NCBI RefSeq assembly: GCF_000186245.1
Contig: NC_014935.1
Location: 992,001-1,056,000, forward strand
Direction: 5' to 3'
DNA: 64,000 nucleotides
DNA from: Nitratifractor salsuginis DSM 16511
Lineage (GTDB): Bacteria > Campylobacterota > Campylobacteria > Campylobacterales > Sulfurovaceae
Part shown: piece by piece, positions 1-64,000 of the stretch
Position numbering within the stretch: position 1 is the first letter of the stretch
Layout of the letters: every line of letters begins with the position of its first letter
Position numbers and translations under genes: made by a program
The notes under the pieces: model-generated
Databases searched by the model: none
What the model saw: the letters and a program-made list of their open reading frames with translations, nothing else
Told to the model about the DNA's origin: nothing

Positions 1-236
1 ATCCCGCTGCCGTCTTCCCGTTTTTTCAGGGAATGGGTGCGGGGGTCATAGTGGTTGAAATCCCCGACGACGCTCACACGCTTGGCGTGGGGTGCCCAGA
101 CGGCGAAATAGACCCCCTCGGTCCCTTCCCGTTCCATAAAGTGGGCGCCGAACTTCTCGTAGAGCTTGGTATGGGTCCCTTCGCGGAAGAGGTAGATATC
201 GGTCTCGGTGAAACGGGTCACGTCATAATGGATCAT
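1..236 (-). CDS. glgB: 1,4-alpha-glucan branching enzyme, N-terminal part only (runs off the window)
   Basis: The first 78 codons are present. The translation begins MIHYDVTRFTETDIYLF and continues with GVYFAVWAPHAKRVSVVGDF, the typical N-terminal CBM48 (isoamylase-N) module of GlgB. The enzyme forms alpha-1,6 branches in glycogen in the cytoplasm. Its ATG overlaps the glgA stop codon (ATGA, 233-236), so the two are probably translationally coupled and it is the last visible gene of the glycogen operon. The catalytic GH13 domain lies outside the window, so activity cannot be judged. Confidence 0.9.
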   Translation of the reverse strand, partial: MIHYDVTRFTETDIYLFREGTHTKLYEKFGAHFMEREGTEGVYFAVWAPHAKRVSVVGDFNHYDPRTHSLKKREDGSG

Positions 237-1684
237 CGTTTGCACTCCAGGGCCGCCTCGTAGACCTTTTCATACTCTTTGGCGCTTCGCTCCCAGCTGA
301 AGCGCAGGCTCATCGCATAATCCTGCATCCGGGCGATCGCCTCTTTGTTGTGAAGCCAGGTATCCACCGCCCAGCTTACGGTTCCTTCCAGGGCTTCTTT
401 GGTCGGGTCGTGGAATTTGAAGCCGTTGCCGCGGCCCGTGGCGGGGTCGTAATTCTCGATGGTGTCATCCAGCCCGCCCACGGCCCGGACGATGGGGAGG
501 GTGCCGTAGCGCAGGGAGTAGATCTGGTTGAGCCCGCAGGGTTCGAAGAGGCTCGGCATCAAAAAGAGGTCCGCCCCCGCTTCGATGCGGTGGGAGAGGG
601 GATTGGAATAGCCGATGTAGGCGGCCACCTGGCCGTAGCGCCCCGCCAGATCGGAAAAGAAGCCCTCGGCCCACTTCTCCCCGCTGCCCAGAAAGACCCA
701 CTGGGCGCTCAAATGGAGCATCCGAGGCATCGCCCCGGCGATCAGTTCGATCCCCTTCTGCTCGGCGAAGCGCCCCACGAAGCCGATGAGGGGCAGGTCG
801 TCACGCTCTTCAAGTCCCATCTCCCGCTGCAACTCCCGCTTGCAAATCGCCTTGCCCTCCATGGCACCCCGATCATAGTTTGCTGGCAGATAGGGGTCGT
901 GGGCGGGGTTCCACTCGTCGTAGTCGACACCGTTGAGTATGCCGGTGAGTTTGTAGGCGTGGGCACGGATATGATCCTGCAGTCCGAAGCCGAACTCCGG
1001 CGTCTGGATCTCTTTGGCGTAGGTGGGGCTGACGGTCGTGATCTTGTCGGCGTGATAGACCGCCCCTTTAAGGAGATTAAGCGCTCCCAGGGCTTCCAGC
1101 TCGAAGGGGTTGAAGTGCTCTTCTCCTAGCTCCAGATAGGCTAGTGCACTCTTGTCGAAGATCCCCTGGTGTTGGAGGTTGTGGATGGTGAAGATCGAAG
1201 CGGTGCGCTCGAAGAAGGGGTCGTGGCGCAGCAGGGTATTGAGCCAGATGGGCTGGGGAGCCGTGTGCCAATCGTTGGCATGGACGATATCAGGGCGGAA
1301 ATCCAAAGCCCGCGCCAACTCCAGGGCCGCCCGGGAGAAGAAGATGAAGCGCCGGTCATTATCGGGATAGGCGAAGCCGTTCTCGTCGCTATAGAAGCCG
1401 TTGCGGCCGAAATACTCTTCGTAGTCGATGAAGTAGACATCCACTCCTTCGTGGCGCGTATGGTAGGCCCCGGCCCAGAGGGTCCCCAGCGGTCCCATCG
1501 GCACGCCCAGGTTCCCCAGGGCGAAGTCCAGTTCATTGCGATCGATGGTGTAGTAGCGGGGGATCACCACCATCACTTCGTGGCCGGCCTTGGCCAGATA
1601 TTTGGGCAGGGCGGCAGCCACATCGGCCAAACCGCCGGTCTTGGCGAAGGGGGTCATCTCCGAAGCGCAAAAGAGAATCTTCAT
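233..1684 (-). CDS. glgA: Glycogen synthase (ADP-glucose type, GT5)
   Basis: 483 aa, normal length for bacterial GlgA. The N-terminal KTGGLADV nucleotide-sugar loop (about residues 15-22), the HANDWHT segment and the C-terminal EPCGLNQIYSLRYGT motif are all visible. These place it in GT5 (GT-B fold), which extends alpha-1,4-glucan from ADP-glucose. It overlaps the ROK kinase upstream by 4 nt and glgB downstream by 4 nt. No separate glgC for ADP-glucose supply is present in this window, which makes the nucleotidyltransferase fusion at 7395-9920 the local candidate for making its donor (inference). Confidence 0.95.
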   Translation of the reverse strand: MKILFCASEMTPFAKTGGLADVAAALPKYLAKAGHEVMVVIPRYYTIDRNELDFALGNLGVPMGPLGTLWAGAYHTRHEGVDVYFIDYEEYFGRNGFYSDENGFAYPDNDRRFIFFSRAALELARALDFRPDIVHANDWHTAPQPIWLNTLLRHDPFFERTASIFTIHNLQHQGIFDKSALAYLELGEEHFNPFELEALGALNLLKGAVYHADKITTVSPTYAKEIQTPEFGFGLQDHIRAHAYKLTGILNGVDYDEWNPAHDPYLPANYDRGAMEGKAICKRELQREMGLEERDDLPLIGFVGRFAEQKGIELIAGAMPRMLHLSAQWVFLGSGEKWAEGFFSDLAGRYGQVAAYIGYSNPLSHRIEAGADLFLMPSLFEPCGLNQIYSLRYGTLPIVRAVGGLDDTIENYDPATGRGNGFKFHDPTKEALEGTVSWAVDTWLHNKEAIARMQDYAMSLRFSWERSAKEYEKVYEAALECKR

Positions 1685-2457
1685 ACAAACCTTTCAAGTA
1701 GGATCTTGGCCCCCTCCAGGGAGGCGTTCTCGAGCCGGGTAAGCTCGATGCGGCATCCCTCCAGAGCGAAGGAGGGTGCATAGTCGGGCAAACGTTCTTT
1801 CAGATATTCTACCAAAGCGGGCCGGTGGGTGATCACCCCGCCGCCCAGAACCAGCAGTTCTTGGTTCAAAAGGGTCAGCTCCGTGGCCGAGGCGTGGAGC
1901 AGGGCTTCGCTGTAGAGGGCATGGATCTCGGGATGGTCTAGAGAGGCTTCAATGTGAAGATGTTTCGCCCATTTCTCGATCCCGCTGCCCGAGGCGTAGA
2001 GCTCCAGGCAATTGTCCTTGCCGCAGCCGCAGCGAAAAGGGGCTTTGCGGTAGGGGACATGGCCGATCTCCCCGGCCAGGTTGTGCGCTCCGCGGATGAG
2101 CTTTCCTTTTTCCAGGGCGGCGCTCCCCAGCCCCGTGCCGGAGTAGAGGGCGACGAGGCTTTCGCTCCCCCAATAGCGCCCCTCCGCCAGGGCGGCGCAT
2201 TTGAGGTCGTTCTCGATGCGGTAGGGGATCCCCAGAGCGGCGGGATCGAAACCCTCGGCGATATTGGGGGCTGAGAGGATGTGGTTCTCGTGCACCTGTC
2301 CGGCGAAGGAGATGGCGACCTTTTCGATCCCGTATTCTTCGATCAATCGCCTCAGATAGCCGGTCGGATCGACTTCTGCACTGGCGACACGTCCCCGGTC
2401 TTTACCGGGGATCTCCCAGCGTAGCCAGGTCCCGCCCAGGTCAACGGCTAGGTTCAT
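1681..2457 (-). CDS. ROK-family sugar kinase (probable glucokinase)
   Basis: 258 aa. The N-terminus MNLAVDLGGT is the ASKHA phosphate-1 motif, and GEIGHVPYRKAPFRCGCGKDN followed by CLE carries the ROK zinc-binding cysteines (CxCGxxxCLE). ROK kinases phosphorylate glucose, N-acetylmannosamine or fructose. In a glycogen operon, glucokinase is the most likely role, returning free glucose released by the GH57 enzymes to glucose-6-phosphate. It is somewhat short for ROK (usually about 300 aa). It overlaps galT by 17 nt and glgA by 4 nt. Substrate is inferred from context. Confidence 0.82.
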   Translation of the reverse strand: MNLAVDLGGTWLRWEIPGKDRGRVASAEVDPTGYLRRLIEEYGIEKVAISFAGQVHENHILSAPNIAEGFDPAALGIPYRIENDLKCAALAEGRYWGSESLVALYSGTGLGSAALEKGKLIRGAHNLAGEIGHVPYRKAPFRCGCGKDNCLELYASGSGIEKWAKHLHIEASLDHPEIHALYSEALLHASATELTLLNQELLVLGGGVITHRPALVEYLKERLPDYAPSFALEGCRIELTRLENASLEGAKILLERFV

Positions 2458-3454
2458 CGTCGCTCCTGAGCCGCCCGGCCGCCAACTCCGGGGCCACGGG
2501 ATTGATGGCCGATTGACTCATCAGTTCATAGCCCGCCAGGGTATAGATGCGGGGGGTGATGCGCAGATAGAAACGGTGCAGCCGGGGCAGCTCGTCGAAG
2601 AACTCTTCATTCTCGAAATTGCGGTTCACCGGGGGCAATATGAAAAGGAGGTTGTAGGCGAAGGGTCCCAGTTCCCGGTGAAGACGGACGAAGAGCTGCC
2701 CGACGGTGGCGGCCAATTCCCGCAGTGCTTCCTCGTTCAACTCCGTGATATTGGCGCAATTTCGGGAGAGGATCACGCTCTCGAAAGCGAAGGAGGAGGC
2801 GTAAGGGCAATAGCTGAAGAAGCGCTCCCCTTCGATTAGGGTGCGGGTCCTTTCCCGGCTCTCCTGTTCGATGATGTCCTCATAGAGGCTGCGACCATGC
2901 TCGCGCCAGTAGCGGTGGGCGTGTCGGAACTGGGCTTTCTGGGCTTTGCTCATCACCGGCAGGGCCAGGATCTGGCTGTGGGGATGGGGCTGGCTGGCCC
3001 CCGCGGCCAAGCCGTGGTTTTTGAAGCAGTCGATCTGTACCAATCTCTGATCCCGGCTCAGATCGGCCACCCTTTCTCTGACTGTATAGAGCCAGTCGAA
3101 GATCTCTTCCTCGCTCATCGTGGCCAGGGTGGCGTCGTGGCGGGGTGTATTGATGACGATCTCGTGGGCGCCGAAGCCGCCCCAGCGCTCGTTGACCCCT
3201 TCCCGATGGGCTTCGAAGGGGGTTTCGATCTGCACCGCTTTGTAGCGGTTGGGAACGACCCGGGTGTGCCAACCTTTACTGTCCCTCAGAGCATAGATTT
3301 CCGGAGGTGTCAGATCCTCGTGCCCGGGACAAAAGGGGCAGAGCGCCGGTTCGGGAGGCTCGGCGGCCCGCTGCAGGCTTAGTGGCCGATGGAGCCGCTC
3401 CGGGGCGATGAGGATGTATTCGTCGTGGAGCAGATCGTATCTCAACTCAGACAT
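2441..3454 (-). CDS. galT: Galactose-1-phosphate uridylyltransferase family (GalT, HIT superfamily)
   Basis: 337 aa. The N-terminal CPFCPGHEDLTP motif provides zinc ligands, VVPNRYKAV follows, and the active site HPHSQ (HxHxQ) sits within NHGLAAGASQPHPHSQ. The second His would carry the nucleotide monophosphate. GalT swaps UMP between UDP-glucose and galactose-1-phosphate. No galK or galE is nearby, so here the enzyme may work on glucose-1-phosphate and a nucleotide sugar for glycogen turnover rather than in a Leloir pathway (inference). It overlaps the GH57 gene by 13 nt and the ROK kinase by 17 nt. Confidence 0.88.
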   Translation of the reverse strand: MSELRYDLLHDEYILIAPERLHRPLSLQRAAEPPEPALCPFCPGHEDLTPPEIYALRDSKGWHTRVVPNRYKAVQIETPFEAHREGVNERWGGFGAHEIVINTPRHDATLATMSEEEIFDWLYTVRERVADLSRDQRLVQIDCFKNHGLAAGASQPHPHSQILALPVMSKAQKAQFRHAHRYWREHGRSLYEDIIEQESRERTRTLIEGERFFSYCPYASSFAFESVILSRNCANITELNEEALRELAATVGQLFVRLHRELGPFAYNLLFILPPVNRNFENEEFFDELPRLHRFYLRITPRIYTLAGYELMSQSAINPVAPELAAGRLRSDDEPSR

Positions 3455-5433
3455 AGAGATCCCTTCAGCTCCATCGTCGATTCAAAAGGGGCCACCATCG
3501 CGATGCTCAGGGCCTGGGTCGTGAGGCTGTAACCCGCCTCATCCTGGGAAACGGTGCGCAGGGGGACGAAATATCCCTCCATCTCCCGGTCGAAACTCAG
3601 GGTGAGGGTGCGCCCGGTGTAGGGGTCCTCGATCATAAATTCCGATCCCAGAATCTCCAGCCCCTCATTGAGAGATTTTCCCTGAATACGTAGCGTATCG
3701 TAGTGGGCGAAGTGGAGGTTGAACTCCAGGGCATAGCGGTAGATCCCCTCCGCTTCGGTCTGTAAGTCGATGCTGAAGTGGAGGGTGCCCTTTTCGAGGC
3801 TGTAACGCTTTTCGAGGCTCGTGGGATGCTTCCGCTCGGTATAGAGGCCGCCCTCCCTTCGGAAATGGAGCGGAGCGAGCATCTCGAAGGGTTGGTTGGC
3901 GAAATCGCCGAACTCCCGGAAGGTGCAGCAGCGGAAACTCTCCCGGTCGAAATGCTCATCGGAGATATGGTCGATGAGGGAATTTTTGGTGTACCAGTCG
4001 AAGTGCAGCTCCCGCAGAGTCGCTTCGTCGGCCCGGTGGGGGAGGGAGTGGATAGTGCGGATCCCATTTTCCGGCTCCTCTTGCGTCGACTCCCGGGCTG
4101 AAGAAGCGGGAGGATTGAGGATCGCTTCGTGGTAAGCCTCGTAGCGGCGGGTGAGGGTGTTTTGGAAATTGAACTCTCTTTCAAGATCGAGCAGCTCGAT
4201 GAGCTGCCCGCCGCTGCGTTCGTAGAAACGGTAGACGAAGGTGCCGTCGTTGACCCGGCTTTCTTCATAGCCGTCGAAATCGCTGTCCTCGACGCTCGTT
4301 TCGCGCTTGAGGAGCTTTTCGCAGCGGGCCAGATAGCGGTAGGCGTTGTCCCGCAGGTTGGGGAGGTAGAGCCCGCCGAAGACCCCGTGCCAATAGACGT
4401 CGTTGCACTGGAGGCGGTAGAGATCCTCCCGGTTTTCTTCAGGGAGTAGTAGTCGGTTCATCTGAAGCATCCGCTTGTGGAGGCGGTTGGACTCTTCGTA
4501 TTTAACGAAGAAGTTTTTCCAGATTCCGCCCCGGATGAATTTGATGCCCACCTTTTCGAAATACTCTTCGTCGAAGCGCTTTTGCAGTTTCTCCAGCTCC
4601 AGGGTGTCTTTGGCCCGGAGGCTCCACTCCCCCATCTCGTAATAGGAGACATTGGGGAGATAGGCGAGGCCCGTAGGCCGCTCATTTAGGGCATCGGCGT
4701 AATGGGCCGTCTCGATCCGCTCGTCGGCGAGCACTCCTTCGATGAAGGCTTTCAGCCAGCCTTTGGTATAGACCCATTCGTGGGTCTCGGGCCAGAGCCC
4801 GAACTTCTCCGCGTCGTCGAAGATGACGGCGAGTTTTCGCTGCGCCACCGCTTCGATGCTCTGCGGAGCTTCGTGGAAGGGGATGGCGTAGCGCAGGGCT
4901 TTGGAGATGGGGAAGAGAGCCAGCTTTTCGCCTCCTTCCTCGGTGAGGAAATAGCCCTCGATCTCCTCGGGGTCGAAGCCGGCGGCGATGAGATGGTAGT
5001 CGTCCACAACCGCATACTCGACCCCCGCTGCGCGCAGGTCCGCAACCAGGCCGTTCTCCCAGACCCGCTCGGTGAGCCAGAGGCCCCTGGGAGTCTGCCC
5101 GAACTCCGCTTCGAGGGTCTTCGAGAGCCGTCCGATCTGCTCGAGACGGTCCGATGAGGGGATGGAGGCGAGGATCGGTTCGTAGTAGCCGGCGCTGAAC
5201 CACTCGATGGCTCCGGCGTCGCTGAGCCGCTTAAGATTGCCATAGACTTCGGGAGCGTCCCGTTTCAGTTTCTCCAAAAGCCAACCGCTGCAGTGGAGGC
5301 TGAATTTGAACTCGGGATAGCGTGCCAGGGTTTCGAAGAGCGGAGCGTAGCAGCGCTCGATCGCCCGGGAGACCGCTTCGTCCAGGTTCTCCACAGGTTG
5401 GTGCATATGCAGGCCGAAGAGCAGGCGAGTCAT
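3442..5433 (-). CDS. GH57 4-alpha-glucanotransferase/alpha-amylase with DUF1925 and DUF1926 domains
   Basis: 663 aa, close to the 659-aa Thermococcus litoralis glucanotransferase. The start LLFGLHMHQPVEN is the GH57 HxHQP motif. WLTERVWE (Glu122) matches the family nucleophile and FDDAEKFG (about Asp206/207) the acid-base region. The C-terminal half fits the beta-sandwich DUF1925/DUF1926 portion. The expected role is disproportionation of maltodextrins in the cytoplasm, as no signal peptide is visible. It lies 51 nt from the second GH57 gene and overlaps galT by 13 nt. This enzyme could replace the missing malQ/glgX function. Confidence 0.9.
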   Translation of the reverse strand: MTRLLFGLHMHQPVENLDEAVSRAIERCYAPLFETLARYPEFKFSLHCSGWLLEKLKRDAPEVYGNLKRLSDAGAIEWFSAGYYEPILASIPSSDRLEQIGRLSKTLEAEFGQTPRGLWLTERVWENGLVADLRAAGVEYAVVDDYHLIAAGFDPEEIEGYFLTEEGGEKLALFPISKALRYAIPFHEAPQSIEAVAQRKLAVIFDDAEKFGLWPETHEWVYTKGWLKAFIEGVLADERIETAHYADALNERPTGLAYLPNVSYYEMGEWSLRAKDTLELEKLQKRFDEEYFEKVGIKFIRGGIWKNFFVKYEESNRLHKRMLQMNRLLLPEENREDLYRLQCNDVYWHGVFGGLYLPNLRDNAYRYLARCEKLLKRETSVEDSDFDGYEESRVNDGTFVYRFYERSGGQLIELLDLEREFNFQNTLTRRYEAYHEAILNPPASSARESTQEEPENGIRTIHSLPHRADEATLRELHFDWYTKNSLIDHISDEHFDRESFRCCTFREFGDFANQPFEMLAPLHFRREGGLYTERKHPTSLEKRYSLEKGTLHFSIDLQTEAEGIYRYALEFNLHFAHYDTLRIQGKSLNEGLEILGSEFMIEDPYTGRTLTLSFDREMEGYFVPLRTVSQDEAGYSLTTQALSIAMVAPFESTMELKGSLCLS

Positions 5434-5484
5434 CGGGTTCCTTTAGTTCTTATATTTTCAAATATTATATTCATATTCATTGCT

Positions 5485-7410
5485 TTAGACAAACCAGTTC
5501 TGTGCGTAATTCTCATCGGGATTGACGAAGAGGCGGGCGCTGGAAGGGAGGGTAGCCAATATTTTCCCATCAGCCGAAATTTCGAAACGTACTTCATAAC
5601 CTCGTTTCTCGAGCCCTTTCTTGGCTACTGCGATCTCGATGATCTTTTCGGCGGCCATCCGTTCGGGCCGGATCTCCTCTTCGTCGAAAAAGAGTTTGAG
5701 CTCCAATTCCTTGGGATTTTCGGCATCGAGGCGGAAATAGAAATATTCCCCATCGCTTCCCCAAAAGATCCGCTCCACGACGTCGGAGCTGTTTTGCATA
5801 CTGCCGCCGCTGTGGCGCTCATCGATCATCCCGGCATCGACCCATTCGAAAAAGGAGGTAACTCTCCCGTCGATGACGGGCTGGATGGGGGCTTTGGGTT
5901 CGTTGACGATGTTGTGGATCGTGTGGGAACCGACGATGGGGCGGAGCAGGTCCCGGGGCGCGGGCAAGCCCATCAGCTCGTAGATGCTGATCAGATGATC
6001 GCGGTAGAGCCGGTCGAACTCCCGGGCGAATTCGGTGTAGTGCCCTTCGCCGTACCACCAGAACCAGTCGGAGGCTTCCGCCGCCAGGAAATGGGCGAGG
6101 ATCTGCGGGTCCTTCTCTTTGCCCAGATGGCGCACATCCCGCCGGGTCTGGAAGAGCAATTCCCAGGCACGGTTTTTCTCTTCGTCGCCAATCCAGGTGC
6201 GGAAGGTCCCGTCGATCCAGGAACCGGGGGCCAGACGCTCGAGCTTTTTGGCGGGAAGCGCAGCCGCTTCGTCGCAGGTAAGCGGAGCGAACTCCTCGAT
6301 CATCGCGTAGAACTTCTCGAGAAACTCCCGCCCGTTATTCGGATAATACTCCCAGGCGTTCTCCCCGTCGAGGATCACGAAGAGGGTCCCTTTTTTCTCC
6401 GCAAGCCGGCGTCGGAAATCCTCCACCGCCCGCTCGGCGGGGAGAGTGCGGTAGCTGAATCCGATCAGGTCACTGAGCTCGTGATCCCGGAAGAAGAGTT
6501 TGAGCCCCCGATAGTCATAGACGCGGTAGGGATCGCTACCGCCGCTTTTTTGCAAAATCGCCTGGTCAGTGGCGATCCACCGGATGCCGGCCTCTTGGAA
6601 GAGTTCGGCGCTTTGGGGGTCCACCGCCCCCTCCGCCGGCCACATTCCCACGGGATCGCTGCCGAAATGGCTGCGGTAAATCTCCTTCGCCTTTTGCAGA
6701 TGGAGTTTTGCATCGGAGGCGAGGGAGAGGCCGTCGGGGGGCAGGGGGGTGGAGGGATCGGCCAGCTCGGCTGTGTGTATGTCGATGAGCAGCGGCAGGA
6801 TGGGGTGGGAGTAGGGGGTGGTAGAGAGGGTGATCTGCCCCTTTTTGCGCAGTGAGTCGTAAAAGGGGAGGATCTCCGGCAGGAAATCGAAGAGGGCGTC
6901 GAGCAGTGCCTCTTTATCCTTCGCGTCAAAACGCTCCTGCGGCAGCAGTTTTTTGACGGTTGCATCCTTCTCCCGCAGCCAGGGGCCGCACCAGCTCAGC
7001 AGAAAACAGCACTCCAGGTTGACCAGCTCTTCGTCGCTGTACTCCTCCTGTGAGTAGAGGGCGTCGAAACTGGGCAGGGGTTTGACCATCGTTTCATACT
7101 GGGCCGATTTGCAAAGCTGCACCACGAAGTCGCGCTCATCGGCGGAGAGCCGGGCGGGATCTTTGAGCCAGAGGCTGAGGAAGCGGTCGCTTTGGGGGCC
7201 TTTGGCGATGTATGTGTCGAGCTGTTCGATCAGGATCGGAGTGAGGTTGAAGCTGGCCTTTGCTTTGGAGCGTGAAAGGAGCCAGGGCATGTCGTAGTAG
7301 TCCTTGATGGCGTGCAAAAAGACCCAGGGCATAATGAAACGCCCCGACTCATCCCGATAATCGGGCTGATGCATATGCCAGAGCAGGACGAGATTCACTC
7401 CTGCATCCAT
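5485..7410 (-). CDS. GH57 alpha-amylase/amylopullulanase-type glycosidase
   Basis: 641 aa, a GH57 lineage different from the neighbour at 3442-5433. The N-terminus VLLWHMHQPDYRDE is typical of the amylopullulanase/alpha-amylase subgroup. GMWPAEGAVDP carries the probable nucleophile Glu260, and VILDGENAWEYYPNNG the acid Asp348. After about residue 500 there is a beta-rich C-terminal domain. No signal peptide is visible, so it probably trims intracellular glycogen. It overlaps the upstream fusion gene by 16 nt. Whether it acts as amylase, debranching or branching enzyme cannot be told from sequence alone. Confidence 0.88.
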   Translation of the reverse strand: MDAGVNLVLLWHMHQPDYRDESGRFIMPWVFLHAIKDYYDMPWLLSRSKAKASFNLTPILIEQLDTYIAKGPQSDRFLSLWLKDPARLSADERDFVVQLCKSAQYETMVKPLPSFDALYSQEEYSDEELVNLECCFLLSWCGPWLREKDATVKKLLPQERFDAKDKEALLDALFDFLPEILPFYDSLRKKGQITLSTTPYSHPILPLLIDIHTAELADPSTPLPPDGLSLASDAKLHLQKAKEIYRSHFGSDPVGMWPAEGAVDPQSAELFQEAGIRWIATDQAILQKSGGSDPYRVYDYRGLKLFFRDHELSDLIGFSYRTLPAERAVEDFRRRLAEKKGTLFVILDGENAWEYYPNNGREFLEKFYAMIEEFAPLTCDEAAALPAKKLERLAPGSWIDGTFRTWIGDEEKNRAWELLFQTRRDVRHLGKEKDPQILAHFLAAEASDWFWWYGEGHYTEFAREFDRLYRDHLISIYELMGLPAPRDLLRPIVGSHTIHNIVNEPKAPIQPVIDGRVTSFFEWVDAGMIDERHSGGSMQNSSDVVERIFWGSDGEYFYFRLDAENPKELELKLFFDEEEIRPERMAAEKIIEIAVAKKGLEKRGYEVRFEISADGKILATLPSSARLFVNPDENYAQNWFV

Positions 7411-9920
7411 TGACGGATCAGCTCCCGGTACTTATCGTGGATCTTCATCCCCTCTTCTTGGTCTTGGGCCTGGATGTAGAGGTTGAGATCCTCACTGTAT
7501 TGATCGGGGATCATCAGCACCCAGTCGTTCTCGGCTTCCCAGATCTTGACCCCGTCGAGGCTGGAGTGGCGCTTGCCCTTGGCGTATTCGAGGAATTTGC
7601 GCATCATTTTGCCCTTTTTGCTCTGGGGGCAGGGGATCTTGCAGCGCTGGTAGAAGAAGCTTTTGATCTCCTTTTCGATCTGCGAAAGGGCGATCCGGTG
7701 GCGGGAAAGGAGCTCCATAATTTTCAAGGTGGCGTAGATGGCGTCGCGATGGGAGGCGAACTCGGTGAAGGCGAAGTTGCCGTCGACAGTAGCCAGCAGA
7801 TCGAATCGGGCATAGTCGTTGCGTTTGAAATCCTGGTAGCGTCCCCGGGCGATCTCGAGATGTCGGAAATCGCCGTCCATCATATCGGGAGCCCAACTGG
7901 GCAGGAAGACCCGGTACGTCTTGCCCGAAGCGGCGGCATCCATCTCCATCAGGCGCAGCACGGCGATGAGGGCATCGACCCGGTCGAAGACCCCTCCGTC
8001 GTCGGCGACCAGGGTCAGGCGCTGTCCATGCGGGTAGATGAGCGCTCCCATCTGGAACTCCAGGGCCGGGATGATCTTGGAGAGTTCCTGCTTCGACATC
8101 TTGATGTAATGGGAAATCATATCCATTTTGAGACGGTCGTAGTAGGCGTTGAGCAGGATGTTTTCGATCTGGGTCTCCGAAAGGATCTGAGGAAAGATAT
8201 CTTTGGTGATGCCGAACATCAGGTCGATAGCGACCTTGAACTCTTCGCCCCGGATGATCCGGTGGTCGATCAGCTCTTCGATGCGCTCTTTGTAGCGGCG
8301 GCAGGCTTCGGTGTGGCGTTCCTCGCTATCGTCCAGGCTGCCCATCCCTTTGTAATCGACTTTGCGGAAGCTCTCTTTGAAATAGTTCTTCTCCAAAGAT
8401 TTGGCGGTGGCATTGTCCAGGCGCAGCCCCTCTTCGTTGTAGAGGATGATCTCCACGCTAGAAGGATCCTGGAGGCTCTTGCGGAAATAGGCGCCCCCTA
8501 CGAGCTTCTCATCGTGCTGAATGTTGAAGCGCAAAACGGAAGGGGGGATCTCCTGCAGGTCGAGGATGTTGACCCCCGTGGCCAGGATGCCTCCGTCGAA
8601 GGCCCGTTTGAGCATGCGGGAAGAATCCTCGAAATCCCGGCCGATGGCGATGGTGCTGCCCGTCGGCAGGAGCGAAGCGAAGGCTTCGGCGATCTTGCAG
8701 GACATTTCGCAGCCGATCTCGATGTTGGCCTTGCCGCTGATGATCCCTTCGCGGAAGATGGCGTTTTTGTATTTGGTGCCCCAGACGACGTTGTTGCTGA
8801 CGATGGCGGCGGGCTCGATCTCCTTGTCGGGCCAGACGGTCACATCCTGGTCGAAGACGGCCAGTTTGCCCACCCGGCACCCCTCGGCCAGGATCACTCC
8901 GGCTTTGGCGGTGACCATATCGCCGATCCGGTTGTCGTTGCAAATGACGGCATTGTCGAAGAAACACTCTTTGCCCATCTCGATGTCGTGCCAGAGTACC
9001 GAATTGCGCAGGCGGGTCTTTTCGCCGATCGTGACTCGGTCGCCGATGGTGACATTGTGGAGGCGGCACTTTTTGCCGATCGTGACCCCATCGCCCAGGA
9101 CGACGGTCTCCAGGATCTCCACGCTGGGATCGATCTCCACTTTACCCTGCAGATAGAGGGTCCCTTCGGGATAGTCGATGCGCTTGCCCGGAATTTCGAA
9201 TTTCACTTCGTGGCTGAAGATATCCCGATGCACTTCCCGGTAACTGTCGGGGTTGCCCACATCCCGCCAGTACCCCTGGGCGGTGTAGCCCATCAGGTCG
9301 ATCCCTTTTTGCATCAGCAGGGGAAAAAGATCTTTGGCGAAGTCGAAGGGCTCCCCCTTGGGGATGAAGTCGAGGATCTCGGGCTCGATGACGTAGATGC
9401 CGGTATTGATCGTATCGCTGAAGACCTCTCCCCAGCTCGGCTTTTCGAGGAATTTCTCGATCTTCCCCTCTTCGTTGACGATCACCACGCCGAATTGGAG
9501 CGGATTCTCCACGGAGGTGAGGGTGATGGTGAGTTTGCTTTGGCGCTGGCGGTGATGCTCCAAAATTTCTGCGAAGTTGAAATCGGTCACCAGATCCCCG
9601 CTGACGATCATAAAAGTCGTGTCGAGGTACTCCCTGGCGAAGCCCACGGCCCCGGCGGTGCCGTAATCGGCATCGGGGAGGACATAGTGGAGCTTCACAC
9701 CCCAGTCGCTGCCGTCTTTGAAATGGTTCGTGATCACTTCAGGCTTGTAATAGAGAAGGATCACCACTTCGTCGATCCCGGCCCCCTTGAGTTGCTTGAG
9801 GACATTCTCCATCATCGGCACGTTCATCACCGGCAGCATCGGTTTGGGGATCGAGTGGGTGAGAGGTTGGATCCGCGTACCGAAACCCCCGGCCATTAGG
9901 ACCGCTTTGGTTGCGCTCAT
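7395..9920 (-). CDS. Sugar-1-phosphate nucleotidyltransferase fused to hexapeptide repeats and a degenerate phosphohexomutase-like domain
   Basis: 841 aa. Residues 1-235 form a nucleotidyltransferase domain (VLMAGGFGTRIQPLT, KPMLP, SGDL, VGNPDSY). Residues 250-400 are left-handed beta-helix hexapeptide repeats. Residues 405-841 resemble a phosphomannomutase/phosphoglucomutase. The normal active-site serine loop (TASHNP) is replaced by GGAYFRKSLQDPSSVEI at about 475-491, so the mutase half probably does not use a phosphoserine. Similar fusions are called mannose-1-phosphate guanylyltransferase in cyanobacteria and actinobacteria. In this operon, production of an NDP-glucose for GlgA is a plausible role (inference). 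It overlaps CBM48 by 4 nt and GH57 by 16 nt. Confidence 0.85.
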   Translation of the reverse strand: MSATKAVLMAGGFGTRIQPLTHSIPKPMLPVMNVPMMENVLKQLKGAGIDEVVILLYYKPEVITNHFKDGSDWGVKLHYVLPDADYGTAGAVGFAREYLDTTFMIVSGDLVTDFNFAEILEHHRQRQSKLTITLTSVENPLQFGVVIVNEEGKIEKFLEKPSWGEVFSDTINTGIYVIEPEILDFIPKGEPFDFAKDLFPLLMQKGIDLMGYTAQGYWRDVGNPDSYREVHRDIFSHEVKFEIPGKRIDYPEGTLYLQGKVEIDPSVEILETVVLGDGVTIGKKCRLHNVTIGDRVTIGEKTRLRNSVLWHDIEMGKECFFDNAVICNDNRIGDMVTAKAGVILAEGCRVGKLAVFDQDVTVWPDKEIEPAAIVSNNVVWGTKYKNAIFREGIISGKANIEIGCEMSCKIAEAFASLLPTGSTIAIGRDFEDSSRMLKRAFDGGILATGVNILDLQEIPPSVLRFNIQHDEKLVGGAYFRKSLQDPSSVEIILYNEEGLRLDNATAKSLEKNYFKESFRKVDYKGMGSLDDSEERHTEACRRYKERIEELIDHRIIRGEEFKVAIDLMFGITKDIFPQILSETQIENILLNAYYDRLKMDMISHYIKMSKQELSKIIPALEFQMGALIYPHGQRLTLVADDGGVFDRVDALIAVLRLMEMDAAASGKTYRVFLPSWAPDMMDGDFRHLEIARGRYQDFKRNDYARFDLLATVDGNFAFTEFASHRDAIYATLKIMELLSRHRIALSQIEKEIKSFFYQRCKIPCPQSKKGKMMRKFLEYAKGKRHSSLDGVKIWEAENDWVLMIPDQYSEDLNLYIQAQDQEEGMKIHDKYRELIRQWMQE

Positions 9921-10186
9921 CCTTGAACCTCCAGCAGAGAATTTTGGCTGCCGAAGGGCGAAGCGACCGCCGGAAGGCTCTCATCGACCCTCCAGACCCC
10001 ATCGATCTCATAGCCAAACTCATAACGCCCCGGTTTGAGGCGTTTGGTTTTGCTGAATTCCCCACGCCCTTTGCGCTTCATCACTTCGGGCTTCCAATCG
10101 TTCCAGCTTCCTTTGAGCAAAACCTCTTGAACCGTATCGTCGAGCGCCAGGGTAAACACAGCGCTTTTTGGGGTGAGTTTGACCAT
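9917..10186 (-). CDS. Stand-alone CBM48 (AMPK-type glycogen-binding) protein
   Basis: 89 aa, consisting of a single carbohydrate-binding module 48. VLLKGSWNDWKPEVM and GRYEFGYEIDGVWRVDESLP are the conserved glycogen-binding strands and tryptophans (compare KGSFNNW and YQYKFIVDGxW in AMPK-beta). It has no catalytic domain and no signal peptide. As first gene of the glycogen operon, with a TATAAT box at 10229-10234 behind it, it may tether or regulate glycogen enzymes (inference). It overlaps the next gene by ATGA. Confidence 0.85.
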   Translation of the reverse strand: MVKLTPKSAVFTLALDDTVQEVLLKGSWNDWKPEVMKRKGRGEFSKTKRLKPGRYEFGYEIDGVWRVDESLPAVASPFGSQNSLLEVQG

Positions 10187-10228
10187 GATAAACCTTTCCT
10201 TTTAGATTGAGATTAATGTTTTTCCCCC

Positions 10229-10234
10229 ATTATA
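10229..10234 (-). promoter_or_regulatory. -10 box for the glycogen operon
   Basis: TATAAT on the minus strand, 43 nt upstream of the CBM48 start codon, in the 143-nt divergent region before glgP. There is no convincing -35, as is usual for Campylobacterota sigma-70 promoters. It would drive the operon down to glgB. Confidence 0.6.
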
Positions 10235-10329
10235 CAAAATTGAGATAACAGCATGATAGCCGCTGATCAAATTTGTCGTTTACCTTTTTTGATACCATTT
10301 AAGCGGAACGACAGACAAGGAGATCGAAC

Positions 10330-12465
10330 ATGCCGGGACAAGATCCTTCGACCAATTTAGCCTTGCCCTCCCTTCCTCCGGAGTTGGAAGAGCTGGGCGA
10401 AATCGCTTTGAACCTCTGGTGGACTTGGAACCCTGCCGGGAAAAACCTCTTCCGCCTCATCAACCCCTATTTATGGAAAGAGTCGGGCCACAATCCGATT
10501 CAATTGCTCAAAACCCTTTCAGCGCAAGAGCTCGAAGCTTTGACGAAGGAGGAGCGTTTTATGCGGGAATACCGCTATGTCAGAGCGCTCTTCCGTGAAT
10601 ATATGAACGATAAAACTATCTACAGTGAAGAAGAGCCTCTGCCCATCGCCTACTTCTGCGCCGAATTCGGTCTGCACCATTCGGTCCCCATCTATTCGGG
10701 GGGTCTGGGCTTTCTCGCCGGGGATATCCTCAAAGAGGCCAGCGATATGGGCTTGCCGATGGTGGGGGTGGGCTTTATGTACCCCGAGGGGTATGTGCGC
10801 CAGGTGATGAGCCCCGACGGTTGGCAGCAGGGGGCCAGCGAAACCATCGACAAGGATACTGCCCCCATCGAGCGGGTTTTGGACGAAAAGGGCGATCACC
10901 TCGTCTTTCAAGTCCCCTTCATCGATCCGCCGGTCTATGCCTCGCTCTGGAAGCTCAATGTCGGCCGGGTCTCCCTCTATCTGCTCGATACCGATATCGA
11001 ACAGAACGACCCCTGGGACCGGCAGATCTCTTCCCATCTCTACACCCCCGATATGAATCAGCGCCTCCGGCAGGAGATCGTCCTGGGGATCGGCGGCTAC
11101 CGGGCCCTGGAGATCCTGGGGATCAAATATTCGATCCTCCATCTCAATGAAGGGCATCCCGCTTTCGCCCTCTTCGAGCGGATCCGCTCTATGATCGAAG
11201 AGAAAAAACTCTCTTTGGATGAAGCCATCGAGCGGGTCAGGGCCAGCTCCGTCTTTACCACCCATACCCCCCTGCAGGCGGCGACCGATGTCTACAATTT
11301 CGACATGATGAGCCATTATTTCGGTGACTACTGGAAGCGGCTGGGGATGGACAAGGAGCGTTTTATGAGCTTCGGCCTGAATCCCGACGCTCCCAATGCC
11401 GGCTTCAATATGACGGTCTTGGGGCTCAAGCTCTGCAACCAACGTAACGCGGTCAGCCAAAAGCACGCCGAGGTGACCCGGCAGATCTGGAAGAACGTGC
11501 TTGCCCAGGATGAGCCCGGCAGCCCGCCGATTGTGGGGATCACCAACGGAGTGCATCTGCCTACCTGGCTGGGGGATGAGCTGCGTGACAGGCTCGACGA
11601 ACTCCTGGGGGAGCGTTGGCTTCAGCTCCAGGAGGATCCCGACCTCTGGTCCCGTGTGGATGAGTTGGAGGATGAAGAGATTTGGCAGCTGCACTACACT
11701 TACAAGGTGCGGATGGTCAACTTCATCCGGGAACGGGTCCGGCGCAAATGGTCGGATGAGGGGATCGACCCCATCGTCGCCATGGCCGAAGGGGTGATGC
11801 TCGACCCCGATGTGCTCACCATCGGCTTTGCCCGGCGTATGACCGCCTACAAACGCCCCGATCTGATCCTGCACGATCTCGACCGTCTGGAGAAGATCGT
11901 CAACAATTACGCCCGTCCCGTTCAGATCATCTTCGCGGGTAAAGCCCATCCCGCCGATCAGACGGGTAAGCAGATCCTCCAGCGGATCTTCAAAACGGCC
12001 CAGGATCGGCGTTTCCGCGGGCGGATCGCTTTTGTGGAGGATTACGGGGAAGGGACGGCCAAATACCTGGTGCGCGGCTGTGACGTCTGGCTCAACAATC
12101 CCCAGATCCCGATGGAGGCCTGCGGTACCAGCGGGATGAAGGCGGCGATCAACGGCACGCTCCACTGCTCGACTCTGGACGGCTGGTGGCCCGAAGGATA
12201 CAACGGCAAAAACGGCTGGGCCTTCGGCGGAGAGATTTCGGATGACGCCAAAGATGCCGCCGCCCTCTACGATCTGCTGGAGAAGGAGATCGTCCCCCTC
12301 TACTACACCTTGGATGAGCACAAACGCCCGGCCGGGTGGATCGCCAAAATGCGCGAATCGATCCGCTCCGTCTCGCCACGTTTCGGAAGCCGTCGAATGA
12401 TGAAAGAGTATCTGGAGAAGTTCTATCTACCTGTTTCACAAAGGAGCCGATCATGGGAAAACTGA
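10330..12465 (+). CDS. glgP: Alpha-glucan (glycogen/maltodextrin) phosphorylase, GT35
   Basis: 711 aa, of the TIGR02094 type with an N-terminal DUF3417 segment (LALNLWWTWNP style; here EIALNLWWTWNPAGKNLF). Conserved features are HLNEGHPAF, FTTHTPLQAATD, ARRMTAYKRPDLIL (phosphate site Arg/Lys) and GTSGMKAAING, in which Lys604 would hold pyridoxal phosphate. It releases glucose-1-phosphate from glycogen in the cytoplasm. An AGGAG-like site lies before the ATG. Its last 13 nt overlap gpmA. It is intact, in contrast to the second GT35 protein at 25683. Confidence 0.95.
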   Translation: MPGQDPSTNLALPSLPPELEELGEIALNLWWTWNPAGKNLFRLINPYLWKESGHNPIQLLKTLSAQELEALTKEERFMREYRYVRALFREYMNDKTIYSEEEPLPIAYFCAEFGLHHSVPIYSGGLGFLAGDILKEASDMGLPMVGVGFMYPEGYVRQVMSPDGWQQGASETIDKDTAPIERVLDEKGDHLVFQVPFIDPPVYASLWKLNVGRVSLYLLDTDIEQNDPWDRQISSHLYTPDMNQRLRQEIVLGIGGYRALEILGIKYSILHLNEGHPAFALFERIRSMIEEKKLSLDEAIERVRASSVFTTHTPLQAATDVYNFDMMSHYFGDYWKRLGMDKERFMSFGLNPDAPNAGFNMTVLGLKLCNQRNAVSQKHAEVTRQIWKNVLAQDEPGSPPIVGITNGVHLPTWLGDELRDRLDELLGERWLQLQEDPDLWSRVDELEDEEIWQLHYTYKVRMVNFIRERVRRKWSDEGIDPIVAMAEGVMLDPDVLTIGFARRMTAYKRPDLILHDLDRLEKIVNNYARPVQIIFAGKAHPADQTGKQILQRIFKTAQDRRFRGRIAFVEDYGEGTAKYLVRGCDVWLNNPQIPMEACGTSGMKAAINGTLHCSTLDGWWPEGYNGKNGWAFGGEISDDAKDAAALYDLLEKEIVPLYYTLDEHKRPAGWIAKMRESIRSVSPRFGSRRMMKEYLEKFYLPVSQRSRSWEN

Positions 12466-13142
12466 TCCTGCTGCGTCACGGACAGAGTGTCTACAATCTT
12501 CAAAATATCTTCACCGGCTGGACCGATGTGGCGTTGAGCGAAAAGGGGATCGCCGAAGCCCAAAAGGCGGGGCAGATCCTCAAAGCCCACAATCTCCTGC
12601 CCGATCTCTGCTTCACCTCCTGGCTCAAACGGGCGATCCATACCGCCCAGCTGGCCCTCAGAGAACTGGATTGGGAGCAGATCGACTGCATCAAATCCTG
12701 GAAGCTCAACGAGCGTCACTACGGCGCCTGGCAGCAACGCAACAAGGACGAGGTGAAAGAGGAGGTGGGCGAAGAGAGATTCATCGCCATCCGCCGTGGC
12801 TACGATACGCCTCCGCCGCCACTGCCCGACGGTGATCCACGACTGCCGGAAAATGACCCTAAATTCCGCCTGATCGATCCGTCACATCTGCCCCGCAGCG
12901 AATCCCTCAAGGATACCCGCCGCCGGACGCTTAACTACTTTTACGAAGCGATCGCTCCCCAGTTGGCACGGGACAAAACCGTCCTGGTCAGCGCCCACGG
13001 CAATTCCCTGAGGGCGCTGACGATGGCGATCGAACAGCTGAGCCCGGAAGAGATCGTCAAAGTGGAGATTCCCACGGGCCAGCCGATCCTCTACCGCTTC
13101 GACGAGACCCTGGAGATGCTGGAGAAAAAGGTGCTCTCTTGA
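12453..13142 (+). CDS. gpmA: 2,3-bisphosphoglycerate-dependent phosphoglycerate mutase
   Basis: 229 aa from the ATG at 12453, which follows AAGGAG at 12441-12446. Upstream in-frame starts would lie deep inside glgP. LILLRHGQSVYN contains the phosphohistidine (LRHG), followed by GWTD and a C-terminal VSAHGNSLRAL with the second active-site His. It interconverts 3- and 2-phosphoglycerate in glycolysis/gluconeogenesis. The 13-nt overlap with glgP suggests co-translation. Confidence 0.95.
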   Translation: MGKLILLRHGQSVYNLQNIFTGWTDVALSEKGIAEAQKAGQILKAHNLLPDLCFTSWLKRAIHTAQLALRELDWEQIDCIKSWKLNERHYGAWQQRNKDEVKEEVGEERFIAIRRGYDTPPPPLPDGDPRLPENDPKFRLIDPSHLPRSESLKDTRRRTLNYFYEAIAPQLARDKTVLVSAHGNSLRALTMAIEQLSPEEIVKVEIPTGQPILYRFDETLEMLEKKVLS

Positions 13143-13169
13143 CAGTCTGCCTGCTGAGAGTTACCATAA

Positions 13170-13175
13170 TAGAAT
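13170..13175 (+). promoter_or_regulatory. -10 box for the AhpD-like gene
   Basis: TAGAAT in the short gap after gpmA. The predicted transcript start (about 13182) falls after the upstream in-frame ATG at 13174, which supports use of the ATG at 13195. Confidence 0.4.
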
Positions 13176-13194
13176 GAAGAAAGAAGGAGAAAGT

Positions 13195-13536
13195 ATGGGA
13201 AAATATACCGATAAACTGGAAGAGATCAAACGGCTCATTGGCGATCTCCAGCAGGAAGCCCCCGAGGCGATGAAGGCTTTTCATGAATTCATGGGAGCTG
13301 TGGAGAAGCCCGGGGCGATGGACAGCAAATCCAAAGAACTGGTCAACGTGGGGCTGGCGGTCGCGGCCCAGTGCGAGTGGTGTATCGCTTTGCATGTCAA
13401 AGGGGCGCTGGATGCGGGCGCTACCCGGGCGGAGATCATCGATGCCGGGATGCAGGCGGTGCTGATGCACGGCGGTCCGGCGCTGATGTACATGACGCCG
13501 CTGACCCAGTCGTTGGATGAATTTGGAGCGAAGTGA
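13195..13536 (+). CDS. Carboxymuconolactone decarboxylase/AhpD-like protein
   Basis: 113 aa, starting at the ATG that follows AAGGAG at 13184-13189. Helical AhpD-like fold with the CxxCxxxH site (CEWCIALH), which in AhpD relays electrons from lipoylated E2 proteins to a peroxiredoxin. The substrate of this member is unknown. Its position between gpmA and pdhA is noteworthy, because AhpD uses the lipoyl domain of dihydrolipoamide acyltransferase. A role in using the PDH E2/E3 pair for peroxide defence is an inference. Confidence 0.85.
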   Translation: MGKYTDKLEEIKRLIGDLQQEAPEAMKAFHEFMGAVEKPGAMDSKSKELVNVGLAVAAQCEWCIALHVKGALDAGATRAEIIDAGMQAVLMHGGPALMYMTPLTQSLDEFGAK

Positions 13537-13582
13537 TGCCAGTAGTAGCTGATATTTTTGCATTTCTTAGAAAGGATGATTC

Positions 13583-14548
13583 ATGGATAAATTGACAGCG
13601 GAAGAGATCTTTTACACCATGGCGCTGGGGCGTCGCTTCGAATATGCCGCCAAAGAGCACTATATGACCGGGGAAATCTCGGGCTTTCTGCATTTGGATA
13701 TCGGGCAGGAGGCTTTGAGCGTGGCGGCGATGAAAGCCTTCGACCACGGGGATGTCTTCACCACGTACCGGGAGCACATCATGGCCATCGCCCGGGGGAT
13801 CGAGCCCAAGGCGGTGATGGCGGAGCTCTTCGGGAAAAAGACCGGTGTCAGCGAAGGGCGGGGCGGGTCGATGCACCTCTTCGACCCTTCCCACTTCTTC
13901 TACGGCGGGGATGCCATTGTCGGCGGGCATTTGCCCAACGCCGTGGGCTGTGCCTATGCCCGGAAATTCCAAAAGAGCGAGCACGGGGTGATGGCGGTCT
14001 TTGGCGACGGAGCGACCAATGGAGGCGCTTTTTTCGAATCCCTCAATATCGCCTCGGCCTGGAAACTCCCGATGCTCTTTCTTTGTGAAAACAACCGCTA
14101 CGCCATCGGCACTGAGATTACCAGGGTGGCTCCCTTCCTTGAACAGGCGAAAAAGGCGGAACCCTATATGCCGGCCAAAGAAGTAGACGGTAACGACGCC
14201 CTGGCCGTCTACGAAGCGGTCAAGGAGGCCCAGGAATACATTCAAAAAGGCCATGGCCCCATCTTCATCGAAGCCTTCACCTACCGCTGGGAGGGCCACT
14301 CCATGAGCGACCCGGGCACCTACCGGAGCCAGGAGGAGATGGAGATCTGGAAACGCAAAGATCCCATCGAGCGGATGAAAAAGGTATTGAAGGAGCGTTA
14401 TATGATGAGTGACGAGCAGATCGAAGCCCTGGAGAAGAAGGCGGAAGCAGAGGTGGATGCAGCTGTGAAGTTCGCAGCCGAAAGCCCAGAACCTGAAGTG
14501 GACGAGCTCTTCGACCACGTATTCGCCGAGGAGGTGCATCATGGCTGA
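13583..14548 (+). CDS. pdhA: Pyruvate dehydrogenase E1 component, alpha subunit
   Basis: 321 aa. The thiamine diphosphate motif GDGATNGGAFFESLN...ENN (about residues 140-170) and the phosphorylation-loop-like YRWEGHSMSDPGTYR are clear. It is the alpha half of the heterotetrameric (alpha2beta2) E1 type, not the AceE homodimer. With PdhB it decarboxylates pyruvate and acetylates lipoyl-E2. It overlaps pdhB by 8 nt. The branched-chain 2-oxoacid E1 is an alternative, but E2 and glycolytic neighbours favour pyruvate. Confidence 0.92.
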   Translation: MDKLTAEEIFYTMALGRRFEYAAKEHYMTGEISGFLHLDIGQEALSVAAMKAFDHGDVFTTYREHIMAIARGIEPKAVMAELFGKKTGVSEGRGGSMHLFDPSHFFYGGDAIVGGHLPNAVGCAYARKFQKSEHGVMAVFGDGATNGGAFFESLNIASAWKLPMLFLCENNRYAIGTEITRVAPFLEQAKKAEPYMPAKEVDGNDALAVYEAVKEAQEYIQKGHGPIFIEAFTYRWEGHSMSDPGTYRSQEEMEIWKRKDPIERMKKVLKERYMMSDEQIEALEKKAEAEVDAAVKFAAESPEPEVDELFDHVFAEEVHHG

Positions 14549-15527
14549 AATGCTCTACAGAGAAGCCCTCAACCGGGCGATCGACGAATGTATGGCTGCC
14601 GACGAAAATGTCGTGATGCTGGGTGAGGATGTGGGCCTCTACGGCGGCAGCTACCGCGTCAGCGAAGGGCTGGTCTCCAAATACGGCGAAGCACGCCTCA
14701 TCGACACTCCCATCGCCGAGCTGAGCATCGTGGGCAATGCCGTCGGTATGGCCATCGGCGGCCTGCGCCCCATCGCCGAGATCATGACCGCCAACTTCAG
14801 CCTTCTGGCCTTCGACCAGATTATCAACCATATGAGCAAATACCGCTACATGAGCGCGGGCAAACTGACCCTGCCGATGGTGGTGCGCTTCCCCCAGGGG
14901 GTGAGCAAGCAGCTGGCGGCCCAGCACAGTGAGAGCTACGAGCAGATGCTCAGCGCCGTGCCTGGGATGCACGTCTTCGCCGCGAGCGATCCCAACTACG
15001 CTTACCACGCCCTCAAAGCGGCCATTATGATGGATGATCCGGTGCTTTTCATCGAGCACGAGCTTCTCTACAACAAAAAGGGCGAAGTGGATCTCAATAC
15101 CCCGGTCGATCCTTTCAAAGCCCGGATCGTCAAAGAGGGAAGCGATATCACCATTGTCAGCTACCTCAAAATGGTCGATGACGTGATGGCGGCGGTCCCG
15201 CAGATCGAGGAACAGCTGGGCAAGAGCTGCGAAGTGATCGACCTGCAATCCCTTAACCCAATGGATACCGAGACCATCAAGAACTCCGTCGAAAAGACGG
15301 GGCGCCTGGTGGTCGTGGAAGAGGATCACTACACCGGTGGCTACGGGGCCCAAGTGATCAGCCGGGTAGCGGAGAAATTTTTCTACACTCTCGACGCCGC
15401 GCCCCTGCGCATCGCCGGCAAGGACGTGCCGATCCCCTACAACCGCAAACTGGAACTGGCGTCGATCCCGACCCCCGACTCCATCACCAAAGCGATCGTC
15501 GCATGGGGGAAGAACAATGGCCTATGA
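14541..15527 (+). CDS. pdhB: Pyruvate dehydrogenase E1 component, beta subunit
   Basis: 328 aa, a transketolase pyrimidine-binding domain (VMLGEDVGLYGGSYRVSEGL, with GEDV providing the ThDP-activating Glu) followed by a transketolase C-terminal domain (VVVEEDHYTGGYGAQV). It is the partner of PdhA. It overlaps pdhA by 8 nt and pdhC by 11 nt, consistent with equal expression of the complex. Confidence 0.93.
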   Translation: MAEMLYREALNRAIDECMAADENVVMLGEDVGLYGGSYRVSEGLVSKYGEARLIDTPIAELSIVGNAVGMAIGGLRPIAEIMTANFSLLAFDQIINHMSKYRYMSAGKLTLPMVVRFPQGVSKQLAAQHSESYEQMLSAVPGMHVFAASDPNYAYHALKAAIMMDDPVLFIEHELLYNKKGEVDLNTPVDPFKARIVKEGSDITIVSYLKMVDDVMAAVPQIEEQLGKSCEVIDLQSLNPMDTETIKNSVEKTGRLVVVEEDHYTGGYGAQVISRVAEKFFYTLDAAPLRIAGKDVPIPYNRKLELASIPTPDSITKAIVAWGKNNGL

Positions 15528-17001
15528 GATCGTCATGCCCCAACTCTCCGACTCCATGACCGAGGGGAAGCTGATCAGCTGGAAGGTCAAGCCGGGAGAC
15601 AAAGTCAAAGTAGGTGACACCATCGCCGAAGTCGAAAGCGACAAAGCAATCATGGAGGTTCAGACTTTTCACGACGGCATCGTCAGAGAGCTCAAGGTCA
15701 AAGAGGGGGAGAGCGCACCGGTCGGGAGTGTCATCGCAGTGATCGAAGAAACCTCTGACAATGAACAACAGAGGAATGAGCAACCGAGCAACCGAGCAAC
15801 CGAGCAACCGGTGAAGACTGCGCCTTCAAATGAGGAATTAGGAACGAGGAATGAGGAACGGAATAACCGAGTAACCGAGCAACCGAGCAATGAGCAACCG
15901 ATGAAGGCTGCGCCTTCAAATGAGGAATTAGGAATGAGGAATGAGGAATCGAAACCTTCGGTTTCGAGTGAGCAGTCAAAGGACGCGAAAGCATCCAAAT
16001 CCAACGACCAACGACCAACGACCAACGACCGATCCTCTCAACGCTCAAAATCCATCGTCGACGAGCTCTTCAGCAACGAAACTCCAGTTTCTGAAAAAAC
16101 GCCTCACTCCTCACTCCTCACTCCTCACTCGCGCGAAGCGATCGCTTCGCCGAGGGCCCGCGCCCTGGCCGCCCGCTACGGACTCGACCTCGAGAAGCTC
16201 CAGAAAAAAGGAGAGCTCCCCACTCCCGCCCATGCCGAGGATATCGAACGCTACCGTCAGCGCAAATACTTCACCCCCAAAGCCTGGAAACTCGTGGAAG
16301 AGTATCAGCTCGACCCGGCACTTTTCGACAGCGGGAAGAAACATAACGAAGAGGAGATCAAAGCTTACATCGAAGCGCACGAGATCCCCAGGCCCAAGCC
16401 TCTGAGTTCCAACCAGAAGGCGGTCATCGCTACGGTGGAGCAGGCAGCGAAAACACCGGTCTATCATATCTACGACCATATCGACGCTTCGCTCATCCTT
16501 CAGCACGAGAGCGATGAGCTCACCGTCACCGTCTGGCTTCTCAAGCTTCTGAGCGAAACGATGATGCGCCACGAAGTCCTGCGCTCGACCCTCGGTCCCC
16601 AGGGGATCCAGATCTGGCCCAACGCCTCCATCTCCCTGGCCATAGCCAAAGGGGAAGAGCTCTATATGCCGGTCCTGAAAGATTTGAACAAAATGAGCCC
16701 CAAAGAGATCACCGACGCGCTCAAGGCGATGAAAGAGAAGGTCAAAGAGAGAAGGCTGAGCCCCCAGGATATGCGCGGCTCCACCTTCGGTCTGAGCAAC
16801 CTGGGGATGACCGGGATCGAACGTTTCGATGCGATGATCAATGGAACCGACAGCGGTATTGCCGCCATAGGCAGCACCATCGACGGCAAGATCGCCGTCA
16901 CCTTCACCCTCGATCACAGATTGGTCAATGGTTTGCAGGGTGCCCAGGCGATGGAGACGCTTAAGACTTTGGCGAAGGATGAGATGATTTTTAAAGGCTG
17001 A
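15517..17001 (+). CDS. pdhC: Pyruvate dehydrogenase E2, dihydrolipoamide acetyltransferase, with a repeat-built linker
   Basis: 494 aa. Domains: one lipoyl domain (residues 1-80, Lys43 in VESDKAIM), a low-complexity linker (about 85-205), an E1/E3-binding domain (about 206-260, SPRARALAARYGLDL), and the catalytic acetyltransferase domain (about 290-494). The linker is encoded by heptamer/octamer repeats, including a 90-nt in-frame duplication. The C-terminal active-site motif is DHRLVNG, so catalytic His467 is kept but the usual Asp of HxxxDG is Asn471. The protein still looks full length. Its lipoylation would depend on lipB/lipA downstream. Confidence 0.9.
   Translation: MAYEIVMPQLSDSMTEGKLISWKVKPGDKVKVGDTIAEVESDKAIMEVQTFHDGIVRELKVKEGESAPVGSVIAVIEETSDNEQQRNEQPSNRATEQPVKTAPSNEELGTRNEERNNRVTEQPSNEQPMKAAPSNEELGMRNEESKPSVSSEQSKDAKASKSNDQRPTTNDRSSQRSKSIVDELFSNETPVSEKTPHSSLLTPHSREAIASPRARALAARYGLDLEKLQKKGELPTPAHAEDIERYRQRKYFTPKAWKLVEEYQLDPALFDSGKKHNEEEIKAYIEAHEIPRPKPLSSNQKAVIATVEQAAKTPVYHIYDHIDASLILQHESDELTVTVWLLKLLSETMMRHEVLRSTLGPQGIQIWPNASISLAIAKGEELYMPVLKDLNKMSPKEITDALKAMKEKVKERRLSPQDMRGSTFGLSNLGMTGIERFDAMINGTDSGIAAIGSTIDGKIAVTFTLDHRLVNGLQGAQAMETLKTLAKDEMIFKG
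15760..16135 (+). repeat. Heptamer/octamer tandem repeats inside the pdhC linker
   Basis: GAGCAACC occurs four times in tandem at 15778-15809. CCAACGA occurs four times at 16001-16028. CTCACTC occurs four times at 16103-16130. A block of about 47 nt at 15812-15858 recurs at 15902-15948, 90 nt apart and in frame, with scattered GAATGAG units. The same words in the same order occur at intergenic sites (28313-28442 inverted, 38311-38470), so this is a member of a dispersed repeat family rather than ordinary linker sequence. Confidence 0.85.
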
Positions 17002-17002
17002 A

Positions 17003-17137
17003 ATGATGAAAAGTTCATTTTTCGTGATGGGTGTTTTGGAAACGATTTATTTGCATATATTTCCAGGTCTGGCAAACTCGATTAGAGAGTGGATGAAGGC
17101 TGGGGATGAAGAATTTGTCGAAGAGATAAATTGGTAA
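17003..17137 (+). CDS. Small ORF resembling an antitoxin C-terminal tail
   Basis: 44 aa between pdhC and ohyA, starting ATGATG just after the pdhC stop and ending in TAA. The C-terminal part, FPGLANSIREWMKAGDEEF plus VEEINW, resembles the toxin-neutralising tail of small Phd/YefM- or RelB-like antitoxins, which often end PGxxxSIxEGMxxPxEEcxEELxW. No toxin gene follows. There is only a weak AAAGG before it. It could be a remnant or a translated leader peptide. Family assignment is by eye and uncertain. Confidence 0.35.
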   Translation: MMKSSFFVMGVLETIYLHIFPGLANSIREWMKAGDEEFVEEINW

Positions 17138-17168
17138 TCCCGATCTATATATAAAAGGAGGAGTCATC

Positions 17169-18776
17169 ATGTCCACAATCAAACGAAAAGCCGACGAAAA
17201 CACCCGTGCCTATCTCATTGGAAGCGGCATCGCCAACTTGGCTGCCGCATATTATCTGATCGAAGATGCCGGAGTCGATCCGCAAAACATTGTCTTCTAT
17301 GAGCAGTGGGATGTCGCCGGTGGCGCCCTTGACGGTTCGGGAGACGACAAAAGAGGCTTTTTGATCCGAGGTGGACGAATGCACGAAGAGCATTATCGTT
17401 GCTATTGGGATCTGCTCTCTCACATTCCCTCTTACGATGATCCCGAGCTGAGCGTCTACGAAGAGACGGTAGATTTCAACAGCCGCTATGTCACCGACAA
17501 CCACGCCCGACTTCTCAGAAACGGAAAACGGGTCGATCTGAGCAGTTATGGTCTGAGTGTGAAGGATCAGCTGGATATGGGCAAGCTCCTCTTCACCCCG
17601 GAAAGCAAGTTGGATAATCTGCGCATCGAGGATTGGTTCAGCGGCGACTTCTTTCATAGCAATTTCTGGATGATCTTTACCACTATGTTCGCTTTCCAGA
17701 AGTGGAGTTCCCTGATGGAGATGCGGCGCTATATGCTGCGCTTTATGCATCTGATGCCCGGCATGAAATATCTGCATGGTATCTGGCGGACCAAGTACAA
17801 TCAATACCATTCCGTTGTCGTTCCACTCCAGCGCTGGCTGAGCGACAGGGGCGTGCGTTTCGAGCTTGAAAGCCGTGTCACGGATATCGAGTTCGATCTC
17901 AACGAGGGTAAAAAACGTGCAACAACCCTACAGATCGTCAGGAACGGAAGCGAAGAGGCAAAGGTCGAACTGGGAGAGAAAGATTTCTGCTTTTTCATCA
18001 ACGGTTCCATCGTCGACGCTGCGGACGAGGGTGATCTTCATGCCCCGGCACGACTCAAAGGGGTAGAGGATTCGGGCTCCTGGACGCTGTGGAAAAAGAT
18101 CGCTGCCAAAGCACCTGATTTCGGAAATCCCGATGTATTCTGCGGCGATATCGACCGCTCCAAATGGTACTCCTTTACCGTGACACTGCGGGACAGGACT
18201 TTCCATGACTATATGGAGGATTTCACCGGCAATCTGGACGGCACGGGAGGGCTGATCACGATGACCGACTCCAACTGGCTTATGTCCATCGTCATCGCGC
18301 GGCAGCCTCATTTCCCCAATCAACCCAGTGATGTCAAAATCTTTTGGGGATACGGTCTCTACCCCGACCACATCGGCAATAAAGTCAAAAAACCAATGAG
18401 CGAATGTACCGGAGAAGAGCTTTTGGAAGAGCTCTGGTATCACCTGAAGATCGAAGAGATGATGGAACCGATCATGCATTCGAACAAGCTTATCAACTGT
18501 ATCCCTGTTGCTATGCCCTTTATCGACAGCCTCTTTATGCCGAGAGCCAAAGGAGATCGTCCCAAAGTGATTCCTGACGGGAGTGAGAATTTTGCCTTCC
18601 TGGGGCAATTTACCGAGGTAGAAGATGATTGTGTCTTCACGGTAGAGTATTCGGTCCGTACGGCCCAGGAGGCGGTCTACGGACTTTTTGACTGTGGGAA
18701 AAAGCCTCTGCCGATCTATGTCGGAGCCCACAATCCCATCGCTATGATGAAAGCAGCGGCAGCCATCTCGGAATAA
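17169..18776 (+). CDS. ohyA: Oleate hydratase (MCRA family, FAD-dependent)
   Basis: 535 aa. YLIGSGIANLAAAYYLIEDAG is the dinucleotide (FAD) motif, followed by the hallmark RGGRMHEEHYRCYWDLL, FTTMFAFQKWSSLMEMRRYM and QYHSVVVPLQRWL. These enzymes add water to the cis-9 double bond of unsaturated fatty acids and are often membrane-associated. A strong AAAGGAGG precedes the ATG. The gene splits the PDH cluster between E2 and E3, an unusual location. It is slightly short for the family (550-650 aa) but complete at both ends. Confidence 0.9.
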   Translation: MSTIKRKADENTRAYLIGSGIANLAAAYYLIEDAGVDPQNIVFYEQWDVAGGALDGSGDDKRGFLIRGGRMHEEHYRCYWDLLSHIPSYDDPELSVYEETVDFNSRYVTDNHARLLRNGKRVDLSSYGLSVKDQLDMGKLLFTPESKLDNLRIEDWFSGDFFHSNFWMIFTTMFAFQKWSSLMEMRRYMLRFMHLMPGMKYLHGIWRTKYNQYHSVVVPLQRWLSDRGVRFELESRVTDIEFDLNEGKKRATTLQIVRNGSEEAKVELGEKDFCFFINGSIVDAADEGDLHAPARLKGVEDSGSWTLWKKIAAKAPDFGNPDVFCGDIDRSKWYSFTVTLRDRTFHDYMEDFTGNLDGTGGLITMTDSNWLMSIVIARQPHFPNQPSDVKIFWGYGLYPDHIGNKVKKPMSECTGEELLEELWYHLKIEEMMEPIMHSNKLINCIPVAMPFIDSLFMPRAKGDRPKVIPDGSENFAFLGQFTEVEDDCVFTVEYSVRTAQEAVYGLFDCGKKPLPIYVGAHNPIAMMKAAAAISE

Positions 18777-18804
18777 AATATAGAGTAAGAGTGAAGGAGT
18801 AAAT

Positions 18805-20133
18805 ATGAACTATGACTACGACATCGTCTTTCTAGGCGGAGGGCTCAACTACGCCGGGGCCGTCGTTGCTTCCAAGGCCGGCCTCAAATGTGCCCTGGTG
18901 GAGAAGAATCCTGAGCATCTGGGTGGTACCTGCCTGCACAACGGTTGCATCCCTTCCAAAATGTATCTGGAAGCGGCTAGGGAGATCGGCGGTGCCGACA
19001 AACCCTGGTTCGAAGGAGCGTTGCATCTCGATATTGCCAAATTGGACGATGCCAAAGAGAGGCTGCTGAAGCGGGCCACAGAAGCGATCACGAAACAGTG
19101 CGCCAAAGTCGATATCATTGCCGGAGAGGGGAAGGTGAGCGCGCCTCATACCGTGGAAGTGGAGGGCAAAATGCTCACAGGACGACATATCGTCATCGGC
19201 ACCGGTTCGCGCCCCTTCATCCCCGAGGGGATCGACTATGACGGAATAGGGGTCATCACCAGCGATGAAGTGCTCAATATGCGCTCCCTTCCCGAGAAGG
19301 TCGCTGTTTATGGCGACGGGGCTATCGGCCTGGAGATGGCGAGCTTCTTCGCCGCCGCCGGTGTGCCCACCGAGCTGATCTGGCGCCACGATACCCTGCT
19401 GCGTCGGGCCCATCCGATGATATCGGCCAATGCTTTGAAACAGATGCAGAATCTGGGGGTCACACTCCGCCCAAACAGTGAGATCGCCACGGCCAAAACG
19501 ACGAGGCGGGGTGTGCACATTACCTTCAAAGACGGCAGTGAGCATTATGTCCCCACCCTGTTAGTAGCGACCGGGCGCCATGCTGTCACCGACCCGGTGC
19601 AAACTCCCGAGATCGCCGTCGGGCGCAAGGGGATCGAAACCGATGAACACTTCGAAACGACCCTGGCCGATCACTACGCCATCGGCGACTGCAATGGCAA
19701 GCTCCAGCTGGCCCACGCCGCCCGGGCCGAAGTCCTCTATGTGGTGAAGCGCATTCTGGGCAAAGAACCTGAGCCGATCCGTCTGGAGCGAATCGTCAAA
19801 TTCATCCATACCCTCCCGTGCTCCTACGCCCTGGTAGACAAGATCCGGAGCGACTTTGAAAAGACGGGAGAGAAATACACCGAAAGCATCGTGCCTCTTG
19901 CAGGGCTGCCTTTCGCCGAGACCCACGACGGTCATTTGGGAGTGATGGCGGTCTATGCCGACGAGGAGGGCTTCATCGCCGGAGGGGAGATCTTTGCCCC
20001 CAACGCCGAGGAACTCATCGCCGTGGTCAGCATGGCGCTGGCCGGTGAGTTGGATATCACCACCGCCAAGCGTACCATCCTGGCCCATCCCACTTTCAGC
20101 GAATCGTTGGAGAAAGCCTTTTTACGGCTGTGA
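18805..20133 (+). CDS. lpdA: Dihydrolipoamide dehydrogenase (E3)
   Basis: 442 aa. The redox pair GGTCLHNGCIPSK (Cys43/Cys48), central NAD domain (VYGDGAIGLEMASFF), second FAD site (HYAIGDCNG) and the C-terminal HPTFSESLE with the His-Glu couple are present. It reoxidises dihydrolipoyl-E2 with NAD+. The N-terminal FAD loop reads LGGGLNYAGA, lacking the third glycine of GxGxxG at its normal place, and the protein is shorter than typical E3 (about 470 aa), so it belongs to a divergent subgroup. RBS GAAGGAG precedes the ATG. Confidence 0.9.
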   Translation: MNYDYDIVFLGGGLNYAGAVVASKAGLKCALVEKNPEHLGGTCLHNGCIPSKMYLEAAREIGGADKPWFEGALHLDIAKLDDAKERLLKRATEAITKQCAKVDIIAGEGKVSAPHTVEVEGKMLTGRHIVIGTGSRPFIPEGIDYDGIGVITSDEVLNMRSLPEKVAVYGDGAIGLEMASFFAAAGVPTELIWRHDTLLRRAHPMISANALKQMQNLGVTLRPNSEIATAKTTRRGVHITFKDGSEHYVPTLLVATGRHAVTDPVQTPEIAVGRKGIETDEHFETTLADHYAIGDCNGKLQLAHAARAEVLYVVKRILGKEPEPIRLERIVKFIHTLPCSYALVDKIRSDFEKTGEKYTESIVPLAGLPFAETHDGHLGVMAVYADEEGFIAGGEIFAPNAEELIAVVSMALAGELDITTAKRTILAHPTFSESLEKAFLRL

Positions 20134-20139
20134 TATAAT
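20134..20139 (+). promoter_or_regulatory. -10 box immediately before the MNT antitoxin gene
   Basis: TATAAT begins right after the lpdA stop codon (20131-20133). The expected transcript start (about 20146) coincides with the ATG of the next gene, so the message may be leaderless; no ribosome binding site can fit. Confidence 0.5.
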
Positions 20140-20145
20140 TTTTCT

Positions 20146-20436
20146 ATGACGAAAAAAGAGATTTTGGATTTTCTGCAAAGCCATAAATATATTTTGAAAA
20201 AGCGCTATGGTGTTTTACGAATAGGGCTTTTCGGCTCCTATGCCAAGGAGATGGCAACACCAGAAAGTGACATTGATATCTATGTCGAGTTCGAGGAACG
20301 GAAATTTCGTAAAATTGCCGGAACCTGGAATTATCTGGAAAAAAACCTTGGAGGCAAAATCGATCTGCTTTACCCTCATCCCGAGATGCGGCCATCTCTG
20401 AAAAAAAGTATCGAAAAAGAAGTTATCTATGGATAA
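20146..20436 (+). CDS. MNT-type nucleotidyltransferase antitoxin (MntA-like)
   Basis: 96 aa. The minimal nucleotidyltransferase motif LFGSYAKEMATPESDIDIYV fits GSx10DxD (Gly30-Ser31, Asp42, Asp44). In characterised HEPN/MNT pairs, the MNT protein AMPylates a tyrosine in the HEPN toxin's RX4HXY motif. It overlaps the HEPN gene by 8 nt (ATGGATAA). It is AT-richer than the flanking lpdA and lipB, which suggests transfer. No Shine-Dalgarno is visible. Confidence 0.85.
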   Translation: MTKKEILDFLQSHKYILKKRYGVLRIGLFGSYAKEMATPESDIDIYVEFEERKFRKIAGTWNYLEKNLGGKIDLLYPHPEMRPSLKKSIEKEVIYG

Positions 20437-20798
20437 GACCGATACAAAGGAGCTTCTTGATTTCATTCTCTTCAGCATCGATGTGATTCAAAAACGTTTC
20501 ACCCATATCAGCAGTACGGATGATTTCCTCACCGATGAAATAAGGACTGGAAATTCTCGACTCCATATTGATGCGTCTTCAAACGATCGGAGAAGCTTTG
20601 AAAAATATTGATAAACGGAAACCGGGTTTTCTTGAAAAGGTGGGAGACGAAGAGTATTGGAGTGAAATCATCAAACTCCGTGAAATCATTTCCCATCATA
20701 ACCTCGATATCAATTCCGAAATCGTTTATGAGATTTGCAGCGAAGAGCTGATTCCTCTGCGTGAGAAAATCGAAACGCTCAAGCAATTAATGAAATGA
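20429..20798 (+). pseudogene. HEPN ribonuclease toxin (HepT-like), frameshifted
   Basis: The reading frame starting at 20429 codes for a HEPN N-terminus up to about DDFLTDE (20539). The homologous continuation LEILDSILMRLQTIGEALKNI lies in another frame, opening just after TAA at 20541-20543. One extra base (or two missing) near 20540-20546 explains the break. The second half (to 20798) has RX4H (REIISH) but the Tyr of RX4HXY reads Asn (REIISHHN). The toxin is probably inactive unless frameshifting or internal initiation at TTG/ATG 20568-20573 occurs. Its stop overlaps the lipB ATG. Confidence 0.75.
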
Positions 20799-21376
20799 TC
20801 CTCCACCACTGGGGCCTCATCGAATATGAAGAGGCAAGAAAGCAGATGGATGAAGTCCACGCTCTGGCCTGTCAGGACGGCAAAAATCATCTGATCTTTT
20901 GTCAGCATCCCGATATCTTCACCGTCGGCTATGATGATCAGGGCTCCTGGCCTGTACCTACAGTTCACACCGACCGGGGTGGTTCGATCACGTGCCACAG
21001 CCCGGGGCAGCTCGTGGCTTATTTCTGCTTTCAGGCTTCCAATCCGGCGCTCTTCTACCGCCGGGTGATTCGAGCCTACGAAGCCCTGTTTGAGCAGCTC
21101 AATCTCCCTGCACATTATGACCGGCAAAACCCCGGTTTCTACATCGAAAACCGAAAGATCGCCTCTCTGGGCTTTCGCTATCGAAACGGGGTAAGCCTTC
21201 ACGGCGTTGCCCTCAATGTGGATATAAATCTGGTCTTTCATAGCCAGGTCAACCCCTGCGGGCTGGAGGGGATCATACCCACATCCCTGAAAGCGGAAGG
21301 ATCCGGTATCGGCATCGAACAACTTGAACAATCCCTGATACGGCATCTCTGTGAGGCTTTCGATGAAGCCCTATAA
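20795..21376 (+). CDS. lipB: Octanoyl-[ACP]:protein N-octanoyltransferase
   Basis: 193 aa. The signature RGGSITCHSPGQLVAY, the catalytic Lys in RKIASLGF and the catalytic Cys in NPCGLEGIIPTSL are all present. It transfers octanoyl from ACP to lipoyl domains, the first step in lipoylation. It follows E3 and the toxin-antitoxin pair. The ATG overlaps the HEPN remnant stop (ATGA), so its translation may depend on ribosomes finishing that frame. It overlaps lipA by 14 nt from the lipA ATG. Confidence 0.92.
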   Translation: MILHHWGLIEYEEARKQMDEVHALACQDGKNHLIFCQHPDIFTVGYDDQGSWPVPTVHTDRGGSITCHSPGQLVAYFCFQASNPALFYRRVIRAYEALFEQLNLPAHYDRQNPGFYIENRKIASLGFRYRNGVSLHGVALNVDINLVFHSQVNPCGLEGIIPTSLKAEGSGIGIEQLEQSLIRHLCEAFDEAL

Positions 21377-22193
21377 ACCCAAGGTCAAAGCCCCCGACCC
21401 CCATCTCATTGCCTCGACCAACGAGATCCTCCGCCAAAATGCGCTTACGACTGTCTGCGAAGAGAGTGCCTGTCCGAACCGTACCGAGTGTTACCACCGC
21501 GGCACGGCGACCTTTATGATCCTCGGGGATACCTGTACCCGGGCGTGCCGATTCTGCAACGTAAAGACGGGGAGGGGAGCGCCGCCTGATCCGAGCGAGC
21601 CGGAGCGGGTGGCTCGGGCGGTGAAGGAGCTGGGGCTAAAGTATGTGGTGATTACTTCAGTGGATCGGGACGATCTGGACGACTATGGCAGCGCTCAATT
21701 CGCCGCCGTGGTCCGCTCGATCCGAAAGGCGGCACCGGAGGCGAAGATCGAACTGCTCACCCCCGATTTTCGGGGGAACAGGGAAGCGCTGGACCGGGTC
21801 ATCGCCGCCGCCCCCGACAAGCTGGCCCACAACGAAGAGACGGTGCGGCGCCTCTCGCCCCTCATCCGCCCTCAGAGCGACTACGACCGCTCTTTGACAG
21901 TTTTACGTTATTACGCCGATCATTTTGTCGGCCCGGTCAAAAGCTCATTGATGGTGGGGCTGGGGGAGACGGAAACCGAGCTCATCGAGACGATGGAAGA
22001 GCTATACAATGCCGGGGTGCGGCAGCTCACCATCGGCCAATATTTGCAACCCACGCCGAAACACGCACCGGTGTGTCGTTATTACCCTCCGGAGTACTTC
22101 GAAAGCCTCGGGGAAGCGGCACGGGGTATCGGTTTCGAAGCGGTGGCATCAGGCGTGCTGGTTCGCAGCTCTTACTATGCCGATCGGTTATAA
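21363..22193 (+). CDS. lipA: Lipoyl synthase (radical SAM)
   Basis: 276 aa from ATG 21363; a GTG at 21351 is also in frame. It has two cluster sites: the auxiliary cluster CEESACPNRTEC (Cys32, 37, 43) and the radical-SAM motif CTRACRFC (Cys58, 62, 65), plus the C-terminal RSSY serine ligand. It inserts sulfur into octanoyl groups on E2. Immediately downstream of lipB, it completes the PDH maturation set. Confidence 0.95.
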   Translation: MKPYKPKVKAPDPHLIASTNEILRQNALTTVCEESACPNRTECYHRGTATFMILGDTCTRACRFCNVKTGRGAPPDPSEPERVARAVKELGLKYVVITSVDRDDLDDYGSAQFAAVVRSIRKAAPEAKIELLTPDFRGNREALDRVIAAAPDKLAHNEETVRRLSPLIRPQSDYDRSLTVLRYYADHFVGPVKSSLMVGLGETETELIETMEELYNAGVRQLTIGQYLQPTPKHAPVCRYYPPEYFESLGEAARGIGFEAVASGVLVRSSYYADRL

Positions 22194-22212
22194 AAGGGTT
22201 GAACAGCTTTGC

Positions 22213-22218
22213 TATAAT
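22213..22218 (+). promoter_or_regulatory. -10 box for the glycine-zipper lipoprotein gene
   Basis: TTTGCTATAATGA, an extended -10 (TGCTATAAT), 32 nt before the ATG, followed by AAAGGAG at 22238-22244. Confidence 0.6.
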
Positions 22219-22250
22219 GACTAATGAAATAATGTTTAAAGGAGTTAAAA

Positions 22251-22700
22251 ATGAAAAAGAGTCTTACTTTGGCAGCGACAGCACTTTTGGCACTCGGATT
22301 GAGCGGATGTGCCAATCTCTATAATATGGCTCCAACCGTTCCCGCAACTGCTACCCAACAAGCCTATACGGCAAAAACAGGTACCGTGAAATCGGTCCGT
22401 TATGTTGTGGTCGAAGATCAAAGTCCGGTCGGAACTCTGCTCGGAGCCGTGACCGGCGCAGCACTGGGCAGCACTATAGGTAGAGGTAAAGGCCGCACCC
22501 TGGCTGCCGTGGCAGGAGGAGTAGCCGGAGCCTATGTCGGCAAAGAAATGATAGACAAAGCCAATGCCCAGGAGCTTACCATTCATTTGGATAATGGGCG
22601 CACCATCGTCGTGGTCCGCAAGGGAACCAACTTCTATCCCGGTGAGCGGGTCAAAGTCCTCTACAACGGCAACAGTGTCGGCAACGTCGAGCCCCTTTGA
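22251..22700 (+). CDS. Glycine-zipper outer-membrane lipoprotein (SlyB/Pcp-like)
   Basis: 149 aa. A signal peptide ends in the lipobox LSGC (Cys at about 21), so it is probably a lipoprotein. The middle (about 60-105) is a glycine-zipper segment, GAVTGAALGSTIGRGKGRT followed by GGVAGAYVG. The C-terminal part (TIHLDNGRTIVVVRKG and GERVKVLYNG) resembles SlyB. SlyB-type proteins stabilise the outer membrane. The gene has its own promoter and strong RBS and seems independent of its metabolic neighbours. Confidence 0.85.
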   Translation: MKKSLTLAATALLALGLSGCANLYNMAPTVPATATQQAYTAKTGTVKSVRYVVVEDQSPVGTLLGAVTGAALGSTIGRGKGRTLAAVAGGVAGAYVGKEMIDKANAQELTIHLDNGRTIVVVRKGTNFYPGERVKVLYNGNSVGNVEPL

Positions 22701-22767
22701 TTCGGCTTTCGAAGGTGTGAAAGGGCTTTTGGCCTGAGAAGTTTTCAAAATACCTAAAGGACGTTTT

Positions 22768-24399
22768 ATGCCACATCCTCTTGCCGGGCAGCCGGTTCCT
22801 CCCGGGGATCTTGTCGATATTCCCCGGTTGATCAGCGACTACTATACCCTCCATCCCGATCCCACGATTCCTGAAGAGCGTATCAGCTTCGGCACTTCCG
22901 GTCATCGCGGGAGCGCTCTGAAGCGCAGTTTCAACGAAGACCACATCCTCGCCGTCACCCAGGCGGTCTGTGATTACCGCAAAGAGCAAAAGATCGACGG
23001 GCCCCTTTTCTTGGGGCGGGATACCCATGCCCTCTCTCTCCCCGCCTTTCGCACGGCACTGGAAGTTTTGGCGGCCAACGATGTGGAAGTTCACATCGCC
23101 GGAGAGGAGGAGTATACCCCCACACCCCTCGTCTCCCGGGCGATCCTTCAGCACGAAGAGACGCAGGGACAGAAGGCCGACGGAATCGTCATCACGCCCT
23201 CCCACAATCCACCCGAAGACGGCGGTTTCAAATACAACGGCCCCGACGGCGGGCCGGCCGACACCCACATCACCGCCTGGATCGAAGAGCGGGCCAACGA
23301 CTATCTGAGCCGGAAGCTCGAAGGGGTCCGACGTCTCGATTTCGAGGAGGTATTGGCCTCGGAGAGTGTCGCGGTCTACGATTTCGTCGGCGAATATGTC
23401 AAGCGCCTGGGCGAAATCGTGGATATGGAGGCGATCAAAAAAGCGGGCATCCGCATCGGCGCCGATCCCCTTGGAGGGAGCGCCCTGCCGGTTTATCAGG
23501 CAATCCGGGATTACTGGGGGATCGATCTGACCCTGCTCAATCCGCGGGTCGATCCCACCTTCTCCTTTATGCGTCTGGACCACGACGGCAGAATACGGAT
23601 GGATTGCTCCTCTCCCTGGGTGATGAAGGGGTTGGAGGAGCACAAGGGAGAGTACGACCTGATCGTCGCCAACGATACCGACGCCGACCGCCACGGGATC
23701 GTCACCCGCAGCGGAGGGTTGATGAACCCCAACCACTATCTCAGCGTGGCGGTGGGCTATCTCAGTGAATACCGCGGCTGGGAGCCCGAGAAAATGATCG
23801 GCAAAACCCTGGTCTCCAGCTCTATGATCGACCGGGTGGCCGAGAGCTTCGGGCGAAAAGTCTACGAAGTGCCCGTGGGCTTCAAATGGTTCGTGCCGGG
23901 CCTGATCTCGGGAGAGCTCTGTTACGGAGGCGAGGAGAGCGCCGGAGCCAGTTTCCTCCGCTACGACGGTCGTGCCTGGTCTACCGACAAGGATGGGCTC
24001 ATTATGACGATGTTGGCGGCGGAGATTATGGCGGTAACGGGCAAGGACCCCGCGGAGATTTATAGGGAATACGAGAAGCGTTTCGGCAGAGCCTACTATC
24101 GGCGCATCGATGCTCCGGCGGACCGGGAACTCAAAGCCAGGCTCAAGGCTCTCGATCCCAAAGATATCACCGACAAAGAGTTGGCCGGCGAAGCGATCGA
24201 AGCGATCTATACCCGGGCACCGGGCAACGACGCCCCCATCGGCGGCCTCAAGATCGTCACGGCCCACGGCTGGGTGGCGATGCGCCCCTCCGGTACGGAA
24301 GAGATCTACAAGATCTATGCCGAGAGTTTCCTGAGTGAAGAGCATCTGGAGCGTTTGCTGGCCGAGGCCCAGTCGATCGTCGACAGACTCAAAGATTGA
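22768..24399 (+). CDS. pgm: Phosphoglucomutase (alpha-D-glucose specific)
   Basis: 543 aa. FGTSGHRG, the phosphoserine loop ITPSHNPPEDGGFKYNGPDGG (Ser145), the metal-binding DTDADRHG, and the C-terminal phosphate-binding RPSGTEEIYK are all intact. It interconverts glucose-1-phosphate (from glycogen phosphorylase) and glucose-6-phosphate. It is first of a four-gene run pgm-pgi-GT35-pfkA with short gaps (12, 17 and 2 nt). Confidence 0.95.
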   Translation: MPHPLAGQPVPPGDLVDIPRLISDYYTLHPDPTIPEERISFGTSGHRGSALKRSFNEDHILAVTQAVCDYRKEQKIDGPLFLGRDTHALSLPAFRTALEVLAANDVEVHIAGEEEYTPTPLVSRAILQHEETQGQKADGIVITPSHNPPEDGGFKYNGPDGGPADTHITAWIEERANDYLSRKLEGVRRLDFEEVLASESVAVYDFVGEYVKRLGEIVDMEAIKKAGIRIGADPLGGSALPVYQAIRDYWGIDLTLLNPRVDPTFSFMRLDHDGRIRMDCSSPWVMKGLEEHKGEYDLIVANDTDADRHGIVTRSGGLMNPNHYLSVAVGYLSEYRGWEPEKMIGKTLVSSSMIDRVAESFGRKVYEVPVGFKWFVPGLISGELCYGGEESAGASFLRYDGRAWSTDKDGLIMTMLAAEIMAVTGKDPAEIYREYEKRFGRAYYRRIDAPADRELKARLKALDPKDITDKELAGEAIEAIYTRAPGNDAPIGGLKIVTAHGWVAMRPSGTEEIYKIYAESFLSEEHLERLLAEAQSIVDRLKD

Positions 24400-24411
24400 A
24401 AAGGAGCGAAG

Positions 24412-25665
24412 ATGATCGACTATACCATCGACTGGATGCCCGAAAACGGAGCAGAGCTCGAAGCGAATATGAACGAAGCCTTCGAAAAGATCGTCGAGGA
24501 GCGGGAGCGGGGGATCAGCGGTTACTACTTCCTGCCCCAGGATTCGCGGATGATCGTCGAAGAGGTGGAAGCGACGCTCCTGCCGACTCAGACCGTTCAG
24601 GAGGCGGATACGGTGGTAGTGATTGGTATCGGCGGTTCCTCCCTGGGAGCCAAAGCCCTTGACGGCGTGCTGCGCTCCATCACTCCCGAGGCGAAGCGGA
24701 TGGTCTTTTTGGAAAATCCCGATCCGGTAGAGGTCTCGGAAAAACTCGAGAGTATCGATCCGGACAAGAGCCTCTTTTGCATCATTTCCAAATCGGGCGG
24801 GACCATCGAGACGACAACCCTCTACAAGATCGTCCTGGATCGCTTCGGGCTCCGTCCGGAAAGTGAGCACAAAGAGCGGCTCTTCGTCATTACCGACGAG
24901 GGTTCGATCCTTCACCGATACGCCGAGGAGCACGGGATCAAGAGTTACTTCATCCCCCACAATGTCGGCGGGCGCTTTTCGGTGCTCAGTGCTGTGGGGA
25001 TGGTCCCGCTGACCTTGGCGGGCTACAAGACTTGCGATATCCTCAAAGGAGCCCAGCAGATAGTGAAAGCCTTTTTCGACCGCCAGGCCGACCATATCCT
25101 GCAAAAAGGGGTCTTCTACGCCGGGCACTGGCAGGATTATCCTATGAACGTCCTCTTCGCCTACGGGTCCTTTCTGGAGGATTTCGCCAAATGGTATGTG
25201 CAGCTCTGGGGAGAATCCCTGGGCAAAATCGATGCCCAGGGAGAGAGGGTAGGGCTCACACCTCTGGGCCATATCGGCTCGGTCGACCAGCACAGCTTCC
25301 TGCAGCTGATTATGGAGGGCCCCCGGGACAAAACGGTCACCTTCCTGAAGGTCGAGCATTTTCCCACCGAGATCACCATCCCGGATATCAGCCTGAAACA
25401 TATCGAAAAGAACGACTACATCAACGGCCACAGTCTGGGAGAACTTCTCGACGGAGAGTGCGAAGCGACCTGGGAGAGTATCCGCAGCCAGGGAGTGCCG
25501 ACCGACGGCATCGTCCTGGATCGCATCAGCGAGGAGAATCTGGGAGAGCTGATCCTCTACTACGAGCTCTTGACCTCAGTGGCCGGAGCGACGCTCGGGA
25601 TCGATACTTATAATCAACCCGGCGTGGAGCTGGGCAAAAAAATTCTCGTCAAAAAATTTCACTAA
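24412..25665 (+). CDS. pgi: Glucose-6-phosphate isomerase
   Basis: 417 aa, the short bacterial type. VVVIGIGGSSLGAKAL and SKSGGTIETT bind sugar phosphate, and the catalytic region GRFSVLSAVGMVP and DQHSFLQLIMEGP carries the conserved His and Glu. It converts glucose-6-phosphate to fructose-6-phosphate. Start chosen at ATG 24412 after AAGGAG. Confidence 0.95.
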   Translation: MIDYTIDWMPENGAELEANMNEAFEKIVEERERGISGYYFLPQDSRMIVEEVEATLLPTQTVQEADTVVVIGIGGSSLGAKALDGVLRSITPEAKRMVFLENPDPVEVSEKLESIDPDKSLFCIISKSGGTIETTTLYKIVLDRFGLRPESEHKERLFVITDEGSILHRYAEEHGIKSYFIPHNVGGRFSVLSAVGMVPLTLAGYKTCDILKGAQQIVKAFFDRQADHILQKGVFYAGHWQDYPMNVLFAYGSFLEDFAKWYVQLWGESLGKIDAQGERVGLTPLGHIGSVDQHSFLQLIMEGPRDKTVTFLKVEHFPTEITIPDISLKHIEKNDYINGHSLGELLDGECEATWESIRSQGVPTDGIVLDRISEENLGELILYYELLTSVAGATLGIDTYNQPGVELGKKILVKKFH

Positions 25666-25682
25666 AAGGTCTATAAGACACG

Positions 25683-27350
25683 ATGAAAGCACAAGAGCTC
25701 TTTCCCTATACATTTGATGAAGCCTTCAAACGCCCTGTCGCCTATTTCTCGATGGAGTTCGCCATCGACCAGGCTCTCAAAACCTATTCGGGCGGGCTCG
25801 GATTTTTGGCAGGTTCGCATATGCGCAGCGTCAATGACCGGCGGCAAAACACCATCGGCGTCGGCATTCTCTGGAGCTACGGCTACTACGATCAGGGGCG
25901 ACACGAAGACAATACACTCAAGGTCGAATACCGGCGCAAGTTCTACTATTTTCTCAAAGAAACCGGCATTACCGTGGAGGTGGAGATCAACGGCAAGCCG
26001 GTATTCGTCAAAGCCTATCTCCTGCCGGCGGAGACCTTCGAATCGGCACCGGTGATCCTGCTCAGCACCGATATTTTCGAAAACGATCACCTCTCCAGAA
26101 CCATTACCCACAAACTCTACGACGCCAACGAAGAGACCCGGGTCGCCCAAGAGATCGTCCTGGGGATCGGCGGGACCCGGGTGCTCAAGGCTTTGGGGCT
26201 CGATATCGACATTTATCATCTCAACGAGGGGCATGCCCTGCCGCTGGCTTTTGAGCTCATGAAGGAGTATCCCGAACTCGAAGAGCTCAAGAAACACATC
26301 GTCTTCACCACCCATACCCCCGAAATGGCGGGGAACGAAACCCACGATGCCCACTTCCTGGAACGGATGGGCTTCTTCAACGGTTTCTCTCTGGACGAAG
26401 TGCGTGAAAAGCTCGATTACCACGATGCGGATTTCTCCCTCACCGTCGGAGCACTCAAAGTTTCCAAACGGGCCAACGCCGTCTCCAAGATCCACGAGAA
26501 AGTGGCCAACGAGATGTGGAAGAATGTGCCCGGACGCTGCGAAATCATCAGCATCACCAATGCCCAGAATATGCGCTACTGGTCCGACAAACAATTGATG
26601 AGCTGGATGCTCGAGCACGAAGACTATCAGCTGGTGGGGCGCAAAAAACACCTCAAACACCAACTCTTCGAAGAGGTGGCCGATCAGACCGGCAAGCTTT
26701 TCGATCCCGACGTGCTGACCCTGGTCTGGGCGCGGCGTTTCGCCGAGTACAAACGCCCCAAGCTCCTGATCCGGGATATGGAGCGTTTCAAGGCGCTGAT
26801 CCACAACAGCGAATACCCCATCCAGATCATCTGGGCGGGCAAACCCTATCCCCTGGATCAACAAGCGATCAACGAATTCAACGACCTGGTCCGGATGAGC
26901 CGGGAATTCAAAAACGTCGCCGTGCTCACCGGGTATGAACTGCGCCTCTCCAAACTCTTGAAACAGGGTTCGGACGTCTGGCTCAATACCCCCAGATGGG
27001 GCAGGGAAGCCAGCGGCACCAGCGGAATGAGTGCCGGGATCAACGCTTCGGTGCATTTCTCCATCGACGACGGGTGGCATGCCGAGTTCGGCAAAGACGG
27101 GGTCAACTCCTTTACGATCCCCCACGCCGATCCCTCCCTCCCCGTCGAAGAGATCGATCGCATCGACTATGAGCGGATGATGGAGAAACTCGAAAAAGTG
27201 ATCCTGCCCACCTATTACGATCAGCCCGACAAATGGCTCGAGATCGTCAAAAACGGAATGAACGACATCTACATCGGTTTCAACACCCAAAATATGGTAG
27301 AACGCTACTACAAAGAGCTCTATAATTACGAGCCCGAAACGGAAGGCTGA
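25683..27350 (+). CDS. GT35 phosphorylase-like protein lacking the PLP lysine
   Basis: 555 aa, shorter than GlgP (711 aa) and without DUF3417. GT35 landmarks are present: YSGGLGFLAG, HLNEGHALPLAFE, FTTHTPEMAGNE, ARRFAEYKRPKLLI, WAGKPYPLDQQA. In the cofactor motif, normally SGMK, it reads EASGTSGMSAGIN; the codon at 27030-27032 is AGT, so Ser450 replaces the lysine that forms the PLP Schiff base. The rest of the motif is unchanged. It sits between pgi and pfkA in one operon. It may be a non-catalytic regulator or a PLP-independent enzyme; function is unknown. Confidence 0.85.
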   Translation: MKAQELFPYTFDEAFKRPVAYFSMEFAIDQALKTYSGGLGFLAGSHMRSVNDRRQNTIGVGILWSYGYYDQGRHEDNTLKVEYRRKFYYFLKETGITVEVEINGKPVFVKAYLLPAETFESAPVILLSTDIFENDHLSRTITHKLYDANEETRVAQEIVLGIGGTRVLKALGLDIDIYHLNEGHALPLAFELMKEYPELEELKKHIVFTTHTPEMAGNETHDAHFLERMGFFNGFSLDEVREKLDYHDADFSLTVGALKVSKRANAVSKIHEKVANEMWKNVPGRCEIISITNAQNMRYWSDKQLMSWMLEHEDYQLVGRKKHLKHQLFEEVADQTGKLFDPDVLTLVWARRFAEYKRPKLLIRDMERFKALIHNSEYPIQIIWAGKPYPLDQQAINEFNDLVRMSREFKNVAVLTGYELRLSKLLKQGSDVWLNTPRWGREASGTSGMSAGINASVHFSIDDGWHAEFGKDGVNSFTIPHADPSLPVEEIDRIDYERMMEKLEKVILPTYYDQPDKWLEIVKNGMNDIYIGFNTQNMVERYYKELYNYEPETEG

Positions 27351-27352
27351 AA

Positions 27353-28312
27353 ATGGCACTGGCGATAATGGGATCGGGGGGAGACGCCCCCGGAATGAAT
27401 GCGGCGGTCAAGAAGTTCGTCGATTATCTTTACGACCGGGGGGAGACGCCCCATTTGATCTACGACGGCCTGGAAGGGCTCATCGACGGCAAGATCAAAA
27501 AGGCCGAGCACAAAGATGTGGCGGGGATTCTCCACCGGGGAGGGTGCGTCATCCGCTCCTCACGCTCGAAACGCTTCTATGATTACGAGTACCGCAAACA
27601 GGCTTACGAAAACCTGCAGAAGAACGGTATCGACGGATTGGTCGTCCTGGGGGGAGACGGCTCCTTCCGGGCTATGGATGTCTTCAGCAAGGAGTTTCCG
27701 GTCAATTTCGTCGGCATTCCCACGACCATCGACAACGATATCTACGGCACCGACTACTGCCTGGGGGTCGATACGGCTCTGAACACAATCCGTGATGCTC
27801 TCGACAAGATCTACGACACCGCTTCGACCTTCAACCGGGCCTTCGTCGTGGAGGTGATGGGCCGGGAGTGCGGCTATCTGGCGGTCATCTCTGCGATGGG
27901 ATCGGGGGCCGAAGTCTGTGTGATCCCGGAAGTGGCTTTCAACCGTCCCGTGGCCGAAGCGCGCCTCAAAAGGGAGATCGCCAACGGCCGTAACTACATT
28001 CTGGCCATCGTTGCCGAGGGGACGAAGAAGACTCAGGAGATCGCCGAGTGGATCGAGAAAGATCTGGGATTCGAGACTCGCGTGACAGTACTCGGGCATA
28101 TCCAGAGGGGAGGGGCCCCGAGCAGTTACGACCGCTTGATGGCTTTCGAATTTGCCGTTCGCGCAGTCGATCACCTACTGGAGAGTCAACGATCCAATAA
28201 AGTGGTGGTCTATCAAAACGGTCATTTCGATCTCCTGGAGATCGATACGGTCGTCAGTAACAAATATCAACTCAATCCCCGGCATTTGGCAATGCTGAAT
28301 ATATTGGATTGA
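27353..28312 (+). CDS. pfkA: 6-phosphofructokinase
   Basis: 319 aa. IMGSGGDAPGMNAAV (nucleotide loop), VLGGDGSFRAM, PTTIDNDIYGTD (catalytic Asp in TIDND), VVEVMGRECGYLA and GHIQRGGAPSSYDR are typical of the ATP-dependent enzyme. GGDGS rather than GGDDS favours ATP over pyrophosphate. It commits fructose-6-phosphate to glycolysis. Only 2 nt separate it from the GT35-like gene. A Pfk is not universal in Campylobacterota, and its linkage to glycogen genes is notable. Confidence 0.93.
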   Translation: MALAIMGSGGDAPGMNAAVKKFVDYLYDRGETPHLIYDGLEGLIDGKIKKAEHKDVAGILHRGGCVIRSSRSKRFYDYEYRKQAYENLQKNGIDGLVVLGGDGSFRAMDVFSKEFPVNFVGIPTTIDNDIYGTDYCLGVDTALNTIRDALDKIYDTASTFNRAFVVEVMGRECGYLAVISAMGSGAEVCVIPEVAFNRPVAEARLKREIANGRNYILAIVAEGTKKTQEIAEWIEKDLGFETRVTVLGHIQRGGAPSSYDRLMAFEFAVRAVDHLLESQRSNKVVVYQNGHFDLLEIDTVVSNKYQLNPRHLAMLNILD

Positions 28313-28442
28313 GTTTTATTTAGCGTTAAGCGTTAATAAGATTCTTGTCGTTGGTCGTTAGTCGTTGGATTTGGACACTTCTGTGCCCTTCGGTTGCTCA
28401 TTGCTCGGTTACTCGGTTATTCCGTTCCTCACTCCTCATTCG
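28313..28442. repeat. Composite heptamer/octamer repeat block (inverted copy)
   Basis: AGCGTTA is doubled at 28322-28335. GTCGTTG/A occurs three times at 28347-28367 (complement of CAACGAC). GGTTGCTC-like octamers follow at about 28392-28425, then CTCACTCCTCATTCG. Read on the minus strand this gives the same order of words as the pdhC linker, with long near-identical stretches. It fills the convergent gap between pfkA and hemE. Confidence 0.8.
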
Positions 28443-29483
28443 CTAGCGTCGGCTGAGTTCCTTGCAGAGGCTGACGAAGTATTTGGCGTTTTCTACAGGC
28501 ACGTCGGGCAGGATCCCGTGGCCGAGGTTGAAGATGTGGCGGCCGTCTTTCATCAGCTCGGCCAGAGATGAGACACACTCTTTGGTCGCTTCCTTGGAGT
28601 AGAGACGGCAGGGTTCCATATTGCCCTGGAGGACGTAGCGCTCACCCAGCTTCTCCTTGGCCAGAGCCATAGGGGTCCCCCAGTCGACGCCGAAGACGTC
28701 GAAGTTGCCGTAGACCCATCCCCGCTCGACAAAAGAGGCGATCCCCTTGGGGAAGAGGATCACGGGGATGTGGGGATATTTTTCCTTGAGATATTTGGCG
28801 ATCTCCACCATATATTTCCAACTGAACTCGTCGTATTTGCTCGGTTCGATCGCCGAAGCCCAGCTGTCGAAGATCTGCACCGCGTCCACTCCGGACTCGA
28901 TCTGCTTCTCCAGATAGAGCTTTACCACATCGGTCACTTTGCGCAAAATGGCGTGGAGCAGCTCGGGATCGGTGTACATCATCTTTTTGCAGAGGGTATA
29001 AGTCTTGGTCCCCTGGCCTTCGATCATGTAGGTCGCCAGGGTCCAGGGGGCTCCGGCGAATCCGATGAAGGCTTTGTCGTCGGCCAGGCGCTCCCGGACG
29101 ATTTTGATCGTTTCATAGACGTAGGTGAGTTTCTCCGCCGCCTCTTTGCCGCCGATGAGCCGGTCGAGATCTTCACGGCTGCGGATGGGATCGGCGAAAA
29201 CGGGGCCTTCCCCGGCGACGAAATCGAGTTTCATCCCCATTTCGTTGGGGACGACGAGGATGTCGCTGAAGAGGATCGCCGCATCCACACCCACGATATC
29301 CACAGGCTGCAGGGTCACCTCCGCCGCCAATTCGGGATTGTGGCAGAGGTCGAGGAAAGTGCCGGCCTTTTCCCGTACTTTGCGGTATTCGGGCAGGTAG
29401 CGGCCTGCCTGGCGCATCATCCAGACAGGGGTATAGGGGGTGGGGCGCCCGAAACAGGCGTCGATAAAGATTTTGTCGCTCAT
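28443..29483 (-). CDS. hemE: Uroporphyrinogen decarboxylase
   Basis: 346 aa. The N-terminal [16 protein letters not shown] signature (WxMRQAGR, catalytic Arg and Asp region) and the [16 protein letters not shown] motif are clear. It decarboxylates uroporphyrinogen III to coproporphyrinogen III in haem synthesis. Its start abuts the end of yqhA (1-nt overlap). The stop codon lies at the edge of the repeat block. Confidence 0.96.
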
Positions 29484-30049
29484 CAGTGAGAATCTCCCTT
29501 ATGCATAAAATAGAAGGCCAGCGCCAACAAAAAGATCGCTCCGGCAAGCATCAACATATCGAGTGCTCCGCCGTAGGTCGTGTGCATCGCCCGTTTGAAA
29601 AAGCCGACGATGAGCACCATAATGATCACCTTGGCCAGTTTGTCTTTGAGCTCGTCGAGGGAGTGGATCTCGAGAATCCGGCTGGCGGCACTCCGCTCGG
29701 CTACATCGATCTTGGAAATAAAAAGCTCGTAGAGACCGAAACCGAAGATAAAAAGCACAATGGCGATCAGATAGAGGTCTACCGCCCCGATCAGCTCGGC
29801 GACGATCTTTTCGTGGAAATTTTGGTGATGGATCCCCCCGAGATAGGTATCGAAGACCGAAACGGCGACATGCCAGACATCGACACTGGCGACGATGAAG
29901 AGGGCTATGCCGCCGATCATACTGAAGATGACAGCCAGGAGTACGAAAAAACGCGTACTCCAAAGCGCACTCTCGAAAGCGGCTTCGATCCAGGATTGGG
30001 GCCCGTGCTTTTGGTGCCCCTGATCATCTTTTGCGGGATGATCCTGCAT
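29483..30049 (-). CDS. yqhA: YqhA/UPF0114 family inner-membrane protein
   Basis: 188 aa with three to four predicted membrane segments (about residues 33-57, 90-112, 138-150 and 162-182). [32 protein letters not shown] and [18 protein letters not shown] are typical UPF0114 segments. Function is unknown for the family. It follows asd directly and precedes hemE, all on the minus strand. Confidence 0.85.
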
Positions 30050-31090
30050 TTACACCTCCTCCATTTCGATCCATTTCTGGGCGATGCGCACCGCGTTGGT
30101 GGCTGCACCGACACGCAGCTGGTCGGCGACGACCCACATATGGAGGATATTGGGTGCGAAGAGATCCCGGCGGATCCGCCCGACATAGGTAATGTCCGTA
30201 TCGGTGGCGGTGATGGGCATAGGATAGATGCCGTGCTCCAGATCATCCTGCACTTCCACATCGGGAAATTCGCTCAGAGCCAGGCGCACTTTATCCACAT
30301 CCACTTCCACGTGCTCGGGGAAGGTGACCGTGACCGCTTCGCTGTGGCTGCGCAGCACAGGCACCCGCACACAGGTGGCACTGACGGCGAGGTCGGCATG
30401 CAAAATCTTGTTGGTCTCGTTGACCATTTTCATCTCCTCTCTCGTATAGCCGTTGGGCTGGGGAGAGTCGATCTGGGGGATGACGTTGAGGGCGATCTGA
30501 TGGAAGAAGGCTTCATGCTTGCTCTCGTCGAGGCGGAAGGCGAAGAAGTCCTGCATCTGCTGCACCAGCTCCTCCATCCCGCTCTTTCCCGCACCGCTGG
30601 TGGCCTGGTAGGTGGCCACATCGACCCGCTCGATCCCGCCATAGAGATCATAGAGGGGTTTGAGGGCCAGGACCATCTGGATCGTGGAGCAGTTGGGGTT
30701 GGCGATGATCCCCGTCTCCCGCCACATACTGATATCTTCGGGGTTGATCTCGGGAACGACCAGGGGGACTCTGGGGTCCATACGGAAATGGGACGTATTG
30801 TCGATGACCACCGCTCCCGCCTCCACGGCATAGGGGGCAAAACGTGCCGAGACGCTGCCGCCGGCGCTGAAGAAGGCGATGTCGATATCCCTTCCGTCGA
30901 AGACGGTTTCGGTCAACTCTTCCGTTTTATATTTTTTGCCTTTGAATTCGATCTCCGCCCCGGCACTGCGGGCGCTGGAGAGTGGGAGGACCTCCCCCAC
31001 GGGAAAGTTCTGCTCTTCGAGAATCCGAAAGATCTCTTCACCGACGGCACCGGTGGCACCGACGACGGCAATATTGTACGCACGACTCAT
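30050..31090 (-). CDS. asd: Aspartate-semialdehyde dehydrogenase
   Basis: 346 aa. [12 protein letters not shown] binds [18 protein letters not shown] holds catalytic Cys134, and [14 protein letters not shown] follows. It makes aspartate semialdehyde for lysine/diaminopimelate, threonine and methionine. The ATG overlaps the gyrA stop (31087-31090). Confidence 0.96.
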
Positions 31091-33618
31091 ATCAGGCTTC
31101 CTTGTTCATTGTTTTTGGTGTCGCTTTCCGATTTCGACCCGGCCGCTTCGATGGCCGCCTCGATCTCCTCTTCCTCTTTCTCTTCTTTGGGGCATTTGGC
31201 GATGCTGACCACCCGGTCTTTGCCCTCGACATTGACGATCTTAACCCCGGAGGTGGCCCGGCCGGCCCTGCGGATCGACTGCATATCGACCCGGATCATC
31301 TTGCCCGCGCTGGTGAGGCACATCAGGTCCTTGTCCTCTTCGACGAAGACCACCCCGACGACATCACCCGTCTTGGGAGTGAGCTTCATAGCGATGACCC
31401 CTTTGCCGGCACGGCTCTGCTCACGGTATTCGCTGGCGGGTGTCCGTTTGCCCATCCCCTTTTCACTGACGATGAGGATCTCGTCCTCTTCGTTCTCGAT
31501 GGTGGTTGCCCCGCAGACATAGTCGCCGTCAATCTTGAACTTGATGGCGGTGACTCCTCGGGCAACCCGTCCGATCTCCCTCACGTCGCTGACGGGGAAG
31601 CGGATACACATTCCCTTCTTGGTGACGACGAAGAGCCACTTGGTATCGGGCTTGATGATCTTGGCGTCGATCAGCTCGTCGTTCTCGTCCAGGTTGATGG
31701 CCCGCACACCCACGCTGCGGATGTTGGAGTATTCGCTCAGGTTGGTCCGCTTGACGATGCCGTTGCGGGTGAAGAAGACCAGGCTCTTGTCCTCGTTGAA
31801 ATCCTGGGTCGGGATGATCGCCTTGATCTTCTCGTCCTTGTCGAGGTTGATCAGGTTGACCACCGCCTTGCCCTTGGCGGTACGGGAGCCTTCGGGGATG
31901 CGGTAGACCTTGAGCCAGTAGAGCTGGCCCTTGTCGGTGACGAACATCAGCGTATCGTGGGTGTTGGAGATGAAGAAGCGCTCGATGAAGTCGTCTTCAT
32001 AGGTGGTGACGGCTGTTTTCCCTTTGCCGCCGCGGCGCTGCTTCTCATACTGTTTTACCGGTACCCGCTTGATGTAGCCCCGGTGGGTGATCGTCACGAC
32101 CATCGGCTCGTTGGGGATCAGGTCTTCGATATCGATATCGTCGTAGTCGTCGACGATCTCGGTGCGCCGTTCGTCGCTGAAGGCCTCTTTGACTTCCAGG
32201 AGCTCTTTTTTGATGATCTCTTCGATCATCGTTTCACTCTTGAGGATGCTTTCGAGGTATTCGATGGTTTTGCGCAACTCCGCCAGCTCGCTCTCGATCT
32301 TTTCGATCTCGAGGCCGGTGAGGCGGCGCAGACGCATCTCGAGGATCGCCCGGGCCTGGATCTCGCTCAGGTCGAAACGGCTCATCAAATTCGCCCGCGC
32401 TTCGCTGTCGTCGGCACTGGCGCGGATGATCTTGATCACCTCGTCGATGTTGTCCACGGCGATTTTGAGGCCTTCGAGGATGTGGGCTCGTGCCCGCGCC
32501 TTTTCCAGATCGAAGATGGTCCGCCGGATGATGACCGTCTTGCGGTGGTTGATGAAGAGATCCAGCAGTTCGGGCAGGGTGAAGACCTTGGGCTCTTTGT
32601 TGACGATGGCCAGCATAATGATCCCGAAGGTAGTCTGCATCTGGGTCGATTTGAAGAGGTTATTGAGGACGATGTCGCTCATAGCATCGCGCTTGAGCTC
32701 GATGACGACCCGGATCCCCTCCCGGTCCGACTCATCCCGGATTTCGCTGATCCCCTCGATCTGCTTGTCACGCACCAGCTGAGCGATGGTTTCGATCAGG
32801 CGGGATTTGTTGACCTGGTAGGGCAGCTCGTCGATGACGATCGCTTCGCGGTTTTTGTGCTGCTCGATATGGGTCTTGGCGCGGACTTTGATCCGCCCCC
32901 GGCCGGTGCTGTAGGCGTCGATGATCCCTTTTTTGCCGAAGATCACACCGCCGGTGGGGAAATCGGGCCCTTTGAGCACCTGCATTAGCTCTTCCACCTC
33001 GGCTTCCGGATTCTCCAGACGGATCAGGTGGGCGTCGATCAGCTCGTCGAGACGATGGGGAGGGATGTTGGTCGCCATACCGACGGCGATCCCCGCCGAA
33101 CCGTTGAGCAGCAGGTTGGGCACCCGGCTGGGAAGTACGTCGGGCTCCCGGAGAGAGTCGTCGTAGTTGGGGACGAAGTCGACGGTATCCTTATCGATAT
33201 CCCGCAGCAACTCTTCCGCCAGCTTGGTCATCCGCGCTTCGGTGTATCGCATCGCCGCGGCGTTGTCGCCGTCGATGGAGCCGAAGTTCCCCTGGCCGTC
33301 GACCAGAGGGATCCGCATACTGAAATCCTGGGCCATACGCACCAGAGCGTCATAGACGGCGGTATCACCGTGGGGGTGATACTTACCGATCACGTCTCCG
33401 ACGATACGGGCTGACTTTTTATAGGCGGCCCGATGGGTCAGGCCCAACTCGTTCATAGCGTAGAGGATACGGCGGTGGACCGGCTTCAGGCCGTCTCGGG
33501 CATCGGGCAGAGCCCGGCCGATGATGACACTCATCGAGTAATCCAGGTAACTCCCCTGAATACTCTCCTCGATTTTGACCTGTTCCACCCCTTCGCTGTT
33601 TTCAAACAGATCGTTCAT
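31087..33618 (-). CDS. gyrA: DNA gyrase subunit A
   Basis: 843 aa from ATG 33618, which follows AAGGAGACCC; an 11-codon longer frame has no RBS. The active-site Tyr125 ([11 protein letters not shown]), the quinolone region [18 protein letters not shown] (Thr86, Asp90, as in wild-type Campylobacter) and the GyrA box QRRGGKG in the C-terminal beta-pinwheel are intact, so it is gyrase rather than ParC. The acidic tail ends in a Glu-rich stretch. Confidence 0.97.
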
Positions 33619-33671
33619 GGGTCTCCTTAGATGTGTCAGCCGGCATTCCACCGACCTCTTAAAATGGATAG

Positions 33672-33677
33672 ATTATA
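33672..33677 (-). promoter_or_regulatory. -10 box for gyrA
   Basis: TATAAT on the minus strand, 54 nt from the gyrA ATG. The adjacent gap holds a short heptamer repeat (ATTTTGG twice, about 33713-33730). Confidence 0.55.
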
Positions 33678-33742
33678 TCGAAAAGAGACTTGATTTTATG
33701 ATTGAATATTATAGATTTTGGATTTTGGATTGAGAGAACTAC

Positions 33743-34390
33743 TCAGTGCTCAATCCTCAATAAGCGCTTGACCGCTTCGGAGCAGATCATCAGGCCGAAG
33801 GTCCCGGTGACGCCGACAAAGGAGCCTTTCTCTTTGCACAGAGGCTCTTCGGGGGAGAAGACCACGGTGAAGTTTTGGTTGAATTTCGCCTTTTTGAGTT
33901 CGTTGCGGATCTTGCGGGCCAGGGCGTCGCCGTGACTCTTCCAGATGGAAGCGACCTGGATCTTGGAAGCGTCGATCCGTTTGGCCGACCCAAGGGACAT
34001 AATGAGCTTTTTGTAGCAGCGCCTGGCCACTTCGATCTTGACGCGGGTGGTGTCCGCCGCATCGATGACCAGGTCGTAGGGCTCGAAATCGAAATTTTCC
34101 ACCCATTCCAGGTCCATCTTTTGCCGGATCACTTCGATGCCGGGGTAGAGGCGGGCCAGGGTGCCGACTTTGCACTCCCCCACCGCCCCGTCGGAACCGA
34201 TCTGTCGGTTGCGATTGGTCTCGTCGTAGGTGTCGTAGTCAACAATAGTGATGTTGTGAATCCCTGTGCGGTAGAGGCAATCAAGCGCATAGCTTCCCAC
34301 CCCGCCCACACCCAGGATGAGGATTTTGGCTTTTTTGAGCTTTTCAAAATCCTCTTCGCCGAAGAGCATCCGGCAGCGCTCGAATCTCAT
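33743..34390 (-). CDS. tcdA: tRNA threonylcarbamoyladenosine dehydratase (TcdA/CsdL, E1-like)
   Basis: 215 aa from ATG 34390 (MRFERCRMLFGEEDFEKL). A longer in-frame start at 34486 would add residues coded by GGCATTG repeats and is rejected. The ATP-binding loop ILILGVGGVGSYALDCL, the E1-like RNRQ motif (ETNRNRQIG) and DAADTTRVK are present. It cyclises t6A to ct6A at position 37 of ANN-decoding tRNAs. It stands between surE and gyrA on the same strand. Confidence 0.88.
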   Translation of the reverse strand: MRFERCRMLFGEEDFEKLKKAKILILGVGGVGSYALDCLYRTGIHNITIVDYDTYDETNRNRQIGSDGAVGECKVGTLARLYPGIEVIRQKMDLEWVENFDFEPYDLVIDAADTTRVKIEVARRCYKKLIMSLGSAKRIDASKIQVASIWKSHGDALARKIRNELKKAKFNQNFTVVFSPEEPLCKEKGSFVGVTGTFGLMICSEAVKRLLRIEH

Positions 34391-34407
34391 AGGCGAAACC
34401 TCGGGTT

Positions 34408-34442
34408 TCGAGGCATTGGGCATTGGGCATTGGGCATTGAAA
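34408..34442. repeat. GGCATTG heptamer tandem repeat
   Basis: Four tandem GGCATTG units at 34412-34439 in the gap between tcdA and surE. The remainder of this 102-nt gap (34391-34492) has degenerate copies such as CAATGCC. Confidence 0.85.
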
Positions 34443-34492
34443 GTATTCGGGATTCGATTACAAATGACCATTGCCGATTCGTGCAACGAATC

Positions 34493-35305
34493 TCAATGCC
34501 TATTGCCATCATTCATCCATCCTTTCAGCCTCTCAATCTCCCCATAACTCGTCATATCCAGCTGTATCGGCGTGATGGAGACATAGTTCTCCCGTACCGC
34601 TTCGAAGTCACTCCACTCGTTACGGGGGTGAGGGTGGGGATGCCAGTCGAGGCGGGGGAGGCCGATCCAGTAATACTCCTGGCCCCTGGGGTTGATGTGG
34701 ACCTGGGCATCGTTGCCGTAGGCACGGCGGCCGGCGTGGGTGATTTGCCATCCCCGGCACTCTTCGGGCTCGACGGGAGGGATATTGACATTGAGGAATT
34801 GGCGCTCAGGCAGGGGGAAGCCCTCGGAGAGCACTTTTTTGGCCAGCGTGCGCGCGGTCTCCCTGGCCAGACGGTAGCCCAGCTCGTCGATCTCCTGGCA
34901 TTGGCTGCGGCAGACCTGGCTGATCGCGATGGCGGGAATGCCCTGAAGCACCGCTTCCATCGCCGCCGCCGCGGTGCCGGAGTAGGTGATGTCCTCGCCC
35001 ATATTGGCTCCCCGGTTGATGCCGCTGACCACCAGGTCGGGCTTGGCCTCTTCAAAGAGCTTTTTCAGTGAGAGGAAGACACAGTCGGAGGGAGTCCCGT
35101 CGTCGAGTTTGTAGAAATTGTGCTCCAGCTCCACGAAACGCAGGGGACGGGTGAGAGTCAGGGAGTGGCCGCAGGCGGATTTCTCGAGGGTAGGAGCGAC
35201 GGTGATCACTTCGCCGACTTCGCTCAGGGCTTCGCGTAGGGCGTGAAGACCCGGAGATTCGAAGCCGTCGTCGTTAGTTACCAGAATTCGCGGAGTTTTG
35301 GCCAT
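34493..35305 (-). CDS. surE: 5'/3'-nucleotidase SurE
   Basis: 270 aa. ILVTNDDGFESPG holds the metal-binding Asp pair, followed by SGINRGANMGEDITYSGT, both diagnostic. It is a metal-dependent survival-protein nucleotidase acting on nucleoside monophosphates. A -10 box lies at 35331-35336. Confidence 0.95.
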   Translation of the reverse strand: MAKTPRILVTNDDGFESPGLHALREALSEVGEVITVAPTLEKSACGHSLTLTRPLRFVELEHNFYKLDDGTPSDCVFLSLKKLFEEAKPDLVVSGINRGANMGEDITYSGTAAAAMEAVLQGIPAIAISQVCRSQCQEIDELGYRLARETARTLAKKVLSEGFPLPERQFLNVNIPPVEPEECRGWQITHAGRRAYGNDAQVHINPRGQEYYWIGLPRLDWHPHPHPRNEWSDFEAVRENYVSITPIQLDMTSYGEIERLKGWMNDGNRH

Positions 35306-35330
35306 CTTCTCTTTCCCTTTTTTGAGAGGG

Positions 35331-35336
35331 ATTATA
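35331..35336 (-). promoter_or_regulatory. -10 box for surE
   Basis: AGGGTATAATCCC on the minus strand, 26 nt from the surE ATG. Confidence 0.55.
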
Positions 35337-35380
35337 CCCTATAAGCTCATCCTCATTTTCCCTCCTCCGTACGCTTCTCT

Positions 35381-35405
35381 CGTTCCCACGCTTAGCGTGG
35401 GAACG
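35381..35405. repeat. Perfect palindrome CGTTCCCACGC-TTA-GCGTGGGAACG
   Basis: 11-bp arms with a 3-nt loop, in the 344-nt gene-free stretch between surE and the transposase. It resembles REP-like intergenic palindromes (CGTTCCCACGCnnnGCGTGGGAACG) seen in several proteobacterial genomes. The other contents of this stretch are the surE promoter, a second palindrome and the IS left end. Confidence 0.85.
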
Positions 35406-35504
35406 CATATTTGAGATTATTCGCTCTTTACAAACTCCAGGGATTACCAGGGGCAGAAGGGATTTTGAAAAAATGAGTGGCTTTGATGGATTGGACCGGG
35501 ATAT

Positions 35505-35532
35505 GCATTCCCACGCACACTGTGGGAACGAG
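35505..35532. repeat. Second, imperfect copy of the GTTCCCAC palindrome
   Basis: GCATTCCCACGCACACTGTG followed by GGAACGAG: the same arms as the element at 35381-35405, with mismatches. About 100 nt of unassigned sequence lies between the two copies. Confidence 0.75.
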
Positions 35533-35575
35533 GAAGAAAACTTGGGGATGCGGCTTTAGTCGCATATTTAGAGCT

Positions 35576-36611
35576 AAAGCGGTTTTTCGGGTTGCTAAAA
35601 ATCCTTTAAACCTTCGGTAATATGGTGCCTAAAAAGGACTTTTTTACAGATGGCTTGTAAAAAAGTGCCCTATCTGTGGTTCAAAAGCGACGAAAAAGAA
35701 TGGTAAAAGAGCAGGAATTCAGCGCTATTTTTGCCAAAGTTGCCGGCAGAGCTTCTCTTCTCGTAGACGTCCCTCCCGCCTCAGAAAACGACTCTTTACT
35801 GCCTACTTCTATGAGCACCAAACCCTCAAAGCCTTATCCCGGACCTATCATAAGGATCGGGAGTGGATTCAACGTCAGATTCATAGCTATGAACCGCCAA
35901 AGACTTCACCACATCCCAGACCGGTCACTTTGGTTATCGATGCGACATTCTTCGGAAAACGGGGAGAGGGCTTTGGTGTTCTTGTAGCTAAAGATATCCT
36001 GAGTGGCCAACTGGTAGCGTATCGTTTCATTCAGACTGAGACGCTCAATGAATATGCGATGCTTCGGCAAAGCCTTCTGGATCAGGGCTTTATCATCCAG
36101 GCCGTCACCGTCGATGGCCGACGGGGATTGTTTGGGCTCTTTGCCGACCTTCCGGTTCAAATGTGCCATTTCCATCAACAAGCCATTCTCACTCGTTATC
36201 TGACGCGCAGACCTACCTATCAAGCCTCTAGGGATCTCAAGCGTATCGCTTCCTATCTTGGACAGACAACCCCCTGCCGTTTCCGCTATATGCTGGAAGC
36301 CTGGCTCCAACGGCACAAAGATTTCTATGAAGAGAAAACCCCTGACGATTCTCCACGTGGATGGCATTACACCCATGATCGACTCCGCTCGGCCTATCGA
36401 AGTCTTGAACGCAATCTTCCTTATCTCTTCACGTATAAAACCCATCCTCATCTTGGCATAGCCAATACAACCAATACTTTGGATGGTGGACTCTTCTCTC
36501 CTATGAAAGCTTTATTGAAAATCCATCGGGGTATTGGAGACTCTATGAAGAAGAAACTCATCACTGATTTCCTAGAAAAAGCAATGAAATAGCAACCCGA
36601 AAACCCGCTTT
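35576..36611 (+). mobile_element. Insertion sequence, 1,036 bp, zinc-ribbon transposase type
   Basis: The left end AAAGCGGTTTTTCGGGTTGCT (35576-35596) and the right end at 36591-36611 are inverted repeats matching at 20 of 21 positions. They enclose one transposase frame, whose stop codon lies in the right repeat. No target duplication is evident. Both flanks share a related motif (CTTTAGTCGCATATTTA on the left, CTTTAAGTCCATATTTA on the right), suggesting insertion in or near another repeat. Confidence 0.85.
35650..36592 (+). CDS. Transposase, probably IS256-like with N-terminal zinc ribbon, frameshifted near its start
   Basis: The main frame codes for a zinc ribbon (KKCPICGSKATKKNG, then RYFCQSC), a basic segment, VIDATFFGKRGEG (first catalytic Asp), VTVDGRRGLFGLF (second Asp) and TTNTLDGGLFSPMKALL near the C-terminus, where the third acid would be expected. 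The only nearby ATG (35650) reads MACKK and then leaves frame at a run of six A (35659-35664). Removing one A joins it to CPICG. Either the element is dead or transcriptional slippage at the A-run restores the frame. Without it, the first start is TTG at 35930. Confidence 0.75.
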
Positions 36612-36646
36612 AAGTCCATATTTATAAAACGGTGAATAATATGTTA

Positions 36647-36687
36647 GCGACTAAAAAGTCGCCACCCCTAAAAATATCAGTTTTTAG
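36647..36687. repeat. Two small hairpins downstream of the IS
   Basis: GCGACT-AAAA-AGTCGC at 36647-36662 and CTAAAAA-TATCAG-TTTTTAG at 36668-36687. They could be remnants of the repeat into which the IS inserted, or weak terminators. There is no gene between 36593 and 36792. Confidence 0.5.
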
Positions 36688-36755
36688 TCACTAGGTATGG
36701 GAAATAAGAAACTACTTTCTCACTCCCTTTTTTCGGCCTCTCTCACCTGTTAAGC

Positions 36756-36761
36756 TATAAT
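36756..36761 (+). promoter_or_regulatory. -10 box for greA
   Basis: AAGCTATAATATC, about 31 nt before the GTG start of greA. Confidence 0.55.
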
Positions 36762-36792
36762 ATCTCCAATCATTTTTTGCAAAGGATGAAAT

Positions 36793-37278
36793 GTGCAAAA
36801 AGAACCAATGTTTGAAAGCACTTACCAAAAGCTGAGCCAGGAGCTCGAGCAGCTCAAAAACGAAGAGCGTGCCAAGATCGCCAAGGTGATCGACGAGGCG
36901 AGAGCCCTGGGAGATTTGAAAGAGAATGCGGAGTATCACGCCGCCAAAGAGAAGCAGGGGTTGATGGAAGCCCGGATCATCGAGCTTCAGGACCTCTTGG
37001 CCCGCGCCCAGGTGATCGACCCCTCCAAACTGGCCCATCAGCGGGTCAGCTTCGGCTCCACCGTCGTCCTGGTCGATCAGGATACCGACGAGGAGGTTCG
37101 CTATGTGATCGTGGGAACCCAGGAGTCCGACCCCAGCCGGGGGCTCATCTCCATCCAGTCCCCTATGGCGCGGGCCCTCCTGGGCAAGGAAGAGGGCGAA
37201 GAGGTGGAGCTGCAACTCCCCAGCGGCCGTAAACATTTCGACATCGAAGAGATCAAATACGAAGAGATCTCCCTCTAA
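36793..37278 (+). CDS. greA: Transcription elongation factor GreA
   Basis: 161 aa from GTG 36793 (AAAGGA seven bases upstream); ATG 36808 is an alternative five codons in. The N-terminal coiled coil with the tip LGDLKENAEYHAAKE and the C-terminal FKBP-like domain (VSFGSTVVLVD) are typical. It binds the RNA polymerase secondary channel and stimulates cleavage of backtracked RNA. Probably co-transcribed with argC (24-nt gap). Confidence 0.95.
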   Translation: MQKEPMFESTYQKLSQELEQLKNEERAKIAKVIDEARALGDLKENAEYHAAKEKQGLMEARIIELQDLLARAQVIDPSKLAHQRVSFGSTVVLVDQDTDEEVRYVIVGTQESDPSRGLISIQSPMARALLGKEEGEEVELQLPSGRKHFDIEEIKYEEISL

Positions 37279-37302
37279 TATTTTCAAATATAAAGGACGA
37301 GT

Positions 37303-38310
37303 ATGATCAATGTAGGCATTGTGGGAGCAGGGGGATACACAGGGTTGGAGCTGGTCAAAATGCTCCTGAACCATCCCCGTTTCCGACTCAACTATCTGGC
37401 GACCACCAGCGGGGACATTATGGTCGAGGAACTTCACCCCTCCCTTCTGGATCTCATCACCTTCCCTGTCGAAGAGGCCGATCCCGAGCTGATCGCCGAT
37501 AAGTGCGAGCTGGTCTTTCTGGCTCTGCCCCACAAGGCTTCGATGGGCCTGGCCAAAGAGCTGATCGTACGGGGGGTCAAGATCGTCGATCTCTCCGCGG
37601 ACTATCGCCTGGAGCGGGAGACTTACGAAGCGGCCTACTGCCCCCACGAAGACCCGGAGCATCTCGGCGAAGCGGTCTACGGGCTGATCGAATACTATCG
37701 CGACGAGATCCGGGTTGCCCGCCTGGTCGCCGGGCCCGGCTGCTACCCCACGGCGACTCTGCTGGGGCTGCTGCCCTTCATCCCCTATATCGACACCTCC
37801 GCTCCCATTTTCATCGATGCCAAATCAGGCGTCAGCGGCGCGGGCAAGAAGTTGAGCGAAACAAGCCACTTCGTCACCATCAACGACAACATCTTTGCCT
37901 ACAACCCCCTCAAACACCGCCACGCCCCCGAGATCGCCGAGAAAATCGCCAAGATCCACGGCGCCGAAATCTCCGTCAATTTCGTCCCCCATCTCATCCC
38001 GGCAACCCGCGGGGAGCTGGTGAGTGTCTATGCCACGCTCAAAGAGGAGATCGATCCCCAGGAAGTCTTGGAAAAGGCTTACGACACCGAGCGCTTCATC
38101 CGCCTGCGCCACAAGCCCGTCGATATCAAAAGCGTCGCCGGGACCCACTTCTGCGACATCTACGCCCAGCGCAACGGCAAAGCCCTCTTCATCAGCTCCG
38201 CGATCGACAACCTCCTGCGCGGAGCCGCCAGCCAGGCCCTCGCCGCCGCCAACCTGATGATGGGCCTGGACGAAGGCACGGCATTGCCTGTAATCGCTTA
38301 CGTTCCGTAA
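37303..38310 (+). CDS. argC: N-acetyl-gamma-glutamyl-phosphate reductase
   Basis: 335 aa. VGIVGAGGYTGLELVKML binds NADP, and VAGPGCYPTATLLGL contains catalytic Cys147. Third step of arginine synthesis, in keeping with speA (arginine decarboxylase) elsewhere in the window. Its stop codon is followed directly by a GAATGAG repeat block. Confidence 0.96.
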   Translation: MINVGIVGAGGYTGLELVKMLLNHPRFRLNYLATTSGDIMVEELHPSLLDLITFPVEEADPELIADKCELVFLALPHKASMGLAKELIVRGVKIVDLSADYRLERETYEAAYCPHEDPEHLGEAVYGLIEYYRDEIRVARLVAGPGCYPTATLLGLLPFIPYIDTSAPIFIDAKSGVSGAGKKLSETSHFVTINDNIFAYNPLKHRHAPEIAEKIAKIHGAEISVNFVPHLIPATRGELVSVYATLKEEIDPQEVLEKAYDTERFIRLRHKPVDIKSVAGTHFCDIYAQRNGKALFISSAIDNLLRGAASQALAAANLMMGLDEGTALPVIAYVP

Positions 38311-38470
38311 TATTGAATGAGGAATGAGGAGTGAGGAATGAGGAACCGAAAATAAAGCTTTCGGCATCAAAGATGCATTCGAAATCTGCTTCCTCAACTC
38401 TGTATTCACAAATATCAAATGTCAAAGGTCAAGGGTCCAAACCAACGACCAACGACCAACGACCAACGAC
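38311..38470. repeat. Composite heptamer repeat block between argC and the phosphoesterase gene
   Basis: GAATGAG/GAGTGAG units lie at about 38314-38345 and CCAACGA repeats at about 38441-38468, in the same order as in pdhC. The units contain AGGA followed by ATG or GTG, and so look like start sites; the block is read through by the following gene. Confidence 0.8.
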
Positions 38471-39194
38471 CATAAAAGAGGGTGCACTTTTCGTCGCCGA
38501 CGCCCACTATCCCCATCACGGCGATGAATTCCTCCGACTCTTACAATCCCTCGATGCCGAGAAGATCACTACGCCCCAACTCTTCCTGATGGGGGATATC
38601 TTCGATCTGCTTTTCGGTTACGGTTACTATACACCCACCCTCTATCCCGAAGCGATCGGGTTGCTAAACAAACTTTCCGAGAAGATCGAAATCATCTACC
38701 TGGAGGGGAATCACGACTTCACCCTGAAGAAGATATTTCCAAATATCAACGTAATTCCCCGTACCAGGCAGCCGCTTATAATGAGAACGAGGGAGAAGAG
38801 GGTGGCTCTCTCCCACGGAGACCGTTACGGGGCGGGATGGGGGTATGATCTTTTTTCCCTGCTGCTGCGCAGCCCCGTGATCTATCTGGGAAAACCCTGG
38901 GAGAAGCGAATCATCGATGCGCAGATGCGGCGTCTTTCTCAAAAAAAGATTTGTCACAAAATGGAGAATTTCGAGAGCAAAGCAGCCAGGATACTCTCTT
39001 ATTATCCCGAGGATATCGATTGGGTGATCGAGGGGCATTTTCATCAGGCCAAAAGGATCGGTCGCTACATTTCTTTGCCTGCGCTGGCGTGCCAAAAAGA
39101 GCTGGGAATTGTTCGAAAAGGAAAAATAGAGTTCGTCAGCTTGACAAAGCTAATGGATGATGGAGAGGTTAAGAAAGGTGGGAAAGAGCGGTGA
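38331..39194 (+). CDS. Metallophosphoesterase, LpxH-like (UDP-2,3-diacylglucosamine hydrolase family)
   Basis: Up to 287 aa. The calcineurin-like core starts at about residue 48: FVADAHYPHHGDEF, LMGDIFDLLFGYG, YLEGNHDFTL, LSHGDRYG and EGHFHQAKRI give all five metal-binding blocks. LpxH-type enzymes work in lipid A synthesis. The first 45-50 residues are coded by the repeat block (for example KPTTNDQRPTT) and no start codon lies between the repeats and the core, so the true start (GTG 38331 or ATG 38373) is uncertain. Exact substrate is inferred. Confidence 0.8.
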   Translation: MRNEEPKIKLSASKMHSKSASSTLYSQISNVKGQGSKPTTNDQRPTTIKEGALFVADAHYPHHGDEFLRLLQSLDAEKITTPQLFLMGDIFDLLFGYGYYTPTLYPEAIGLLNKLSEKIEIIYLEGNHDFTLKKIFPNINVIPRTRQPLIMRTREKRVALSHGDRYGAGWGYDLFSLLLRSPVIYLGKPWEKRIIDAQMRRLSQKKICHKMENFESKAARILSYYPEDIDWVIEGHFHQAKRIGRYISLPALACQKELGIVRKGKIEFVSLTKLMDDGEVKKGGKER

Positions 39195-39211
39195 ACCGCC
39201 CGGCTTCACGC

Positions 39212-39616
39212 TCAGGCGAGCAGTTCTGAGGGGACTTTTCCCCCGTTTTCCGCCAGCTTGACCATTACGATCCTGTGCAGTTCTATGTTTTGATCGGCTG
39301 TGCCCTCGTAGCCCTGGATGCCAAGCTCTTCGGCAAGCTGTTTGCGGTGAGCATAGGAGCTGTCAATCCCCAGGAGTTTGAGCAGATCGACGATAGAGTG
39401 TTTCCAGTCCAGATTTTCGTTGCTCTTGGCTGCCAAATCGTTCAGGATCGCCTCGACGTCGACACTCTCTGCGCCTGCAGGGGTTTCCGCGTTTGCAGCG
39501 GAGCTGTCCATAATTCCCTGGGGTGTGCCTGAAGCTTCGTTATTCGTTGTCTCCTCCGCCTTCTTCTCGTCACCACCCAGGCCCAGTTTGTGCAGGATAG
39601 AACCAAAAATACTCAT
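39212..39616 (-). CDS. DUF3597 family protein
   Basis: 134 aa. The N-terminal MSIFGSILHKLGLG, a low-complexity linker and the C-terminal domain LDWKHSIVDLLKLLGIDSS and HRIVMVKLAENGGKVP match DUF3597. The function of this family is unknown. It is a single-gene unit with its own extended -10 (TGCTATAAT) at 39650-39655. Confidence 0.85.
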   Translation of the reverse strand: MSIFGSILHKLGLGGDEKKAEETTNNEASGTPQGIMDSSAANAETPAGAESVDVEAILNDLAAKSNENLDWKHSIVDLLKLLGIDSSYAHRKQLAEELGIQGYEGTADQNIELHRIVMVKLAENGGKVPSELLA

Positions 39617-39649
39617 TTCAACTCCTTGTAGATTTTTTATTACAACAAA

Positions 39650-39655
39650 TTATAG
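39650..39655 (-). promoter_or_regulatory. -10 box for the DUF3597 gene
   Basis: GGTGCTATAATTTG on the minus strand, 34 nt upstream of the ATG. Confidence 0.55.
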
Positions 39656-39752
39656 CACCGACTTTGGACAAGAAGTTTAATGGTAAGAACAGATTTTGAA
39701 AGATTGCAAAGAAGATATTTAAAGGAAGAATCCCCTGAGTAGGGCAGGAGGA

Positions 39753-40109
<357 letters not shown>

Positions 40110-40153
40110 TTAGTGAAACTATTGTAGCGCAAATCGCGCCGGACGGTGCCGGA

Positions 40154-41320
40154 TCAGATGACCTGCTTGAACTCGGGGTAAGCCTCCATACCGCACTCCA
40201 CATAATCCAGGCCCTCGAGCTGTTCATCATCTTCAGCCCGGAAGGGAACGATGGCATTGATGATCCGAATCACCAGGTAGGAGAGGGTAAAGGCGAACAC
40301 GCCGACGAGGACGATCCCTTTGATCTGGGCCCACCAGGAGACATCGGTAAAAAGAGCCACGGCGAGCGTCCCCCAGATTCCGTTGATCAGGTGAACCGAA
40401 AGGGCTCCCACCGGATCATCAAGTTGATGCCGGTCAAAGAAGGGGACAGCCCACATGACCAGCAGCGCCCCGATCGCTCCGATCAGGATCGGCTCATAGA
40501 TCGTATAGAGATCGGCCCCGGCGGTGACTGCCACGAGCCCGCCAAGCGCCCCGTTGAGGATCATCGTCAAATCCAGCTTGCGGTAGCGGATATAGAGGAC
40601 GATCATCGCTATGATGGCGCCGGCCAGCCCCGCGGTATTGGTATTGAGAATGGTCAGAGCCACGGTATCGGCCGCCGCTTTGCTGCTGATGGAGCCGACG
40701 CTTCCGCCATTGAAACCGAACCATCCGATCCAGAGCAAAAAGGCTCCCAGGGCCACCAGGGGAACATTGGAAGCGGGGATGACACGAACCTTGCCGTTTT
40801 TGTAGCGCCCCCGGCGCGGGCCGATGACCAAAATGGCTGCCAGAAGTGCCCAGCCACCCGTGGAGTGGATCACGGTCGATCCGGCGAGGTCATGCATCGC
40901 CGAGATATCCAGAAATGTCCCTTTGAGGAAATTGGCTCCCCAGGTCAGATTGACAGCCAGGGGGTAGATCAGCCCTGCCATGGCGATGGTAAAGAGGGTC
41001 AAAGGGAAGATCTTTGTCCGCTCACTGACCCCGCCGCTCATAATGTTGACCGTTTTTCCGACGAAGGCCATCTGGAAGAGAAAGGCTGCCCATTTGCTCA
41101 CGGAGTCGTTCTCCCAGCTGCCGAAAGCGAGGGTATAGCCCCAAAGGAGAAAAACCATTGAAGCGACTGAATAGATCATGGTATTGGTCATAAGAACCGC
41201 CGTGACGTTTTTCGTCCGGACCAGGCCCGCTTCCAGCATGGCGAAACCGGGCACCATAAAGATGATGAGGGTCATAGCGAAGAGGGTGAAAAAGGTATTC
41301 AGAATGTAATGTAGATCCAT
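40154..41320 (-). CDS. amtB: Ammonium transporter
   Basis: 388 aa, about 11 membrane helices. FMVPGFAMLEAGLVRTKN and the conserved GGWALLAAILVIGPR region with the pore His (STGG) are visible; a second pore His lies in VHLINGIWG. It moves ammonium/ammonia across the inner membrane. No separate signal peptide is evident. A TAGAAT box is at 41352-41357 on the minus strand. Confidence 0.94.
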   Translation of the reverse strand: MDLHYILNTFFTLFAMTLIIFMVPGFAMLEAGLVRTKNVTAVLMTNTMIYSVASMVFLLWGYTLAFGSWENDSVSKWAAFLFQMAFVGKTVNIMSGGVSERTKIFPLTLFTIAMAGLIYPLAVNLTWGANFLKGTFLDISAMHDLAGSTVIHSTGGWALLAAILVIGPRRGRYKNGKVRVIPASNVPLVALGAFLLWIGWFGFNGGSVGSISSKAAADTVALTILNTNTAGLAGAIIAMIVLYIRYRKLDLTMILNGALGGLVAVTAGADLYTIYEPILIGAIGALLVMWAVPFFDRHQLDDPVGALSVHLINGIWGTLAVALFTDVSWWAQIKGIVLVGVFAFTLSYLVIRIINAIVPFRAEDDEQLEGLDYVECGMEAYPEFKQVI

Positions 41321-41398
41321 CGTGGCTCCTTAGTTGGATAATGATGCGATCATTCTATCTGCCGTATCTGAGTTGTTTATGAAAGAATGAGTCTGTTA

Positions 41399-41417
41399 TT
41401 GCTTAATTTTTAAGCAA
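41399..41417. promoter_or_regulatory. Inverted repeat TTGCTTA-N5-TAAGCAA upstream of the DUF89 gene
   Basis: Perfect 7-bp arms. It occupies the -35 area of the -10 box at 41429-41434, so it could be an operator, or a terminator-like element between the divergent units. Confidence 0.4.
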
Positions 41418-41428
41418 ATGGTCGCATA

Positions 41429-41434
41429 TATAAT
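41429..41434 (+). promoter_or_regulatory. -10 box for the DUF89 gene
   Basis: CGCATATATAATCG, about 84 nt before the ATG at 41518. Confidence 0.5.
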
Positions 41435-41517
41435 CGATAAAAAATTCCCCACTGATTAAAATTTCATCATTGAGTTTTGATAAACTATCGTCAATCTCTT
41501 TAGCCAAGGATCGATCG

Positions 41518-42381
41518 ATGTGGATGATACCCGACTGCCTCGCCTGTCTCTATAATCAAATGTTGCGAACAAGCAAAGCGATGCACTGTGACGACGAGTG
41601 TGCGACCCGCATTATGGAAGCGGCCGCGGGCAAAATCGCCCACCTCCCTATGCAACAGACTCCTCCGGAAGCGGCAGCGATCCTCTATCCGATCGCCGCC
41701 GCCATCGCCGGCACCGACGATCCCTACAAAACGCTCAAACGCGACGCCGTCGCCAAGGCCGGAGCCCTTATCCCGGGTGTCGTCGCGATGATCGAAAGCT
41801 CCCGGGATCCCCTCGATGCTGCGCTCAGGGCTGCCGTGGCGGGGAATGTCATCGACTATGCCACCCAGGTGCAGTTCTCTTTGGAAGAGGAGTTGGCCAG
41901 GATCTTCAACGCCCCCTTCGCTGTCGATGACAAAGCCCTTTTCCTGGAAAAACTCAACGACTCCAAGAGTCTGCTGGTCATCGGAGACAATGTGGGAGAG
42001 CATCTCTTCGACAAGGTGATGCTCGAAACCATCCGGCGTTACTATCCTGATCTGAAGATCTACTATATGGTTCGGGGCAAACCCATCATCAACGATGTCA
42101 CGATGGAAGAGGCGATGGAGGCGGGATTGCAGGATGTGGCGATTTTGGTGGACAGCGGTGTCGACACACCAGGCTTCCTTCCGGAGCGGGCCTCCGAAAC
42201 CGCTCGGGAGATTTATCAGAGCGCCGACCTGATCCTCGCCAAAGGGATGGGCAACTATGAGTGTATGGAGTCCTTCGCCGATGAACGGGTAATGTTCCTT
42301 CTCAAGATTAAATGCAGTGTCGTGGCGGAAAAGATCGGCAAAGAGATCGGTGATCTCGTCGCGATGATGAGCCGTAAATAA
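41518..42381 (+). CDS. DUF89 family damage-control phosphatase-like protein
   Basis: 287 aa from ATG 41518 (AAGGA at 41506-41510). The N-terminal metal-site CxxC (PDCLACLYNQ), LVIGDNVGEHLFDKVMLETI, YMVRGKPIINDVT and DLILAKGMGNYE are DUF89/ARMT1 motifs; the Asp and Asn in GDN bind the metal. The family hydrolyses damaged or excess phosphometabolites. The substrate here is unknown. Confidence 0.88.
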   Translation: MWMIPDCLACLYNQMLRTSKAMHCDDECATRIMEAAAGKIAHLPMQQTPPEAAAILYPIAAAIAGTDDPYKTLKRDAVAKAGALIPGVVAMIESSRDPLDAALRAAVAGNVIDYATQVQFSLEEELARIFNAPFAVDDKALFLEKLNDSKSLLVIGDNVGEHLFDKVMLETIRRYYPDLKIYYMVRGKPIINDVTMEEAMEAGLQDVAILVDSGVDTPGFLPERASETAREIYQSADLILAKGMGNYECMESFADERVMFLLKIKCSVVAEKIGKEIGDLVAMMSRK

Positions 42382-42436
42382 GCGATTAGAGTCGATTCGG
42401 TATAACTATAGCAAACTAAAAAGACCAGGAGTTCCT

Positions 42437-43906
42437 ATGCGCTTTATCTTTCTGATTCTGCTGATCGGCTCGAGCTTTCTTTCGGCACAGAAGCTCTCGG
42501 AGGAGCAGCTCCGCGCTGCCATCGTCAAAGTCTATACCGTGGTCAAAAACCCCAACTACAGTTTTCCCTGGAGCAGTTCGATTCACCAGGTCAGCGGCTC
42601 GGGATCGATCATAGAGGGGCAGCGCATCCTCACCAATGCCCATGTCGTCGCCAACCGGACCTTCATCGAGGTGCAGCGCTACGGGGAACGCCACCGCTAT
42701 ATCGCCCATGTCGAGGCGGTCTCCCATCAGTTGGACCTGGCCCTGCTCAAAGTGGATGATCCCCACTTTTTTGACGGGATCAAGCCGCTGGAGCTGGGGG
42801 ATCTGCCCCAGATCGAACAAAAAGTCTCGGTCTACGGCTTCCCGATGGGAGGCGATACCCTCAGCGTCACGGCAGGCGTGGTTTCACGGATCGAGCATCA
42901 GCGCTATGTCCATAGCGGGGAGAATTTTCTGGCGATCCAGATCGATGCCGCCGTCAACCCGGGCAACAGCGGAGGCCCCGCCATCAGCGACGGGAAGATC
43001 GTCGGTGTGGTTATGGAGGGGATCCAGAAGGCCCAGAGCATCAGTTACCTGGTCCCCACGGTGATGGTGCGCCACTTTCTGACCGATCTCAAAGACGGCC
43101 ATCTCGACGGTGTGCCCGCCTTTGCCGCGCTGACCCAGGCGACAGAGAACCCGACATTGAAAAAACATTACGGTCTCTCTCCCCGTCAGGGCGGGGTACT
43201 CGTGGACAAGCTGATCCCCACGGGAGGATTGAAAGGGATCCTGAAAAAGGGAGATGTCATTACCGCCATCGACGGCCATCCCATCCAGGAAGATGCGACG
43301 GTCGCTTTCCGCTCCCACGAATTTACCAACTATGAATACTATGTCCAACTCCATCAGTTGGGGGAAAAGGTCCGTCTCGACCTGATCCGAAAAGGCAAAA
43401 AGCTCCACGTCGAAGCGCCCCTGCGCAAAAAGGCGGACGATCTGCTTCTGGTGGGGACCTATCGCTACGACCGGATGCCCCGTTATGCGATCCTCGGCGG
43501 GTATGTCTTTTCCCCCTTGACGCGCAATCTGGCGGTCCGTGTCGCCCGAAGCCGCATCGATCTGATCCCCTTCGTGGAGGATTTCGTCCACAAAGACCGC
43601 AAAGAGGTGGTTTTGCTGTTGCGGGTCCTCCCCAGTGCCCTGAGCCGGGGTAACTACAGCTACTCCTATTGGCCCATCGAGAGCATCAACGGCCAAAAGA
43701 TCGTCGATTTCAACGACTTTTATCGCAAGCTAACCCGGAGCAAGGATCGGATCATCGTTCTGAAAAATAAGATGGGAGAGGAGGTCGATATCGACAGAGC
43801 CCTGGCACTCAAGATGCAGCCGAGTATCCTGCGGCGCTACAATATCGAGTATGATCGATCACCGGACCTTCGAAGAGAAAAAGAGACAGGGAAAAGCGCC
43901 CGCTAG
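42437..43906 (+). CDS. Periplasmic Deg/HtrA-like serine protease
   Basis: 489 aa with a signal peptide (cleavage near Ala17-Gln18). The trypsin-like domain has His69 (LTNAHVV), Asp100 (QLDLALLKV) and Ser178 (NPGNSGGP). One clear PDZ domain follows (GGVLVDKLIPTGG, LKKGDVITAIDG), then a C-terminal region of about 190 residues with a second PDZ-like fold, as in plant-type Deg proteases rather than E. coli DegP. Probable role is periplasmic protein quality control. It is followed on the opposite strand by a secreted protein of unknown function. Confidence 0.9.
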   Translation: MRFIFLILLIGSSFLSAQKLSEEQLRAAIVKVYTVVKNPNYSFPWSSSIHQVSGSGSIIEGQRILTNAHVVANRTFIEVQRYGERHRYIAHVEAVSHQLDLALLKVDDPHFFDGIKPLELGDLPQIEQKVSVYGFPMGGDTLSVTAGVVSRIEHQRYVHSGENFLAIQIDAAVNPGNSGGPAISDGKIVGVVMEGIQKAQSISYLVPTVMVRHFLTDLKDGHLDGVPAFAALTQATENPTLKKHYGLSPRQGGVLVDKLIPTGGLKGILKKGDVITAIDGHPIQEDATVAFRSHEFTNYEYYVQLHQLGEKVRLDLIRKGKKLHVEAPLRKKADDLLLVGTYRYDRMPRYAILGGYVFSPLTRNLAVRVARSRIDLIPFVEDFVHKDRKEVVLLLRVLPSALSRGNYSYSYWPIESINGQKIVDFNDFYRKLTRSKDRIIVLKNKMGEEVDIDRALALKMQPSILRRYNIEYDRSPDLRREKETGKSAR

Positions 43907-43951
43907 GGCCTGCGAAATTCAAGAAATAAAAACTCACTCCACACTTGGCCG

Positions 43952-45091
43952 CTATCGTGCGGAGCTGTTTTCCTCTTCATCCTCCCCGAGATTTCCTTCG
44001 GTACAGAGGATCACATCACTGGTCTTGTCGTGCTTTTGGACACATTCATTGGTCACTTTGAGGTAGCTGATCTCCTGGTCCAGGGATTTGAGGATCCGGG
44101 GCTTCTTCTCGGAGAAATGGGCGTAATCGAAATGTTCCGTCCGATCCCCGAGCTCTTCGTCGATTTTGTTGACAGGCTCGATGCAATGCTTGGCCTCGTC
44201 GCCGTTTTCAGCCTTGGCGACACATTTTTTGGCCGCTTCCAGAGTGACGAGCAGTTTGGGCAATAGCCGTTTCTGCTTCTTGAGGTAGCGCTCTCCTAGA
44301 ATATCGATAACCTTTCGCTCCTGCTCGGGGGTAAGGTTCTGATCTTCGCTCTCCGGGTTGATTCCCAGACTCTGCATCTTGGCCTGGAGATCTTTGACGG
44401 AGGCGATGTAATCTTCCGTCCGGGTTTCGGCGGCGGGGTTGGATGTGTACTCCTCATCCACGACGACAGGAAAGTCGGGAAGCTTGAACTGATCCTCCGG
44501 GATCTTGCGGTTGAGGACGACCTGCACCGCTTTGCGTTCACTGTGAAAGCCCGGAGCGTCGATGGTGATGGAGAGGGGGATCCCCTTGTAGAGGCAGATC
44601 TTCTGATCTTTGGCTTTCCAGAGTTCGCAGGGGAAGCCGGCCACTTTGCCCGTGCCGATCTTATGGCCCTTCATCTCTTTGATCAGTTGGATATTCTCCT
44701 GGGAGAGGTCTTCGCCCTCGGCGATAGAGAGGTCCAGGGAGCGGTCACGGGTCTTGTAGATGGTCTGGTCGTCATAATCAACGGTATAGATGGTCCCGTG
44801 GTCCATTTTGGTCAGGGAATGGATATCGCGGGTCTCGTTGTAATCCCCCTTCTGCACCTCCGTGGCATCCTCTTCCTTCAGTTCCCTCGCACCCCACTGG
44901 TCGAAGACCAGCCGGGCGATTCCGTGGGTCTGGGTCGAAAAACCGTTGGCGGAGTGGCCAGTGATGTTGATATCGTAAAAGATCATTCCCGATTGGACCG
45001 GATAGCGTTTGAAAATACCTTTGGCCTGAAGCATTCCCGTCCCCGCTATCAGGGCAGCGGCAGTGATTGAGATGAAAACTCTCTGAGACAT
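43952..45091 (-). CDS. Secreted protein of unknown function
   Basis: 379 aa with a signal peptide (ITAAALIAGTGMLQA, cleavage near residue 23). No family is recognised with confidence. The N-terminal 230 residues look beta-rich and repeatedly mention threonine/aspartate turns. The C-terminal part is helical and charged with four cysteines (AKKCVAKAE, AKHCIEP, NECVQKH, ILCTEGN), which could form two disulfides in the periplasm. It ends in an acidic tail. It is convergent with the Deg protease. Confidence 0.75.
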   Translation of the reverse strand: MSQRVFISITAAALIAGTGMLQAKGIFKRYPVQSGMIFYDINITGHSANGFSTQTHGIARLVFDQWGARELKEEDATEVQKGDYNETRDIHSLTKMDHGTIYTVDYDDQTIYKTRDRSLDLSIAEGEDLSQENIQLIKEMKGHKIGTGKVAGFPCELWKAKDQKICLYKGIPLSITIDAPGFHSERKAVQVVLNRKIPEDQFKLPDFPVVVDEEYTSNPAAETRTEDYIASVKDLQAKMQSLGINPESEDQNLTPEQERKVIDILGERYLKKQKRLLPKLLVTLEAAKKCVAKAENGDEAKHCIEPVNKIDEELGDRTEHFDYAHFSEKKPRILKSLDQEISYLKVTNECVQKHDKTSDVILCTEGNLGEDEEENSSAR

Positions 45092-45163
45092 AGGCTGATC
45101 CTAAACAGAAGATTAACGATTATAACACATTTGGTTAATAGATCGGAAACATATTTCACAGAG

Positions 45164-45169
45164 TATAAT
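45164..45169 (+). promoter_or_regulatory. -10 box for the menaquinone decarboxylase gene
   Basis: GAGTATAATAATG, 31 nt before ATG 45200. It argues against the longer frame starting at 45131. Confidence 0.55.
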
Positions 45170-45199
45170 AATGCCGACAATGAAAAGATAAGGAAGAGT

Positions 45200-47050
45200 A
45201 TGGATCGTCTCATCGAATGGTTGAAAAAAGAGGGAGGGTTGCGCGTCATCGACGAACCCCTGGATGTGGAGCTGGAGATCCCCCACGTAGCCTATTTGGA
45301 GGTCAAAAAGGGTGAAGCCTCCCGGCCGCTCCTCTTTACCCGTCCCGTGTGGCGGGCCAAAGGGATCGAATACGATATGCCGGTACTGATGAACCTCTAC
45401 GCCAACCAGGAACTGACCCGAAAGATCCTCGGCCGCCATCCCGATGAAGTGGCCGTCGGCATCGAAGAGCTGATGAAACTCAAACCGCCCAAGGGACTCA
45501 AAGCCAAGCTTCAGATGCTGCCCAAACTCCTAAAACTCAAAAACGTCTTTCCCAAGCGGCTCAAATTCAAAGGGGAGTGCCAGGAGATCGTGATTCCCAA
45601 AGAAGAGGTCGACCTGGATGCCCTCCCCATTCTCAAAACCTGGCCCGAGGACGGGGGGCGCTTCATCACGATGGGACAGGTCTATACCCGCAGCCTTGAC
45701 GGCACGATGCAAAACCTCGGGATGTACCGCCTCCAGCAATACGACAAAAAACGCCTCGGGATGCACTGGCAGATTCATAAGGACGCCAGCCACTTCTTCG
45801 ACCAGTACCGTGATGCCGGCAAAAAAATGCCCGTCACCGTCTGCCTCGGCGGCGACCCCCTCTACATCTGGTGCGGCCAGGCCCCGATGCCCCACGGGAT
45901 GTTCGAGCTGCTGCTCTACGGCTTCATCCGGGGCAAGAATGCCCAGCTGGTCAAATCCCTCAGCAACGATATCTATATCCCCCGTGATGTGGATATCGTC
46001 ATCGAGGGGAGCGTCGATCCCGCAGCGATGGAGGTCGAAGGTCCCTTCGGCGACCATACCGGCTACTATACCTTGCCCGAGCCTTTCCCCGTGATGGAGG
46101 TCCAAACCGTCACGATGAAGAAAAATCCCGTCTTCCCCGCTACGGTAGTCGGCAAACCCCCGCTGGAGGATAAGTATATGGGATGGGCGACCGAGCGGAT
46201 CTTCCTGCCCATGCTCAAGCCGATGGCCCCCGATCTGATCGATTACAATATGCCCGAAAACGGGGTCTTTCACAATCTGATCCTGGCGAAGATGGAGGTA
46301 CACTACAAAGGGCACGCCCAACAATTTATGCACGCCTTTTGGGGTGTGGGGCAGATGAGCTTTGTCAAACACGCCGTCTTCGTGGGCAAAGAGGCTCCCG
46401 AGCTGACGGAATACGAAGCTCTGACGCGCCATATCCTCGACCGTCTCGATCCCGAGAAAATCCTCATCACCCAGGGGATCGTCGATCAGCTCGACCACTC
46501 CAGCCCCCAGACGCTGGTCGGGGGCAAGCTGGGCATCGACGCCACCGGCCCCAAGGTTCCCCGGGCCATCGAAGAGCATCTAAGCGACCAACTCCTCCTG
46601 GAGAAGGCACAAGCCCTCGCTCCCGAAGTCCGGGCACTCAAACAGTATATGACCGACACGGCCAACCCGATTACGGTCATCGCCATAGAGAAGAAGCGCT
46701 CCGCCAAAGCCACTATCGACGCCCTCGAACCCCTGAGCCGCTATATCGCTGTGCTCGTCGTCGTGGATACTATCAACAACGATCTGGAGAACCCCTATAT
46801 GCTTCTCTGGCGGGTCGTCAACAACATCGACGCCCAGAGGGATATCTTTTTGCAACCCTTCATCGCCATTGATGGAACCAATAAAAACAGTCTCGACGGC
46901 TATGTGCGCCTGTGGCCAGGGGATACCCATTGCGATGAAGCAGTACTCGAGAGACTCAGGGAAAAGAGGATCATCGACCTCGACGAGACGCTGATCCGGA
47001 AGTGGGGATTGCTTCCTTTCGATCTCTATGGTGACAAGGGTATGGATTAA
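45200..47050 (+). CDS. UbiD-family decarboxylase, menaquinone biosynthesis (SCO4490 type)
   Basis: 616 aa from ATG 45200 with AGGAAG upstream. The UbiD fold is supported by MHWQIHKDASHFF, GGDPLYIWCGQAPMP, EGPFGDHTGYYTLPEPFPV (conserved Glu and Asp for prenylated FMN chemistry) and WGVGQMSFVKHAVFV. The SCO4490 subgroup removes the carboxylate in the futalosine pathway to menaquinone, the quinone used by Campylobacterota. Needs a UbiX-type prenyl-FMN partner, not seen here. Confidence 0.85.
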   Translation: MDRLIEWLKKEGGLRVIDEPLDVELEIPHVAYLEVKKGEASRPLLFTRPVWRAKGIEYDMPVLMNLYANQELTRKILGRHPDEVAVGIEELMKLKPPKGLKAKLQMLPKLLKLKNVFPKRLKFKGECQEIVIPKEEVDLDALPILKTWPEDGGRFITMGQVYTRSLDGTMQNLGMYRLQQYDKKRLGMHWQIHKDASHFFDQYRDAGKKMPVTVCLGGDPLYIWCGQAPMPHGMFELLLYGFIRGKNAQLVKSLSNDIYIPRDVDIVIEGSVDPAAMEVEGPFGDHTGYYTLPEPFPVMEVQTVTMKKNPVFPATVVGKPPLEDKYMGWATERIFLPMLKPMAPDLIDYNMPENGVFHNLILAKMEVHYKGHAQQFMHAFWGVGQMSFVKHAVFVGKEAPELTEYEALTRHILDRLDPEKILITQGIVDQLDHSSPQTLVGGKLGIDATGPKVPRAIEEHLSDQLLLEKAQALAPEVRALKQYMTDTANPITVIAIEKKRSAKATIDALEPLSRYIAVLVVVDTINNDLENPYMLLWRVVNNIDAQRDIFLQPFIAIDGTNKNSLDGYVRLWPGDTHCDEAVLERLREKRIIDLDETLIRKWGLLPFDLYGDKGMD

Positions 47051-47073
47051 GTCTCATTTAATAATTTAATATA

Positions 47074-47079
47074 TATAAT
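47074..47079 (+). promoter_or_regulatory. -10 box for the peroxiredoxin gene
   Basis: ATATATAATTTC, 41 nt before the ATG, in an AT-rich stretch. A PerR-type operator could lie here, but no clear palindrome was found by eye. Confidence 0.5.
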
Positions 47080-47120
47080 TTCGCTGTTGATAAAAAATAT
47101 TATTTCAAAAAGGAGATCAA

Positions 47121-47717
47121 ATGATCGTTACCAAAAAAGCACCTGATTTTACCGCTCCCGCCGTCCTGGGCGATGGAACCATTGTCGAGGATTTCAACCT
47201 CTATGAGAATATGGGAGAGAAGGGGACCGTCCTCTTCTTCTACCCTCTGGACTTCACCTTCGTCTGCCCCTCCGAGCTGATCGCCTTCGATCACCGGCTC
47301 AAAGAGTTCCACGACCGCGGCATCAACGTCATCGGCTGCTCCGTGGATAGCCAATACAGCCACTTCGCCTGGAGAGAGACTCCGGTGGACAAGGGCGGTA
47401 TCGGCCGGGTAGGGTATCCCCTGGTCGCCGACCTGACCAAGCAGATCGCCCGGGATTATGACGTCCTGCTCAATGAAGCCGTCGCACTGCGGGGTTCCTT
47501 CCTCATCGACAAGGACGGCACCGTCCGCCACGCGGTCATCAACGATCTGCCTCTGGGACGGAATGTCGACGAGATGCTCCGTATGGTCGATGCAATGCTC
47601 TTTACCAACGAGCACGGTGAAGTCTGCCCCGCCAACTGGCACAAGGGCGAAGAGGGGATGAAACCCGATACCGAAGGGGTCGCCGAGTACCTCGCCAAGC
47701 ACGCCGAAGAGCTCTAG
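47121..47717 (+). CDS. 2-Cys peroxiredoxin (AhpC/TSA type)
   Basis: 198 aa. Peroxidatic Cys49 in PLDFTFVCPSEL and resolving Cys169 in HGEVCPANWHKG identify a typical 2-Cys Prx. It reduces hydrogen peroxide and organic peroxides in the cytoplasm. AAAAAGGAG precedes the ATG. A PerR/Fur-like repressor gene follows directly, suggesting a peroxide-response pair. The reductant may be thioredoxin. Confidence 0.93.
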   Translation: MIVTKKAPDFTAPAVLGDGTIVEDFNLYENMGEKGTVLFFYPLDFTFVCPSELIAFDHRLKEFHDRGINVIGCSVDSQYSHFAWRETPVDKGGIGRVGYPLVADLTKQIARDYDVLLNEAVALRGSFLIDKDGTVRHAVINDLPLGRNVDEMLRMVDAMLFTNEHGEVCPANWHKGEEGMKPDTEGVAEYLAKHAEEL

Positions 47718-47811
47718 GCTTCCGGCACTGCCGAGCGGCGGCTTCGGTATTCTGCGCATCTATTTTGCTAGAATGTCGAATCAGCCACTCTATAATGAGA
47801 AGGATAGACGA

Positions 47812-48237
47812 GTGAAAAACTATGCCGAAATTTTGAAAGAGCACGGGCTCAAAGCCACCTTTCAGCGTATGACCATCCTGGCGGCCATCGACAGGATGGG
47901 GCATGCCAATGTGGATGAAATCTACGAGGAGGTTCGCCAGAGCCATCCCACCCTCTCGCTGGCTACCGTCTACAAAAACATCGTCACGATGGTGGAGCAG
48001 GGGGTCCTGGTCGAAGTCCCCATCGTCGGGAAAAAATCGAAATATGAACTCAAAAAGAAGGAACATCTTCATCTGATCTGCACGGAGTGCGGTAGTGTCC
48101 GGGATCAGGCCCTCGATGAGATCCTCAGCGAAGACACCGACAAAGTGGCCTGGGACTCCTCCTTCGAGCTCAAAGAGCGCCAACTCAACCTCTACGGCAT
48201 CTGCAGCGATTGCCGAAACAAGCAAGCCTCCGCCTAA
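47812..48237 (+). CDS. perR: Fur-family regulator, PerR-like
   Basis: 141 aa from GTG 47812, preceded by AAGGA at 47800-47804. An ATG 13 codons upstream (47773) is less likely. The winged-helix part (LKATFQRMTILAAI, TLSLATVYKNIVTM) is followed by the metal-binding HLHLICTECGSV and the structural zinc pair CSDC near the C-terminus. Adjacent to a peroxiredoxin, a peroxide-sensing PerR is likelier than an iron-uptake Fur (inference). The usual PerR Asp/Asn ligand position was not resolved. Confidence 0.8.
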   Translation: MKNYAEILKEHGLKATFQRMTILAAIDRMGHANVDEIYEEVRQSHPTLSLATVYKNIVTMVEQGVLVEVPIVGKKSKYELKKKEHLHLICTECGSVRDQALDEILSEDTDKVAWDSSFELKERQLNLYGICSDCRNKQASA

Positions 48238-48279
48238 GAGCCTTCCCGCTCCTCCCTCACTTTTCAAGCACCGATTGGA

Positions 48280-48285
48280 TATAAT
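48280..48285 (+). promoter_or_regulatory. -10 box for accD
   Basis: TGGATATAATCTAC, 40 nt before ATG 48325. Confidence 0.55.
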
Positions 48286-48324
48286 CTACCCAAAATCATC
48301 GTCCCGAAACGGGAAGGAGTGCTT

Positions 48325-49167
48325 ATGAATTTCGGCAATCTCTTCCGGGGTATGCGCAAGCAGCAGAGCAATGACGCCCCCAGCCACTGGATCAAATGTC
48401 CCAAATGCCTCTCTTTGATGTACTACAAAGAGGTCGAAGCCAAACACAACGTCTGCCCCAAATGTTCCCACCATTTCCGGATCGGGGCGAAAGAACGCAT
48501 TGAATTGCTGGCGGACGAGGGGAGCTTCGAAGAGAAGGATGCCGGTCTGGTTCCCGTCGATCCCTTGAAATTCGTCGATAAAAAGAGTTATAAAAAACGA
48601 ATCGAAGAGAATAAAGCCAAAACGGGTGGCCGCACCTCCTCCGTGATCAGCGGCAGTTGCACCATCGAAGGGCAGCCGACGGAGCTGGTCGTCTTCGACT
48701 TCGCCTTTATGGGGGGAAGCCTGGGCTCCGTAGAGGGGGAAAAGATCGTCCGTGCCGTCCACCGGGCCATCGAGCGCCAGGCCGGAGTCGTTATCGTCTC
48801 CGCCAGCGGCGGGGCGCGGATGCAGGAAAGCACCTTCAGCCTGATGCAGATGAGCAAAACTTCTGCCGCGCTTCATCGCCTTCACGAAGAGGGGCTCCCC
48901 TTCATCTCTGTCCTCACCGATCCCACGATGGGCGGGGTGAGCGCCTCTTTTGCCATGCTGGGCGATATTATTATGGCCGAGCCCAACGCCCTGATCGGTT
49001 TTGCCGGACAGCGGGTCATCAAGCAGACCATCGGCGCCGACCTTCCCGAAGGCTTTCAGCGGGCGGAATTCCTCCTCGAACACGGCCTCATCGATATGGT
49101 CGTCGACCGGAACAATATGAAAGAGAGCATCGGCAACTTTCTCAAACTCTTTCTCCAGCAAAAATGA
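48325..49167 (+). CDS. accD: Acetyl-CoA carboxylase carboxyltransferase, beta subunit
   Basis: 280 aa from ATG 48325 after GGAAGGAG; an in-frame GTG at 48319 falls inside that RBS. The N-terminal zinc ribbon (KCPKCLSLMYY, NVCPKCSHHFR) and the carboxyltransferase core (SASGGARMQES, GGVSASFAMLGD, GFAGQRVIKQT) are complete. With AccA it makes malonyl-CoA for fatty acid synthesis. Confidence 0.96.
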   Translation: MNFGNLFRGMRKQQSNDAPSHWIKCPKCLSLMYYKEVEAKHNVCPKCSHHFRIGAKERIELLADEGSFEEKDAGLVPVDPLKFVDKKSYKKRIEENKAKTGGRTSSVISGSCTIEGQPTELVVFDFAFMGGSLGSVEGEKIVRAVHRAIERQAGVVIVSASGGARMQESTFSLMQMSKTSAALHRLHEEGLPFISVLTDPTMGGVSASFAMLGDIIMAEPNALIGFAGQRVIKQTIGADLPEGFQRAEFLLEHGLIDMVVDRNNMKESIGNFLKLFLQQK

Positions 49168-49177
49168 GCCTCTTTCG

Positions 49178-49660
49178 ATGAGTCGCACGGCGTTTTGTTC
49201 CCTTTCTCTACTTTTACTTTTGTCCACGCAATCTGTCTCCGCTACCGGTTCGGCATCCGGAGCTTGCCCCACCTGTTCCGCGGTAAAATCAAGTATGATT
49301 TGTGATTATCATGTCGGCAAACTTCATAATCGCAGCTATCAGCCAAGTTGCCTGGACTATGCCCGATATGTCGATATCGACGGAGCCCATGCCAAGGCTG
49401 CCTGGTACTATCTCCTGGGCAATCGCCCAGATATGGCACTCCGTGCGGCCCGTAAGGCGTTGGGAGAAGGGCAGAGCTATGCTGCCGAGTATGCCTGGTT
49501 TGCCTTGGTCATCGAAGGTAAAGCGGAGGAGACTGCAAAATTGATGAAACACCATCTTCCGACCATCCGTGCCATAGGTAAGGGGTTTACCCGGGATCTC
49601 GACCTGATGAAAACCCTCTATCCCAAAGTAGGTTTCCGAAATATTTCACACGAAACTTAA
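49178..49660 (+). CDS. Secreted protein of unknown function
   Basis: 160 aa with a signal peptide (SLLLLLSTQSVSA). The mature part has four cysteines near the N-terminus (CPTCSAVKSSMICDYH, YQPSCLDY), including a CxxC, then a helical part resembling one or two TPR/Sel1-like helix pairs (AKAAWYYLLGNRPDMALRAAR). No defined family was recognised. It starts 10 nt after accD on the same strand and may be co-transcribed. Confidence 0.7.
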   Translation: MSRTAFCSLSLLLLLSTQSVSATGSASGACPTCSAVKSSMICDYHVGKLHNRSYQPSCLDYARYVDIDGAHAKAAWYYLLGNRPDMALRAARKALGEGQSYAAEYAWFALVIEGKAEETAKLMKHHLPTIRAIGKGFTRDLDLMKTLYPKVGFRNISHET

Positions 49661-49750
49661 CCAATATGACAAGGTTTTGAAATTGTTGATGAGTTTGAAA
49701 AGAAAGCAAAAAAATGGATTGTGGAAAAAAGGGGGATGGAAAATCGGTTC

Positions 49751-49776
49751 CGCTGAAAGCGAAACCTGAAAGGTTT
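49751..49776 (-). terminator. Possible terminator after the cold-shock gene
   Basis: Two adjacent mini-hairpins, CGCT-GAA-AGCG (49751-49761) and AAACCT-GAA-AGGTTT (49762-49776), the second overlapping the csp stop codon. A T-run follows only about 20 nt further on, so this is a weak call. Confidence 0.35.
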
Positions 49777-49993
49777 AGAGAGGGGTGACGTTCTCGGCCT
49801 GGGGGCCTTTCATTCCTTCACCGATCTCGAAAGAGACTTTCTGGCCCTCGTAGAGAGAGACGCGGCCGCCTTCAGGGTTGTTGACTTGACGGAAGTGAAC
49901 GAAAACATCGTTCCCACCATTGTCCTGCTGAATAAAACCGTAACCTTTTTCGTCGTTGAACCATTTAACGGTTCCGTGATGCAATTCTGCCAT
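49775..49993 (-). CDS. cspA: Cold-shock domain protein (CspA family)
   Basis: 72 aa, one cold-shock domain with RNP1 (KGYGFI) and RNP2 (DVFVHF) and the start [10 protein letters not shown]. It binds single-stranded RNA/DNA as an RNA chaperone. The nearest -10 (50125-50130) predicts a leader of about 125 nt, as is common for cold-shock mRNAs. Confidence 0.95.
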
Positions 49994-50124
49994 TGTAGTA
50001 CCTTTTTGATGTAATATTGAATCAAAATGTCGGGGAGTCTTCAGGGTCTAGCGGAGCAACGGTAAAGCGGCAACACGTCTAACACACAGAAGATGAACTC
50101 GAACCTCATCTATCTTCGGGGACC

Positions 50125-50130
50125 ATTATA
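50125..50130 (-). promoter_or_regulatory. -10 box for the cold-shock gene
   Basis: AGCTATAATGGTC on the minus strand. The predicted transcript starts near 50118; the leader contains a possible AGATGA/TCATCT hairpin at about 50090-50112. Confidence 0.5.
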
Positions 50131-50181
50131 GCTGCAATATTCCGCAATAGCAAGGCTTTTGGAGAAATTCTTTCTTTTTTC

Positions 50182-51438
50182 TCAATCGACCGGGATAAAG
50201 GCCTCGGTCCGGCCCTTGTATTCGAGATAGAGATCCCCGTCGTGATAGTCGGGAAGGCGCTTGCAGGAGATATGTTTGAGGGACTGGGGTTCGATGGGTG
50301 TGGGGGGGACGACTCCGGAGTAAGAGCGCAGCGTGGCGGGGTAGAGGGAAGTATTGAGGATCCAGAAATCACTGTAATCGGGATGCTCCGCCAACTCCTT
50401 CTTCACCCCGCGCTTCTGGGAACTGGCCAGGCCTTCGAGCAGAAAGACATCGTGGTGGAAGCTGTCCTCGGCTCCTTCGGACAGTAGTTCCCCCCGGGCA
50501 TTGCGGGAGACAAAGGCGACGATATCGATCCCGTCCCGGGTGCGGCGGTTGATGGTGCGGTAGAGTTCCCGCTTGTCGCGGATGGAGTCCATCCCTTTAA
50601 AGGAGTGGTAGGTATCGATATGCCCCTCTGAGAGCAGCCGGTCGAGACGGTCGAATTGCTCCATCTCGTAGGCGATCTTTTTGTCTTCGATATAGGCGCG
50701 GGCCCGTCGGGCGAGTTGCCGGCTCTTTTCTCTGACGCGCCGGTTGAGCAGCGGATCGATGTACTGGCGCACCAGGAGGATGGCCCAGGCGAAGATCCGG
50801 CCGAAAAAGTAGCCGAGACGATCGAGAAATCGGTTGATGGGATGATCAGGCCCGAGCGTCCGCTCCAGCCAGGTAAAAAACCAGCTGAAAGCGAAAACTT
50901 CCAGGATTGGTGTCAGCCAGGAGTTGAAGAGCAGGGAAGTGAATTTGCCCAGGACCAGCAGCAGGGTCTTCGAAAGGCTGATGATCACCACCTTGAGCTC
51001 CGTAAAGAGGAAGAGGTGGGTCAGGTAGCCGCTGCTGTAAAGCAGCCAGAAGCCAAAAGCAGAGGCGAGGGTGGCCAGAAGGATATTGCGCAGCTTGGCC
51101 CGGAAATCGAGGCCGAGGTAATACTCTTTCGCCTCCCGAAGAGCAGTGGAGGCGGGACGAAAGATATTGCGGCGCAGCCAGCGGGAGAAGACATTGTCCA
51201 GGAACCAGCGCTTGAGGAGGAGTAGACCTCCCTGAAAAAGAGTCAATCCTTTGAAATAGGCAAAGAGTTTGAGTTTGGAAGCGCTGTAAAAAGCGAGGAT
51301 GGCCCCTTTGAAAGCCAGAGCGGCCGCCAGCATATATCCCAGGATCCAATCGAGGCTCCCGGGGAAGATATCGTAGAGCAGAAGTGCCGCCAGGAAGGGG
51401 ATGAGGATCAGCAGGGCGATCAGATTCCGGCGGCGCAC
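50182..51438 (-). CDS. Multi-pass membrane protein of unknown function
   Basis: 418 aa. About five to six hydrophobic segments occur in residues 5-240 (for example IALLILIPFLAALLLYDIF and LRNILLATLASAFGFWLLYS). The C-terminal 170 residues are soluble and charged, ending LYLEYKGRTEAFIPVD. No family was recognised. It lies 7 nt downstream of another membrane-protein gene and both are divergent from the MotA/OmpA-like pair, so the four may work together (inference). Confidence 0.75.
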   Translation of the reverse strand: MRRRNLIALLILIPFLAALLLYDIFPGSLDWILGYMLAAALAFKGAILAFYSASKLKLFAYFKGLTLFQGGLLLLKRWFLDNVFSRWLRRNIFRPASTALREAKEYYLGLDFRAKLRNILLATLASAFGFWLLYSSGYLTHLFLFTELKVVIISLSKTLLLVLGKFTSLLFNSWLTPILEVFAFSWFFTWLERTLGPDHPINRFLDRLGYFFGRIFAWAILLVRQYIDPLLNRRVREKSRQLARRARAYIEDKKIAYEMEQFDRLDRLLSEGHIDTYHSFKGMDSIRDKRELYRTINRRTRDGIDIVAFVSRNARGELLSEGAEDSFHHDVFLLEGLASSQKRGVKKELAEHPDYSDFWILNTSLYPATLRSYSGVVPPTPIEPQSLKHISCKRLPDYHDGDLYLEYKGRTEAFIPVD

Positions 51439-51445
51439 GACAGAC

Positions 51446-51901
51446 TCAATCCTCGTCGGTGGAATCGGTGGTATAGACCCCGGTGGCTGTCTTCCAGATG
51501 ATGGAGGCGTTGAGCCCCAGCCAAATGATCAATCCCATACCGATGGTAGCGATCCACCCCAGGACCGTCCAATTGGAAGTATCGAGCCACCCTTTCGAGG
51601 AGAGACCGTAGACGAAAGCGCCGATCACCGCGGCAGCAATCAAGGCGCCATACCATTTGAGACTCTGATAGATCGCTTTGAAAGCCATTAGCCAAAAGGC
51701 GAACATCACCAGGATATAGAAGGGGTGGAACCCCTCCATAGGATTCCCGCGCAGGATATAATGAACAAAATCGTGCCCCGTCGGGTTCCAGGTGCCGATC
51801 GCCAGGGCCATAGAGAGGATCAGCGATACCCACCAGCGCAGATGCCGGACGGTACGCCCGTCTTTGGTCTTTGATTTTTTGATCAAAATGTCAGGAAGCA
51901 T
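51446..51901 (-). CDS. Small membrane protein, DUF6524-like
   Basis: 151 aa with four predicted helices (about 24-40, 61-77, 84-100, 113-133). GTWNPTGHDFVHYIL between helices 1 and 2 recalls DUF6524 proteins; this match is from memory. Function unknown. It has its own -10 box at 51923-51928 and is followed by the 418-aa membrane protein. Confidence 0.7.
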   Translation of the reverse strand: MLPDILIKKSKTKDGRTVRHLRWWVSLILSMALAIGTWNPTGHDFVHYILRGNPMEGFHPFYILVMFAFWLMAFKAIYQSLKWYGALIAAAVIGAFVYGLSSKGWLDTSNWTVLGWIATIGMGLIIWLGLNASIIWKTATGVYTTDSTDED

Positions 51902-51922
51902 TTTTGAGCCTTTTTTGAGACA

Positions 51923-51928
51923 ATTATA
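51923..51928 (-). promoter_or_regulatory. -10 box for the two minus-strand membrane-protein genes
   Basis: TCTATATAATTG on the minus strand, 22 nt from the ATG. It is back to back with the plus-strand box at 51971-51976. Confidence 0.5.
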
Positions 51929-51970
51929 TAGAAAATGTCCCTGTTTTGGCTATGGGGCATACTCCTCTGT

Positions 51971-51976
51971 TATAAT
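51971..51976 (+). promoter_or_regulatory. -10 box for the MotA-like/OmpA-like operon
   Basis: CTGTTATAATGTT, followed by AGGAGG at 51994-51999 and the ATG at 52006. Confidence 0.6.
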
Positions 51977-52005
51977 GTTTGCAGCATCAAATCAGGAGGT
52001 TGGTC

Positions 52006-53136
52006 ATGGCTGAATCGATCCAGCACCGCGGAGGGAGCTGCCCCGGAGTCTACCTGACGCTTATGTCGGTCCCTTTTCTCTTCGTGGCGGTACTGGCGGC
52101 GGGGTATGCCCGATACATCCCTTTCGATATCGGGTTGCATACCCTGATCACCGTCGCCTTCATCTTTCTCATCTTCCTCTTTTTTATCCCGCACAACGCC
52201 AGCTACGCCGCCTGCCGGATCTCCAAAAATTTCGCCCTGATGGAGCAGGACCTGCAGGAGGGGCTCCGGCGCAACGCCCTGACCATTATGGGGAAGACCA
52301 AATCGACCCTGACGGTCCGGGATTTTCTCGATGAGTACTTCAAGGCGGTTCGCGACGACAATTATGCCCGGGTCGCCGCGACGATCTTTCCTATGCTGGG
52401 TATTTTGGGAACCTTCCTGGCCATCGCGATCTCGATGCCCGATTTCACCGTCAACAGCAGCGAAAAGCTCGATCAGCAGATCTCGATCCTGCTGGCAGGA
52501 GTCGGGACGGCCTTCTACGCTTCGATCTACGGGATTTTTCTCTCCCTCTGGTGGATCTTTTTCGAGCGGAGGGGATTAGCGAAGATTGAACGGCAGATCC
52601 AGGCGCTTGAAGAGCTCTACAACGACAAGATCTGGAAAAAGAGCGAGCTGGTCAAACACGAGCATATGCAGAGCGAGCTCAAAGACCAGAAGATCATCCA
52701 AACCCTCCAGGAGACCTTCAACCTCGACTTCATCAAAGAGATGAGCAGCCAGTACCTGCGCAGCTATCAGAGCATCGTCGAGGAGACGACCCGGAGCTTT
52801 TCCCTCCTGGCGGAGAAGATGCAGGAGAGTTCCCGGGAGCTCCGCCAAACCCTTGAGCGTCTGGAGTCCCGCCGTGAAAGCGTCCAGGCCGAGGAGCTGA
52901 TGGAGAAGAACCTCCAGCAGTTCGTCCGGACCGCCCAGCGCCTCGAAGAGGGCCTGGAGCACTTCGACAACAGTGTGGAGCGGAGCCTGGAGAAGATCGA
53001 TTACGAGCTCGCTTCGGCTGTGGAGCGTCTGGGGCGTATGACCGAGCTGATCGCCAGAGAACAGGAGAAGCTCAGCCGCCTCGGCAAGCGTGCCTCCCGG
53101 GAGCACCGGGCGCCGGATCTGTTTGAGGATGCGTGA
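52006..53136 (+). CDS. MotA/TolQ/ExbB-type channel protein with long coiled-coil tail (ZorA-like)
   Basis: 376 aa from ATG 52006. Four membrane helices (about 13-34, 42-63, 125-147, 160-185); the last two, with IFPMLGILGTFLAIAISMP and AGVGTAFYASIYGIFLSLWW, are the MotA/ExbB channel pair. Residues 195-370 form a coiled-coil cytoplasmic tail. Proton- or sodium-driven torque or force generation is expected. The tail and the partner gene recall ZorA of Zorya defence rather than flagellar MotA. It overlaps the next gene by 4 nt. Confidence 0.85.
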   Translation: MAESIQHRGGSCPGVYLTLMSVPFLFVAVLAAGYARYIPFDIGLHTLITVAFIFLIFLFFIPHNASYAACRISKNFALMEQDLQEGLRRNALTIMGKTKSTLTVRDFLDEYFKAVRDDNYARVAATIFPMLGILGTFLAIAISMPDFTVNSSEKLDQQISILLAGVGTAFYASIYGIFLSLWWIFFERRGLAKIERQIQALEELYNDKIWKKSELVKHEHMQSELKDQKIIQTLQETFNLDFIKEMSSQYLRSYQSIVEETTRSFSLLAEKMQESSRELRQTLERLESRRESVQAEELMEKNLQQFVRTAQRLEEGLEHFDNSVERSLEKIDYELASAVERLGRMTELIAREQEKLSRLGKRASREHRAPDLFEDA

Positions 53137-54608
53137 TGTTCCAGCGTGACCGCCGCCCCGAAGAGAGCAACAACTTCTGGATCTCCTACGCCGATCTGAT
53201 GGCGGGATTGCTCTTTGTCTTCATTCTGCTCATCGGCGCCATCGTCTCCAAATCGGTCCTGATGCGGGCCAACCTTCACGAGAAGGAGCAGCGACTCGAG
53301 CAGGCCCAAAGCGACCTCAAGGCACGGGAAGATCAGCTACAAAAGACCCGTCTACACCTGCAAAAGCTCCAAAAGGCGCTTCAGGAGAAAGAAAGGGCAC
53401 TTCGCCAAAGCCGGAAACGCCTGGCCCAAATGCAACGGGATCTCGAAGAGAGGGAAAAGAAGATCGTCTCCGGTTGGGAGATGATCTCCAACCAGCAAAG
53501 CACTATACAGCATCAAAAAGAGCACATCGCCGCCGCTGAGGAAAAAATCCGCCTCCAGGAAGAGGAGGTGCGCAAACTCCATCTCCTCCTCGAGGACCTG
53601 AAAATGCAACTCAAGCGCCAAAAGGCTGCCGGAGCGCGCCTGGCTTCCACGGTCCGGGAGCTCAATGCCTCCCTCGATGCCGCCCACCGGCTCAACGAGA
53701 ATCTCAAGAAGAACATGGCGGAGCAAGAGGATCTCATCACCCTGAGCAAAAAGGATCTGAAACTCAAACAAAAAGAGCTCGAAAAGCTCAATCAGCTCCT
53801 GCTGGCGCGAAACGCCAAGATCGACGAGCTCAACAAAAAGGTCATCATCCTCCAAAATCTGGGCCAGGAGAGCAACGTCACCCTCCAGCAGAAGCAAAAA
53901 AAGCTCCAGGAGTATGCCAACAAGGTCATCGTCCTCTCCAATAAACTTACCCGCACCGAAAACGAGCTCAGACTCAAAGACGAGAACCTCACACGTCTCC
54001 TGGAGGCGCTCGATAAGCAAAAGAGCCGTTACGAGGATCTCATCGCCCGCCTGCGCAAACAGCGGGCCCGGATCAAATCCCTCACCGGGATCCGGCTGAA
54101 GGTCATCGACGCCCTCAAAGAGACCCTGGGCAAGCGGATCGCCATCGACAAAAAGAGCGGGGCGCTGCGCCTTTCGTCCAAGATCCTCTTCGACAAAGGG
54201 AGCGCCGAGCTCAAAGAAGAGGCCAAAGCGGAGCTCAAGGACACGTTTGAGAAATACATCGCCGCGCTGATGAGCAACCGGGCGATCCGCCCCTATCTCG
54301 ACCGGATCATCATCGAGGGGCATACCGACAGCGACGGCGGCTATCTCTACAACCTGGAGCTCTCCCAGAAACGGGCCCTGGCGGTGATGAACTACCTCCT
54401 GAGCCTTCCCATCGCCCAAAAATATCATCTCAAGAAATATTTGGTAGCCAGCGGCCGTGCCTATATGGACCCGATCATCAAAAACGGTGTAGAGGACAAG
54501 GAGGCTTCCCGGCGGATCGAGATCAAATTCACCCTCCGTAACCGGGAGCAGATGTATGAAATCGAAAGGATCCTCGATGAGGGAAAAGGAAAGCGTCAAC
54601 TCTTTTGA
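53133..54608 (+). CDS. MotB/OmpA-like protein with very long coiled coil (ZorB-like)
   Basis: 491 aa. It has a short N-terminus, one membrane helix (about 18-40, ISYADLMAGLLFVFILLIG, with Asp21 in the MotB ion-binding position), a coiled coil of about 280 residues (45-325) and a C-terminal OmpA peptidoglycan-binding domain (LFDKGSAELKEEAK, IIEGHTDSDGGYLYNLELS, SRRIEIKF). The coiled coil would hold the peptidoglycan anchor far from the membrane. It pairs with the channel protein upstream. ZorB has a shorter periplasmic region, so this may be a different device. Confidence 0.87.
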   Translation: MMFQRDRRPEESNNFWISYADLMAGLLFVFILLIGAIVSKSVLMRANLHEKEQRLEQAQSDLKAREDQLQKTRLHLQKLQKALQEKERALRQSRKRLAQMQRDLEEREKKIVSGWEMISNQQSTIQHQKEHIAAAEEKIRLQEEEVRKLHLLLEDLKMQLKRQKAAGARLASTVRELNASLDAAHRLNENLKKNMAEQEDLITLSKKDLKLKQKELEKLNQLLLARNAKIDELNKKVIILQNLGQESNVTLQQKQKKLQEYANKVIVLSNKLTRTENELRLKDENLTRLLEALDKQKSRYEDLIARLRKQRARIKSLTGIRLKVIDALKETLGKRIAIDKKSGALRLSSKILFDKGSAELKEEAKAELKDTFEKYIAALMSNRAIRPYLDRIIIEGHTDSDGGYLYNLELSQKRALAVMNYLLSLPIAQKYHLKKYLVASGRAYMDPIIKNGVEDKEASRRIEIKFTLRNREQMYEIERILDEGKGKRQLF

Positions 54609-54762
54609 ACCCCGCCATCTGCGCCAGGCGAATCAAGAGCTTCGTCAGTTAGAACATGAAATTTTCGCACCGACAGAGAGTCGCGAATCCTCTCCAAAGA
54701 TCGAGGCGAAGGCGCCGGGCTTTTTGCGTCGATGGTGGCGGATGCTTTTCGGCGGAGCGTGA
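54577..54762 (+). CDS. Small basic protein, third gene of the channel operon
   Basis: 61 aa from ATG 54577 (AAAGGA at 54565-54570), overlapping the OmpA-like gene by 32 nt; an alternative start is at 54556. It has a charged helix (RHLRQANQELRQLEHEIFA) and the C-terminal tail FLRRWWRMLFGGA, possibly membrane-associated. No homologue was recognised. The good RBS and overlap support expression. Confidence 0.5.
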   Translation: MREKESVNSFEPRHLRQANQELRQLEHEIFAPTESRESSPKIEAKAPGFLRRWWRMLFGGA

Positions 54763-54765
54763 AGA

Positions 54766-55191
54766 TCAATGAACGGGAATGTCTTTCTTGAACCGGTCGA
54801 AAGCCGCTTCGATATCCGATGCATCCGGTTCATCGGTCAGGTCGATGTAGTAGGTATAGAGGAGCTTCATCCCGCGGCGAAGCTCCATACGCAGATAGGC
54901 GCTGGGGAAATTGCTGGTGGCTTTGATGGGGGCGTTGCCGTTGGAACGGCAGACGATCCCCTCTTTGGTGGTCACTTTTAGCAGGTAAGGGCATTCCGAA
55001 CGGAAGCGGTAGAGCTTTCGTAGGGTTTTCTTGGCATCGGGATCGGGGGGAAAGACCTGTAGTGCCAGGCAGGAGGGCGGATTCTTGCTGAGATTTTTGT
55101 CGTAGAGTTTCACATAGGGGTGTCGATCACTGCAGGCACTCAGAAAGACCAAAGCGGCAGTGAGGGCTCCGGCAAAAGAGATTCTATGCAT
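54766..55191 (-). CDS. Lipoprotein of unknown function
   Basis: 141 aa with signal peptide and lipobox LSAC (Cys20). The mature part has three more cysteines (PPSCLALQV, SECPYLLK, IVCRSNG) and a Lys/Arg-rich centre. No family was recognised. It is convergent with the small gene at 54577, 4 nt apart. Confidence 0.75.
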   Translation of the reverse strand: MHRISFAGALTAALVFLSACSDRHPYVKLYDKNLSKNPPSCLALQVFPPDPDAKKTLRKLYRFRSECPYLLKVTTKEGIVCRSNGNAPIKATSNFPSAYLRMELRRGMKLLYTYYIDLTDEPDASDIEAAFDRFKKDIPVH

Positions 55192-55234
55192 AAGGCAAGG
55201 ACTCCTTGATAAAAAGTGGCGTTATTGTACTCTC

Positions 55235-55375
55235 ATATTGAGTGCTGAGAGTTGAGGGTTGATAGATTCTTCGTAATTCTCCATTTCTCAACTTTCAATT
55301 CGGTTCCTCACTCCTCATTTGAAAGCCACGCTTTCATTGCTTACTCGGTTGCTTTATTATTCAGTCCCCCTATAG
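55235..55375. repeat. Degenerate heptamer/octamer repeat block
   Basis: Words seen: GAGTGCTGAGAGTTGAGGGTTGA, then CGGTTCCTCACTCCTCATTT and TTGCTTACTCGGTTGCTTTA. It is a more diverged, inverted relative of the blocks at 28313 and 38311. It separates the lipoprotein gene from the next plus-strand gene. Confidence 0.65.
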
Positions 55376-55410
55376 TAGAATAGAGCGAATAAATCCCGAA
55401 AGGAGATGTC

Positions 55411-55740
55411 ATGTTGCGACGAATTGTCTATTGCCGGGACAGCCTCCCCAGTGATGAAGAGATCATCCATCAACTGCGAAGCTTCTTCGCCCGCAGCCGT
55501 GCCCTGCGCAACGCCCTACAGCCGGGCTCAGCACTCAACCGCCTCCAGCGCCAGCGCTGCCGGCAGAACCTCCAAACGCTGGAGATGCTGGAGCGGCAGT
55601 TCCACGCCATCGACCATCGGGAGGATTACCGCCATCTCCACCGCCGGCTCCGCCGCTATCTCTACCTCGACGGTCGGGGGCTTCTCCTGACCCTCGGCAC
55701 GGAAGAGATGCAGCGCGTCGATCTCTTCATCCCCGCATAA
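55411..55740 (+). CDS. Small arginine-rich protein of unknown function
   Basis: 109 aa, strongly basic and helical (LRSFFARSRALRNAL, QRQRCRQNLQTLEMLERQ, RRLRRYLYLDG). There is no signal peptide or membrane segment. AAAGGAG precedes the ATG and a TAGAAT box is at 55376-55381. It lies 13 nt before the thioredoxin-like gene. No family recognised. Confidence 0.65.
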   Translation: MLRRIVYCRDSLPSDEEIIHQLRSFFARSRALRNALQPGSALNRLQRQRCRQNLQTLEMLERQFHAIDHREDYRHLHRRLRRYLYLDGRGLLLTLGTEEMQRVDLFIPA

Positions 55741-55753
55741 AGGCAGCATCAAT

Positions 55754-56074
55754 ATGACCCTCGAATCCCTCCAGCAGCTCATCGAGGAGAAACCCGGCGT
55801 TCTCCTCTACTTCTCCGGCGAATCGTGCAATGTCTGCCACGCCCTGCGCCCCAAGGTCAAAGAACTCTTCGAACAGGAATTCCCCCTGGTTGAGCAGGTC
55901 TTCCTCAATGCCCACGAGCATCCGGAGATCTCCGCCCATTTCCAGGTCTTCTCCGTACCGACCCTGATCGTCTATCTCGGCGGCAGAGAATTCGCCCGCG
56001 AGGGGAGGGCGGTCAGCCTGCATGCCCTGGCTCAGAAGCTCCGGCGCCCCTATACCTTGATGACGGAAGCGTGA
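55754..56074 (+). CDS. Thioredoxin-like protein
   Basis: 106 aa. The redox site is CNVC (GESCNVCHALRPKV) rather than CGPC, with the cis-proline motif FSVPTLIVYLGG. No signal peptide is visible, so it is cytoplasmic. It might serve peroxide defence or biosynthetic reductases; partner unknown. Confidence 0.85.
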   Translation: MTLESLQQLIEEKPGVLLYFSGESCNVCHALRPKVKELFEQEFPLVEQVFLNAHEHPEISAHFQVFSVPTLIVYLGGREFAREGRAVSLHALAQKLRRPYTLMTEA

Positions 56075-56118
56075 AAAACCCCTGCATAGATATTTTTTAA
56101 TATAAGGACAAAAGAGCT

Positions 56119-57987
56119 ATGAAAAACGATTACGGCCTCTCCATCTGGGGGGACGGCAATTTCCTCATCGACGGCGAAACGGTCAATGTCAACCACGGCC
56201 TGAGCCCTTCGTTGCTGGAGATCACCCGCCACATCCGCGAGCAGGGCTACAAGGGGCCGCTGCTGCTTCGATTCCCCCACCTGATCCGCAAGCAGATCGA
56301 TACCCTCTTCGGCGCCTTCGAACGGGCGCGCCGGGAGTTCAAATACAGCGGAAAGTTCCACGCCGTCTTCCCCCTCAAGGTCAATCAATACCCCAACTTC
56401 GTCGAATCCCTCATCGAAGTTTCGGGCCGACGGCGCTACGGGCTCGAGGCCGGCAGCAAAGCCGAGCTCATCATCGCGATGGCCAAGACCCCGCTGGGTG
56501 CGCCCATCACCGTCAACGGCTTCAAAGACAAAGAGATGATCGCCTTGGCATTCATCGCCGCCAAGAGCGGGCACAACATTACCCTCACCATCGAGGGGAT
56601 CAACGAGCTGGAGACGATCATCGAAGTCCACCGGGAGTGCAACCGCGATGCCTCCGCCCCCATCACTCCCAAGATCGGTATGCGGATCCGCCTGCATAGC
56701 ACCGGCGTGGGCATCTGGGCCAAGAGCGGGGGCTACAGCTCCAAATTCGGCCTTACCTCCACCGAACTGCTGGAGGCTTACGAAATGCTCCGTCAGGAGG
56801 ATCTCATCGGCAGTCTGGCGATGATCCACTTCCATATCGGTTCCCAGATGAGTGAGATCGGGCCGCTGAAAAAGGCGCTGCGGGAAGCGGGGAATATCTA
56901 CGCCGAACTCAAACGCCGGGGAGCGGAGAACCTTCACGCCATCAATATCGGCGGGGGCCTCGCCGTGGAGTACAGCCAGCACCAGCCCAGCCGCAACTAC
57001 TCCATCAAAGAGTTCGCCAACGACGTGGTCTTCGCCATGCAGGAGATCGCCCGGCAAAAAGGGGTCGAAGAGCCGGATATCTTCACCGAATCGGGGCGTT
57101 TCATCGCCGCGCCCCACGCCGTGCTGGTGGCGCCGGTGCTGGAGCTTTTCAGCCAGGAGTACCACGAGCGGAGCCTCCGTCTCAAACCCGAGGGGCAGAA
57201 CCCGCCCCTGGTCCAGGAGCTCTACGACCTCTACCGCTCCCTCAAGCGCACCAACGCCCGGGAGTATCTTCACGACGCCCTGGACCATATGGAGAGCCTC
57301 CTGACCCTTTTCGACCTGGGCTATATCGACCTGGAGGACCGTTCCAACACCGAGATCCTGGTCAATCTCATCGTCAAAAAGACCGTGACCCTCCTGGAGC
57401 GGGAAAACTCCGACGAGCTCAAGCGCCTCCAGAACCGTATTCAGGAGAAGTATCTGGTCAACTTTTCGATCTTCCAATCCCTTCCCGATTTCTGGGGGCT
57501 TGGCCAGCATTTCCCCATTATGCCCCTCCATCGCCTCGACCAGCGTCCCAGCCGCCCCGCCAGCATCTGGGACATCACCTGCGACAGCGACGGTGAGATC
57601 CCCTTCGACCCCGACGCGCCGCTGCTGCTTCACGATATCGACGTCGAAGAGGAGGAGTATTTCCTGGGGATCTTCCTCACGGGAGCCTATCAGGAGGTCC
57701 TGGGGATGCGGCACAACCTCTTCACCCATCCCACCGAAGCGGTGATCGAGTTCGACGAGGAGGGGGAGTGGAGTGTCACGGGCATCATCGAGGCACAGAA
57801 CCTGATGGACATCCTCGAAGACCTGGACTACGACCTCGGCCAGATCGACAAGAGCCTCAAAACACAGATCGAAGACTCCGAACATCTCAACGAGACGGAG
57901 AAGCAGGCAGTGCTGGGCAAACTCTATCTCTACCTGAGCGAGAACAGTTATCTCAAGACCATCCAATCCCGACTGGGAGGAGAGTAG
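56119..57987 (+). CDS. speA: Biosynthetic arginine decarboxylase
   Basis: 622 aa, slightly shorter than E. coli SpeA (658). The PLP lysine is in VFPLKVNQYPNFVESL; LHAINIGGGLAVEY and the specificity-helix region (FTESGRFIAAPHAVL) are present. It converts arginine to agmatine in polyamine synthesis. cysE starts 3 nt after its stop. Confidence 0.95.
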   Translation: MKNDYGLSIWGDGNFLIDGETVNVNHGLSPSLLEITRHIREQGYKGPLLLRFPHLIRKQIDTLFGAFERARREFKYSGKFHAVFPLKVNQYPNFVESLIEVSGRRRYGLEAGSKAELIIAMAKTPLGAPITVNGFKDKEMIALAFIAAKSGHNITLTIEGINELETIIEVHRECNRDASAPITPKIGMRIRLHSTGVGIWAKSGGYSSKFGLTSTELLEAYEMLRQEDLIGSLAMIHFHIGSQMSEIGPLKKALREAGNIYAELKRRGAENLHAINIGGGLAVEYSQHQPSRNYSIKEFANDVVFAMQEIARQKGVEEPDIFTESGRFIAAPHAVLVAPVLELFSQEYHERSLRLKPEGQNPPLVQELYDLYRSLKRTNAREYLHDALDHMESLLTLFDLGYIDLEDRSNTEILVNLIVKKTVTLLERENSDELKRLQNRIQEKYLVNFSIFQSLPDFWGLGQHFPIMPLHRLDQRPSRPASIWDITCDSDGEIPFDPDAPLLLHDIDVEEEEYFLGIFLTGAYQEVLGMRHNLFTHPTEAVIEFDEEGEWSVTGIIEAQNLMDILEDLDYDLGQIDKSLKTQIEDSEHLNETEKQAVLGKLYLYLSENSYLKTIQSRLGGE

Positions 57988-57989
57988 AT

Positions 57990-58694
57990 ATGAGCCTATG
58001 GCAACTGATCCGGGAGGATTTCGCCACCGTCAAGAGAAACGACCCGGCCCTTAAGAGCAAATTTGAACTTTTCTTCAACTATCCCGGGGTCTGGGCCCTC
58101 TTTTTCTATCGAATCGCCCACAGCCTCTACAGCAAAGAGTTCAAACGTCTGGCCCGTTTCATTTCAGCGATGGGGCAGTTCCTGACCGCCGTCGACATCC
58201 ACCCCGGTGCCCGGATCGGCCGGCGTGTCTTCATCGACCATGCCACCGGCGTGGTGATCGGAGAAACGGCGATCGTCGGTAACGATGTGCTGATCTACCA
58301 GCAGGTGACCCTGGGCGGGGTCAGCCTCTCCAGGGGCAAACGCCACCCCACCGTCGAAGACGGTGTCATCATCGGCGCCGGGGCCAAGGTCCTGGGCAAT
58401 ATCACCATTGGGCGGGAGAGCAAGGTCGGAGCCAACTCCGTGGTGATCCGTGACGTGCCGCCTGGCTGCACCGCCGTAGGTGTCCCGGCCCGCATCGCCC
58501 AGCGCGTCGACAACAAGGCCCCCCTCAGCCACAACGTTATGCCCGACGTCAACCGGGAAGTTTTCGAGTATCTCCTCAAACGCATCGCCGTCCTGGAACA
58601 CACCATCAAAAGCGGGGATCTGGAGACGATGGAGAAGCAGGACCACGAGCTGGACGAAGTCTACAAAAACTTCATCGAAGCGATGAAGCGCTAA
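57990..58694 (+). CDS. cysE: Serine O-acetyltransferase
   Basis: 234 aa from ATG 57990 (GGGAGGAG before it); longer in-frame starts fall inside speA. The N-terminal helical part is followed by hexapeptide repeats with VDIHPGARIGRRVFIDHATG and the catalytic His in LGGVSLSRGKRHPTV. It makes O-acetylserine for cysteine synthesis and is the shorter epsilon/plant-like form. Confidence 0.94.
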   Translation: MSLWQLIREDFATVKRNDPALKSKFELFFNYPGVWALFFYRIAHSLYSKEFKRLARFISAMGQFLTAVDIHPGARIGRRVFIDHATGVVIGETAIVGNDVLIYQQVTLGGVSLSRGKRHPTVEDGVIIGAGAKVLGNITIGRESKVGANSVVIRDVPPGCTAVGVPARIAQRVDNKAPLSHNVMPDVNREVFEYLLKRIAVLEHTIKSGDLETMEKQDHELDEVYKNFIEAMKR

Positions 58695-58704
58695 GCTCCG
58701 CGAA

Positions 58705-59412
58705 ATGCCAAGCCCTCTGAGTCTCGGAACTCCCCTCTACGATCTCTCGACACTTGGCCCCCTCACGACCGGAATCTTCCTGGACCGTCCCAACCGCTTC
58801 GTCGCCGAAGCCGAAACGGAGGAGGGGGTCCGTCGGGTCCACGTGGCCGACACCGGCCGCCTCGAAGAGATCCTCACTCCCGGCCGTCCGCTGCTGCTAC
58901 GCAGGAACCCTCCCGGGATGCGCACCTCCTACACCCTCATCGCCGCAAAGATGCAAGAGGGATGGGTGCTCATCAATACCCGCCTCCACCGTCCCATTGC
59001 CCGTCGGGCCATCGAACTGGGAGTGCTGGGCTTTCTGCCATCCACGATCAGGGAGGAGGTCTCCTTCGGAGAGAGCCGTCTTGATTACCGGGCCGACGAT
59101 ACCTTTGTCGAGCTCAAAGGCTGTTCCCTGGTCCAAGAGGGTCTCTGCCTCTTCCCCAACACTCCCACCACCCGCGGTACCCGGCACATCCGAGAGCTAA
59201 TCGCCGCCGTAGGGCGGGGATATAAAGCCAGCCTTCTGATTATGGGTCTGCGCCCCTGCCGCTGCTTCGCCCCCCATCCCGAAAGGGATCCTGAGTTTCG
59301 CAAGGCTTTTTACGAGGCATTGGATGCGGGAGTGGGCTTTCGCGGTTTTCACGTGGGGATCAATGAAGAGTTGAGAGTAATCTATGATGGGGACTTGAAA
59401 TTGTGTAAATAG
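58705..59412 (+). CDS. sfsA: SfsA-type DNA-binding protein/nuclease-like
   Basis: 235 aa. RPNRFVAEAE, HVADTGRLEEIL, VELKGCSLV and FPNTPTTRGTRHIREL match the SfsA family, which has an OB-fold followed by a PD-(D/E)xK-like domain. The reported phenotype in E. coli is sugar fermentation stimulation; biochemical role is unsettled. It starts 10 nt after cysE. The family motif FPDAPTxRG reads FPNTPTTRG here. Confidence 0.9.
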   Translation: MPSPLSLGTPLYDLSTLGPLTTGIFLDRPNRFVAEAETEEGVRRVHVADTGRLEEILTPGRPLLLRRNPPGMRTSYTLIAAKMQEGWVLINTRLHRPIARRAIELGVLGFLPSTIREEVSFGESRLDYRADDTFVELKGCSLVQEGLCLFPNTPTTRGTRHIRELIAAVGRGYKASLLIMGLRPCRCFAPHPERDPEFRKAFYEALDAGVGFRGFHVGINEELRVIYDGDLKLCK

Positions 59413-59461
59413 TAAATAGACTTGGAGAATAATATGAATGAAAAATAAAAAATGGTGAATT

Positions 59462-59538
<77 letters not shown>

Positions 59539-59575
59539 TCCGTTGAGAAAAGAAGTTTGAATCCGAAGATTCAAA

Positions 59576-59650
59576 TGGATGGGGTAGAGGGACTCGAACC
59601 CCCGAATGACTGGACCAAAACCAGTTGCCTTACCACTTGGCTATACCCCA
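59576..59650 (-). tRNA. tRNA-Gln (TTG)
   Basis: 75 nt with encoded CCA. The anticodon loop is TTTTGGT (anticodon TTG), and the acceptor stem starts TGGGGTA and ends TACCCCA. It lies 37 nt upstream of tRNA-fMet in transcription order. Confidence 0.94.
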
Positions 59651-59668
59651 AACGTTTGAAAGTTTGGA

Positions 59669-59690
59669 ACATAAACACATTTGTTTATGT
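59669..59690 (-). promoter_or_regulatory. Perfect inverted repeat in the tRNA leader
   Basis: ACATAAACA-CATT-TGTTTATGT, 9-bp arms, starting right at the predicted transcript start (about 59691) and ending 18 nt before tRNA-Gln. It could be a leader hairpin guiding 5' processing, or an operator. Confidence 0.45.
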
Positions 59691-59697
59691 GGACGGC

Positions 59698-59703
59698 ATT
59701 ATA
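59698..59703 (-). promoter_or_regulatory. -10 box for the tRNA-Gln/tRNA-fMet operon
   Basis: TGCCTTATAATGCC on the minus strand, 48 nt upstream of tRNA-Gln. Confidence 0.6.
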
Positions 59704-59779
59704 AGGCAAAGTGCTCCATTTGTCAAGGGGTATCGGGATAATTTCATCAATTTTTTTCAAAATTTCATACCGGAGCTCC

Positions 59780-60124
59780 TCAGAGCCCCAGCTCCTCCAT
59801 ACAGGCGACGCAGTAGAGCGATTCGGGAGCGAGGCGCAAACGCTCGAGGGGGATGGGCTCTTCGCATTCGCGGCAGATGCCGTATTCGGGTGTATCGATC
59901 CGGGCATAAGCCTGTTTGAGGCGGTTGAGGCGCTTGACCGCCTCGTTGTAGCGCTGGATATGGACCTGCTGATCCTGTTTGAAACTGATATGGGCGACCT
60001 TGTCGCTAGGGCCTTCGCCCCGCTCGGGGTAGAGGGAGGCCTGGAGCCGTTCGATTTCCTCGGAAAGGGTCTCGATCTCCCGCTCAATGCTCTTTTTGAA
60101 TTCGATTTTCTCTTCCCGTGTCAC
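59780..60124 (-). CDS. dksA: DksA/TraR family zinc-finger protein
   Basis: 114 aa from GTG 60124 (AAGGAG eight bases upstream); a GTG at 60133 touches that RBS. N-terminal coiled coil (EIETLSEEIERLQ), then GICRECEEPIP and YCVACMEE, a four-cysteine zinc finger. DksA-type proteins bind the RNA polymerase secondary channel and act with ppGpp. The coiled-coil tip, usually DxxDxA, was not identified with certainty. Confidence 0.87.
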   Translation of the reverse strand: MTREEKIEFKKSIEREIETLSEEIERLQASLYPERGEGPSDKVAHISFKQDQQVHIQRYNEAVKRLNRLKQAYARIDTPEYGICRECEEPIPLERLRLAPESLYCVACMEELGL

Positions 60125-60156
60125 CGCTGTCACTCCTTGGGTGGGATCTTTGCGGC

Positions 60157-60162
60157 ATTATA
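60157..60162 (-). promoter_or_regulatory. -10 box for dksA
   Basis: GGGCTATAATGCC on the minus strand, 33 nt from the GTG start. Confidence 0.55.
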
Positions 60163-60197
60163 GCCCATCATCGAGGTAGTCCGGGATGGGAATAGAG

Positions 60198-60203
60198 TAT
60201 AAT
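60198..60203 (+). promoter_or_regulatory. -10 box for ribBA
   Basis: AGAGTATAATCAG, 44 nt before the ATG, back to back with the dksA promoter. Confidence 0.55.
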
Positions 60204-60246
60204 CAGGACAAAAGAACAAACACGATCTGCAAGATAAAGGAGAGGA

Positions 60247-61278
60247 ATGTCTGAAGCGATTCAACGTGTCGAGCGGGCCATCGACGAGATCAAAAAGGGC
60301 CGTATGGTCATTATGATGGATGATGAGGACCGGGAAAACGAGGGGGACCTGGTCTATGCTGCCACCTTCAGCACCCCTGAGAAGGTCAACTTTATGGCCA
60401 AAGAGGCGAGGGGGCTCATCTGCGCTCCCGTAACCCGGGAGATCGCTCAGCGCCTCGATCTGGTCCCGATGGTCGAGCGCAACGACTCCCAGCACGAGAC
60501 CGCCTTCACCGTCAGTATTGATGCCGCCAATGCCCGCACCGGGATCTCCGCCGCGGAGCGGAGTGAATGCATCAGTCTGCTGGCCTCCCCCATCAGCAAG
60601 CCGGAGGATTTCGTCCGGCCGGGGCATATCTTCCCCCTCATCGCCAAGGATGGAGGCGTGTTGGTACGCACGGGACATACCGAAGGCTCCATCGACCTGT
60701 GCAAACTGGCCGGCCTGGCCCCCGTGGCGGTGATCTGTGAAATCATCAAAGACGACGGCACGATGGCCCGCCGTGACGATCTGCGGGAGTTTTCCAAGCG
60801 CCACGATATGCCCATCGTCTACATCTCCGATCTGGTGGAATACCGCCTGGCCAACGAGAAGCTGGTCAAACGCCTCGACGAAGAGGAGATAGAGTTTCGC
60901 GGAGTCAAAGTGACGAAGATCCGCTACGAAGACCACCTGAGGCGCATCCACACCGTGATCCAGTTCTACAAGATCCACGAAAGCGAAAACGTCCGCTTCC
61001 ACAACATCGGCCCCGACATCGACCTGATTCTGGACGACAAACGCTACCGGGCTATGGAGAATGCCATCGACTATCTCAAACACAACGGCGGCCTGCTGAT
61101 CTTCCTCGATTCCAAGACCGTCTCCAAAGAACAGGCCAAAGAGATCGGCGTCGGTGCCCAGATCCTCCAGGACCTGGGTGTCCGCAGCATCAAACTCCTG
61201 ACGACCAATGTGGAGACGGAGTTTGTGGGGCTTAGCGGGTTTGGATTGGATGTGGTGGAAAAGATCGATATCGGGTAG
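60247..61278 (+). CDS. ribB: 3,4-dihydroxy-2-butanone-4-phosphate synthase with degenerate GTP cyclohydrolase II domain
   Basis: 343 aa. Residues 1-205 are a complete DHBP synthase (MMDDEDRENEGDLV, TGISAAERSE, RPGHIFPL, RTGHTEGSIDL). Residues 206-343 align with cyclohydrolase II in size and in the end motif SIKLLTTN, but the zinc cysteines (CxxGDxxxSxRCDCG type) are missing, so only the RibB activity is expected. The same arrangement is known for RibBA of Helicobacter pylori. A separate ribA should exist elsewhere. It supplies riboflavin. Confidence 0.92.
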   Translation: MSEAIQRVERAIDEIKKGRMVIMMDDEDRENEGDLVYAATFSTPEKVNFMAKEARGLICAPVTREIAQRLDLVPMVERNDSQHETAFTVSIDAANARTGISAAERSECISLLASPISKPEDFVRPGHIFPLIAKDGGVLVRTGHTEGSIDLCKLAGLAPVAVICEIIKDDGTMARRDDLREFSKRHDMPIVYISDLVEYRLANEKLVKRLDEEEIEFRGVKVTKIRYEDHLRRIHTVIQFYKIHESENVRFHNIGPDIDLILDDKRYRAMENAIDYLKHNGGLLIFLDSKTVSKEQAKEIGVGAQILQDLGVRSIKLLTTNVETEFVGLSGFGLDVVEKIDIG

Positions 61279-61292
61279 AAAATAGTTTAAAT

Positions 61293-61958
61293 ATGATAGT
61301 AATACGAGCCACTTTGCCTAGTAAGAATTTGCCGGTACGTCGTGTATTGGCAAAGTTGTTTCAATCTTATGTCTATAAACATCTTCCAGCAAAAGAGCAT
61401 CAGGGATACAAACACCCAAGTGGCAAAGTGTTTAAATCAATGAATTTTAAAATTCTTTATAAAGATTATAATCTTATAATTAAATATGTTTCCCACAATA
61501 AAAATTATGAAAGAAGAATTGCAGAGGCGGTACTTATTGATGGATTGAAATTGGGAGAAATTCATATTGCAAGTACAGAACTCTCTTTGCACAATAGAGA
61601 GATTGAATTAGGAAAAAAAATTAAGGTACAAGGTTATGTCGCTGCGGCGATCAAAGACGGACATTCGAATAAAAAGATTTATCTTGAGCCTAAAACGCAT
61701 AAATATCAAGAGATCATCCATAAACATACAGAACAAAAGTATCAAGCTCTTTTCGGTAAGCCTTATGAGGGAGATCTAAAAATTAAGCTTTTGTATCAAA
61801 GTAGAAAGCCAAAAAGATTTTTTTATAACAAGGGTGCAATCGTTGTCTGGCACGGAGTGTATGAGATCGAAGCGGAAGAGAAGATGCTGAAGCTGATCCT
61901 TGATACCGGACTCGGAGCCCACGCGATGCAGGGGGTGGGATTTGTGGAAGTTGTATAA
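61293..61958 (+). CDS. cas6: CRISPR-associated endoribonuclease Cas6 (type I-B)
   Basis: 221 aa. Tandem ferredoxin-like folds are suggested by the length and the C-terminal glycine-rich loop GLGAHAMQGVGFVEVV, diagnostic of Cas6. The N-terminal half has candidate catalytic His residues (YKHLPAKEHQGYKH). It would cut the CRISPR precursor RNA. The coding DNA is much richer in A/T than ribB just upstream. There is no obvious RBS before the ATG at 61293. No repeat array lies within the window. Confidence 0.88.
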   Translation: MIVIRATLPSKNLPVRRVLAKLFQSYVYKHLPAKEHQGYKHPSGKVFKSMNFKILYKDYNLIIKYVSHNKNYERRIAEAVLIDGLKLGEIHIASTELSLHNREIELGKKIKVQGYVAAAIKDGHSNKKIYLEPKTHKYQEIIHKHTEQKYQALFGKPYEGDLKIKLLYQSRKPKRFFYNKGAIVVWHGVYEIEAEEKMLKLILDTGLGAHAMQGVGFVEVV

Positions 61959-61974
61959 AAATGATGAAATTTGC

Positions 61975-61980
61975 TATAAT
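61975..61980 (+). promoter_or_regulatory. Internal -10 box between cas6 and the toxin-antitoxin pair
   Basis: TTTGCTATAATTTT, an extended -10, 17 nt after the cas6 stop. It could transcribe the MNT/HEPN pair and cas8b apart from cas6. GAGG at 61997-62000 serves the TTG start. Confidence 0.55.
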
Positions 61981-62010
61981 TTTTCATAATCTATCAAGAG
62001 GAAAAACAGC

Positions 62011-62322
62011 TTGCTGTATGACGAGATTGTGGCATATCTCAAAACGCTGAAGCCGGAACTCGAAAAAGAGGGAATTATTTCGCTCGGTCTTTTCGGCAGT
62101 TTTGTAAAAAAGAGTGCCGATGAGAAGAGCGATATCGATATCGTAATAGAAACGACAGACAGATTTGTACAGAAGTACAGGGGCTGGAGTGCGTTTGCCT
62201 ATATTGACGAACATCTTCGAAACAGAATCGAAGAGAAGTTTCACAGAAAAGTGGATATTTTCGACAAAAACAGCGATTCTCCTCTGAAAAAGAGGATTTT
62301 GGAAGAAGTTTGTTATGTCTGA
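62011..62322 (+). CDS. MNT-type nucleotidyltransferase antitoxin inside the cas operon
   Basis: 103 aa from TTG 62011; no in-frame ATG is near. LFGSFVKKSADEKSDIDIVI fits GSx10DxD (Gly29-Ser30, Asp41, Asp43). By analogy with MntA/HepT it should AMPylate and silence the HEPN toxin encoded next. It overlaps the HEPN gene by 8 nt (ATGTCTGA). It is similar in design to the pair at 20146 but clearly different in sequence. Confidence 0.86.
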   Translation: MLYDEIVAYLKTLKPELEKEGIISLGLFGSFVKKSADEKSDIDIVIETTDRFVQKYRGWSAFAYIDEHLRNRIEEKFHRKVDIFDKNSDSPLKKRILEEVCYV

Positions 62323-62668
62323 AAGGGAACTGCAACGACTTGGGACTATTTTGGAGAAGATCGAAATGATTGAGAATATCGTACAAAAATACAGTTTTGT
62401 CTCCAAAGCGCTTGAGGATGAATTACTGGCAAAACCGGCTATATTGATGCATCTAACCTCCATAGCGGAACAGTTTTCGAAACTCAGAAATTCTGAAATA
62501 GTAGAAAAATTTGATCCATCAGACATCAAGGGTGCTGTAGCGACGCGTAACTTTATTGCACACGATTATGACGGAGTCAATTTGAGCGTGATTGAAATGA
62601 CAATACGCGAGAGATTGCCGGTGGTAAAAGGGGTAATAGAGGCCATCTTGGAGGATCGGAATGGGTGA
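62315..62668 (+). CDS. HEPN ribonuclease toxin (HepT-like) inside the cas operon
   Basis: 117 aa, intact. The RX4HXY motif is RNFIAHDY (Arg78, His83, Tyr85), so both the catalytic residues and the AMPylation-site Tyr are kept. HEPN toxins cut RNA, in known cases tRNA ends. Its stop overlaps the cas8b start by 8 nt (ATGGGTGA), giving a fully coupled MNT-HEPN-cas8b unit. Confidence 0.87.
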   Translation: MSERELQRLGTILEKIEMIENIVQKYSFVSKALEDELLAKPAILMHLTSIAEQFSKLRNSEIVEKFDPSDIKGAVATRNFIAHDYDGVNLSVIEMTIRERLPVVKGVIEAILEDRNG

Positions 62669-64000
62669 TATCATAACCGCTTTTGCCAATATCGGTACGA
62701 TTTACCTCGAAGATGAAAGACGCGTAAGAAATAAGGCATATGAATATCAAACTATCAAAACCTACCTGCTGGATATTGAATCAAAAACGATAGAGCCTTC
62801 AGTCAATATAGCCAGAGATGATCTGATTATCACACGTTTTGGTGTAGGTGCCAACAGTGGTAATCTCTTTCCAAATGTGCCTTTCGAACCCAAAAATCTC
62901 CAGAAAGATTTTCCCAAATTTGTCCGAGGTATTTTGAAAGCCAATAAAAACTTTCTCTCTTTTTTCGATGAAGATCAGATTAAAAAGAATGAAATACTTC
63001 AAAAAGTAGCAAAGATAGACGACGCATTTTTTGATGAACTAAAAGAAGAGATCATGGTATTGCCAAAATATGCGAAAGAGAAAGGTACCAGGGGAAAGGT
63101 AGCTACTTATTTTTCTCTGTCATTCCATCAAAAACCTCTTTCTGCCTATTTTAAAGATATATATGAGAAGTTTTTAACCAAAGAGGAGACTTCACCGCTG
63201 TACGGGTATGACATACTGACCAATAAAAAAGGTGTCGGCGGCGATCCTCATCTGGCTTTTTGCTCTGTCAATGAACTTCCGACTAAAATGAAAGGGGTTA
63301 AATACAGGTTGCTTCCCCTCTCTGAAGAAAGTGCGAAAAAGATTAAAATCGGTTTCAATGTGATGGATAAGAATCTGTCTCACAACTTTTACGGCTTGAA
63401 AATGGCGATGTTGCCGATTCTCTTACAGGATGATGAAAAACTGTATCGTGATATATTGTCCATTATGGAACGAACAGTCAAAGGTGAAATCAAAGAGATT
63501 GAGGAGAGCGAAATATTTATTGATGAGATGCTTGAGGAAGTGGCACATCAGGAAAAAAATCTCCCGGTGCTCAATACAATACTCTTTTATCAAAAAAGCA
63601 ATGCAGCGGTAGATGTGTTGCTGCAAATCGATGATTTGCTTCCCTCCTATATCAGCAGAGTCAGCCGGACAATGGCGAAATACAATATTAAAGCGTTCAA
63701 AAGTGATGCCGGTGGTGAAGAGAGTATCTATCTGCAAAATATTTTCGAAGAGAGACTTGATATTATGAATTTGCTGCTTTCAACGCAAAAGATTGAGAGT
63801 GATTTGCTTGTCGAAAAGTTTTCACAATTGCTCTATTGGGGAAATATTAACAAAAAGTATGCATACCCATTGGACTGGGGAAAGTATTTTAACGGTTACT
63901 ATGCCGGTCGATCCATCGATGCAATAGTTCGATATGTTGGATTATTTAAAGAGCTTGATAAGATAAGAGGGGATTTAAAAATGGAAAAGGAGCCTGTCAT
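62661..64000 (+). CDS. cas8b: Type I-B Cascade large subunit Cas8b (Csh1/TM1802-like), 5' part
   Basis: The first 446 codons are open to the end of the window. The protein starts MGDIITAFANIGTIYLEDER and has FGVGANSGNLFPNVPF, FAEKEGTRG-like stretches (YAKEKGTRGKVATYF) and HNFYGLKMAMLPIL, in keeping with the highly divergent TM1802/Csh1 type. Placement after cas6 and the typical size support this. A CxxC zinc site common in Cas8b is not seen in the available part. Cas7, Cas5 and Cas3 are expected beyond the window. Confidence 0.8.
   Translation, partial: MGDIITAFANIGTIYLEDERRVRNKAYEYQTIKTYLLDIESKTIEPSVNIARDDLIITRFGVGANSGNLFPNVPFEPKNLQKDFPKFVRGILKANKNFLSFFDEDQIKKNEILQKVAKIDDAFFDELKEEIMVLPKYAKEKGTRGKVATYFSLSFHQKPLSAYFKDIYEKFLTKEETSPLYGYDILTNKKGVGGDPHLAFCSVNELPTKMKGVKYRLLPLSEESAKKIKIGFNVMDKNLSHNFYGLKMAMLPILLQDDEKLYRDILSIMERTVKGEIKEIEESEIFIDEMLEEVAHQEKNLPVLNTILFYQKSNAAVDVLLQIDDLLPSYISRVSRTMAKYNIKAFKSDAGGEESIYLQNIFEERLDIMNLLLSTQKIESDLLVEKFSQLLYWGNINKKYAYPLDWGKYFNGYYAGRSIDAIVRYVGLFKELDKIRGDLKMEKEPV

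Follow-up and report, generated by a model that had tools for sequence, protein, structure and literature searches.

A widespread subfamily of GT35 phosphorylase homologues without the pyridoxal phosphate lysine, and a candidate replacement lysine on the neighbouring helix

How a homologue of glycogen phosphorylase could serve without the lysine that binds pyridoxal phosphate (PLP) is the question raised by an open reading frame at 25683 to 27350 (forward strand) of the window, the 64,000-nucleotide stretch of the Nitratifractor salsuginis DSM 16511 genome that was analysed. The frame encodes an alpha-glucan family phosphorylase of 555 amino acids, hereafter called the S-form. In a MAFFT alignment with MalP and GlgP of E. 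coli (reference sequences drawn from MG1655) and 11 Lys-bearing campylobacterotal paralogues, Ser450 (codon AGT, 27030 to 27032) falls on MalP K646, which has been named as the PLP lysine (PMC11046441). It closes the motif E442-ASGTSGM-S450 (27006 to 27032, forward strand; E442 codon 27006 to 27008) and is followed by A451 and G452. Thus, the Schiff-base lysine of PLP-dependent glycogen phosphorylase (EC 2.4.1.1) is absent, as an earlier note on this DNA had read. Membership of the GT35 family is indicated by a TIGR02094 score of 418.5 bits against a cut-off of 191.7 (for PF00343, 47.4 bits against 27), so far above the cut-off of the former that automatic annotation would label the protein an alpha-glucan phosphorylase and mask the loss of the lysine. 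A normal Lys-bearing GT35 paralogue of 711 amino acids, also recognized in the earlier note, is encoded at 10330 to 12465 (forward strand) and reads EACGTSGMKAAIN at the PLP lysine site.

The AF2 model of the 555-residue protein (pLDDT 93.6, pTM 0.92) has the GT-B fold of glycogen phosphorylase and can be matched to glycogen phosphorylases across 530 to 540 residues, in agreement with the initial reading that the rest of the fold is well kept. The fold is shared over its whole length with Segatella copri glycogen phosphorylase (PDB 9l6i; Z 34.6, VIA; 30% identity), a member of the TIGR02094 branch. Phosphorylases of this branch have the glucose and phosphate residues and the EASGTSG motif in common with the S-form, which differs from them in having Ser, Thr or Ala for the PLP lysine, in the gain of E419 and K427, and in the absence of about 95 N-terminal residues (a DUF3417-like part) and of an internal stretch. 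The GT-B fold is also shared with MalP and GlgP of E. coli (TIGR02093 branch; Z 32.5). Residues H346, R535, K540, E638, W457 and Y614 of MalP are retained in the S-form, whereas K646 is lost, I623 is replaced by Lys, C615 by Glu and A619 by Ser, and the S-form is about 240 residues shorter.

Proteins without the lysine form a subfamily that extends far outside the Campylobacterota, beyond what the earlier note had described. Residue 450 is Thr in 137, Ser in 54 and Ala in one of 192 S-forms, and Lys in none; the carriers belong to Campylobacterota, Bacteroidota, Verrucomicrobiota, Gastranaerophilales and other groups. Within the family of N. salsuginis, the short form was found by protein search in about 41 of 150 genomes, relatives placed in one alignment being 60-87% identical, and Ser or Thr occupies position 450 in all 30 loci that were read, so a sequencing error does not explain Ser450. 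When 397 genomes of the phylum were searched by profile, the S-form was located solely in the host's order, and many of the genomes that carry it had no Lys-bearing GT35 protein. Genome contigs scanned with a DNA pattern (the motif followed by Ser or Thr) yielded at least 119 loci, of which at least 118 are true members; sources among the pattern matches listed include Chryseobacterium, Pedobacter, Hymenobacter, Akkermansia, Luteolibacter, Halopseudomonas, Gastranaerophilales, Sulfurovum, Sulfurimonas and Sulfuricurvum. Checks that did not depend on the pattern gave the same result: of 30 Bacteroidota loci located by profile, 29 were readable and all 29 encode S-forms, as do eight loci of Gastranaerophilales. 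No description of a lysine-less or PLP-independent glycogen phosphorylase subfamily was found in the open-access papers searched.

On a tree of 53 sequences, built with columns 419, 423, 427 and 450 removed, rooted on MalP and GlgP of E. coli and containing a limited sample of Lys-forms, one branch (SH-aLRT 90) sets off every S-form, and loss of the lysine is explained by one change. The dN/dS ratio between close relatives is 0.065-0.13; the S-form gene is under strong purifying selection, and the earlier expectation of a working protein holds in the sense that the gene is kept by selection.

Several GT35 homologues of other kinds were encountered. A Chromatiaceae metagenome-assembled contig (REDK01000043.1, match at 4179-4219, reverse strand) carries a classical GlgP frame in which Arg replaces the PLP lysine (EASGTGNMRFMLNG); on this single draft contig, the Arg may reflect either an error or a further loss that arose independently. 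Another homologue (G201:C1:456699-458228) is broken into frames of 304, 121 and 58 amino acids and is a decaying gene. The PLP lysine is retained by two short GT35 proteins of 614 and 569 amino acids (L337 and L338, G707:C64), whose genome encodes an 871-residue relative as well, and a coupling of short length to lysine loss was rejected on account of them.

Absence of the lysine is accompanied by residues gained on the neighbouring helix, which the earlier note had not recorded. Both E419 (26937 to 26939) and K427 (26961 to 26963) are present in 192 of 192 aligned S-forms versus none of 76 Lys-forms. The pairing of positions 450 and 427 is equally strict, being non-Lys with Lys in all 192 S-forms and Lys with a hydrophobic residue (Val, Ile or Leu; Thr once) in all 76 Lys-forms. 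Between them lies S423 (26949 to 26951), invariant in S-forms and rejected as a strict marker because Ser occurs at this position in 9 of 76 Lys-forms too. The spacing of the three residues (26937 to 26963, forward strand) puts them on the same side of helix 420-429 in the AF2 model, right after Y418; their equivalents at 419 and 423 in rabbit glycogen phosphorylase are R649 and A653, which we take to contact PLP. One lysine has thus been lost from a helix and another gained on the adjoining helix, together with a glutamate. The sole S-form with Ala at position 450 (L043, genome G208), a short GT35 protein and the one exception to the predicted and otherwise upheld fixation of Ser or Thr at this position in Campylobacterota, retains K427 and E419, which indicates that Ser or Thr at 450 is not itself essential. 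Another residue, K33, was considered as a substitute lysine and rejected; it is absent from several S-forms and present in MalP.

The remainder of the active site is conserved. Residues H211, N293, R352, K357, E442, G445 and T446 are found in all 192 S-forms, R351 in 190 (Lys in two), W300 (equivalent to MalP W457) in 192 and Y418 (MalP Y614) in 190. The phosphate-site residues R351, R352 and K357 (26733 to 26753, forward strand), which contain an R-x4-K arrangement, correspond to K534, R535 and K540 of MalP. The substrate and phosphate residues represented in MalP by H346, R535, K540 and E638 are all invariant, as H211, R352, K357 and E442. The position of MalP W457 is occupied by Cys in 21 of 76 Lys-forms.

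The genomic setting of the S-form was examined in the host and its relatives. Upstream of it on the forward strand are pgm (phosphoglucomutase-like, 22768 to 24399) and pgi (glucose-6-phosphate isomerase-like, 24412 to 25665), and downstream is pfkA (6-phosphofructokinase-like, 27353 to 28312), pgm being named by sequence reading and by the earlier note; the order pgm, pgi, S-form, pfkA in one operon is confirmed as first described, the genes being separated by 12, 17 and 2 bases. Among 20 campylobacterotal loci, same-strand genes no more than 3 kb away include pgm (8 loci), pgi and pfkA (6 each), a gene for a nucleotidyltransferase-phosphoglucomutase fusion (9), glgA (6), a GH57 gene (5) and a galT-like gene (5). 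The window itself encodes, on the reverse strand, a GT5 glycogen synthase (glgA, an open frame at 236 to 1693; PF08323 E 1.1e-86). A gene at 7395 to 9920 (reverse strand), whose 841-residue product looks like a sugar nucleotidyltransferase fused to a phosphoglucomutase domain, adjoins GH57, GalT-like, ROK-kinase-like and GlgA genes. Outside the Campylobacterota, neighbours of the S-form are scattered, malQ (L112) and a ROK-type glucokinase-like gene (L139) being examples. The clusters with pgm, pgi, pfkA and glgA in Campylobacterota argue for a working phosphorylase over a regulator or dead enzyme.

In 42 of 44 genomes taken from the pattern-scan matches listed, a set reached via a pattern that requires the S-form, the S-form is unaccompanied by any other GT35 protein, and no Lys-type is present. 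These 44 genomes encode a classical GlgB in 25 cases and a GlgB-like match (E about 2e-63 or better) in 14 more, giving a branching enzyme in about 39. In the host's family, glgA occurs in 36 of 41 S-form genomes versus 13 of 109 others (Fisher p 2e-18, kinship ignored; none of the distribution statistics takes account of common descent), and the glgA-bearing genomes have the S-form only (29), the Lys-form only (7), both (7) or neither (6). The S-form as a replacement for GlgA was rejected, since most genomes of this family that carry the S-form carry GlgA too. In a set of 296 genomes of Bacteroidota, the S-form occurs in 33 and a Lys-form above the cut-off in 166, and none was seen with both: in this phylum, the S-form takes the place of the Lys-bearing form. 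Both forms are present in 11 Campylobacterota genomes, including that of N. salsuginis, so the S-form is no simple replacement there. For the N. salsuginis genome, gene content was taken from family searches. Some S-form Bacteroidota are without full-length GlgA, for example G517, G520, G531 and G548, which have GT5 proteins of about 275 amino acids comprising the N-domain only. Several such genomes have GH13 frames of about 1,100 amino acids, which we take to be the size of TreS-maltokinase fusions and which would fit a GlgE-type route.

Taken as a whole, the S-form is probably an active phosphorylase of one kind or another. The invariant glucose and phosphate residues, the usual status as sole GT35 protein and the replacement of the Lys-form in Bacteroidota suggest that the role is the old one and that the cofactor site has been rebuilt. 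The fullest version of this explanation, which we hold tentatively and at somewhat under an even chance, is an active alpha-glucan phosphorylase with PLP held by K427. Such an enzyme, acting on glycogen or maltodextrin, would supply glucose-1-phosphate to the products of pgm, pgi and pfkA; the PLP lysine on helix 446-452 would have been lost once, in the ancestor of the subfamily, K427 and E419 would have arisen on the neighbouring helix 420-429, and PLP would still be in use with K427 as its new anchor. For the S-form, we infer activity, the direction of the reaction, the presence of PLP and the anchoring by K427. Continued use of PLP seems most likely because the 5'-phosphate, not the aldehyde, does the work in this enzyme class; in glycogen phosphorylase, the catalytic group is the 5'-phosphate of PLP (PMC6411801), so the Schiff base may be movable in principle. 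Against this explanation stand the changes at 419 and 423, also near PLP, after which the cofactor may no longer fit, the resemblance of G417, Y418 and S423 to residues on the adenine side of GT5 (E. coli GlgA), the 11 Campylobacterota genomes that hold both forms, and the S-form Bacteroidota without full-length GlgA.

It is possible, if doubtful, that a clade in at least four phyla gave up PLP, either because phosphorolysis became cofactor-free or because another phosphate-bearing ligand is held in the pocket by K427 and E419. An alpha-glucan phosphorylase free of PLP, in which R352-x4-K357 and the substrate phosphate would drive front-side phosphorolysis while K427 and E419 fill or stabilise the empty pocket, is unlikely. 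It would account for the invariance of R-x4-K in 192 S-forms all of which are without the PLP lysine, and it has a precedent: GT35 has been described as the sole phosphorylase family requiring PLP (PMC4336185), and trehalose phosphorylase, a retaining GT4 phosphorylase (PMC8950772), acts through an R-x4-K site (PMC12018205). The GT4 enzyme belongs to another family and has another substrate, the likeness being one of site and described chemistry (PMC8950772, PMC12018205), and Lys-bearing GT35 proteins have R-x4-K too. Moreover, 99-100% of S-forms retain the residues of the second phosphate subsite (G445-T446, R351) and those of the aromatic wall (W300, Y418), which would be odd around an empty pocket, and a lysine fixed at a once-hydrophobic position suggests a ligand.

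Another reading is that the former PLP pocket accommodates the nucleoside of an NDP-glucose (ADP-, UDP- or GDP-glucose), which would make the protein either another glucan synthase or a glucan:NDP glucosyltransferase. The fold of the S-form resembles the GT-B fold of the GT5 glycogen synthase of E. coli (Z 31.8), its G417, Y418 and S423 (G-Y-x4-S) match GlgA G354, Y355 and S360 around the adenine, and the nucleotidyltransferase-phosphoglucomutase fusion gene is nearby in 9 of the 20 loci. Nevertheless, a nucleotide-sugar enzyme is improbable: the E419/K427 pair is absent from the GT5 members compared, the lysine of the GT5 KTGGL motif (E. coli GlgA K15) is Tyr35 in the S-form, which reads Y-S-G-G-L, matches to GT5 families are weak, and another motif follows the catalytic Glu. 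Since most of the host family's S-form genomes already have glgA, a second synthase would be redundant there and a phosphorylase would be missing.

A non-catalytic, glycogen-binding regulator or scaffold is decidedly improbable, even though a residue held essential in all studied glycogen phosphorylases is lost and a normal GlgP coexists in the host genome. A pseudoenzyme is expected to have lost several catalytic residues or to be under relaxed selection, whereas the PLP lysine is the sole loss in 192 sequences, dN/dS is low, and the new residues of the cofactor pocket are strict, unlike drift. With the whole glucose and phosphate site kept, new charged residues fixed in the cofactor pocket, and the S-form as sole GT35 protein in glycogen-making genomes, a dead enzyme or regulator would be unexpected. 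The new role suggested in the earlier note (regulator, pseudo-enzyme or phosphate-independent transferase) is therefore less well supported than a phosphorylase, given invariant substrate residues in a protein that is usually the genome's only GT35 and that replaces the Lys-form in Bacteroidota. Sequencing error or gene decay in the host genome, for which nothing speaks beyond the one broken GT35 gene elsewhere (G201), is refuted by the same change across 192 sequences and a dN/dS of about 0.1.

Glycogen phosphorylase is the textbook case of PLP acting through its phosphate, and a widespread natural clade without the lysine permits a direct test of the purpose of PLP and of its Schiff base. 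If PLP is held by K427, the S-form would be a clear instance of a cofactor lysine that has moved between helices; should PLP have been given up, the S-form would be a classic enzyme in a natural form free of its cofactor. The subfamily also bears on the breakdown of glycogen in the many Bacteroidota, Gastranaerophilales and Campylobacterota whose sole GT35 protein is the S-form.
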